Part shown: in pieces, positions 1 to 35,426 of the stretch
Position numbering within the stretch: the stretch's first letter is position 1
Layout: every line of letters begins with the position of its first letter
Source of the DNA: Deltaproteobacteria bacterium
GTDB lineage: Bacteria > Myxococcota_A > UBA796 > UBA9615
Direction of reading: 5' to 3'
NCBI GenBank assembly: GCA_023954745.1
Contig: JAGSHC010000037.1
Location: 1 to 35,426 of the forward strand
Length of the DNA: 35,426 nt
The notes under the pieces: generated by a model
Databases searched by the model: none
What the model was told of the DNA's origin: nothing
The model's input: only the letters and a program-made list of their open reading frames with translations
Translations under genes and position numbers: made by a program

Positions 1-2184
1 CATCGCCCCATGAAGAAGGACCCACCACGGTCCTTCCGCGCGATTCTCGCCCTCGACGGCGCGCGCCGGGTACGGCTCGACGCGCTCCCGGACGCGAGCG
101 TGGCAGACCTAGCCGCCCGCTTTCTCGGAGTCCTCGACCTGTCACCGGAGCTCCAGAAGCTCGTGGTGTCCCGGGCGGCGGGCAACCCGTTCTTCTGCGA
201 GGAGATGGTGTACGCCCTGGTGGAGTCGAAGGTCTTGCTCACGGACGGCGGGCTCGCCCGATTCGCCCCGGGCAAGGACGCCTCGTCGGTGGATCTGCCC
301 GGAACGCTGCAGGGCGTGGTCACCTCGCGCCTCGATCGACTCCCTCCCGCGGAGCAGCTCACCCTCAAGGTCGCCTCGGTGCTCGGTCGCACGTTCACGC
401 TCGATACGCTCATGGCCATGCATCCGGTGGAGCACCCCCGGGACGAGCTGATCGCGCAGCTGGATCACCTCGCCGAGCTGGACTTGTGCCCCCAGGAGCG
501 GGACGAGGACGGTCTGCGCAGCCACGGCTTCAAGCACGCCATCGTTCAGGAGGCCTGTTACGAGCTGCTGGTGTTGAGCAAGCGACGCGGTCTTCACGCC
601 GCGGCCGCGGTGCACTACGAGCGCAGCGACGACGCGGATGAGAAGAGCGCCGCGCGCCTCGCTCACCACTGGCAGAACGCCGGTGAGCCCCTGCGCGCCT
701 TGGAGCACCTCGAGCGGGCGGGCTTCCACGCGCTCGACAACGGCTCCGACCGAGACGCCCTCGGGACGCTCGAGGCGGCGCAAGACATCGTCGAACACCT
801 CTCGAATACCCAGCTCATGGAGGTGGGGCCCGTGCGGCAGGCGGCGGTGCTCACGGGGATCGGCACGGCCCTCCAGGGGGTCGGCCGTCCCGACGACTCC
901 GCAGAGCTCCTCCGCGCCTCGATGGCAGCCCTGGGCAAGAAGCTTCCCACGAGCAGTCTGGGCTGGACGGCCCGACTGCTCTCCGAGGGTGCGCGCCAGC
1001 TCGTCTACCGTCTCATGCCTCGCTTCCTCCGATGGCGCGCGCGACCCCACAAGCACCAGGCCCTCCGCGCCGCCAGCCGCGCCGCGAGCTGGTACGCCAA
1101 CGCGTCCTACTTCCGGGTGGAGGCGCTGCCGTGGCTCGCCGCGGGGCTGCTCTCGGCCAACCTCGCCGAGAACGCCGGCAGCCCGGAGATCGCGGGGACG
1201 GCGTACGTCAACCTCGCCAACATCTTCGGCACCCTGCACCTACGAAGACTGGAGGGCGTCTATCTGCGCCTCGCCAGGCTCTCCCCGGAGCGACGCGTGG
1301 AGATCATCGCGCACTCGGCCACGGCCGTGGTCGACGTCCTCCACTGTGACTGGGACGCCGCGCGCTCCACCATCGAGGAGGGCACATCCAAGGCCCGCGC
1401 CGCCGGCGACTGGTGGGCCCTGGGGAACGGCCTGACGATCAAGGCACTGGTCGCCTACCTCACTCAGCCCGTGGGGGAATGTCTCCCTACTTTTGGTGAG
1501 GTCGCCCGGCTGATGAGAGATCGCGACCACCCCGCCCAGGAGGCCTACGGACTCGTCTTCTCCGTGCCGGCGTTGCTCGCCCTCGACCGGGTCGGCGAAG
1601 CGGCCGCGCAGCTGGACGAAGGGGCCCTTCGGCTGGAGAGGTTCGACTACTTCGGACGCCTCGCCTGGTACTCGGCGCGCGCCACGGTGTCGTGGCGGCA
1701 GGGCGACCTGAAGGTGGCGGTGAATGCCGCCGTCGAGGCAATGACGATGTTCAAGGCGAAGCCCTTGATGCTCTTCACCTACGTGGGCCCCTTTCACTCC
1801 ATCGCTGAGGTCCTCCTGGCGGCCGCCCACGCGGGGGACCCCATTGGGGGCATGTCCGTCGAGGAGATCCGGGGCCACGCGCGCACCGCCGTGAAGAACT
1901 GGGGGCAGGGCACCGCGCTCTTCTGGTACTTCCGCCCTCGGGCGTTCCTCGCCCAGGGCGCCCTCGCCATGCTCGATGGCAAGCCGGCCAAGGCCCGAAC
2001 CGCTTGGGCCAAGGGAATCGCGGCGGCGCAGCAATACTCGATGCCCTGGGACGAGGCGCGGGTCCACGTGGAGGCGGCGCGGTTCGCGGCCGAAGGCTCG
2101 GCCGAGCGATCACACCACGAAGCCGCTGCCCGCGCGATCCTCGAGCCGATGGGCGCCGAGGGGACCCTCGAGCTGCTCCCGTGA
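1..2184 (+). CDS. AAA-type predicted ATPase with C-terminal TPR-like region (5' end outside window)
   Basis: The frame is open to the first base and the readable protein begins in the middle of a domain, so the gene starts upstream; the ATG at 10 is probably internal. Residues about 20-75 (from the ATG) match the later half of the STAND/AAA_16 predicted-ATPase fold found in PknK, LuxR/MalT and adenylate-cyclase-linked regulators: a leucine-rich 'DALPDASVADLAARFLG' segment and a 'RAAGNPFFCEEMVYAL' motif (compare the usual GNPFFxEE). Walker A and B must lie upstream. The rest is alpha-helical with Ala/Leu-rich repeats of TPR or MalT type. A signalling role, perhaps as the C-terminal part of a Ser/Thr kinase, is inferred from the family. 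The stop overlaps the GTG of the next gene, so the two are translationally coupled. Confidence 0.8.
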   Translation, partial: HRPMKKDPPRSFRAILALDGARRVRLDALPDASVADLAARFLGVLDLSPELQKLVVSRAAGNPFFCEEMVYALVESKVLLTDGGLARFAPGKDASSVDLPGTLQGVVTSRLDRLPPAEQLTLKVASVLGRTFTLDTLMAMHPVEHPRDELIAQLDHLAELDLCPQERDEDGLRSHGFKHAIVQEACYELLVLSKRRGLHAAAAVHYERSDDADEKSAARLAHHWQNAGEPLRALEHLERAGFHALDNGSDRDALGTLEAAQDIVEHLSNTQLMEVGPVRQAAVLTGIGTALQGVGRPDDSAELLRASMAALGKKLPTSSLGWTARLLSEGARQLVYRLMPRFLRWRARPHKHQALRAASRAASWYANASYFRVEALPWLAAGLLSANLAENAGSPEIAGTAYVNLANIFGTLHLRRLEGVYLRLARLSPERRVEIIAHSATAVVDVLHCDWDAARSTIEEGTSKARAAGDWWALGNGLTIKALVAYLTQPVGECLPTFGEVARLMRDRDHPAQEAYGLVFSVPALLALDRVGEAAAQLDEGALRLERFDYFGRLAWYSARATVSWRQGDLKVAVNAAVEAMTMFKAKPLMLFTYVGPFHSIAEVLLAAAHAGDPIGGMSVEEIRGHARTAVKNWGQGTALFWYFRPRAFLAQGALAMLDGKPAKARTAWAKGIAAAQQYSMPWDEARVHVEAARFAAEGSAERSHHEAAARAILEPMGAEGTLELLP

Positions 2185-3827
2185 GGGAGATCCCCACTCT
2201 GGAGGAGCCCACCGACCTGTTCACACTCGGGACGGAGGCCTTCGCGGAGTACAAGCGAGAGCTCGCCAACTGCGGCATCGAGCTTCCCGCGTCGGTGACG
2301 TTGGAGCGCGTGGACGGAATCGTCTTCTACTACTCGCGCGACAACGGAAAGATCCACGTCGCGGTGCCTCCCGCCGACGACGACTCCACCGTGGCAACGT
2401 ACCGCTTCCTCTGGTCGTCCCTCCTCAGCCTGGACGCCGAGACCCTCGACAGCTTCCTGCCGATGTTCGTGCGCCGCGTCGTCGCCCACGAGCTGGGCCA
2501 CGCCCTGCGAGACGCCTACGGCCACTTCGGAGACAACCTGTGGGAGGAGGAGCAGGTGGCCAACGAGCTCGCCGTCGCCCTCCAGAACCGACGCCTCTCC
2601 CCCGAGCAGCGCGACGCCTTCAAGGCCTCCGTCGACCGAGCCATGTCCGCGCTGAAGGGCAAGGTCGGGTCGATCAAGGACGTGCGGATGAGCTACCAGT
2701 CCCAACTGGAGGTCATGTACCAGACCGAGCAGGTGGGGGACTCCACGCGCATGGCCATCGAAGCGTTGGGCCAGGCCTTCGACTTGGAGCAGAGCGACAT
2801 CCTGCGCAGCCAGGTCGCCACGGGCGCCGCGACCACGGTGACAGACGAGAACGAGGTCATCGAGCGGTTCAACACCGGCGGCATGGGCAACCTGCTGCAC
2901 TACCTCTTCTTCCAGCTGGGCTGGCTTCAGATCGACCTGGCCGCGCAACACACCAGCTACACCCAGGAGTTTGCGGCGAATCGCCTGGGGCTCTCCCCCC
3001 CGAGCCTGAGGACTCCTGCGCGGGCGAAGGTGGCGACGAAGAGCCAGGTGCGCGCGCTCCACGCGGCCTCCCGGGCGTGCCGGGCCCTCTCCAACGAGAC
3101 CGCAGCGCGATGGTTCTACAAGAGGTACCGCGCGTACCTCGTCGAGCTGCTCCGCGGGGCCGAGGCGCGCCCCGAGGTCTCGACCACCACGTTCCGCAAG
3201 GACCCAGCCCACCTCCTGGAGACCTGGGAGGACTCGAGTCGCGATCGGCTCGACCTCCTGCGCGCCATCGCCCCCGCCGACATCCGGCCACTCTTCCCCG
3301 GCCGCATGGCCGAGACGGCTCCCGATGTGGACGAGGTGGAGGTGGACCTGCCCCACGAAACGGACCGTGCCGTCTGGCGCCGGGCGACCCTCGACAGCCC
3401 CGACCCCGCGGCGACGGCGACGCTGCAGAGGCTCGCCCTGTTGGACCGGACCCAGCAATTCCGCGCGCTCCCGGCTCGAGCGATGCTCGACGTGGCGAAG
3501 CATCTCTTCGAAGTGCGCCTGAACGACGGGGAGACCCTCTTCTGGCGTGGGGAGCAGAACTCCGATGTGTTCATCGTCGCCGAGGGAACCCTGGAGTGGA
3601 GCATTGGGGACGAGCAGGACAGCCCCCGGGGGCTGCGCGCTGTGGGGGAGGTCGTCGGCGAGTTCGCATTCCTGACGGGAGAGCCCCGCTCCGCCACGGT
3701 CCGCGCGAAGGGGCCCGCGCGCTGCTTCGTCATCAAGGCCGTCGATCTGCGCATCCAGTCCGGGCAACACCCGAGCATCATGGAGCGCATCGCCGCGGGC
3801 CTGGCGAGGCGGCTGCGAGACAAGTAG
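2181..3827 (+). CDS. HExxH metallopeptidase-like protein fused to a cyclic-nucleotide-binding domain
   Basis: This 548-residue protein starts at a GTG that overlaps the previous stop (GTGA). A longer in-frame start exists but would lie inside the upstream gene. Residues 103-107 read HELGH, followed by 'EEEQVANELA' at about 122-131. The E-x2-A-N spacing resembles the third zinc ligand of gluzincins such as ImmA/IrrE peptidases. The middle section is helical and unrecognised. From about 440 to the end is a cNMP-binding (CAP_ED) beta-roll containing 'GEFAFLTGEPRSATVRA', which retains the Gly-Glu and Pro-Arg-x-Ala of the phosphate-binding cassette. There is no signal peptide or membrane segment, so it is probably cytoplasmic. 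A nucleotide-gated protease is an inference; the peptidase could be inactive. Coupling to the AAA regulator suggests one signalling unit. Confidence 0.8.
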   Translation: MREIPTLEEPTDLFTLGTEAFAEYKRELANCGIELPASVTLERVDGIVFYYSRDNGKIHVAVPPADDDSTVATYRFLWSSLLSLDAETLDSFLPMFVRRVVAHELGHALRDAYGHFGDNLWEEEQVANELAVALQNRRLSPEQRDAFKASVDRAMSALKGKVGSIKDVRMSYQSQLEVMYQTEQVGDSTRMAIEALGQAFDLEQSDILRSQVATGAATTVTDENEVIERFNTGGMGNLLHYLFFQLGWLQIDLAAQHTSYTQEFAANRLGLSPPSLRTPARAKVATKSQVRALHAASRACRALSNETAARWFYKRYRAYLVELLRGAEARPEVSTTTFRKDPAHLLETWEDSSRDRLDLLRAIAPADIRPLFPGRMAETAPDVDEVEVDLPHETDRAVWRRATLDSPDPAATATLQRLALLDRTQQFRALPARAMLDVAKHLFEVRLNDGETLFWRGEQNSDVFIVAEGTLEWSIGDEQDSPRGLRAVGEVVGEFAFLTGEPRSATVRAKGPARCFVIKAVDLRIQSGQHPSIMERIAAGLARRLRDK

Positions 3828-3848
3828 TGCGTCGCAGGGGGGATCCGT

Positions 3849-3878
3849 TTGACGCTGCTGTCGGACCGCCCCTAGATT
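3849..3878 (+). promoter_or_regulatory. Sigma70-like promoter, apparently leaderless
   Basis: TTGACG (3849-3854), an 18-nt spacer and TAGATT (3873-3878) stand just before the TylF-like gene. Only 9 nt separate the -10 box from the ATG at 3888, so transcription would begin within a few bases of the start codon. No Shine-Dalgarno sequence is present. Read by eye, not tested. Confidence 0.55.
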
Positions 3879-3887
3879 CCGCGCCAT

Positions 3888-4640
3888 ATGGTCAGCAAGC
3901 TCATCATCGACGGCGTCCAGGGGGGGCTCAGCCTCCTGGGTTACCAGCTCACCCGCGCGGCGAAGGACCCCACCTACGTCCCCAGCCCGCCGAACACGTA
4001 CCCGACCTACTCGCCCAGCGAGGAGGCGTCGTTTCGGTCTCTGCACGAGCGGTTCAACCACCGGACCCTCTGCGCTCGGGACCGGGCCTACATCCTTCAG
4101 CAGGTCGCCAAGCAGGCCATGCACGTCCCCGGCGACTTCGCGGAGGCTGGGGTGTTTCGGGGGGGAACGTCGTGGTTCCTCGCCCACCTGCTGCGCGAAG
4201 CGGGGGACTCCCGCACGCTGCACGCCCTGGACTCCTTCGAGGGAATGCCCGCGGACACCGAGAAGGCCCGCGACGGCCACGATCCCGGGGACTTCGGAGA
4301 CACCTCCCTGGAGTCCGTGCAGGAGTTCCTGAGCGAGTTCGAGAACATCACGTTCCACCCGGGGTTCATCCCCGGGACGCTGGCACCCCTGGAGGACCTG
4401 AGCTTCGCTCTCGTCCACGTGGACGTGGACATCCACGACGCAGTGCGAGACTGCTGCGCGTTCTTCTACCCCCGGCTGGCGCCGGGCGGTGTGATGCTCT
4501 TCGACGACTACGGCTTCGAGGTCTACAAGAACGCCGCGCGCAAGGCTGCGGACGACTACTTCGCCGACAAGCCCGAGTCGCTGGTCGTGCTGCGCACCGG
4601 CCAGGCCATGGTCACGAAGCTGCCTCCGTCGACCGCCTAG
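3888..4640 (+). CDS. TylF/MycF-family macrocin-type O-methyltransferase
   Basis: The 250-residue protein matches the TylF family of SAM- and metal-dependent sugar O-methyltransferases. The SAM-binding motif I region is 'GDFAEAGVFRGGTSWFLA', followed by 'LHALDSFEGMP', typical of this family. 'HVDVDIHDAVRDCCAFFYPRL' with the later 'FDDYGF' supplies the acidic metal-binding residues. Length is normal. It probably methylates a hydroxyl on a sugar of the polysaccharide made by the downstream cluster; the exact substrate cannot be read. Transcribed alone from its own promoter, 60 bp after the upstream gene; the ATG is preferred because the promoter abuts it and there is no ribosome-binding site. 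Confidence 0.85.
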   Translation: MVSKLIIDGVQGGLSLLGYQLTRAAKDPTYVPSPPNTYPTYSPSEEASFRSLHERFNHRTLCARDRAYILQQVAKQAMHVPGDFAEAGVFRGGTSWFLAHLLREAGDSRTLHALDSFEGMPADTEKARDGHDPGDFGDTSLESVQEFLSEFENITFHPGFIPGTLAPLEDLSFALVHVDVDIHDAVRDCCAFFYPRLAPGGVMLFDDYGFEVYKNAARKAADDYFADKPESLVVLRTGQAMVTKLPPSTA

Positions 4641-4686
4641 GGAGGGGCAATCCGGCTGGTCCCCTCGCCAGCGTCCGACGTACGAT

Positions 4687-4733
4687 TGGCATTCCATTGG
4701 CCGGGGTGAGAATCCCGCCTTAGCTTCCATTGG
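4687..4733 (+). promoter_or_regulatory. Candidate promoter with direct repeat upstream of the FG-GAP protein
   Basis: The 120-bp gap before 4761 has TGGCATTCCATTGGC at 4687-4701, with the GG-N10-GC spacing of a sigma54 promoter but an imperfect -12 element. An overlapping sigma70 reading is TTGGCA, 16 nt, GAGAAT. The 9-mer TTCCATTGG occurs at 4692-4700 and again at 4725-4733, exactly 33 bp (about three helical turns) apart, which could be a regulator site. All three readings are tentative. Confidence 0.3.
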
Positions 4734-4760
4734 TACGCGAAACGCGACGCTGAGGATGTA

Positions 4761-7700
4761 ATGACCAAGACCTCTCCCGCGCTCAGGCGGTCCTTGCTCC
4801 TCCTGGGCGCCAGCCTCCTCCTCTCCCCGCCGGCCTACGGCGAATGGACCGGCGTGCTCGGCGGGCCTGGGGCCCAGAACCGTGCCGGCGGAACCGCCCT
4901 GATCACGAGCGCAGCCGAGACCAGCCCGGGAATCGCCTGGACCATCGCCCGTGCGCCCGAGCCGCTGAGCTCGGCGGATCTGCAGGACCTCGATGGCGAC
5001 GGGGTCGCCGAGGTTCTGTTCGTCGCATCGGGTCGCGTGTGGGCGCTCAACCCTCAGCAGGCCACGCCCGCTTGGGTGTCTCCTGCCCAGGCCATCGACG
5101 CGATCGTCGGCTTTGGTGAACTCGACGGCGACACGTCCAGCCCCGAGCTCGTCGCTTCCTCCAGTGGAACTGGCGGGGGATTCCTCCTCATGGACCCGGC
5201 CCAGGGCGGAGTCGTCGGCTCCCTCGGCCCGTTCCCCACCCTGTCGGGCGCGTCCGCGCGGGAGACCGTCCTCGCGGACCTCAATGGGGATGGCATCGAC
5301 GAGATCGTGCATCCGCCGGGTCGCCTCGCGGTCAACTCCCTCTGGGTCAGCACGGTCACGAACGGGGTCAGTAGCCCGGGCTTCCTCGAGATGCCGCTGG
5401 GGGGGTACGCCAACACGACCCCCGCCCTCACTGGAGACTTCCTCGGCACCGGCGACCCCGTCATCGTGGTCGACCAGGGCCCCGCCCTGACCCTGTACCC
5501 CACATGCGAGCCCAGCGCGCCGGACGCGGTCTGCGACGATGGAGCGGGAACCGTCTGTCTCTGCTCTCCCCTTGGACTCAGCGGAATCCACGCGACCTAC
5601 TCGTTCGGGCCCCGCTGGGTCCTCGACACCGACGGCGATGGGCATGACGAGCTTCTCCAGCTCGCCAACTCCGCCCCCTACATCAAGGCCCTCGGCGCCC
5701 TCGACTTCGTCGACGGCTTCGCCACGATCCCCGCCCAGCCGGACGCCACGCGTCAGTGGTATCGGCGCTACACGGCCACCGCGCCCACCCCACGCCTGGA
5801 GGCCCTGTCCGAAGGTCCCCTCGACCTGGACGGCGACGGCGACCTGGAGCTGGTCGTGTCGTTCTACAACAACGACGGCGGCGACACGGACGCCACCGGG
5901 CTCGTCCCCAACGACGACGGCATCGACCACCCCAGCGCCGTGTCCATCGGCGTCTTCGACGTCGCCACGGGCGACCTCGAGGCCTCCATCCTCGACGCCT
6001 TCGCCTGGGGCGTCGTCGACCTCGATGGCGATGGCGATGTCGAGCTGGTGACCTCGCCTACGTCGGGCTTTGGCTTCGGCACGGGGCTCAGCGGCAGCGA
6101 GCTCGACTGTTCCGGTCCCACCTGCGTATTCACCGAGGTGTGGACGACCCCCTCGGGCTCGATGCACCCGCTGCTCAGCGCCTTCGACGGCAACGCTCTC
6201 CCCGCCCCGCGTGTCTTCACGGTGGACACGGACACCGATGGCTTCGGCGAGTTGTTGAGCTACAACGGCACGACCCTCGAGGCCCTGACGGCCGACGGCG
6301 CTGGGGGCGTGACCGTCGCGGCGAGCCGACTGCTTCTGCCCGACGAGATTCTCCTCGACGACGACGCAGTCACCAACTCTGCGGTCGTCACGTCCGCCAC
6401 CAACCTCACTGTGCTGAACCACGGGCTCGGGACCACCGGGAGCCCAATCCGCATTCCCTCCCGCGGGTGGAGGAGATTCCAGGCCGCGTCCTTCGACGGT
6501 GGAGTGCGCGAGGCGCCCGTCTTCTCCGGCAATGTGTTCATGAGCAACGAGGCCCCCTCCAGCGTGAATCAGGGGGACCACGAGCTGTACCCGGGGTTCG
6601 GGCTCGCCGAGGACCTCGATGGCGATGGCGCAGCCGAGCTTCTGACCTACGCCAACCCCGGCAGCCTCGAGCTCGACGACGCGTCCTTCGAGATTCGCCT
6701 GGATCGCTGGGACACCTCGACCGAAGCGTTCGTGGAGGTCTGGGAGCTCGACTCCGAGGACTACGCGCAGCTCACTGGCTACGGGGTGGTCTCGGAGCTG
6801 CACGTCGCCAGCGGCGACTTCGACGGGCAAGGCTCCCGGGACATCGTGATCGAGCTGGGCGCCGGAGGTGTCTTCATCTACGCGGTGATCGACGGGGACA
6901 CCGGAGAGCTCGACGCGACCCTGACGCCGACCCAGCGGGTCGCCACGTCCTCGGGCCTCCTGGTCGCGGACCTCGTCAACGACGACGGAGACCCCTTCCC
7001 CGACGGCATCGACGACGTACTCATCGACGGCGCACAGCTCATGAGCCTGCACACCATCGCGAGCGGCGAACTCTGGAGCGTGGACGTCGGTGGGTTCATT
7101 CACGGCGTCGGCGCCTACGCCGACACGGACGGGGACGGGGACGCCGAGCTGGTCGCCACACTGTCGGTGACGACGGGGAACGTCATCGAGGTGATCGACG
7201 ACCTCGACCTGTCCACCCCCTCCACCACCTGGGGCCCCGACGCGCTGCCCCTGCCCACCGACCAGCTCCAAGTCATGGCCATCGCCGATGTCGATGCCGT
7301 CGCTGGGCTCGACGTCCTCTACATCAGCGGTGACGGCGGAGTGCACGCGTACTCGGGGGCCACCGGGGCTGTCGTGCCCGGGCTGCCCGTGTACGTGGCT
7401 GATGGCGCCCTCACGACCACTCCGCCCGCCTCCGCGGCGAACCTCTTGTCCCTGATGGCGCTCGACGTCGATGACGACGGCTACGAGGAGGCCATCGTGG
7501 GCTCGTCGGACGGCATCGTCTACGCGGTGAACGTCGCCACGGACGACCCCGACGCTCCGGGGCTCGAGTGGTCCTTCGCCATGGCAGCAGCCGTGCGCGC
7601 CCTGGCCGCCGCCGACACCGACGGCGACGGGTACGACGAGATCCTGGTCTCCACGAACGACGGCAGCGGCTCGGTGATCGATGGGATCGGTGTCTCCCTG

Positions 7701-8267
7701 CAGATCACCTCTCCCGGCGGAGCCGACTGCATTCCCTCCACCGAGTTCGATGTCACGGGCACCTCCGTCGGCGTGGCGCAGGTGGACGTCTTCGTCGCCG
7801 GAAGCAGCATCTCGGGGGACGTCGACGCCTCCGCCGGCTCCTGGACCGCGCCCGCTGAGGCGCCCTCCACAGGCAGCTTCGGCCTCGTCGCCCGCGGCAA
7901 GGACGAGAACGGCGTCATCGTCGCCTACGACTCCGAGCTCATCTCCGTCGGCGAGGATGCTGACGAGGATGGCTGGTACTCGTGTGCCGACTGCGACGAC
8001 AGCGACGCCGAGCGCAACCCGGGCGCCGAGGACATCTGTGAGGACGGAATCGACCAGGACTGCGATGGCGCGGACGCGACGTGTGGTGACGACGACGACT
8101 CGGGAGACGATGACGACGACATCACCAGCGACGACGACGACTCCAGCGATGGCGACGGCGGGGGATGTGCCGGCTGCGACGGGTGTGACACCGGCAACGG
8201 TGCAGGAGGGCCCAGCGTGCTGCTGCTGTTCGGCGTCGTCCTTGCGCTTCGCCGGCGTAGGGTCTAG
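4761..8267 (+). CDS. Secreted FG-GAP/VCBS repeat protein with MopE-like motif and MYXO-CTERM tail
   Basis: The 1168-residue protein has a signal peptide (basic start, leucine-rich core, likely cleavage near 'PPAYG' at about residue 27) and a GAGG ribosome-binding site 5 nt before the ATG. About ten calcium-loop repeats of the FG-GAP/VCBS kind follow, for example DLDGDGVAEVLF, DLNGDGIDEIV, DLDGDGDLELVV and DTDGDGYDEILVS, which suggest a beta-propeller. An Ig-like stretch occupies roughly 980-1060. Residues about 1066-1112 are a MopE-like putative metal-binding motif (DEDGW..CADCDDSD..NPGAEDICEDGIDQDCDG). A run of Asp/Ser leads to a Gly/Cys-rich segment, a short hydrophobic helix and RRRR, the layout of the MYXO-CTERM sorting signal. 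Probably a surface-anchored or released protein. Its direct role in polysaccharide assembly is unknown; it is linked only by position. Confidence 0.88.
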   Translation: MTKTSPALRRSLLLLGASLLLSPPAYGEWTGVLGGPGAQNRAGGTALITSAAETSPGIAWTIARAPEPLSSADLQDLDGDGVAEVLFVASGRVWALNPQQATPAWVSPAQAIDAIVGFGELDGDTSSPELVASSSGTGGGFLLMDPAQGGVVGSLGPFPTLSGASARETVLADLNGDGIDEIVHPPGRLAVNSLWVSTVTNGVSSPGFLEMPLGGYANTTPALTGDFLGTGDPVIVVDQGPALTLYPTCEPSAPDAVCDDGAGTVCLCSPLGLSGIHATYSFGPRWVLDTDGDGHDELLQLANSAPYIKALGALDFVDGFATIPAQPDATRQWYRRYTATAPTPRLEALSEGPLDLDGDGDLELVVSFYNNDGGDTDATGLVPNDDGIDHPSAVSIGVFDVATGDLEASILDAFAWGVVDLDGDGDVELVTSPTSGFGFGTGLSGSELDCSGPTCVFTEVWTTPSGSMHPLLSAFDGNALPAPRVFTVDTDTDGFGELLSYNGTTLEALTADGAGGVTVAASRLLLPDEILLDDDAVTNSAVVTSATNLTVLNHGLGTTGSPIRIPSRGWRRFQAASFDGGVREAPVFSGNVFMSNEAPSSVNQGDHELYPGFGLAEDLDGDGAAELLTYANPGSLELDDASFEIRLDRWDTSTEAFVEVWELDSEDYAQLTGYGVVSELHVASGDFDGQGSRDIVIELGAGGVFIYAVIDGDTGELDATLTPTQRVATSSGLLVADLVNDDGDPFPDGIDDVLIDGAQLMSLHTIASGELWSVDVGGFIHGVGAYADTDGDGDAELVATLSVTTGNVIEVIDDLDLSTPSTTWGPDALPLPTDQLQVMAIADVDAVAGLDVLYISGDGGVHAYSGATGAVVPGLPVYVADGALTTTPPASAANLLSLMALDVDDDGYEEAIVGSSDGIVYAVNVATDDPDAPGLEWSFAMAAAVRALAAADTDGDGYDEILVSTNDGSGSVIDGIGVSLQITSPGGADCIPSTEFDVTGTSVGVAQVDVFVAGSSISGDVDASAGSWTAPAEAPSTGSFGLVARGKDENGVIVAYDSELISVGEDADEDGWYSCADCDDSDAERNPGAEDICEDGIDQDCDGADATCGDDDDSGDDDDDITSDDDDSSDGDGGGCAGCDGCDTGNGAGGPSVLLLFGVVLALRRRRV

Positions 8268-8299
8268 TAAACCGCGCGTACGACTGAGGAGTGCGACCT

Positions 8300-10573
8300 G
8301 TGAGTAAGGTCTTGAGAGCGGCGGACTCCGCCGACCCACGCATCGAGCTGCTGCATCCGCCGAGCGGACCGCAGGGTGATGGCTTGCCGTCGCTGCACGA
8401 GTTCATCGAGCCCGTGCGCCGATTCTGGTGGGTCATCGTCCTCATCGTCATCGCGTCGGTGACGCTCAGCGTGGTCCTGACACGCTTCATGCCCAAGGAG
8501 TACTCCGCCGAGGCCACGGTCATCATCGGCACCGAGGCCCCTCGATTCCTCGGCGACGAAGAGAAGGACGTGCAGCTCCAGCGAGGTCCCCGCACCCGCT
8601 TCGAGTACACCCAGTACCTGGAGACCCAGCTCCACGTCATCGTCAGCAAGCCCGTCCTCCGACGCGTGGTCAACCGGCTTCAGCTCGCGACCGACGAGAC
8701 CTTCCTGGGACTCGTCGACTCCACGGACGCTCCGCCCCTGACCGCCCAGGAGAAGGAAGAGAAGGCCGTCGACACCCTGAGCAACCGCACGCTGGTCGTG
8801 CCGGTCCAGGACACGCAGATGGTGGGGGTCGTGGCCTGGGACTACGACGCCGAGCAGGCGGCGCTCATCGCCAACTCGGTCGTCACCGAGTACATCGCGT
8901 ACACGAAGCTCCAGCAGCAGGAGTCGGTCTCTGGAGCTCTCGAGTGGTTGCGCGAGCAAGCCAACCAGCTCAAGGACGAAGTGCTCGTCGCAGAGCGCGC
9001 CCTCTACACCTTCCGTAGCACCCACGCGCTCCTCAACACGCCCCTCGCCGAGCGGCGGACGACCGAGGCCCAACGGGTGGAGGACCTCGGAGCTCGCCTC
9101 ACCGAGGCCGAGGTTCTGCGCATCAAGCTCTCCTCGAAGTGGGAGGAGACGGAGCAGCTCCTCGAGCAGGGCAAGGTGCAGTCCGCCGCCCTCATCGCGA
9201 CGGACCCCACCGCGGGGCGGCTCAAGGCGCAGCTCATCGAGCTCGAGCAGAAGGAAGCGGAGCTCGCAGCCTCCCTCGGCCCGAACCACCACAAGGTCAA
9301 GACGCTCCGGGCCGAGCTCGCCTACACCCGCGAGCGCTTCGACGCGGAGGTCGACAAGCTCGTCGACGGCCTCCGAGCGGAGCTCCTGACGGCGCAGCGC
9401 TCCGAGGAGAAGCTGCGGGACCGGCTCGGCTCCCAGACGCGCAACGCGGTGGAAGTCAGCAAGCTCGAGACCGAGTACGACTCCCTTCAGCGCGACATGG
9501 AGAACTCCCGCCGGCTGTTCGAGGTGGTGTCGGAGCGCCTCAAGACGATGGAGCTCGCCTCCCTCCTCGACACCTCCAACATCACGACTCACGAGATCGC
9601 TCAGCCCAACGGCGACCCCGTGCGGCCGAGGCTGGTGGTCAACGTCGTTCTCTCCCTCCTCCTGGGCCTCATGCTCGGGCTCGGCGCGGCCTTCGGCCTC
9701 GACCAGCTCAACCAGTCCGTGCGAAACGAGCGCGAGCTCGAGGAGCGACTCGGCCTCAAGGTGATCGGCGCGATCCCCCTGGTGCGTGCGAAGGACCGGG
9801 AGCGCGCCGACAAGCTGGCGAAGAAGGGCGAGCGAGCAGGTGAAGCCGACCGCTACGTCGCCCGATACCCGCGCTCGCAGATCGCGGAGGCCTTCCGTGG
9901 CCTGCGCACGAACCTCCTCTTCATGCGCCCGCGGCCGGACTTCAAGTCGCTGCTGATCACGTCCGCCGGTGTACGGGAAGGAAAGACGACGGTCTCCACG
10001 AACCTCGCGCTCTCTCTCGCCTCGGCCGGGCGTCGGGTCTGCGTCATCGACACCGACCTCCGGCGTCCCCGCGTGCACAAGGTCTTCGACCTCGACAACG
10101 ACGGCGGCCTCACGATGGTGATGATCGGGGAGCAGACGCTGGACGACGCGATGGTCACGGTCGAGCACAACCTCGACATCCTCCGTTGCGGACCCACGCC
10201 GCCCAACCCCTCGGAGCAGCTGGCTTCGTCCGCCTTCGCCGCGGTCGTCACCGAGCTGCGACGACGGTACGACATGCTGATCTTCGACTCGCCTCCCGCT
10301 GCCTTGCTCAGCGACGCCTCGATGCTGAGCCAGCGCGCCGACGGGATCCTGCTCGTCGTGCGCGCCGAGTCGACGCACCGCGGGATGCTCAAGCGTGCAG
10401 TGCGGAACCTCGAGGCCGTCAACGCTGAGATGCTCGGGGTCGTCGTCAACGGAACGGCGCGGATGAGCAAGGGCGGCTACGGCTACGGCTACGGCTACGG
10501 CTACGGCTACGGCTACGGCTACGGACGCTCCGAGTACACCGACGACGACGCCGAGGAGCCCGTCGACGCGTAG
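8300..10573 (+). CDS. wzc: Wzc-type polysaccharide co-polymerase / BY-kinase
   Basis: The protein has a Wzz domain fused to a bacterial tyrosine kinase. The GTG at 8300 is chosen because GAGGAG (8286-8291) lies 8 nt upstream; an earlier GTG at 8291 would overlap that site. After a cytoplasmic N-terminus come one membrane helix (about 40-61), a long periplasmic coiled-coil region, a second membrane helix (about 445-465) and the kinase. The kinase shows Walker A 'GVREGKTT' (Lys about 562), Walker A' 'VIDTDLRRP' and Walker B 'MLIFDSPP'. The C-terminal tail has eight Gly-Tyr units plus one further Tyr, the expected autophosphorylation cluster. By family it controls chain length and export together with the Wza-like protein. 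It is followed after 2 nt by a Wzy-like gene. No Wzb phosphatase is present. Confidence 0.93.
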   Translation: MSKVLRAADSADPRIELLHPPSGPQGDGLPSLHEFIEPVRRFWWVIVLIVIASVTLSVVLTRFMPKEYSAEATVIIGTEAPRFLGDEEKDVQLQRGPRTRFEYTQYLETQLHVIVSKPVLRRVVNRLQLATDETFLGLVDSTDAPPLTAQEKEEKAVDTLSNRTLVVPVQDTQMVGVVAWDYDAEQAALIANSVVTEYIAYTKLQQQESVSGALEWLREQANQLKDEVLVAERALYTFRSTHALLNTPLAERRTTEAQRVEDLGARLTEAEVLRIKLSSKWEETEQLLEQGKVQSAALIATDPTAGRLKAQLIELEQKEAELAASLGPNHHKVKTLRAELAYTRERFDAEVDKLVDGLRAELLTAQRSEEKLRDRLGSQTRNAVEVSKLETEYDSLQRDMENSRRLFEVVSERLKTMELASLLDTSNITTHEIAQPNGDPVRPRLVVNVVLSLLLGLMLGLGAAFGLDQLNQSVRNERELEERLGLKVIGAIPLVRAKDRERADKLAKKGERAGEADRYVARYPRSQIAEAFRGLRTNLLFMRPRPDFKSLLITSAGVREGKTTVSTNLALSLASAGRRVCVIDTDLRRPRVHKVFDLDNDGGLTMVMIGEQTLDDAMVTVEHNLDILRCGPTPPNPSEQLASSAFAAVVTELRRRYDMLIFDSPPAALLSDASMLSQRADGILLVVRAESTHRGMLKRAVRNLEAVNAEMLGVVVNGTARMSKGGYGYGYGYGYGYGYGYGRSEYTDDDAEEPVDA
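10475..10522 (+). repeat. GGCTAC hexamer, 8 perfect tandem copies
   Basis: Eight uninterrupted copies of GGCTAC lie in frame near the end of wzc and encode (Gly-Tyr)x8. Gain or loss of a unit keeps the reading frame but changes the number of phosphorylatable tyrosines. Confidence 0.97.
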
Positions 10574-10575
10574 CC

Positions 10576-11982
10576 ATGTTTCTCGACCGCTCCAAGATTC
10601 GGCCCGTTCTCATCCTGGGCGTGCTGCTCGTTCTTCTGGCCGGCGGCGTCGTCCTGGCCGAGGGTCTGCTCCAGACCGTCCTCTTCACGATCCTCGCCAG
10701 CAGCGGAGTGGTCCTCTCGGCTGCCCTCTGGCCAGAAGTCCTCGTGATGGCCTACCTCTTCGCGGGTCGGTACGAGTACGACGCGCGCCTGGCGCCGTTC
10801 GACCTCCCTCTCAGCGTCAACCAGATGATGCTGGTAGGCCTCGTCGGCCTCGCCCTGGTGAACGCCTCACACCTCGGTCGCGTTCTGCGCTCGTGGACGA
10901 TGGTCACGCTCCTGCTCTTCGGCCTGGTCATGGTCCTGGGACTCGGCTGGAGCTACGGACTCATCTACGGCCTGTACAAGGTCACCCACACCTGGCTCGT
11001 CGTCATCCCTGGGGTGGTCATCGCCGCGACCGTGGTCTTGCGGCGACGCTCGCTCACTCCCCTCATCGCAGCGACCTTCTTGGTTGGGTTCGCTCTGAAC
11101 GGCGCGGCGCTGCTGACCTTCGAGCAGTCCATGGGGGGCAACCGTCTCACCGGTCTGGGCAGCGGTCCCATCGTGTTCGCGCGCACTGTGGGTCTCTCGC
11201 TTCTGATTGGTCTGTTGACCCTGGTCTGGCTCGTCCAACGAGGCGCTCCACGCTGGCGGGACCGCGGCGCCATCCTCTTGTGCGTCGCCGCGGTGGGGCT
11301 CCTGATCCCCGGGTTCGTGCTCGCGCAGTCCCGAGGCCCTGCCTTGGGGCTCGCCGCGGCGCTGGCCACGGTCCTCGTGCTGTCTCTCTACGGGAACTGG
11401 AGGGTGATGATCGCGGGAGTCGTCTTTGGGTCAGGGGTGTTGTGGGCGGCGAACCTCGTCATCTCCACGATGCTGGAGCACACGCGCTTCGACCTCACCA
11501 AGGAGTCCAACCAGGCGGGGCTCGACGGCCGGGTCAACCACCTCACGGACACCTGGGCCGTCATCGTGGACAACCCGCTGATCGGTGCGGGGACAGGAGG
11601 GTGGCCGGTGTCGGTGTACGGCATCGACCATCGGATGTACCCGCACAACTTCTTCGCGGAGATCGCCTCGGAGAACGGCGTCCCCATGGCCCTGCTCATC
11701 GGGGTCCTCTTCGCCGTCATCCTGGGCCGTGGGTTCGTGGCGTGGCTGAAGGCGCGGGAGCCCAAGTCACGGTTCATCCTGCTCGGCTCCCTGGCGACGT
11801 TCGCGTTCTACGCCGTCAACATCTCCGCGACCGGAGACACCCCGGACAACCGGCTCGTCTGGCTCATCCTGGCGAGCGTCGAGTTGAGCGCGCGCTTCGC
11901 CCGCGAGCAGGTCACTTCTCAGGTGGTCGTGGCCCGCGTACCCGCTCGAAACGGACCTTGGTCCACGTCACCAGCGCGCTGA
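10576..11982 (+). CDS. O-antigen ligase / Wzy polymerase-like membrane protein
   Basis: The 468-residue protein has about ten to twelve hydrophobic segments. In the C-terminal half is the large periplasmic loop of the O-antigen ligase-related family (PF04932 type): 'GRVNHLTDTWAVIVDNP', then 'LIGAGTGGW' and 'YPHNFFAEIASENG', where the His-Asn pair is typical. By family it joins polysaccharide repeat units, or a polymer to an acceptor, at the periplasmic face. It begins 2 nt after the wzc stop, so the pair is an operon. Its last 71 nt overlap the convergent flippase gene. It is one of two such proteins here, so which is the polymerase and which the ligase is open. Confidence 0.82.
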   Translation: MFLDRSKIRPVLILGVLLVLLAGGVVLAEGLLQTVLFTILASSGVVLSAALWPEVLVMAYLFAGRYEYDARLAPFDLPLSVNQMMLVGLVGLALVNASHLGRVLRSWTMVTLLLFGLVMVLGLGWSYGLIYGLYKVTHTWLVVIPGVVIAATVVLRRRSLTPLIAATFLVGFALNGAALLTFEQSMGGNRLTGLGSGPIVFARTVGLSLLIGLLTLVWLVQRGAPRWRDRGAILLCVAAVGLLIPGFVLAQSRGPALGLAAALATVLVLSLYGNWRVMIAGVVFGSGVLWAANLVISTMLEHTRFDLTKESNQAGLDGRVNHLTDTWAVIVDNPLIGAGTGGWPVSVYGIDHRMYPHNFFAEIASENGVPMALLIGVLFAVILGRGFVAWLKAREPKSRFILLGSLATFAFYAVNISATGDTPDNRLVWLILASVELSARFAREQVTSQVVVARVPARNGPWSTSPAR

Positions 11983-13237
11983 TGTCGTCGCCGTCGAGGA
12001 CCCAGCGGAAGCGCTCGCCGGTGGTCGCTCGGTAGGCGCGCGCAATCAGGGCCAGTTGCACGAAGACCGCCAGGACCCGCACCGCCGCGACGCCCAACCA
12101 GCCGAACGCCCAGGCGGCGAGGGGACTCCCCACCACGATGACCACGATGGCCGCGGCCCCTGCGACCAGGACGGGTCGAATGACGTTCCGCCCCATCAGG
12201 TAGGTGCCGATGAGGGCCGTCGAGCCGCGCATCACCGCGGCGGGGAGCAAGATCAGCATCCCCACGAAGGCCGACTCGAACTCGGCCCCGAACACGGTGG
12301 GGATGATCCACCACCCAGTGGCCGCCGCACCGATGGCGGCCACCCCGACCACCACGATGAGTGTGCGGACGCCGAGCCCGAGCTTCCAGCGGGCGTTCTC
12401 CCCTTCCTGGTCGGCCGAGCTCTCGGCCAACATCATCCGCCCGGCGATCTGACCGCCCCAGGCCATGACCGTGGCGATCTGATCGGACACCGAGTACAGC
12501 CCGAGCGCAGCGACCCCGACGATGGGGGTCACCAAGAGGTAGTCCAGGCGAATGAGAAGCACCTCGACGAGGTGGGTTCCTGTCGCTTTGACCCCGTAGC
12601 CAATCTGCGTCTGACGGAACCCCTTGGGAGGGACCGTCAGCTTCAGCGCATGGGGGACGTGCCCCAGGAGGAGGAGGACCGCCGGCGCCCAGTAGCCGAG
12701 GACCAACGTCAGGAGGACGGCCCGGGGACCGAAGCCCAGGAGCGTGAGGTTGCCGACCAACAGCGCCACGACCTGCAGGGTCTGCACCGTGTTGTAGCGC
12801 ACCACCTGGCCCAGCCCGAGAAGGACCCCTCGCGTGTTCTCGCTGTAGACCGCAGCGGGAAGGGTGCCCAGCGCGACCATGGCAACGAGCGCCCACTCGA
12901 CCTCGGGGATTCCCCCGAACCAGAGCAGTCCACCGGCCACCAGCACCCCCGAGACCAGAAGGACGAAGCCGGACCACAGGTGGTTGAGAGACGAGACATC
13001 GCGCAGGGACTGGCGGCGGCCGAGAGCCCAGGTCGATGAGAAGCTGAGGCCCAGGTTGGTCAGGGGGATCAGGATCCCCAGGGCTGCGACGCCCAGGGCA
13101 TAGAGCCCCCGCCCCTCCGCCCCCACCCAACGCGCGATGACCACGCTGTTGGTGAACGCCAGGCCCGTGAGGAGCCCGGTGAACGCAAAGGAGATCAATA
13201 CGTTGGCGCCGAATGACCGGCCCCGTCGTCCACTCAT
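11912..13237 (-). CDS. wzx: Wzx-type polysaccharide flippase (MOP superfamily)
   Basis: The 441-residue protein has about twelve to fourteen hydrophobic helices and the N-terminal pattern of oligosaccharide flippases ('FTNSVVIARWVGAEGRGLYALG', compare the family's R.LGPEGRGLY). It would move undecaprenyl-linked repeat units across the inner membrane. The ATG at 13237 overlaps the stop of the upstream Wzy-like gene (ATGA), so it is translationally coupled as the third gene of a wza-wzy-wzx operon; longer in-frame starts lie inside that gene. Its 3' end overlaps the convergent gene ending at 11982. Confidence 0.87.
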   Translation of the reverse strand: MSGRRGRSFGANVLISFAFTGLLTGLAFTNSVVIARWVGAEGRGLYALGVAALGILIPLTNLGLSFSSTWALGRRQSLRDVSSLNHLWSGFVLLVSGVLVAGGLLWFGGIPEVEWALVAMVALGTLPAAVYSENTRGVLLGLGQVVRYNTVQTLQVVALLVGNLTLLGFGPRAVLLTLVLGYWAPAVLLLLGHVPHALKLTVPPKGFRQTQIGYGVKATGTHLVEVLLIRLDYLLVTPIVGVAALGLYSVSDQIATVMAWGGQIAGRMMLAESSADQEGENARWKLGLGVRTLIVVVGVAAIGAAATGWWIIPTVFGAEFESAFVGMLILLPAAVMRGSTALIGTYLMGRNVIRPVLVAGAAAIVVIVVGSPLAAWAFGWLGVAAVRVLAVFVQLALIARAYRATTGERFRWVLDGDDISALVTWTKVRFERVRGPRPPEK

Positions 13238-15588
13238 CGGGCTTCCTCCCTGATGGCTGCCAGCCGCACCCGGAACGTCGTGAGGTCGGGACGGAGCCGC
13301 ACCGCGGTGCTCATCTCCCGCGCGGCGCGCGACAGCTGCCCCTCCGCGAAGAGCAACTCGCCTCGAATCCAAGCCCGGACGGCCTCCTCGGAGACCCCGC
13401 CGAATGTCTCATGCTCCAGCAGCGCCGCCAAGGCCCCGGGCTCAGATGCCAACGCATCCTCGGCGAGCAGATAGAGGGCTCGGGAGCGCCAGATGTCGTC
13501 CGCCCCCGGGCCCCGGAGGTACCGATGCAGCAGGGCGATGCCCTCGTGCCGCTGGCCGGCTGCGAGCTGGGCCTCGCCGTGCAAGATCAGGAAGCGAGGG
13601 TCCTCCGGCCGGCCCTCAGCAGCTCGGGAGGTGATCACCAGGGCTTCGTGGTGCCGGCTCGGTGGCAAGCTGCCCGCGATGGCGCGCACTGCCTCGAATG
13701 GTGGCGTCTGCCGACGCGCCAACACGAGCCATGCCTCCAGGGCGAGCTCAGCATCCACCTTGGCGAACTGACGGACGACGCGCACCGCCGCCGACGGCTC
13801 CATCGGAAGCAGGCCCATGCGGTCCGCGCGGGCGGGGTAGAGGCGCAGCGCGTCGTCCACGAACCGAGGCAGCTCCTCGGTCGTCGCTCCCGCCAGAGCA
13901 AGTCGAATCTCGCCCACCGCCTGCTGAGTCCAGCCCACGGCCAGAAGCACGTTCGCGGCGGCGCGGTGCGGTTCCGCGCCGTGAGGGTCGAGAACCATCG
14001 ACCGGTTGACCAGCGTCAGCGCCTGCTGGGGCGAGGTCCGACGGAGGAGAATCCCGGACCACGCAAACCCGTAGGGGTCCGACGGGTGGCGAAGCGCCAT
14101 GAGCATCGGGTCGTCCCCCTGGGCGAGAGCGTCCGCCTTGAGGCGGGCCCCGAACCACGCGTCCGTGCCCCGCATGCTTCGGGTCTCGGCCCACGAGAGA
14201 GCAGAGACGCCCACCAGCGCCAGAGCCACGGCCCCCCACGCGTAGATCGCTCGGCGTCCGACCGTGCGGCCCGGCCCGCCCCCGGCGCCCACGAACAGGT
14301 AGACCGCTGCGAGGGCAATCGCCGGCTGGGTCGTGGTCATCGTGATCATGGCGATGGAGAGGAGCGCGCCCAGGCCCGCGGCGGCGCCCAGGCGTTCCAG
14401 TTCGCCCTCCCGCGCTGCCGCGAGGGCCCCGAGGAGCACATGCCCCAGAACCCAGAGCCCCAGAGCGACGAGGACGATGGTCAGCGGCGCCCCGAGGGTC
14501 GCGAACATCTCCGGAAGCAGGCCCTCCGCGTCCCGGGCGTGCACATCGGCCACCCTGGACCGGGTGGACCACCAGGCCGCCCCGAAGGAACGCGCGCCCA
14601 CCCCCGTGATCCACTGCGCCTGAGCGACCTCCCGAGCCACGGCCCAGATCTCGAGTCGACCATCCCACCGACTCAGAGACTCCGAGTCCACGAGCAGTCC
14701 CACTCGCGATGTGAGCCTGCCCACGCCCACGATGATGCTCGCGAAGGCGAGGACGGACACTCCCGAGATGACCGCCGCGCGCAGCTTGCTCCCCGAGGCG
14801 AGCACCCCCAGTGCCACGAGTCCGAGCCCCACCCCCAGCCCGAGGGTCGCCGAGCGAGCGAGGGACATCACGGCGACGGAGGCGAGGACGAGGGCGAGAG
14901 CCGCCGCCATCGCCCGTCCCCCCCCCGTCCGACGCAGGCTCTCCGCCACGGCGACGGGCACCAGCGCGCAAGCGAGCACCGCGAGGTCGTTGCTGTTGGG
15001 GAGGGGGCTGGTGAGGGGACTGAAGCTGTGCGACCCCCGCGGGAAGACGCCGTAGATCGCTCCTTGCCCCAGGAGCGCGTGCAACCCCACCACCACCAGG
15101 AGGACGCAGCCCGCGACGAGGAGCGCGCGGCGCGGTGGGGCCAGGTCACCCCCGCGCTGGTGCAGCCGCAGGAACAGCAGCGCCACGAGCACGAGCCCCA
15201 CCCGAGCGACGGACACCGCGGTGTCCCCGGGGGAGAGTGACCAGGGACCTCCCGTCCAGGGCATGCCCGCCGCCTCCCAGCTGCCCTGGGCGAAGGCAGC
15301 GGTGGACGGCGCGACCACGCCCAGCACCCCGCTCGGGAGCGGGACCAGGCTGGCTCCCATCCACAGCAATGTGAGGACGAGTCCGAGCACCGCGGGCCCG
15401 ACCACCAGGCGCCTCGGACTCGACGGGGAGAGAGACAGCGCCGCCCCCGCGGCGGCCACCGCCAAGAGGCTGGCGAGGATGGGGGCGGGAGCGCCGCCCA
15501 GGCCGAGCAGAGCGAGCGTCGGCAGCGCGTAGAGAATCCCGCTGGCGAGGACGCGACCGCGGCCGCTGTTCAGCTGGCCGTCGGCCAT
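13234..15588 (-). CDS. O-antigen ligase/Wzy-like membrane protein with C-terminal TPR region
   Basis: The 784-residue protein is much longer than a usual Wzy. About the first 440 residues are a polytopic membrane region of the O-antigen ligase family, with the periplasmic signature 'SRWDGRLEIWAVAREVAQ', 'ITGVGARSFGAAW' and later 'EMFATLGAPLTIVLVALG'. From about 450 onward the protein is soluble and TPR-like (for example 'QQALTLVNRSMVLDPHGAEPH' and 'RHEGIALLHRYLRGPG'), probably periplasmic. The family joins sugar units or transfers a finished chain; the TPR part may bind partners. It starts 23 nt after the wza stop and is coupled to wzx. It shares only the family fold, not obvious close sequence, with the protein at 10576-11982. 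Confidence 0.8.
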   Translation of the reverse strand: MADGQLNSGRGRVLASGILYALPTLALLGLGGAPAPILASLLAVAAAGAALSLSPSSPRRLVVGPAVLGLVLTLLWMGASLVPLPSGVLGVVAPSTAAFAQGSWEAAGMPWTGGPWSLSPGDTAVSVARVGLVLVALLFLRLHQRGGDLAPPRRALLVAGCVLLVVVGLHALLGQGAIYGVFPRGSHSFSPLTSPLPNSNDLAVLACALVPVAVAESLRRTGGGRAMAAALALVLASVAVMSLARSATLGLGVGLGLVALGVLASGSKLRAAVISGVSVLAFASIIVGVGRLTSRVGLLVDSESLSRWDGRLEIWAVAREVAQAQWITGVGARSFGAAWWSTRSRVADVHARDAEGLLPEMFATLGAPLTIVLVALGLWVLGHVLLGALAAAREGELERLGAAAGLGALLSIAMITMTTTQPAIALAAVYLFVGAGGGPGRTVGRRAIYAWGAVALALVGVSALSWAETRSMRGTDAWFGARLKADALAQGDDPMLMALRHPSDPYGFAWSGILLRRTSPQQALTLVNRSMVLDPHGAEPHRAAANVLLAVGWTQQAVGEIRLALAGATTEELPRFVDDALRLYPARADRMGLLPMEPSAAVRVVRQFAKVDAELALEAWLVLARRQTPPFEAVRAIAGSLPPSRHHEALVITSRAAEGRPEDPRFLILHGEAQLAAGQRHEGIALLHRYLRGPGADDIWRSRALYLLAEDALASEPGALAALLEHETFGGVSEEAVRAWIRGELLFAEGQLSRAAREMSTAVRLRPDLTTFRVRLAAIREEAR

Positions 15589-15611
15589 GGGCTCGGTCCC
15601 GCCTCCCGGGT

Positions 15612-16208
15612 CTAGATCGGGGACTCGGGGACGAACACGATGTCCCCGACGGCGAGCAGCTGGTCCGGTCGGCGCCCGCTGACGATGGCGGGCACGGCGA
15701 CCTGCACGCTGTAGTCGGTCCCGTCCACCTTCCGCGTGACCGTGGTCTTGCCGGGCTGACCGGTCTCGATGACTCCGCCGGCAGCGGAGATGGCATCGAT
15801 GACCCCCATGCCATCGGTGTATCGGTAGCTGCCTGGGTTCCGCACGGAGCCCAGGACGTAGACGAGGCGGGAGTTGAACTCCTGCACCAGGACCGTGACG
15901 TCCGGGTCGAGGAAGAAGCCTCCGTCTCGCAGCCGCTTCTGGAGTTCCTCGGCGACCCCCTCGGGGGTCATGCCGGCCACCCTCACCGTGCCGACGTAGG
16001 GGAAGCCGAGGTTCCCCGACGCGTCGATCTGATAGGAGCCCGAGAGCTCCGCCTCCTGGAGGAGCCGAATCTCCACGACGTCGCTAGGCCCGAGGGCACC
16101 CTCCGCGCTCGCCGCCGCAGGTGGCAGCCGGCCGGTGGACCCGGTGGTGACGCAGCCGGTCACACACACCGCCAGGGCCAGGAGGATTACGCGCAAGTAG
16201 TCGAGCAA
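15612..16208 (-). CDS. wza: Short Wza-like polysaccharide export lipoprotein (Poly_export + SLBB)
   Basis: A 198-residue protein with a lipoprotein signal (hydrophobic core ending in V-T-G-C, Cys at about 19). A polysaccharide export domain follows ('GPSDVVEIRLLQE', 'YQIDASGNLGFPYVGTVRVAGM', 'VLVQEFNSRLVYVLGSVRNPGSY') and then one SLBB domain ('GMGVIDAISAAGGV'). Canonical Wza is about twice as long. This short form, lacking further SLBB repeats and the C-terminal membrane helix, is common in Gram-negative EPS loci. The start is TTG at 16208, with GGAGAGG upstream at about 7 nt spacing. It is first in a minus-strand operon with the Wzy-like and Wzx genes and should pair with the Wzc protein to form the export conduit. 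Confidence 0.87.
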   Translation of the reverse strand: MLDYLRVILLALAVCVTGCVTTGSTGRLPPAAASAEGALGPSDVVEIRLLQEAELSGSYQIDASGNLGFPYVGTVRVAGMTPEGVAEELQKRLRDGGFFLDPDVTVLVQEFNSRLVYVLGSVRNPGSYRYTDGMGVIDAISAAGGVIETGQPGKTTVTRKVDGTDYSVQVAVPAIVSGRRPDQLLAVGDIVFVPESPI

Positions 16209-16221
16209 GAGACGTCCTCTC

Positions 16222-16238
16222 CGGGGGCGGGGCCCCCG
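16222..16238 (-). promoter_or_regulatory. GC stem-loop at the 5' end of the wza mRNA
   Basis: A perfect 7-bp stem (CGGGGGC/GCCCCCG) with a 3-nt loop lies between the predicted transcription start (near 16243) and the ribosome-binding site. The predicted transcript would begin almost directly with this hairpin. It could protect the mRNA from 5'-end decay or affect translation; neither is shown. Confidence 0.45.
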
Positions 16239-16249
16239 ATTCGCCGGCT

Positions 16250-16278
16250 AAGGTAGTGTCGTCTTCAGATCGCGTCAA
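16250..16278 (-). promoter_or_regulatory. Sigma70-like promoter of the wza-wzy-wzx operon
   Basis: On the minus strand TTGACG (16278-16273), a 17-nt spacer and TACCTT (16255-16250) match the housekeeping consensus well. The predicted start near 16243 leaves a 5' leader of about 35 nt. The divergent FemAB-like gene begins at 16333. Confidence 0.6.
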
Positions 16279-16332
16279 CGCGGGTTCAGGGAGCCCGCCA
16301 GCCGCGGAATCCCCGACGGCAGACGAGGACCG

Positions 16333-17391
16333 ATGATCGAATTCCTGAATGTGGCTGAGGCCCTGCAACGGCGGGATCTCTCCTGGCCCGACGTCGCCTT
16401 CTCCCCAGGATACGGCGCGGTGTCCGAAGAGAGCGATGGTGGCCGATGGGAGACCGCCGTCGGAGCGGGCGGCCGGATCCTCAGCCCGTATCTCCTACGC
16501 CCCATCCCTCCCGAGCTCGCTCTCGGCGAGGAGCTGTTCGACACCTCCAGCCCCTACGGCTTTGGCGGTACGTGGGTGGCGCCCGGAGTGTCGGTGGAGG
16601 AGGTCGCGGCCTTTCGCGCCAGCTTCCGCGCCGCCCAGAAGGAGCGAGGAGTGGTCTCGGAGTTCCAGCGGCTCGGTGGGCTGCTTCCGGGCCGCGAAGC
16701 GCTGATGGCGGCGGACAACGAAGCGGACTTCATCGAGCACGCCGAGACCGTGGGGCTTCTCTTCGAGGGGGACTACGACACCTTCTGGGCGGGAGCGCAG
16801 GGACGGCACCGCACCTCGGTGCGCAAGGCCCGGAAGGCGGGGTTCCGCTGGTCGGAGGCGCCCGCGACGCTCCAGGACCTTCAGACCGGCGGAGAGTTCC
16901 GCACTCTGTACGACGCCACCATGCGCGCCGTCGACGCGAAGCCCTACTACATGTTCTCCGCCCGCTACTACGAGCTGCTCCTGGCCGCCCTGGGCGAGGG
17001 ACTGCGGCTCGCCCAGGTGCGGGACGAGGGCGATCAGCTCGTGGCGGCCGCCCTCTTCATGCGGTGGGGGGCGCGCCTGCACTACCACCTCGCGGGCTCG
17101 GAGCGCATGGCCGCCCGCGCGGGGGCCAACAACCTCCTCCTCGACGGGATGATCGGCTGGGGCTTCGAGCACGGAATCGAGTCCCTGCATCTCGGCGGAG
17201 GCATCACCAGCGGCGACGCGCTCTTCAAGTTCAAGGCGCAGTTCGGGGGGACCGTGATCCCCTTTTGGCTGCTGCGCGGCGTGCACGACCCCGAGCGGTA
17301 CCGGGTCTTGACGGCACGACGCGCCGAGCAGACCGGCCGCACCGCGTCGGAGCTCAGCAGCTCGGGGTTCTTCCCCGCCTACCGTGCCTGA
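16333..17391 (+). CDS. FemAB-like / GNAT-fold acyl or aminoacyl transferase
   Basis: The 352-residue protein resembles the FemAB-related 'peptidoglycan bridge formation / GNAT' family often found in exopolysaccharide loci. Landmarks are 'FWAGAQGRHRTSVRKARKAGF' (the conserved R.xxxRKxxK segment), 'LYDATMRAVDAKPYYMFS' (compare LY..TM.R..A..YY.F), 'LHYHLAGSE' and 'LHLGGG'. A GAGG ribosome-binding site stands 4 nt before the ATG. There are no membrane segments. Members transfer acyl or aminoacyl groups; donor and acceptor here cannot be told from sequence. It stands alone on the plus strand, divergent from wza and convergent with the methyltransferase operon. Confidence 0.75.
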   Translation: MIEFLNVAEALQRRDLSWPDVAFSPGYGAVSEESDGGRWETAVGAGGRILSPYLLRPIPPELALGEELFDTSSPYGFGGTWVAPGVSVEEVAAFRASFRAAQKERGVVSEFQRLGGLLPGREALMAADNEADFIEHAETVGLLFEGDYDTFWAGAQGRHRTSVRKARKAGFRWSEAPATLQDLQTGGEFRTLYDATMRAVDAKPYYMFSARYYELLLAALGEGLRLAQVRDEGDQLVAAALFMRWGARLHYHLAGSERMAARAGANNLLLDGMIGWGFEHGIESLHLGGGITSGDALFKFKAQFGGTVIPFWLLRGVHDPERYRVLTARRAEQTGRTASELSSSGFFPAYRA

Positions 17392-17420
17392 CTCCGGGGG
17401 TCAGGGACCCGACACCCACA

Positions 17421-17458
17421 CCGACGGCGGCGTCACCTACGCCGACGGCGGCGTCACC
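17421..17458. repeat. 17-bp direct repeat, two copies, 21-bp period
   Basis: CCGACGGCGGCGTCACC occurs at 17421-17437 and 17442-17458. The inner copy encodes the last residues of the minus-strand methyltransferase and the outer copy lies in the gap after its stop. It looks like a small local duplication. Confidence 0.9.
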
Positions 17459-18132
17459 AGGATCCCCTCGGCGAACCCGGTGGCGTCCCACAGCACGCTC
17501 GCCGGCACGTAGCCGCGCAGCACAATTCCCGTGGCCGCGTAGACCGGCAGCAACGCCAGGCGCCGCTTCATTCGGCGAGGGAAGGGGCCGGTCACGGTGC
17601 ATCCCTCCTGGCGGAGCCGCGCCGCCACGTCGCGAATGTCCACGAACTCCGTATGAGTGGGGTCGTCCCAGAAGTTGAGGCAGCCCTTGACGCCCATCCA
17701 GCCGTGCTCCGCCTTCGGCAAGTCGAGCGACGCCCGCGAGGGCACCTCGAAGTACGCCACCCCGCTGGGCTTGAGCTTGGCAACCAGGGCGGCCGCCGCC
17801 GCCACCGGGTCCACGAGGTGCTCGAGCACGTGACTGCAGATGAGGGCGTCGTAGGCGCCGTCCTCGACGCTCGCGAGGGCCTCGGCGTCCTCGATGTTCA
17901 CCGAGAAGAAGCGGTCGATGGCCTCGGCATCCCGCTCGTCGCGGTTCCAGTTCTCCTGGTCGATGCCGTGATAGGTGACCTCGGGAAAGTGGCGCTTCGT
18001 GATGGAGGGAGAGTGATTCCCGCAGCCCACGTCGAGGAGCACCGCTCCAGGGCGTTTCAGGGCATGCTCGACCGCCCGCAAGCGATGCGGGTACTCGAAC
18101 CAGTTCCAGATGCGCTCGCGAGGTCCGGGCAT
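17437..18132 (-). CDS. Class I SAM-dependent methyltransferase
   Basis: The 231-residue protein has a clear motif I at residues 31-40 (VLLDVGCGNH), an acidic motif II region ('YHGIDQENW'), and 'YDALICSHVLEHLVDP', typical of Methyltransf_11-type enzymes. Its position in the sugar cluster suggests methylation of the glycan or of a precursor; substrate unknown. The ATG at 18132 shares one base with the HAD stop (TGATG), so it is the last gene of a four-gene coupled operon. A longer in-frame reading upstream is antisense-like and overlaps the HAD gene, so it is not used. Confidence 0.85.
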   Translation of the reverse strand: MPGPRERIWNWFEYPHRLRAVEHALKRPGAVLLDVGCGNHSPSITKRHFPEVTYHGIDQENWNRDERDAEAIDRFFSVNIEDAEALASVEDGAYDALICSHVLEHLVDPVAAAAALVAKLKPSGVAYFEVPSRASLDLPKAEHGWMGVKGCLNFWDDPTHTEFVDIRDVAARLRQEGCTVTGPFPRRMKRRLALLPVYAATGIVLRGYVPASVLWDATGFAEGILVTPPSA

Positions 18133-18818
18133 CACGCGTTCTCCGAGAGGCGGGCGAGCAGCGCGGGCAGCTCGGCGAGGGTGCGAATGGTCGCCATGGG
18201 CTCCCGGGCGGACTGGGCGGCCCCGAAGTACGCGTCGTCGCGACGAATCAGGACCGGCACCATGCCGGCGTTGTAGGCGCCCTCGACGTCTCGCTCGGGG
18301 TTGTCCCCCACGAACACCGCCTCGGCGGGGTCGTGGACATCGAGGGCCGCGAGGCACCGCCGAAACGGCTCGGGGTGGGGCTTCCACATGCTCCGGCCAA
18401 GGTGGTCTGTGAGGAAGACGTGGTCCACCTCGGCCGCCACGCCCAGAGCATCCACCTTGTGCTGCTGGACGACGGTCCAGCCGTCCGTGACCACCCCGAG
18501 CTTGTAGGACCCCCGGAGCGCTGCGAGCACGTCCACAGCATCCTCGTGGAGGCTCAGGCCGTCCGGAACGTGCTCACGGTAGACATCGATGAGGTCTCGT
18601 ACCCACTCCTCGGGGAAGCCCAACCGCTCTGCCGCCTTGTTGAACACGCGGTCGCGGCCCTCTCCGAAGTGGATGGAGGCAAAGAGTTCGGACGCCCGCG
18701 CTGCGGGCCCTGCGCCGCGCGTCTCGAGCTCGCGCCCCACGGCCCGAAACCCGGAGCGCACATACTGCGCCTCGGGGTAGAGCGTGTCGTCCATGTCGAA
18801 GACGACGGCGCGAATCAC
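18132..18818 (-). CDS. HAD-superfamily hydrolase (probable phosphatase)
   Basis: The 228-residue protein has all four HAD motifs: I 'VVFDMDDTL' (Asp8, Asp10), II 'LGVVTDG', III Lys in 'MWKPHPEPF', and IV 'AVFVGDNPERDV'. A helical cap between motifs I and II makes it a C1-type enzyme, likely a small-molecule phosphatase such as for a sugar or nucleotide phosphate. GTG start at 18818 overlaps the ATP-grasp stop (GTGA). The neighbours suggest it dephosphorylates an intermediate made by, or supplied to, the ATP-grasp enzyme; this is inference. Confidence 0.87.
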   Translation of the reverse strand: MIRAVVFDMDDTLYPEAQYVRSGFRAVGRELETRGAGPAARASELFASIHFGEGRDRVFNKAAERLGFPEEWVRDLIDVYREHVPDGLSLHEDAVDVLAALRGSYKLGVVTDGWTVVQQHKVDALGVAAEVDHVFLTDHLGRSMWKPHPEPFRRCLAALDVHDPAEAVFVGDNPERDVEGAYNAGMVPVLIRRDDAYFGAAQSAREPMATIRTLAELPALLARLSENA

Positions 18819-19828
18819 CCCTCCCCCCGCTCCGGCACCGGCGGCGCCGCAGAGACCATCGACTCGCCCTCGTAGAAGACATCTCCCGTGAACCGGTAGA
18901 TGTGCAGCTTCGGGTTGTAGTCGTCCGGGTCGCCCTCCGCCGTGCCCCCGCAGGCCTCGAGCAGCACGGAGCGGTAGATCCGTCCGCCGGTGGCGGCGTT
19001 GCTGAGCACGGTGCAGCTGCCAAGGCGGGTGTTCACCTCAATGAGGGTCAGGGGGTCGCTCAAGAAGAGCTGGATGTTGGCGGGCCCACGCAGTCCACGC
19101 CGGGCCAGGGCCTCCGCGGTGCGGTCGGCGAGGGCCAGCACCGCCGGGTCGGTCAGGGTGTGGGAGCGCTGGGCCTCTCCGCCGATGACCTTGTCGCGCT
19201 GGCGGGGGACCCGGGCGATGAGCTTTCCGTCGCGGTTGATGAAGACGTCGACGCTCACCTCCTCCGCGTCGATGACCTCTTGGAAGATGCTGGGGGCGAC
19301 CTCCTCCATAGCCCGCGCCTCGGCGGCGTCCTTCACCACGCCCGCCCCGATGGAGCCGAAGCCGCGTAGTCGCTTGCCAAAGAGCGGGAAGGACGCGGAG
19401 GCGAGGTCTCCGACGTGCACGCGACGAGGGACGGGCAGCCCCTCCTCCTCGCAGAAGGCATCGAACTGGTTCTTGTCGAGGCACAGCTGCACGAGGTGCT
19501 CGGGCGGTGTCACGACGGTGGTGCCGATGGCCTCGAACCGCGCCAGGTGTGGAGACTGCCGATCCAGGTCGATGTCGATGAGGGGCACGATGACGCGGAT
19601 GTCCGCCCGCTCGCAGATGCTCAGCAACGCATCGATGTAGTCCTCGTCGGCCACCGACGGCACCACGAAGTTCCCATCCGCAAAACAGCCAGCTGGAGTG
19701 AGGGCCTCCCGGTCCGCAACGAACACGCTCCCGCCGGCTAGCTCGGGCACCTCGGCCTGGGCCGCCTTGAGCGCCATGATCGCGCCGACCCACTTGCCCC
19801 CGCAGGGGACCAGGATGTTGCGCTTCAC
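18815..19828 (-). CDS. ATP-grasp family ligase (carbamoyl-phosphate synthase-like)
   Basis: The 337-residue protein has the three-part ATP-grasp layout. An N-terminal Rossmann-like part starts 'ILVPCGGKWVGAIM'. A nucleotide-binding part carries 'CLDKNQFDAFCEEEGLPVP' and 'FGSIGAGVVKD'. The metal-binding end carries 'ANIQLFLSDPLTLIEVNTR', where Glu and Asn bind magnesium. The family joins a carboxylate, activated as acyl phosphate, to an amine or similar nucleophile. Related genes occur in capsule clusters and may attach an amino acid or carbamoyl-like group to a sugar; the substrate is unknown. GTG start at 19828 overlaps the glycosyltransferase stop (GTGA). Confidence 0.82.
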   Translation of the reverse strand: MKRNILVPCGGKWVGAIMALKAAQAEVPELAGGSVFVADREALTPAGCFADGNFVVPSVADEDYIDALLSICERADIRVIVPLIDIDLDRQSPHLARFEAIGTTVVTPPEHLVQLCLDKNQFDAFCEEEGLPVPRRVHVGDLASASFPLFGKRLRGFGSIGAGVVKDAAEARAMEEVAPSIFQEVIDAEEVSVDVFINRDGKLIARVPRQRDKVIGGEAQRSHTLTDPAVLALADRTAEALARRGLRGPANIQLFLSDPLTLIEVNTRLGSCTVLSNAATGGRIYRSVLLEACGGTAEGDPDDYNPKLHIYRFTGDVFYEGESMVSAAPPVPERGEG

Positions 19829-21057
19829 GAGCGCTGCGCCACGGCGGTGAGCAGGGTGCGCTCGAAGTCGTCCACGAGGTTCTTGCGGGCGTACTCCCCC
19901 GCCGCGAGGGCCCGGCCGCGGGCGCCCATGGCCTCGAGCTCGGCCTTCGGGAGGGCGGCGAGCTCCATCAGGGTGTCGGCAAACCCCTCGGGGCTCATGT
20001 CCGGCGCATAGCGACCTGCCCCCTTTCCTTCGAGGATCTCCTTCATGTCGCCGGGGAGGTTGGCGACGACCGGCTTGCCGGCTGCCATGAAGTCGAAGAG
20101 CTTGTTGGAGAGGATGGAGTCGAGGATGCGGCACTCCTTGAGGGTGGCGAGGCCCACGTCCGTCTCATCCACGATCTTGACCAGGTCCGTCTTCGGGACC
20201 GAGTCGTGAAACAGGACGTTGTTCAGGCCCAGCTTGCGCGCCTGCTCCTGAAGCTGGGGCTTCAGCTGACCGCGCCCGATGAGCACGATGTGCACGTTGC
20301 TGCCTCGGTCCTGGAGCACCTTCGCGGCGTCGATCACCTTGTGGAGTCCGTTGGCGAGCCCATGGGCGCCGGGGAACATCGCGACGAACTTGTCCTCGAG
20401 TCCGTGCTCGCGGCGGAACGAACCGTCGCTGCATCCCGGGTCGAAGAGGTCCGGGTCCGAGCCGAGCACCACCACATCGACGGAGGCCGGGTCGACGCCG
20501 CGCTTCACCAGCCGCCGCTTCGCACCGGGCGTCGTCGCGATGATGCGGTCGGCGGCCCGGTAGGCAGCCTTCTCCAGCACCTTGCCGGCGAGGATTCCGG
20601 GATGGGTCTCCGAGATGCCGCCGAACTCCACCAGCGACTCGGGCCACAAGTCCCGGATCTCGAACACCAGGGGGACCCGATGCAGGCGGGAGAGGGTCAT
20701 TCCCGCCACGGCGATGGGGAGCGGAGGGGAGGTCGCCAGCACGGCGTCGAAGGGTCCCGCCTTCCGTCCTCGCCGAATGGCCCCCGACACGAACCGTCCG
20801 AAGCCCGACAAGCGCTTGAACACGCTGGGCGACTGTTCGTACTGGTCCACCACGGTCATGACCCGGATGCCGTCGCGCATCACGGTCTGAGGCTTGCGGT
20901 GCACGTCCTTCCCGAGCCAGGGCTCCAGCCCCATCGTCCCGGTGATGATGGTGACCTCGTGCCCGCGCTCGACGAGACCCCGCCCAAACTCATAGCTGCG
21001 CGTGCCTGCCGCGCACTCGGGAGTAGCGAAGAACTGGTGCAGGTACAGAAGGCGCAT
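19825..21057 (-). CDS. GT4-family glycosyltransferase (WbuB-like)
   Basis: The 410-residue GT-B enzyme starts 'MRLLYLHQFFATPECAAGTR', the pattern of WbuB/WcaI-type transferases, and contains 'VFEIRDLWPESLVEFGG', 'AADRIIATTPGAKRRL' and the C-terminal donor-site region with 'SNKLFDFMAAGKPVVANLPG'. WbuB-like enzymes usually add an amino-sugar as an early step after the first lipid-linked sugar. GGAG is 5 nt before the ATG at 21057. First gene of the coupled operon with the ATP-grasp, HAD and methyltransferase genes, and the only ordinary glycosyltransferase seen in the window. Confidence 0.9.
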   Translation of the reverse strand: MRLLYLHQFFATPECAAGTRSYEFGRGLVERGHEVTIITGTMGLEPWLGKDVHRKPQTVMRDGIRVMTVVDQYEQSPSVFKRLSGFGRFVSGAIRRGRKAGPFDAVLATSPPLPIAVAGMTLSRLHRVPLVFEIRDLWPESLVEFGGISETHPGILAGKVLEKAAYRAADRIIATTPGAKRRLVKRGVDPASVDVVVLGSDPDLFDPGCSDGSFRREHGLEDKFVAMFPGAHGLANGLHKVIDAAKVLQDRGSNVHIVLIGRGQLKPQLQEQARKLGLNNVLFHDSVPKTDLVKIVDETDVGLATLKECRILDSILSNKLFDFMAAGKPVVANLPGDMKEILEGKGAGRYAPDMSPEGFADTLMELAALPKAELEAMGARGRALAAGEYARKNLVDDFERTLLTAVAQRS

Positions 21058-21175
21058 GGGGTCTCCGGGAAGGGGCGCATCTGACCGCCGATGAGGCCCC
21101 GGGTCAAGCCGCCGCAGCTTCAAGGTGGGTCCCGCCCGAGGGCCTGGCCACTCGGTCCCTCCCATGCCGGTTTGC

Positions 21176-21205
21176 TTGCCGCGCGGGACCCCGCAGACCT
21201 ACCCT
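21176..21205 (+). promoter_or_regulatory. Sigma70-like promoter, apparently leaderless
   Basis: TTGCCG (21176-21181), an 18-nt spacer and TACCCT (21200-21205) end 9 nt before the ATG at 21215. No Shine-Dalgarno sequence is present. The layout repeats that seen before 3888 and 26967. Confidence 0.45.
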
Positions 21206-21214
21206 GCGGCCCGC

Positions 21215-22348
21215 ATGAGCACACCCTCCAAAATCGTCTTCGTGGTCGGCGCCCGACCCAACTTCCCCAAGGTCGCTCCCATCCTGGCGGCTCTGCGAGG
21301 TCGGGAGGACATCACGCCCCTCCTCGTCCACACCGGACAGCACTACGACCCCGAGCTGTCGGCGATGTTCTTCGAGGACCTCGGCATCGCCCCCCCGGAC
21401 GTCATGCTTGGCGTGGGGAGCGGAAGCCACGCGGTCCAGACGGCCCACGTGATGATGGCCTTCGAGACCGTCTGCCTCGAGGAGCAGCCCGACGCGGTCG
21501 TCGTGCTCGGGGACGTGAACAGCACCGTCGCCTGCGCTCTGGTGGCCAGCAAGCTGCACATCCCGGTCGCCCACGTGGAAGCGGGGCTGCGCAGCGGCGA
21601 CCGCACGATGCCCGAGGAGCTGAACCGCCTCGTGACGGACCAACTCTCCGAGCGGCTGTACACCCACTGCCGCGAGGCCGACGACAACCTCGCCTCCGAG
21701 GGCGTGCCGGCCAGTCGCGTTCGGTTCGTGGGCAACGTGATGATCGACACGCTGCTGCGGCTGAGGCCCCAGTCGACGAAGCCGGAGCTCGCGGGCTTCG
21801 ACCTGACCGAGCACAGCTACGGGCTGGTGACGCTGCATCGGCCGGCGCTCGTGGACGAGCCCGCGTCGCTGCGCGCCATGATCGCTGCCCTGAGCGAGAT
21901 CAGCTCTGACCTCCCGCTCCTCTACCCCACCCACCCGCGGTCCATGGCCCGCCTCGTCGCGGCGGGACTCGTGCCCGAGGGCACCGACGCCCGCACGCTG
22001 CCGCAGGTGGCAGGCTCGCGCCTTCATCTCTCCCCGCCGGTGCGCTACCTGCAGTTCCTCTGGCTCATGGACCACGCCCGCCTCGTGCTCACCGACTCGG
22101 GCGGCATCCAGGAGGAGACGGCCGTACTCGGCGTCCCCTGCCTGACCATTCGTGACAACACGGAGCGAGCGGTGACCATCGAGCAAGGCACCAACACCCT
22201 CGTGGGCACCGACCCAGCGGATGTCCTCGTGGCTGCCGCTGCCGCCCTGAGCGCCGAAGCGAGGCCCAACCGCCCGGTCCCGGAGCTCTGGGATGGCGGG
22301 GCGGGCGAGCGCATCGCCGCGGACTTGGAGAGCTGGCTGCGTCCCTGA
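21215..22348 (+). CDS. wecB: UDP-N-acetylglucosamine 2-epimerase (non-hydrolysing type)
   Basis: The 377-residue protein follows the WecB family throughout: 'VVGARPNFPKVAPIL', 'VHTGQHYD', 'VLGDVNST', 'HVEAGLRSGDRTMPEELNR', 'VTLHRP' and 'LTDSGGIQEET'. It would convert UDP-GlcNAc to UDP-ManNAc in the cytoplasm. A hydrolysing NeuC/LegG-like activity on a modified UDP-sugar is possible, but no sialic-type synthase (NeuB) or UDP-ManNAc dehydrogenase (WecC) is in the window. The ATG at 21215 is chosen over an upstream in-frame start because the promoter-like sequence lies between them. Convergent with the transferase gene ending at 22394. Confidence 0.9.
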   Translation: MSTPSKIVFVVGARPNFPKVAPILAALRGREDITPLLVHTGQHYDPELSAMFFEDLGIAPPDVMLGVGSGSHAVQTAHVMMAFETVCLEEQPDAVVVLGDVNSTVACALVASKLHIPVAHVEAGLRSGDRTMPEELNRLVTDQLSERLYTHCREADDNLASEGVPASRVRFVGNVMIDTLLRLRPQSTKPELAGFDLTEHSYGLVTLHRPALVDEPASLRAMIAALSEISSDLPLLYPTHPRSMARLVAAGLVPEGTDARTLPQVAGSRLHLSPPVRYLQFLWLMDHARLVLTDSGGIQEETAVLGVPCLTIRDNTERAVTIEQGTNTLVGTDPADVLVAAAAALSAEARPNRPVPELWDGGAGERIAADLESWLRP

Positions 22349-22393
22349 GTCGGACGGCGCGGGCCGCACCGGCTCCTTGACGCCCGAGGTGGG

Positions 22394-23029
22394 TCAGGTG
22401 TGGGCGGGCCCGAGATCGTCGATGGCCGCGCCGTCGCCGTGGTTCGTGTAGTCGCCCCCGAACAGCAGGCTCCACGGAGTGCGCAACAGGATCAGGAGGT
22501 CGTACAGCACCCCCGCGCGATCGACGTACTCCACGTCGTACGCGATGCGCTTGCTCCACGGCAGCGAGTGTCGCCCGTGCAGCTGGGCGAGCCCCGCCAC
22601 ACCGGGCTTCACTTCGAGGCGCCGCATCTGGTTCGCGGTGTAGCGCTTGACCTGGCTCAGGAGCGTCGGCCTGGGCCCGACGAAGCTCATGTCGCCCGCC
22701 AGGATGTTCAAGATCTGAGGCAGCTCGTCGAGGGAGGTCCGGCGAAGGAACTTGCCGACGTTGGTGATGAGGTCCGCGCCTTCGGGGATGTAGCCCTTCC
22801 CGATCTCGAACGCGTCGGGGACCATCGTGCGGAACTTCCAGATGGAGAACGGCTTGCCACCCAGTCCCACCCGCTCCTGCTTGTAGAAGATGTCACCGCC
22901 GTCACCGAGCTTGATGGCGAGCGCGATGAGGCCCATGAGCGGAGCCACGACGAGGAAGACGAGGAGCGCTCCTACGCGGTCGAGGAGGTACTTGCCCTGG
23001 AGTCCCGAGCGGGGGTCGACAGTTCGCAT
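22394..23029 (-). CDS. Small PglC-like phosphoglycosyl transferase (initiating sugar transferase)
   Basis: The 211-residue protein is the minimal, single-membrane-segment form of the bacterial sugar-transferase family, as in PglC, rather than the long WbaP/WcaJ form. The N-terminal hydrophobic helix (about 16-40) is broken by Ala29-Pro30, as in the re-entrant helix of PglC. The catalytic Asp-Glu pair is D101-E102 in 'SLDELPQILNIL', followed by 'GDMSFVGPRP'. It would transfer a sugar-1-phosphate from a UDP-sugar to undecaprenyl phosphate. It lies divergent to the aminotransferase and dehydratase genes that could make its donor. TAGAGT stands 6 nt before the ATG with no ribosome-binding site, so it too may be leaderless, but no -35 box fits. 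Confidence 0.9.
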   Translation of the reverse strand: MRTVDPRSGLQGKYLLDRVGALLVFLVVAPLMGLIALAIKLGDGGDIFYKQERVGLGGKPFSIWKFRTMVPDAFEIGKGYIPEGADLITNVGKFLRRTSLDELPQILNILAGDMSFVGPRPTLLSQVKRYTANQMRRLEVKPGVAGLAQLHGRHSLPWSKRIAYDVEYVDRAGVLYDLLILLRTPWSLLFGGDYTNHGDGAAIDDLGPAHT

Positions 23030-23245
23030 GACGGAACTCTACCAACGCCGAGATCAACCAGCTGGCCAGGGGGTGGTCGTGGCTTTCCTTCGCGCGCGGC
23101 ATGGAGTATCACGCTGGCGCGTGACGTCGCGTGGTCCGGATCCGACATGCTCCATGGGGGAATCGCCAGGGGCGTGAAAGAGTGGTCGGGACTCGGGAGG
23201 GAGCCCTACGTTGCGTAGTCGTATCCATAGGAGTGTCAGCCTTCG

Positions 23246-24367
23246 ATGACTGTTCAGATCCCGATCATTCGCCCCACCCTGCCTCCCTTCGACGAGGTGG
23301 AAGGCGCCCTCCGCGAGGTCTGGGCCAGCGGCATGCTGACGGTCGGCCAGAACGGCCGTGACCTCGAAGCCGAGTTCGCTGCCCGGTGCGATGCTCCTCA
23401 CGCCGTGAGCATGTCGTCGTGCACGTCCGGCCTGATCCTGCTCGTGCAGGCGATGAACCTCCCCGAAGGGGGCGAGGTGATTGTGCCCGCCTTCACCTTC
23501 GCCGCCACCGCCCACGCGGTGGTGTGGAACCGCCTGACGCCCGTCTTCGCCGACTGCAAGCGCTCGGACCTGACCCTGGATGTGGAGTCCACCCGGAACC
23601 GCATGACCGAGAACACCGTCGCCATCATGGCGACGACCATCTTCGGCGTGCCTCCGGACATGGACGAGCTCATCGCCCTCGCCGAGGAGGCGGGCATCCC
23701 GCTCATCCTCGACTCGGCGCAGGCCCTGGGGTCCACCTACAAGGGCAAGACCATGGGCAGCTTCGGCGTGGGCGAGGTCTTCTCCATGAGTCCCACGAAG
23801 GTCGCCACCGCCTGCGAAGCGGGGGTCATCACCACCCGAGACCCGGAGCTGGCCGCGCGGCTCAAGCGTTCCCGAGACTACGGCAAGGCCCCCGATGGCC
23901 AGGACATGGAGTTCGTGGGTCTGAGCGCTCGACTCTCCGAGTTCCACGCCATCGTCGCCAGAGCGACGCTTCGGCACCTCGACGAGTACATCGCCCATCG
24001 CCTGGCGGGCATCGAGGAGTACAAGAAGCGCCTGGACGGCCTGCCCGGCATCTCCTTCGTGGGGCCCGGTCCTGACCGGACGACGTCGTGCAACTACATG
24101 GTCATCCGGGTCGGAGCCGGCGCCGCCATGCCCCGCAACGACCTGTATGGGGCCCTCGCCGAGCGGGGCATCCAGACCAAGAAGTACTTCTTCCCGGCCC
24201 TGCACCAGCAGACGGCCTTCGCCCCGATGCACGATGGCGCATCGCTCCCTGAAGCGGAGTCCGCCGCCGCCGAGTGCCTGGCGGTGCCCCTGTACGGGCA
24301 CATCAGCGAGGAGACCATCGACACGGTCTGCCAGGCCATCCGGGACATTCTCGGAGCGAATCCATGA
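23246..24367 (+). CDS. DegT/DnrJ/EryC1-family sugar aminotransferase
   Basis: The 373-residue PLP enzyme has 'SSCTSGLILLVQAM', 'VIVPAFTFAATAHAV', 'DSAQALGSTYKG' (cofactor-contacting Asp and Gln) and the Schiff-base lysine K185 in 'SPTKVATACEAGVI'. The family transfers an amino group to a keto-sugar nucleotide. With the dehydratase coupled directly downstream (ATGA overlap), the likely substrate is a UDP-4-keto-6-deoxy-HexNAc, as for PglE. AGGAG lies 12 nt before the ATG, which is long. The 216-bp gap to the divergent transferase gene should hold the promoter, but I could not pick a convincing one. Confidence 0.92.
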   Translation: MTVQIPIIRPTLPPFDEVEGALREVWASGMLTVGQNGRDLEAEFAARCDAPHAVSMSSCTSGLILLVQAMNLPEGGEVIVPAFTFAATAHAVVWNRLTPVFADCKRSDLTLDVESTRNRMTENTVAIMATTIFGVPPDMDELIALAEEAGIPLILDSAQALGSTYKGKTMGSFGVGEVFSMSPTKVATACEAGVITTRDPELAARLKRSRDYGKAPDGQDMEFVGLSARLSEFHAIVARATLRHLDEYIAHRLAGIEEYKKRLDGLPGISFVGPGPDRTTSCNYMVIRVGAGAAMPRNDLYGALAERGIQTKKYFFPALHQQTAFAPMHDGASLPEAESAAAECLAVPLYGHISEETIDTVCQAIRDILGANP

Positions 24368-26610
24368 TGGAGATGAGCCCACGTGTGGGCCTGAGGGCAC
24401 GCCAGTCCGTCGCCGCCTTGTTCCAGATCCTGCTCTTCGGGGGCGCTTGGGGGCTCGCGTTCGGAGTGCGCTTCGACTTCCAGGTCCCGCCCCACTACGA
24501 GGACCTGCTCCTTGCCACCTGGGGCATTGCCGCCCTGGTCAAGGGGTTCGCGTTCCTCGTCTTCCGCCTGCATCGCCACTGGTGGCGCTACGCCGGCGTG
24601 CGCGACCTCGAAGCCATCATCAAGTCGGTGGTGGCCTCGTTCGGGTTGCTCCTGATCATCTTCTTCCTCCTCGACCCCGGCGAAGGCCTGAGTGTCCCGC
24701 GAGGGATCTTCGTCCTCGACCTGCTCTTGTCGGTCTTCTTCCTCGGCGGACTGCGCCTCCTGGGCCGAGTGAGCCGCGGCCGCATCACGGGCCTGCTCGC
24801 GGGTCGTGACCGTCAGCGCATCGCCATCTTCGGCGCGGGGGACTCCGCCGAGCAGCTGATGCGGGAGATTGACCGCAACCCCTCGATGCAGCAGCGGGTG
24901 GTCGCCCTGTTCGACGACGACGTCGCGCTGCGCGGGACCCGCGTCCAGGGAGTGGCGGTGGTCGGCCCCACCGAGGACTTTGCTCCATTCGCTGCCGTCC
25001 GCACGGTCGACGAGGTGGTCATCGCGACCCCGCGAGCCTCCGGCGCGGACATCCAGCGCATGGTGGCCGTGTGCCGACGCGCGGGGACGCCAGCGCGTGT
25101 CCTGCCCGCCATCGGCGACCTGCTGGACGGACGAGTGTCCTGGAGCAAGCTGCGGGAGGTCGACATCCACGACATCCTGGGTCGCAAGCCCGTGGAGCTC
25201 GACAGCGAGGTGGTCAGCGGCCTGCTCGAAGGCAAGACCGTGCTCATCACCGGCGGCGGCGGCAGCATCGGCTCCGAGCTCGTCCGCCAGATCGCTGCCT
25301 GGGCGCCCCGGCGGATCCTCGCGTTGGATCAGTCCGAGAACCCCATCTTCGAGCTGCAGAAGTCGCTCAAGACCCACGGGATCACGACCCCGGTGGTCCC
25401 CATCATCGCCGACGTCTGCGATCGCGCCCGGATGGAGGCGGTCTTCCGCAAGTGGATGCCTCAGGTGGTGCTGCACGCCGCAGCCCACAAGCATGTGCCC
25501 CTGATGGAGGAGAACCCCGCCGAAGCCGTGCACAACAACGTGTTCGGCACGAGAAACGTCGCGCGGTTGGCGGGCCAGTTCGAGTCGACCCACTTCGTCA
25601 TGATCTCGACCGACAAGGCCGTGAACCCCACGTCCGTCATGGGCGCCACCAAGCGCCTGGCCGAGCTCATCGTCCAGGAGATGACGGCGGCCCATCCGAA
25701 GACGCGCTTCGTCAGCGTGCGCTTCGGCAACGTGCTCGGGTCGAACGGCTCCGTCGTCCCCATCTTCAAGGAGCAGATCGCCCGCGGCGGTCCGGTGACC
25801 GTGACCCACCCGGACATGATGCGGTACTTCATGACCATCCCCGAGGCGTCCCAGTTGGTGCTGGAGGCCGCCGGACTCGGCGAGGGCGGCGAGGTCTTCA
25901 TCCTCGACATGGGCGAGCCCATTCGCATCGTCGACATGGCGCGAGAGCTCATCCGCCTCAGCGGCCTCGAGCCCGACGAAGACATCAAGATCGAGTTCAC
26001 GGGTACCCGCCCGGGAGAGAAGCTCTTCGAGGAGCTGTCTCTGGAGGGTGAAGGCGCCCAGAAGACCCACCACCCGAAGGTCTTCGTGGGCACCGTGCGA
26101 CGCCTGGATCCGAAGCTCCTCGAGAGTGGCCTGCTGCGCATGGAGGCCATCGTCTTCTTCGGCGGGCTCCTCGACCGGGGCAGGTGCTGCGGCCGGCGCG
26201 GAGACGGCCGCTGGGGCCGCCGGGACCGGAGCTGCAGCGGGAGCCTTCGCTGCGACGGACGCGGCGGGGATGTTGCGACGGAAGCGGTAGTTTCGCACCG
26301 CATTGACCGTGACACCTGCCTTATCGGCGATTTCCGCGTCTGGGACCTTGCCAAGGAGCTCCAGGTACGGGGCGATGCTCGAACGCCCCGGGCCCCTGCG
26401 GGTGCCCGTCTTGGCCTTCTTCTTAGGCGCCTTGATGTTCAAGGCGCGACGCTGGCGGGCCACTGTCTGCGTGGAGACTCCCGCCAGGCCAGCAATCTCT
26501 GCGTCGGGCACCTTGCCGAGCATATCCTTGTAGGGGGCGAGCTTCTCGGTGGACGACCTGGGGCCGTCGCCATCGGTCTGCTTGGGCGCAGGGGGGCGTC
26601 CCCTTCGTGA
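24364..26610 (+). CDS. CapD/FlaA1/PglF-like nucleoside-diphosphate-sugar 4,6-dehydratase with abnormal C-terminus
   Basis: Start ATG overlaps the upstream stop (ATGA). Residues about 12-125 hold four membrane helices. A CoA-binding-like Rossmann part follows ('AIFGAGDSAEQLM'), then a short-chain dehydrogenase domain from about 290 ('VLITGGGGSIGSELV', 'HAAAHKHVPLME') with the family signature 'STDKAVNPTSVMGATKR' (Lys about 418 and 429) and 'GTRPGEKLFEELS'. Natural similarity continues to about residue 595 (26148, '...GLLRMEA'). The remaining 153 residues are Arg/Gly/Cys-rich and are simply the complement of the HTH gene below, so the normal tail (which usually runs on to a VPEY-like end) is missing. 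All catalytic parts are present. Whether the chimeric product is real depends on the junction near 26148. Confidence 0.85.
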   Translation: MMEMSPRVGLRARQSVAALFQILLFGGAWGLAFGVRFDFQVPPHYEDLLLATWGIAALVKGFAFLVFRLHRHWWRYAGVRDLEAIIKSVVASFGLLLIIFFLLDPGEGLSVPRGIFVLDLLLSVFFLGGLRLLGRVSRGRITGLLAGRDRQRIAIFGAGDSAEQLMREIDRNPSMQQRVVALFDDDVALRGTRVQGVAVVGPTEDFAPFAAVRTVDEVVIATPRASGADIQRMVAVCRRAGTPARVLPAIGDLLDGRVSWSKLREVDIHDILGRKPVELDSEVVSGLLEGKTVLITGGGGSIGSELVRQIAAWAPRRILALDQSENPIFELQKSLKTHGITTPVVPIIADVCDRARMEAVFRKWMPQVVLHAAAHKHVPLMEENPAEAVHNNVFGTRNVARLAGQFESTHFVMISTDKAVNPTSVMGATKRLAELIVQEMTAAHPKTRFVSVRFGNVLGSNGSVVPIFKEQIARGGPVTVTHPDMMRYFMTIPEASQLVLEAAGLGEGGEVFILDMGEPIRIVDMARELIRLSGLEPDEDIKIEFTGTRPGEKLFEELSLEGEGAQKTHHPKVFVGTVRRLDPKLLESGLLRMEAIVFFGGLLDRGRCCGRRGDGRWGRRDRSCSGSLRCDGRGGDVATEAVVSHRIDRDTCLIGDFRVWDLAKELQVRGDARTPRAPAGARLGLLLRRLDVQGATLAGHCLRGDSRQASNLCVGHLAEHILVGGELLGGRPGAVAIGLLGRRGASPS
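26146..26160. other. Probable rearrangement or assembly junction
   Basis: Two convergent genes both depart from normal family sequence at this point: the plus-strand dehydratase after its LLRMEA segment and the minus-strand HTH gene after its acidic linker. Gene content also changes here from polysaccharide synthesis to general functions. No transposon ends or long inverted repeat are visible at the site. Confidence 0.6.
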
Positions 26611-26775
26611 ACGGGGTCCTGGGGGGGCCGGGCTACGAACGATCCCGTTGCGCTTGAGGGCGTTGTTGATGGCGCCGGGGGTCGCGCCAAACAGCTCGGA
26701 CAGCTCTCTGAGCGAGTACTCATCCTTCTTCGCCACGAGATCTGGCCACCAATCCATCTGTTCAAGTTTGCGCAT
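26146..26775 (-). pseudogene. Tandem-HTH DNA-binding protein, 3' end lost at junction
   Basis: ATG at 26775 (AGGAG 10 nt upstream). The first about 47 residues form one HTH ('YSLRELSELFGATPGAINNALKRN'). Two related modules follow at about 76-117 and 131-171, sharing 'LGKVPDAEIA' and 'AGV' and each ending in a basic helix. Lys/Arg/Pro-rich linkers separate them, and an Ala/Pro-rich stretch leads to 'EEPAEEDDG'. From there the frame runs on as antisense of the dehydratase for 684 more codons to 24094, which is not natural protein sequence. The real C-terminal part is therefore missing. Probably a DNA-binding regulator; target unknown. Confidence 0.7.
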
Positions 26776-26930
26776 GATGAGGGGACTCCTGAAATAGGGC
26801 AGCAAGAAACCGTCTGCAGGCAGTCAAACGCCCTTGCTGTGTGAGGAACTACCACAGACAATACCTACATGCCACAAACGTCAGGCTTACATCCGAGTTA
26901 CATGACATGCCGTCCGGTGGGCGGGTGGAA

Positions 26931-26959
26931 TTGCCTGTGTGCGCTTCTGGCGCTACCCT
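26931..26959 (+). promoter_or_regulatory. Sigma70-like promoter, apparently leaderless
   Basis: TTGCCT (26931-26936), a 17-nt spacer and TACCCT (26954-26959) end 7 nt before the ATG at 26967. No ribosome-binding site is present. The -10 box is identical to that at 21200. Confidence 0.5.
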
Positions 26960-26966
26960 CCGGCGA

Positions 26967-27767
26967 ATGCCCTCAGCCCCACCATGGACACCGGTATCGC
27001 TGACGACCCGCCTTGGGTTGTTGGTGGTCATCGGGATCTCTGGCGGAGCAACTGCGCTTGCTCAAGACATGCCCCAGGCGGAGGACAGCCCCGCTTCGAC
27101 GCGCTCGCAGGCCGATGCGCCCGTGAACCCGTCAGGGCAGGAAGGGCAGGAAGCGCTGGACGCTGCGGTCAGCCTTTACATCGAAGGTAAGAATGCTGAG
27201 GCGCGAAACGCGCTGTTGAGGATCGTTTCCGACGAGCGGCGCAGCGCTGAGCTGCTCCAGGAGACTCGCCTGTGGTTGGGTGAAATCGAGTATGTGATGG
27301 GTGAGTTCCAGGCAGCCGAAGACACCTACCTGGCGGCCCTCACCTATGAGCCGGAGCTCAGACTCGACCCGTTCAGGCATCCGCCAGACGTGGTGGCGTT
27401 CTTCAACGCCGTTCGCGCCGCAACGGAGGTCAAGGAGACGCCCCCACCGCCTCCGCCGCCCCCTCCTGTTCATGTGCCTGCTGAGGCCTGGCGATACCTG
27501 GTGCCCGGCGGCCTGCAACTTCACAACGAGCAGCCGGTCTGGGCCAGCGTCACCATCGCCAGCGTGGCGGGCATGGGCGGCGGCGCGCTCGGTCTGCGCC
27601 TGTGGCTGCAGTCTCAAGACGCCGACAAGGACCTGTGGGGCCTGCAGCTGCACGCTGAGAACGAGGAGCAGCAGCGCTTGCTGGAGCCCGAGCTGCAACG
27701 CCTCAAGAGCCTGCGGGTGATCCAGAACACGCTGGGCTTCTCGGCCCTGGGGGTTTGGGGCTTCTAG
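26967..27767 (+). CDS. TPR-containing exported membrane protein, probably cut short by an amber codon
   Basis: The 266-residue product starts with a signal-like segment (basic then 'LGLLVVIGISGGATALAQ'), so it is exported. A TPR-like helical pair follows ('AVSLYIEGKNAEARNALLRI', 'LGEIEYVMGEFQAAEDTYLA'), then 'DPFRHPPDVVAFFNAVR', a run of nine prolines at about 160-168, and two hydrophobic segments near the end. Proteins of this outline (TPR, Pro-rich, membrane tail) are common in Myxococcota and their function is unknown. The ATG at 26967 is chosen because of the signal peptide and the promoter just before it; upstream in-frame codons look non-coding. The TAG at 27765-27767 is followed in frame by 29 more protein-like codons ending at 27857. 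Confidence 0.72.
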   Translation: MPSAPPWTPVSLTTRLGLLVVIGISGGATALAQDMPQAEDSPASTRSQADAPVNPSGQEGQEALDAAVSLYIEGKNAEARNALLRIVSDERRSAELLQETRLWLGEIEYVMGEFQAAEDTYLAALTYEPELRLDPFRHPPDVVAFFNAVRAATEVKETPPPPPPPPPVHVPAEAWRYLVPGGLQLHNEQPVWASVTIASVAGMGGGALGLRLWLQSQDADKDLWGLQLHAENEEQQRLLEPELQRLKSLRVIQNTLGFSALGVWGF

Positions 27768-27857
27768 GTGGCCCAGGGTGCGGTTCGTGCTGCGCCCGAC
27801 AGGCCAGCGCAGGTGGTTCTGACGCCTCAGGGGGCGGCGCTGACCCTGCGCTGGTAG
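27768..27857 (+). other. In-frame continuation after the amber codon
   Basis: Directly after TAG (27765-27767) the same frame gives 29 codons ending in a second TAG. The peptide ends 'VVLTPQGAALTLRW', with alternating hydrophobic residues and a terminal aromatic, as expected for the end of such envelope proteins. A single base change (TAG for TGG) would restore one continuous gene. No start codon context supports separate translation. Confidence 0.45.
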
Positions 27858-27914
27858 CCGTCCGGTGGGTCGATGTTAAGGTGGCCGCGACCGCAGGCCC
27901 CTGGAGCGTCGCAC

Positions 27915-29690
27915 ATGTTCGTCCGCTGCACCGACCCAGTGAGCCGAACCACCCAGGACATCGCGCTGCGGAAGCCCATCGTGTCCATCGGGCGCGCGCA
28001 GGGCAACGACATCGTGCTCACCGACCCCGCGGTGGCCCCCTCCCACGCCAACCTGGTGCGCAAGGCCTCCCATGTGACGGTCATGCTGCTCGACCGCTCC
28101 CACGAGATCTACGTCAACGGCCGCAGGGCTCGTCACGCAGACCTCAAGGCTGGAGACCGCCTGCTGGTGGGGCGCTTCGAGTTGACCCTGCTGGACGGCG
28201 AGCCCAAGCCCCAGGGCGCAGAGCAGCTCAGCCCCGACGAGCAGGTACGGACCCTCGCGCGGCTCGTGGACTTCTCACAGCAGCTCATGGAGGACAGCTC
28301 ACCCGGGAAGCTGTTCAAGGTGCTGCTCAAGGCTGTGGTCGAGCTGACCGAAGCCGAGAAGGGCTTCGTCATCTTCTTCAAGGACGGCGAACGGCACCTG
28401 GCGGCCACCTACAACGTGGGCAAGGAGACCCTCGACCTGTCCAGGGTCTCCGACTCCATCATCGACCGGGTGGTCAAAGCACGCGAGCCGCTGATCGTCT
28501 CTGACGCCATGCAGGACAGCCGCTTTGGCCGCGCCAAGAGCGTGGTTGACCTGCGCCTGTCGTCGGTGATGTGCGTGCCGCTCATCTACCGAAAGGACCT
28601 GCTCGGGGTGCTGTATCTGGGCAACGACTCGGTCACGCACCTGTTCGACCAGGGCAAGCTCGCGCTGCTCCAGGTGTTCTCGGCGCAGGCCTCGATGATC
28701 GTGCACACCGCGTTGATGCTCAACGAGCTCAAGGTGAGCAACAAGAACCTGCGAGACCAGCTGCGCAGCGCGTCTCAGGGTGACATGATCGGCTCTTGTG
28801 CGCCGATGAAGCAGGTCTTCAAGGTGATTCGGCGCATCGCGCCCACCGATCTGTCCGCGCTGGTGCTGGGAGAGACAGGCACAGGCAAGGAGCTGGTGGC
28901 CCAGGAGGTGCACCGCCTGTCTCCGCGGTCCAGAAAGGCCTTCATCAGCATCAACTGCGGGGCCATTCCGGAGAACCTGCTGGAGTCTGAGCTCTTCGGA
29001 CACAAGAAGGGCTCCTTCACCGGCGCGGTGGCCGACAAGCTCGGCAAGTTCGAGGCTGCAGACGGCGGCACCCTCTTCCTGGATGAGATCGGCGAGATGC
29101 CGATGAACCTGCAGGTGAAGCTGCTCCGGGTGCTGCAGGACCGGGTGATTGAGCGGGTCGGGGAGTTTGAAGGCCGGCCCATCGACATTCGGGTGGTGGC
29201 GGCGACCAACAAGGACCTCGAAGAGGAGATCCGGGCGGGGCGCTTCAGAGAGGACCTCTTCTACCGCCTCAACGAGGTGACCCTGCAGTTGCCTCCCCTG
29301 AGAGACCGCGGCGACGACATCGTGCAGCTTGGCCAGTACATGCTCAGCAGATACGCGGTGCGCTACAGCTCGAAGGTGCGGGGGTTCACGAACGCCACCA
29401 CCATGGCCCTCAAGAACTACTACTGGCCGGGCAACGTGCGCCAGCTGGAGAACCGGGTCAAGAAGGCGGTCATCATGAGCGACCGCGCTCTGCTCACCCC
29501 GGAGGACATGGGTCTGTCCAAGGGCACCAAGCGCCACGTGAAGCCCCTGGCCGAGGCCGAAGAGGACTTCAAAAAGAGCTACATCAAGGAAGTGCTCGAT
29601 CTGAACAACTGGAACAAGGCGCAGACTGCCCGAGACCTGGGCGTCGACCCCCGCACCATCTTCCGGTACATCGAGAAGTTCGATGATTGA
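27915..29690 (+). CDS. FHA-GAF-sigma54 activator (enhancer-binding protein)
   Basis: The 591-residue regulator has an N-terminal FHA domain (about 20-90; 'VSIGRAQGND', 'SHANLV', 'YVNGRR'), a GAF domain (about 130-270), an AAA+ sigma54-interaction domain and a C-terminal Fis-type HTH ('NKAQTARDLGVDPRTIFRYI'). Walker A is GETGTGKE (about 318-325) and Walker B GGTLFLDEIGE (about 384-394). The sigma54-contact loop reads GSFTGA (366-371), a known functional variant of GAFTGA. By family it responds to a phosphothreonine-bearing partner through FHA and to a small ligand through GAF, then opens sigma54 promoters. GGAG lies 8 nt before the ATG. The next gene overlaps its last 8 nt. Such FHA-type activators are abundant in myxobacteria. 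Confidence 0.93.
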   Translation: MFVRCTDPVSRTTQDIALRKPIVSIGRAQGNDIVLTDPAVAPSHANLVRKASHVTVMLLDRSHEIYVNGRRARHADLKAGDRLLVGRFELTLLDGEPKPQGAEQLSPDEQVRTLARLVDFSQQLMEDSSPGKLFKVLLKAVVELTEAEKGFVIFFKDGERHLAATYNVGKETLDLSRVSDSIIDRVVKAREPLIVSDAMQDSRFGRAKSVVDLRLSSVMCVPLIYRKDLLGVLYLGNDSVTHLFDQGKLALLQVFSAQASMIVHTALMLNELKVSNKNLRDQLRSASQGDMIGSCAPMKQVFKVIRRIAPTDLSALVLGETGTGKELVAQEVHRLSPRSRKAFISINCGAIPENLLESELFGHKKGSFTGAVADKLGKFEAADGGTLFLDEIGEMPMNLQVKLLRVLQDRVIERVGEFEGRPIDIRVVAATNKDLEEEIRAGRFREDLFYRLNEVTLQLPPLRDRGDDIVQLGQYMLSRYAVRYSSKVRGFTNATTMALKNYYWPGNVRQLENRVKKAVIMSDRALLTPEDMGLSKGTKRHVKPLAEAEEDFKKSYIKEVLDLNNWNKAQTARDLGVDPRTIFRYIEKFDD

Positions 29691-30147
29691 GGTGCTGGCG
29701 CTGCTCTGTGGCGCTGCGTTGGCGGGCCCGCCCATCACCCGCCCCGTGTATGAAGCCCCTGGCGAAGTTGCGGAGATGAGCATTCAGCAGCTCGCCCTTG
29801 AGCTGCGCACCGAAGCCGGCCCAGACAAACGCATGGCCAGCCGCGAGCTGCTGCGCCTGGTTCGCTACACCACCTCACGCGCCGACAAGGCCCGCCCAGG
29901 TGGCATGTCCCACACCGAGGCCCTGCTCACTCTGGGCGAGCTGAACGCCGAGGTTGTTCCGGCCTGCATCCGGGGGCTCTCGGACCCTTCACTGGTGCGC
30001 CCCTGCGCGGTCATGCTCGGTCTGCTCGAAGACCCTGCTGCGCTGCCCGGGCTGCAGCTGCTCTCCGCAGGTGAGCTCAAGCGCCGCGACGCCAGGGCGG
30101 TCGACAAGGCGGTGGGCCGCATAAAGGCCGCCACGGAGGCCCAATGA
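29683..30147 (+). CDS. Small exported HEAT-like repeat protein
   Basis: The 154-residue protein begins with a short hydrophobic signal-like segment ('VLALLCGAALAGP'). The rest is helical: 'SIQQLALELRTE', 'MASRELLRLVRYTT', 'TLGELNAEVVPACIRGLSDPSLVRPCAVMLGLLED', resembling HEAT/armadillo-type repeats. No catalytic motif is seen and I do not recognise a named family. It overlaps the sigma54 activator by 8 nt and coaE by 4 nt (ATGA), so it is translated as part of that operon. The short signal and the Cys at residue 9 leave open whether it is exported or a lipoprotein. Confidence 0.7.
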   Translation: MIEVLALLCGAALAGPPITRPVYEAPGEVAEMSIQQLALELRTEAGPDKRMASRELLRLVRYTTSRADKARPGGMSHTEALLTLGELNAEVVPACIRGLSDPSLVRPCAVMLGLLEDPAALPGLQLLSAGELKRRDARAVDKAVGRIKAATEAQ

Positions 30148-30740
30148 TCACAATCGGCCTGACGGGTGGAATCGCCACTGGCAAGTCCACTGTGGCGGAC
30201 ATCCTGCGCAAAGAGCTGAGCGTGCCGGTCATCGACGCCGACCAGGTGTCACGACATGTCGTGGAGCCCGGCAGACCCGCCCTCGCGGAGATTGTGCACC
30301 ACTTCGGCGTCGACATGCTCACGCCCACCGGGGAGCTGGACCGAAAGGCGCTCGGTGCCGTTGTGATGGGCAACGACGAGGCCCGGGCGCACCTGGAGCG
30401 CATCACCCACCCGCGAATCCGCGAGGAGATTGAAGCCCGCCTCACGGCGCTGGAGGCGACAGGCGCCGCGGTCGCGGTGGTCGAGGCCGCGCTGATGGTC
30501 GAAACGGGCAGCTATGCCCTGTATGACCGGCTGCTTGTCGTGAGCTGCGAGCCGCAGCGCCAGCTGCATCGCCTGATGCAGAGAAACCACCTCAATGAGA
30601 CCACGGCCCGCGCCTGGATCTCCTCTCAGCTGCCGCTTGAGGACAAAGAACGACTGGCCCACGCTGTCATTCGCAACGACGGCGACCGCGACGCGCTCAC
30701 CAGCAGGACACTGGAGGTCTGGCACACCCTCGAGTTCTGA
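30144..30740 (+). CDS. coaE: Dephospho-CoA kinase
   Basis: The 198-residue length is typical. The P-loop is at residues 8-16 (GGIATGKST). 'VIDADQVSRHVVEPG' carries the substrate-contacting Asp, and the family segments 'LDRKALGAVVM', 'ITHPRIREEI', 'LLVVSCEPQRQLHRLMQRN' and 'AHAVIRNDGD' follow in order. It catalyses the last step of coenzyme A synthesis, phosphorylating the ribose 3'-hydroxyl. The ATG overlaps the upstream stop (ATGA), so expression is tied to the sigma54-activator operon, an odd partner for a housekeeping gene. Confidence 0.95.
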   Translation: MITIGLTGGIATGKSTVADILRKELSVPVIDADQVSRHVVEPGRPALAEIVHHFGVDMLTPTGELDRKALGAVVMGNDEARAHLERITHPRIREEIEARLTALEATGAAVAVVEAALMVETGSYALYDRLLVVSCEPQRQLHRLMQRNHLNETTARAWISSQLPLEDKERLAHAVIRNDGDRDALTSRTLEVWHTLEF

Positions 30741-30795
30741 ACAATGCGGGTACTTTCAAGGGGCCGGCACTGTGCGGCATGACGAGGTCCGCCAC

Positions 30796-32460
30796 CTACT
30801 GTGACGCCGCCTGTAGAGCCAGTTCAGCCCGCTCGAGATTCAGGGAGAAGGCGGGGCGGTCCGGCGCCAGGTCCGCCGCCAGGCCGAAGGACCGGACAGC
30901 GCAGGCCAGCTGCCCACGAGACGCACACGCCACACCCAGCGCGTTGTGCAGGGCCGGCTCTCCGGGCTGGCTCGTCAAGACCGCCTCACAGACGGCGACC
31001 GCCTGGGCGTGGGCCTGAGACGACGCGAGCAGACACGCCTGGCCGTTGACCCACCTGGACTCCGGGTCTCCCACCTGCATACCAAGCAACGCCCAATGCA
31101 GCGCCTCCTTGGGGTCGTCGCGGCCCAGGTAGGCGCGCGTCAGCACGCTGGCGCGCTCACGGGCGAGCCGGGTCGACGCAGGCGCCGGAGCGCCGAGGAG
31201 CAGGTCGCCGGCGGTGAAGGGATGCTCCTGCACCACTGTGCGGGCCAGGTTCAGCCGGAGAACCGGGTCATCGGGGTTGGCCTCGAGGGCCTGCCTCCAC
31301 AGCTGGAGCTCAGAGGTCCACGCGCCGGCCCGGGTGGTGCCGACCATCCCCGCCAACAGCGCCCCCCCAAACAAGGCCCAACCCGCCACGCGGGTTCGGG
31401 GGAGCCCCTGGCACAGCAGCAGCGCCGCGCCAAGCAGAGGGACCACCAACAGCGTATCGCCCTGACGCACGCTCGATGTCACCAGACCCGACACCGGCAG
31501 CAGCGCGCCCACCAACAGGAGCATCGGCGCGCGCCAGTTCGCCTTGAGCGCCGAGATGGCGCCGGTCGCCACGAGCAGCGACCAGCCCACCGCGGCCTGC
31601 GCCCCCACAGCGGCCTTGACCTCAGCCGCCGGGGCGATGCCCAGCGGTACCACGAGTCGAGACAGCAGCTCCGAGACCCGCCACCCCGCGCCCACGATCG
31701 AGGCCGCAGTCGGTGCGGGCTGGTCGTCGGCGCCCATCCCCACCTGACCCAGCACCCAGTGACGGGCCAACAGGAACACCACCACCGTGCCCCCGCTCGC
31801 GGCCGCGCCACCCCGACCAGAGGCCAACAACAGCAGGGGCGCCAGCACCCCAAGCTCCTTGCTCCCACAGGCCAGCGCTGTGAGCACCACGACCGCCACG
31901 CGACCCTCTGCCCACAGCAGCCAAACCAACGCCGCAGCGCAGAACAGATCCGTGCGTCCAGCGATATCCACCGCCCCCTCTGCCTGCAGCGGGTGCAGCA
32001 CAAAGAGACCCGCCAGGCCCAGGGCCAGCCCTGTGGGCAGGCTGCGTCGCACCCCCGCGAACAGCCCCAGGCCGGCCAACACCAGGGCCAACACGTTGGT
32101 GAGGTGAAATGCCCAGATCGCTCCCCCACCCCACAAGCTGTCCAGGTAGTAGCTCAGCGTCACGACAGGCCGCCAGTACGGCGACGGGCGCACCGCGTCG
32201 GTGACCCAGAACAGGTCGGCGCGCAGCGCCTGTGGCAGGGTCTGCAGCGCGTGCACCTGGGAGGTGGGCCCCACCAGCGACACCGAGTCGTGGACCGGTG
32301 GGGCCAGCATCGGCCAGAGGCCGAAGGACCATGCAAAGGCCACCCACGCTGCGACGAACAACGCCGCCCCCGCCAGCAGCAGCTCACGGGGGCGCGCCCC
32401 GCGCTCAGAACCTACGGGGTGCGCAGAACCCACGGAGCGCTCAGAACCTGCAGGGGTCAA
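30796..32460 (-). CDS. TMTC-like GT-C membrane protein with C-terminal TPRs
   Basis: A polytopic membrane protein (about ten helices) followed by TPRs. Segments match the TMTC/DUF1736 type of GT-C glycosyltransferase: 'YWRPVVTLSYYLDSLWGGG', 'FHLTNVLALVLAGLG', 'HPLQAEGAVDIAGRTDLFCA' and 'CGSKELGVLAPLLLL'. The TPR part includes 'LWRQALEANPDDPVLRLNLAR' and 'LHNALGVACASRGQLACAVRSFG'. Members transfer sugars from lipid-linked donors on the outer face of the membrane; activity here is untested. The start is uncertain: TTG at 32460 lies just after the apt stop, GTG at 32433 is possible, and an ATG at 32529 would overlap apt by 53 nt. It probably shares a transcript with apt. Confidence 0.8.
   Translation of the reverse strand: MTPAGSERSVGSAHPVGSERGARPRELLLAGAALFVAAWVAFAWSFGLWPMLAPPVHDSVSLVGPTSQVHALQTLPQALRADLFWVTDAVRPSPYWRPVVTLSYYLDSLWGGGAIWAFHLTNVLALVLAGLGLFAGVRRSLPTGLALGLAGLFVLHPLQAEGAVDIAGRTDLFCAAALVWLLWAEGRVAVVVLTALACGSKELGVLAPLLLLASGRGGAAASGGTVVVFLLARHWVLGQVGMGADDQPAPTAASIVGAGWRVSELLSRLVVPLGIAPAAEVKAAVGAQAAVGWSLLVATGAISALKANWRAPMLLLVGALLPVSGLVTSSVRQGDTLLVVPLLGAALLLCQGLPRTRVAGWALFGGALLAGMVGTTRAGAWTSELQLWRQALEANPDDPVLRLNLARTVVQEHPFTAGDLLLGAPAPASTRLARERASVLTRAYLGRDDPKEALHWALLGMQVGDPESRWVNGQACLLASSQAHAQAVAVCEAVLTSQPGEPALHNALGVACASRGQLACAVRSFGLAADLAPDRPAFSLNLERAELALQAASQ
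32401..32454 (-). repeat. 18-bp tandem repeat, three copies
   Basis: Three adjacent 18-bp units (32401-32418, 32419-32436, 32437-32454), each built on G.GC.CAGAACC on the plus strand, encode GSERSV / GSAHPV / GSERGA near the N-terminus of the GT-C protein. The units differ by a few bases, so the duplication is not recent. The repeat lies in the stretch where the start codon is uncertain. Confidence 0.8.
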
Positions 32461-32476
32461 CGGCTGCTCGCCGCGC

Positions 32477-33004
32477 TCAGTAGACCAGCAGCGACTCGAT
32501 CGGCAGCCCGGTGAGCTGCTCCCGACCATTGAGGAAGCCCAACTCCACCACGAAGCAGTTCGCCACCACCTCGCCTCCGAGCTGTTGAATGAGGTCGCAT
32601 GTCGCGCGCGCCGTGCCGCCAGTGGCGAGCAGGTCGTCCATCACCAGCACCCGCTGTCCGGCCTCAATGGCGTCCACGTGCACTTCGAGCCGGTTGGTCC
32701 CGTACTCCAGCGCGTACTCCACGCCGATGCACTTGTAGGGCAGCTTGCCCGGCTTGCGGGCGGGAACGAAGGCGGCGCCCAGCTCGATGGCCAGCGGCGT
32801 CCCGAAGATGAACCCCCGGGACTCCATGCCCACCACGGCGTCGATTCGCTCACCTCGGAACTTGTCAGCGAAGTACTGGACGGTGGCCTTGAGCAGCGCG
32901 GCGTCAGCCAGCACCGGGGTGATGTCCTTGAACAGGATTCCCGGCTTGGGGAAGTCCGGAACGTCACGAATAGTGCTCCTGAGGACATCTACGAGGTCTT
33001 TCAC
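32477..33004 (-). CDS. apt: Adenine phosphoribosyltransferase
   Basis: A 175-residue protein of normal length for Apt. It contains 'VPDFPKPGILFKDITPVL', 'VVGMESRGFIFG', 'PARKPGKLPY' and the PRPP-binding loop 'VLVMDDLLATGGTA' (about 114-127). It salvages adenine to AMP. The GTG at 33004 is chosen because AGGAG stands 6 nt upstream and the protein then begins at the normal position for the family; longer readings run into the divergent gene. The membrane TPR gene follows closely on the same strand. Confidence 0.95.
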   Translation of the reverse strand: MKDLVDVLRSTIRDVPDFPKPGILFKDITPVLADAALLKATVQYFADKFRGERIDAVVGMESRGFIFGTPLAIELGAAFVPARKPGKLPYKCIGVEYALEYGTNRLEVHVDAIEAGQRVLVMDDLLATGGTARATCDLIQQLGGEVVANCFVVELGFLNGREQLTGLPIESLLVY

Positions 33005-33099
33005 AGCGCTCTCCTGAGCAGCAAAGGGGTGGCACCCAAAGCGGGTGAGCCGGGCGTGAGGATAGCACGGAGGGCCTGAACACACGTTATCTTCGCCCG

Positions 33100-33804
33100 A
33101 TGTCAGCCCACCCCTCAGACACCACCGCCCCACCCCCTGCAGACCACGGCGAGGGCGCTCCAGCGGACCACAGGCTCTCCACGGAGCTCATGGAGTTCGT
33201 GGAATCGCTCAACGGTCAGGACGTGACCCTGGGAGAGCTGGTTGACATGATCGGGGACCGCGGACTGGGCCTGCTGCTGCTGATCCTGGCGCTGCCTGCT
33301 GCCCTGCCGCTGCCTGCCCCCGGCTACGCCACTCCCTTCGGGCTCATCATCGGCTCGCTGGCCATCAGAATGATGATGGGACGCACCACCCCCTGGGTGC
33401 CCAAGCGCTTCCGCGACAAGACCATGTCGCACAAGCTGCTGTCCTTCTCCGTGCGCAACGGGCGCCTGCCCTTGCGGGTGGTGGAGCTGCTGGTGCGGCC
33501 GCGCCTGTCCAGCCTCGCGCGGCATCGGGGCTTCCTGGCGCTGGTCGCGGTGATCATCCTGCTGATGGCGTGCAGCATGATCCTGCCGGTTCCACTCACC
33601 AACACGGCGCCGTCTTTTGTGATCTTCATCCTCGCGGCGGGCATCATCGAAGAGGACGGGCTGCTGCTGGCGGCGGGTCTGCTGCTGGCTCCGGTCGCGG
33701 CGCTGATCTCTGGCCTCGCCATCTACACCGCGATGACCGTGGGGCTGGACGCCGTGGATGAGACCGTCAAGCCCATGGTGAAGGGCTGGCTGGGCCTGGG
33801 CTGA
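33100..33804 (+). CDS. ExoD-family exopolysaccharide synthesis membrane protein
   Basis: The 234-residue protein matches the ExoD family: 'TLGELVDMIGDRGLGLLLLI' then 'LALPAALPLPAPGYATPFG', a mid segment 'RTTPWVPKRFRDKTMS', and several later helices. ExoD affects exopolysaccharide production in rhizobia, but its biochemical role is not settled. The first about 25 residues are a Pro/Ala/Asp-rich cytoplasmic tail. Divergent from apt with a 95-bp gap. TATCTT at 33088-33093 lies 6 nt before the ATG and no ribosome-binding site is seen, which may be another short-leader start, though no -35 box fits. Confidence 0.87.
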   Translation: MSAHPSDTTAPPPADHGEGAPADHRLSTELMEFVESLNGQDVTLGELVDMIGDRGLGLLLLILALPAALPLPAPGYATPFGLIIGSLAIRMMMGRTTPWVPKRFRDKTMSHKLLSFSVRNGRLPLRVVELLVRPRLSSLARHRGFLALVAVIILLMACSMILPVPLTNTAPSFVIFILAAGIIEEDGLLLAAGLLLAPVAALISGLAIYTAMTVGLDAVDETVKPMVKGWLGLG

Positions 33805-33816
33805 GGCGCAGGCCCC

Positions 33817-34569
33817 TCAGCCCCAGGGCTTCATGGCCTTGAGCGCAGCGTAGCTGGTCATGTCGGCGCGGATCGGGGTGACGGTGGCATAGCCCTGCTC
33901 TATCAGCGGACCGTCAGAGTCCTTGATGGCCTCAAAGCGCTCATGGCGACCGCCAATCCAGTAGTAGCGCCGGCCCCGTGGGTCCCTACGTTCGTCGACC
34001 TGGGCCTCGTAGTGGCGCACCCCCATGCTGGCGTTGCGGACCCCCGAGAGCTCGTGAGCGGGCCTGTCGGGCACGTTGACGTTGAGCAGCACCCGGGGGG
34101 GCAGGCCGTCGTTGACCACCCGCTGAGCCACCTTGAGCGCCACCTGGGCGGCTGTGTCCCAGCTGTGGTCCCTCTCGCCGGTCCCCCACTCCACGTACAG
34201 GGACACCGCCACGGCGGGCACCCCGTGCAGAGTGGCCTCCATCGCCGCAGCCACTGTCCCCGAGTACAGCACGTCATTGCCCAGGTTCGCGCCGCGGTTG
34301 ATGCCCGACACCACGATCGCGGGGGCCTGGTCGAGCAGGTGATGCAGGGCCACGTAGACGCAGTCCGCGGGGGTGCCGGACACCGAGTACCAGCGCGGCT
34401 CCTTTCGACGGATTCGCAGAGGCTTGTGCATGGTCAAGGCGTGGGACTGAGCGGACTGCTCCCGCTCGGGGGCCACCACCCACACCTCGCCCAACGCAGA
34501 CAGAGCCTGCTCGAGTGGTCGCAGCCCGGCTGCGTGAATTCCGTCGTCGTTGGAGATGAGGATGCGCAT
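33817..34569 (-). CDS. surE: 5'/3'-nucleotidase SurE
   Basis: The 250-residue protein carries the SurE signatures: 'MRILISNDDG' (Asp8, Asp9 bind metal), 'VVAPEREQSAQSHALT', 'SGTPADCVYVAL' and 'VSGINRGANLGNDVLYSGTV'. It dephosphorylates nucleoside monophosphates and is linked by family to stress survival. ATG at 34569 matches the universal N-terminus; a longer reading exists but is not supported. Convergent with the ExoD-like gene (12-bp gap) and head-to-head with the HEAT protein gene. Confidence 0.95.
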   Translation of the reverse strand: MRILISNDDGIHAAGLRPLEQALSALGEVWVVAPEREQSAQSHALTMHKPLRIRRKEPRWYSVSGTPADCVYVALHHLLDQAPAIVVSGINRGANLGNDVLYSGTVAAAMEATLHGVPAVAVSLYVEWGTGERDHSWDTAAQVALKVAQRVVNDGLPPRVLLNVNVPDRPAHELSGVRNASMGVRHYEAQVDERRDPRGRRYYWIGGRHERFEAIKDSDGPLIEQGYATVTPIRADMTSYAALKAMKPWG

Positions 34570-34600
34570 AGACAGACTTCGTTCTCTTTCACTTGAGGAC

Positions 34601-35056
34601 ATGCTCTCGGAGCGCCATGTTACACACCGGAGGTCCACCGGGAATATCCACACCGCGCTCCAGATGCAGGGGAGTATGCGCCCACGCTACGCGGATCTGT
34701 TTCGACGAATGCGCGACCTGGATCAGGTCCGCGCGGACGCTGCGTTTGATGCGGTCCTGTTCGATCGCGGTCAGGCGCTCCCAGACCTCGTCGAAGGCTA
34801 CGTGCTGCACACCGACGACCCGGTGCTGCGGTACTTCCTGGTGCAGCTGATGGGATTCTCCGGCTCCAAGGCGGCCGTAAAGCCGCTCATACTCGCCTTG
34901 GACGATCCTGATCCCTCGGTGCGCGCCGAGGCCTGCCGTGGCCTCGAAGACCTGCGCGCCCGCAAGGCCCACGCAGCCCTGAGGGCCAGGCTCACCGACA
35001 TGAGCCGCGAGGTGCGGGAAGCGGCGGCAGACGCCCTCAAGCGTATCGGCGGGTAG
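34601..35056 (+). CDS. HEAT-repeat protein
   Basis: The C-terminal part is a clear HEAT/PBS-lyase-type repeat pair: 'AVKPLILALDDPDPSVRAEACRGLEDL' and 'ALRARLTDMSREVREAAADALKRIGG', preceded by another helical pair ('ALPDLVEGYVLHTDDPVLRYFL'). Such proteins act as binding scaffolds; no enzyme motif is present. The start is uncertain. TTG 34550 and ATG 34556 or 34562 would overlap the divergent surE start, ATG 34601 avoids that, and ATG 34676 has an AGGGG just upstream. With 34601 the product is 151 residues. No signal peptide is seen. Confidence 0.75.
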   Translation: MLSERHVTHRRSTGNIHTALQMQGSMRPRYADLFRRMRDLDQVRADAAFDAVLFDRGQALPDLVEGYVLHTDDPVLRYFLVQLMGFSGSKAAVKPLILALDDPDPSVRAEACRGLEDLRARKAHAALRARLTDMSREVREAAADALKRIGG

Positions 35057-35120
35057 CCCTTTTTTTGGGGGGGCTCGGCCGCCTGCCACAGCCCTGCCAC
35101 AGCGTCGCCCCTGAAGTAGG

Positions 35121-35146
35121 AAACCCCCCGAGCAAGCTCGGAGGGT
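35121..35146 (-). terminator. Rho-independent terminator after tRNA-Pro
   Basis: On the minus strand CCCTCCGAG pairs with CTCGGGGGG around a CTTG-type loop (one T-G pair) and is followed by TTT. It begins 5 nt after the tRNA 3' end. Confidence 0.7.
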
Positions 35147-35150
35147 TCCA

Positions 35151-35228
<78 letters not shown>

Positions 35229-35288
35229 TACCAATTGGGGGATTTGTCGTTCGGCTGGATGAGACATCCCGCCAGCGACCCCCACGGT

Positions 35289-35426
35289 CTAACGAAGCGG
35301 CCCGAGGCCGTCAAGGCTTCTCAGGTCGTCTCTCAAGTCCCGCAGCTGAGCGCGCACGGCGGCCACGCGAACGGTAGCTTCTCGCAGCTTGTCGAGGTCG
35401 ATCGCGATGCCCGCGGCCGTTGCCGG
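35289..35426 (-). CDS. C-terminal end of an unidentified protein (continues outside window)
   Basis: On the minus strand a frame stays open from the window edge to TAG at 35289-35291, giving 45 residues. They are rich in Leu, Arg, Asp and Ala with heptad-like spacing ('[19 protein letters not shown]', '[10 protein letters not shown]'), so probably a helical or coiled-coil tail. Codon choice fits the region. It lies upstream of the tRNA gene on the same strand. I cannot name it. Confidence 0.5.

Follow-up and report, generated by a model that had tools for sequence, protein, structure and literature searches.

An HExxH/cyclic-nucleotide-binding fusion protein encoded with a soluble adenylyl cyclase-like enzyme and an Os1348/NHLP-clan peptide: a candidate second-messenger-gated protease

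Described systems that resemble the locus

The minigluzincins (abylysin, jannalysin and selecase) and the M78/IrrE-ImmA peptidases combine, after a short sheet, an HExxH helix with a glutamate in the next helix, and M78 proteins add an E-x-x-A-N motif. The protein studied here, which is encoded in a 35,426-nucleotide stretch of DNA from a deltaproteobacterium (contig JAGSHC010000037.1; this whole stretch is hereafter the window), shares the motif and, in the predicted models, the arrangement, but scores under the Pfam M78 cut-off, carries a long helical region and a C-terminal cyclic-nucleotide-binding (CNB) domain, and has neither an HTH nor a DNA-damage setting. With mycobacterial Pat, an acetyltransferase, and cyanobacterial HetC, a C39 cysteine peptidase, it has in common that an enzyme and a CNB domain reside in one chain; these two proteins, however, belong to other enzyme classes and place the CNB domain at the N-terminus. 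HetC, an ABC exporter with ppGpp as its ligand, is a precedent for a CNB-coupled peptidase, albeit a cysteine peptidase with the reverse domain order (PMC10986499).

Cyclases and CNB-domain effectors are encoded together in Pycsar systems as well, whose cyclase is of a different type; neither a TIR or membrane effector nor a defence setting was seen in the window. The upstream cyclase of our locus instead resembles soluble adenylyl cyclase (sAC, ADCY10) in its two class III domains, its equivalents of D47, D99, K334, N412 and R416, and the AAA and TPR parts that follow; it differs from ADCY10 in being bacterial, in lying in an operon with a candidate effector, and in that the K95-equivalent lysine is replaced in the window's lineage.

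The Os1348/NHLP clan is a clan of RiPP precursors. In its gene clusters (Pseudomonas Os17 OS3; pfl/pos) a small Os1348-family protein stands beside an HExxH protein and tailoring genes, as it does here, but the HExxH proteins come from different families, and among the Os17 genes described, Os1348-Os1351, there is neither a cyclase nor a gene for a CNB domain or an isoprenoid-synthase-like protein. Operons of family 2B encapsulins likewise combine a gene for a cNMP-binding-domain protein with terpene cyclase or polyprenyl transferase genes (PMC8346489); there the CNB domain is part of the capsid protein and comes without HExxH, whereas no encapsulin was seen in the window's cluster. For the CNB-bearing members with terpene cyclase cargo, it has been proposed that the CNB domain tunes the activity of the partner. 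A literature search restricted to open-access papers found no account of the gene cluster reported here.

The fusion protein and its conserved residues

The gene and its parts are as follows.

2181-3827, + strand: HExxH metallopeptidase-like/cyclic-nucleotide-binding fusion protein, GTG start, 548 amino acids
2208-2640, + strand: domain resembling minigluzincins and M78 (approximately residues 10-153), running from a helix through three strands and a second helix to the HExxH helix and then the Glu helix
2487-2501, + strand: HELGH (residues 103-107; H103, E104 and H107 invariant in 13/13)
2547-2564, + strand: EEQVAN (residues 123-128; E123, E124, Q125, A127 and N128 invariant in 13/13)
2982-3440, + strand: central helical region in which FYKRYR (residues 312-317) is invariant, matching no known family
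3441-3824, + strand: cyclic-nucleotide-binding domain (residues 421-548; PF00027 match at 445-524)
3645-3704, + strand: phosphate-binding cassette GEVVGEFAFLTGEPRSATVR (residues 489-508; G493, E494, R503 and A505 invariant in 13/13)

Conservation was counted over 13 proteins, that of the window and 12 relatives (28-38% identical to it) from the window's lineage and the Anaerolineae. Since the HExxH residues, the downstream glutamate and the CNB cassette residues are invariant in all of them across both groups, their presence is not a matter of chance. The original prediction had placed HELGH, E-x2-A-N and a cNMP domain with a preserved phosphate cassette in this order along the chain, and these assignments are confirmed throughout, including the numbering of H103, E104, H107 and E124.

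No family model assigns the HExxH domain to the peptidases above that model's own cut-off: Pfam peptidase M78 (PF06114) reaches 11.8 bits with the window protein, under its curated cut-off of 22 bits, and matches, at any score, two of the 13 homologues. The M78 signature itself, HExxH with a downstream E-x-x-A-N, is present and invariant in all 13, and a profile-profile comparison over this region returned 86.7% for M78, as compared with 0.2-0.8% for controls. Modelling of the full length from four sequences gave a poor result (pLDDT 52), with which a fold search picked up the CNB domain alone. The N-terminal domain, modelled separately, came out better (mean pLDDT 58.5); a search with this still weak model placed minigluzincins (abylysin, selecase and jannalysin) at ranks 1-8 and PprI/IrrE at ranks 9-10, with E-values of 0.05-0.5. 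In the predicted models a single helix contains HExxH, and the helix that follows opens with E123/E124. E124 is likely the third ligand of the predicted metal site. Pfam alone being insufficient, it is the combination of conservation, profile-profile comparison and a fold search on a model of modest confidence by which the domain looks like a minigluzincin/M78-type metallopeptidase.

The C-terminal domain matches PF00027 with 49 bits (6e-13; cut-off 27.5) and has the cassette Gly-Glu and Arg-x-Ala, and it is predicted to bind a cyclic nucleotide. PADLOC matches were confined to this CNB part, with none for the portion of the upstream gene in the window, and a defence system was consequently rejected. 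A phage or plasmid origin was likewise discarded, as searches of phages, plasmids and viral contigs returned no relative. A scan of the genome contigs gave no match with a single protein as query and three with a three-row alignment.

Genes that accompany the fusion protein

Two neighbours within the window concern us here.

1-2184, + strand: C-terminal half of an sAC-like twin class III cyclase (rest of the AAA/STAND part, TPR), cut by the contig edge
3888-4640, + strand: TylF-type methyltransferase, on the same strand, 60 bases downstream of the fusion gene

The GTG start of the fusion gene overlaps the TGA stop (2182-2184) of the upstream gene in the shared letters GTGA. The original prediction had the fusion gene translationally coupled to a STAND/AAA regulator; the upstream gene is not just that. 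The N-terminal half of the upstream gene was found on another contig of the same genome (G000:C353, 2614-5034), whose last 348 bases match positions 1-348 of the window at 99.1%. The enzyme has two class III cyclase domains followed by AAA (AAA_16) and TPR parts, by which it qualifies as sAC-like; its closest PDB entry is human soluble adenylyl cyclase (4clf, 1.4e-40), and the alignment to 4clf reveals intact counterparts of D47, D99, K334, N412 and R416. Its product would be a cyclic purine nucleotide, most likely cAMP, a choice of purine that follows from the likeness to sAC only. A cyclase adjoins the fusion gene in eight clusters from two lineages and is absent from this position in three (G345, G406 and G094), the genomes of which carry many twin cyclases elsewhere; the cluster cyclases of the two lineages do not form one clade.

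The same architecture with the same neighbours recurs in two distant lineages, that of the window and the Anaerolineae, both of which possess the full cluster of cyclase, fusion protein, Os1348/NHLP-clan peptide and class-I-isoprenoid-synthase-like protein; a SAM methyltransferase is a further member in the window's lineage. The original prediction did not capture this setting of peptide, isoprenoid-synthase-like proteins and tailoring enzymes. Of the 13 clusters, 11 have the NHLP-clan peptide, which also occurs in a fragmentary cluster (G355) and at two distant loci encoding HExxH-CNB proteins, but at none of 55 unrelated loci. All nine peptides tested exceed the 40-bit threshold of NF038399 (41.5-73.3 bits). 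Their C-terminus is conserved, and because there is no clear hypervariable core and no double-glycine site in common, both the reading as a RiPP and that of the peptide as substrate are uncertain.

The fusion gene is often accompanied by one for the isoprenoid-synthase-like protein, and two genomes (G740 and G774) encode proteins that join a related HExxH domain to a polyprenyl-synthetase domain. Neither these isoprenoid-synthase-like proteins nor the protein designated D gave a significant sequence match in Pfam or the PDB (best: prenyltransferase, 0.49; drimenol synthase, 0.13). Two of the cluster genomes contain a halogenase or halogenase-like gene; an apparently complete one (G001 L012:28-1257) was rejected as such, being the 3' portion of a larger FAD-halogenase-like gene. 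The TylF-type methyltransferase of the window is a doubtful cluster member, since in G001 and G005 the reading frames examined 3' of the homologous fusion gene are different ones.

A putative switch and its alternatives

We tentatively favour a model in which the fusion protein is a gluzincin-type, presumably zinc-dependent, protease that is gated by a cyclic nucleotide made by its neighbour and acts in the maturation of the co-encoded peptide. For this protein we infer a metal site, proteolysis, a ligand, gating by it, a substrate and a product, which could be connected as follows. A trigger perceived by the STAND/TPR sensor parts of the upstream cyclase would lead to synthesis of a cyclic purine nucleotide, presumably cAMP; its binding to the C-terminal CNB domain would release the HExxH domain, and the freed protease would cut the cluster's own small Os1348/NHLP-clan peptide or a binding partner of that peptide. 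Cleavage would then constitute one step of a RiPP-like pathway that involves the isoprenoid-synthase-like proteins and may also use the SAM methyltransferase (in the window's lineage) and the halogenase or halogenase-like enzyme (in the two genomes). The idea of gating gains strength from an sAC-like cyclase with intact catalytic residues immediately upstream, overlapping or adjacent, and the conservation of the peptide, the isoprenoid-synthase-like proteins and the tailoring enzymes in two lineages argues for peptide maturation rather than for a free-standing switch.

The frequent isoprenoid-synthase-like partner and the polyprenyl-synthetase fusions would fit a protein that regulates or scaffolds this partner, with a metal site that is structural or serves a non-peptide substrate and a CNB domain that tunes the partner; in family 2B encapsulin systems, too, CNB domains occur together with terpene cyclases and polyprenyl transferases (PMC8346489). 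Given that the catalytic E104, both histidines and the downstream glutamate are invariant, that profile comparison and fold search both put peptidases closest, and that an encapsulin model matches the CNB part alone (22.7 bits versus a cut-off of 400), the HK97-type shell domain being absent, we regard this as a doubtful, if serious, contender. The co-encoded peptide could also suggest a CNB-gated iron/alpha-ketoglutarate peptide oxygenase akin to PflC, PosC and ChlH of other NHLP clusters, as it belongs to the same clan, and the HEXXH proteins beside such peptides in Os17 and in pfl/pos fall into the TIGR04267/IPR026337 group, some of whose members are oxygenases (PMC7726476, PMC12636437). 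The profile-profile relation of the HExxH domain to TIGR04267, at 0.8%, is no better than that of unrelated controls, however, as compared with the value for M78, and TIGR04267 in NCBIfam matches none of the homologues; the oxygenase identity was rejected on this profile relation and is, in our judgement, quite improbable.

As to the ligand, the CNB domain might respond to the overall cAMP level of the cell or to some other molecule, the presence of the cyclase reflecting shared regulation. The three clusters without an adjacent cyclase, the twin cyclases elsewhere in their genomes and the lack of a single clade of cluster cyclases across the lineages point in this direction, as does HetC, whose CNB domain binds ppGpp (PMC10986499); the eight clusters with an adjacent cyclase over two lineages, the overlapping reading frames in the window and the invariance of the cassette residues for the cyclic ribose-phosphate speak against it, and make it unlikely to our minds. 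That the domains were brought together by degeneration or chance, with no joint function, might be considered in view of the architecture's presence in only three of 71 genomes of the window's class, but is hardly credible when two distant lineages keep the architecture, the neighbours and the invariant catalytic residues.

Collectively, the conserved cluster suggests processing of a protein or peptide that is switched by a second messenger. If the gated-protease model is true, a protease that a second messenger controls via a CNB domain of its own chain would be a rarity among signalling devices, and such control of a RiPP-like pathway would, as far as we know, be new. It is conceivable, with slightly more reserve than for the favoured model, that the locus represents a previously undescribed system of peptide maturation, in which an operon-encoded sAC-type cyclase switches a metalloprotease through its own CNB domain, so that isoprenoid-synthase-like and other tailoring enzymes process a co-encoded NHLP-clan peptide under the direct control of a second messenger. 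The union of isoprenoid-synthase-like proteins and NHLP-clan peptides in one cluster hints at unknown chemistry. As a single cluster encodes the ligand-forming enzyme, the sensor-protease and its likely substrate, the targets of bacterial sAC-like cyclases would become testable with purified parts.

The HExxH-CNB gene and its upstream cyclase

As originally predicted, window 2181-3827 (+) is an open reading frame with a GTG start; its 548-aa product joins a predicted metallopeptidase-like domain to a C-terminal cyclic-nucleotide-binding (CNB) domain (PF00027, 6.2e-13, residues 445-524; Pfam). The anticipated HELGH lies at residues 103-107 and E-x2-A-N, as EEQVAN, at 123-128; the Pfam match to M78 (PF06114; residues 98-134) is sub-threshold (11.8 bits; cut-off 22). 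Across 13 homologues (the window protein and 12 others, 28-38% identical to it), H103, E104, H107, E123, E124, Q125, A127 and N128 are invariant, as are G493, E494, R503 and A505 of the expected CNB cassette. Judged from this alignment, the conservation is far above that of a chance HExxH.

Translational coupling to an upstream STAND/AAA regulator had been proposed; start and upstream stop share a GTGA overlap, and the identity was right in part, since the neighbor is a twin class III cyclase with AAA_16 and a TPR-type region. The contig edge truncates the window's copy. In two relatives from the window's class, G001 and G005, the directly upstream product (about 1,400 aa) has a pair of class III cyclase domains together with AAA_16, and its long C-terminal region is of the TPR type. 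The last 348 bases of C353, another contig of the window genome (G000), are 99.1% identical to window 1-348, and the N-terminal half that the window lacks lies on C353, in frame; the two contigs very likely join, short of proof because the identity is below 100%. This half matches human soluble adenylyl cyclase (sAC; 1.4e-40), with conservation at the positions of sAC D47, D99, K334, N412 and R416, catalytic residues of that enzyme. In a tree of the cluster cyclases, window-lineage members form one group and those from Anaerolineae another; the separation is not clean, and the two lineages together are not one clade.

The gene cluster and its distribution

Scanning neighboring genes with profiles yielded a conserved set. 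Its parts, their order and their conservation are shown; in the window lineage they are:

Window genome (C353, locus L057, then the window)
C353:3-617, isoprenoid-synthase-like protein
C353:645-875, NHLP-clan peptide
C353:883-1749, halogenase
C353:1768-2583, SAM methyltransferase
C353:2614-5034 then window 1-2184, twin cyclase
window 2181-3827 (+), HExxH-CNB
G001 (locus L012)
3093-4019, isoprenoid-synthase-like protein
4042-4326, peptide
4332-5126, methyltransferase
5190-9401, twin cyclase
9409-11082, HExxH-CNB
G005 (locus L013; the little sequence left before the contig end lacks an isoprenoid-synthase-like gene)
492-743, peptide
750-1529, methyltransferase
1621-5844, twin cyclase
5822-7528, HExxH-CNB

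The Anaerolineae set comprises twin cyclase, isoprenoid-synthase-like protein, HExxH-CNB, NHLP-clan peptide and protein D (650-700 aa). The cyclase adjoins HExxH-CNB in eight clusters (G000, G001, G005, G390, G363, G412, G198, G237) and is not adjacent in G345, G406 and G094, the remaining genomes in which this neighborhood could be judged. Further along the window, 4761-8267 encodes an FG-GAP/MopE-motif surface protein whose Cys-rich, hydrophobic, RRRR-containing tail resembles MYXO-CTERM sorting signals, and 8291-10573 a Wzz/BY-kinase-type exopolysaccharide protein with a tyrosine-rich (GY)n tail.

Within the window's class, HExxH-CNB occurs in only 3 of 71 genomes: the window genome, its congener G001 (38%) and the family member G005 (35%). 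A profile search found it in Anaerolineales HSG24, one of 10 among 396 Anaerolineae genomes with a full-length copy (plus one fragment). The HExxH domain also has four remoter relatives in the window's phylum. Those in G637 and G744 carry a terminal CNB domain behind a different middle region; in G740 (L038/L051; PF00348, 7.7e-10) and G774 (L050; 1.1e-4, under cut-off) the domain is joined behind a polyprenyl-synthetase domain. Searches of phages, plasmids and viral contigs found no relative. A 217-aa protein with HECGH...EEQAA (G395, L055:6195-6845), weakly related to the HExxH domain, is flanked by DUF444/YhbH-like and SpoVR-like genes, identified by eye.

Identity of the HExxH domain

As HEXXH proteins encoded beside NHLP peptides include iron oxygenases (PMC12636437), the choice between M78 and the alpha-KG HEXXH family TIGR04267 matters. 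Profile-profile comparison gave 86.7% for M78 and 0.8% for TIGR04267, against 0.2-0.8% for controls, so that we rejected the latter family. AlphaFold models were built from four sequences; the full-length model is weak (pLDDT 52) and the N-terminal one better (first 150 residues mostly 58-89, pTM 0.60), with a predicted order of helix, three strands, helix, HExxH helix and Glu helix. Searched against 350,542 chains, it retrieved abylysin, selecase and jannalysin at ranks 1-8 and PprI/IrrE at ranks 9-10 (E 0.05-0.5). These matches to the predicted minigluzincin/PprI fold are weak singly but not when taken together. A distinct TIGR04267 gene of the window genome (G000:C42:21453-21953, L110) is unrelated in sequence to HExxH-CNB.

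Partner proteins and a proposed signalling model

All nine small cluster ORFs tested (67-112 aa, including those of the distant G637 and G744 loci) match NF038399, 'Os1348 family NHLP clan' (41.5-73.3 bits; cut-off 40), and no such peptide occurs in 55 unrelated loci (203 kb) of the same and related genomes. Two clusters, in G345 and G094, have no peptide; both contigs end soon after the HExxH gene. The peptides may be classical RiPP precursors, a status rendered uncertain by their conserved C-terminus (e.g. AAAFGENQAAV) and the lack of an obvious variable core in those compared. Peptides beside distant HExxH-CNB proteins (L052:4455-4694, L053:6431-6712) end in KRRAAC, a C-terminal Cys missing from the others. 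In Pseudomonas Os17, the small protein Os1348 has been linked to antibiotic activity; genes for an HEXXH protein, a SagB-type dehydrogenase and a GNAT acetyltransferase lie next to its own (PMC7726476).

The isoprenoid-synthase-like protein has acidic motifs (DDWLDD and DDALDVLSD in G001; DNLMD and NDLFDWxxD, with variants, in most Anaerolineae) and no significant sequence match among known families. The N-terminal part of protein D is related to it (hhalign 98.2%); the C-terminus weakly matches drimenol synthase (0.13) and squalene-hopene cyclase (0.64). The window-genome halogenase, between the peptide and methyltransferase genes, is of the WelO5-type, carrier-protein-independent kind (PF22814, 1.5e-57); G001 has an FAD-halogenase-like gene (9e-15, under cut-off).

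The cluster is conserved and appears undescribed: in the papers searched, we found no account of a CNB-linked HExxH protein combined with a cyclase, a peptide and terpene-type proteins. CNB-bearing enzymes have precedents in mycobacterial Pat (PDB 4ava) and HetC (PMC10986499), and family 2B encapsulins bring CNB domains together with terpene enzymes (PMC8346489). Every functional step of the following model is one we infer. Most likely, a signal would reach the TPR/STAND part of the cyclase, which would then make a cyclic nucleotide; its binding by the CNB domain would release the HExxH protease to cleave the co-encoded peptide or a partner. The conserved cluster offers a signalling hypothesis open to direct test.
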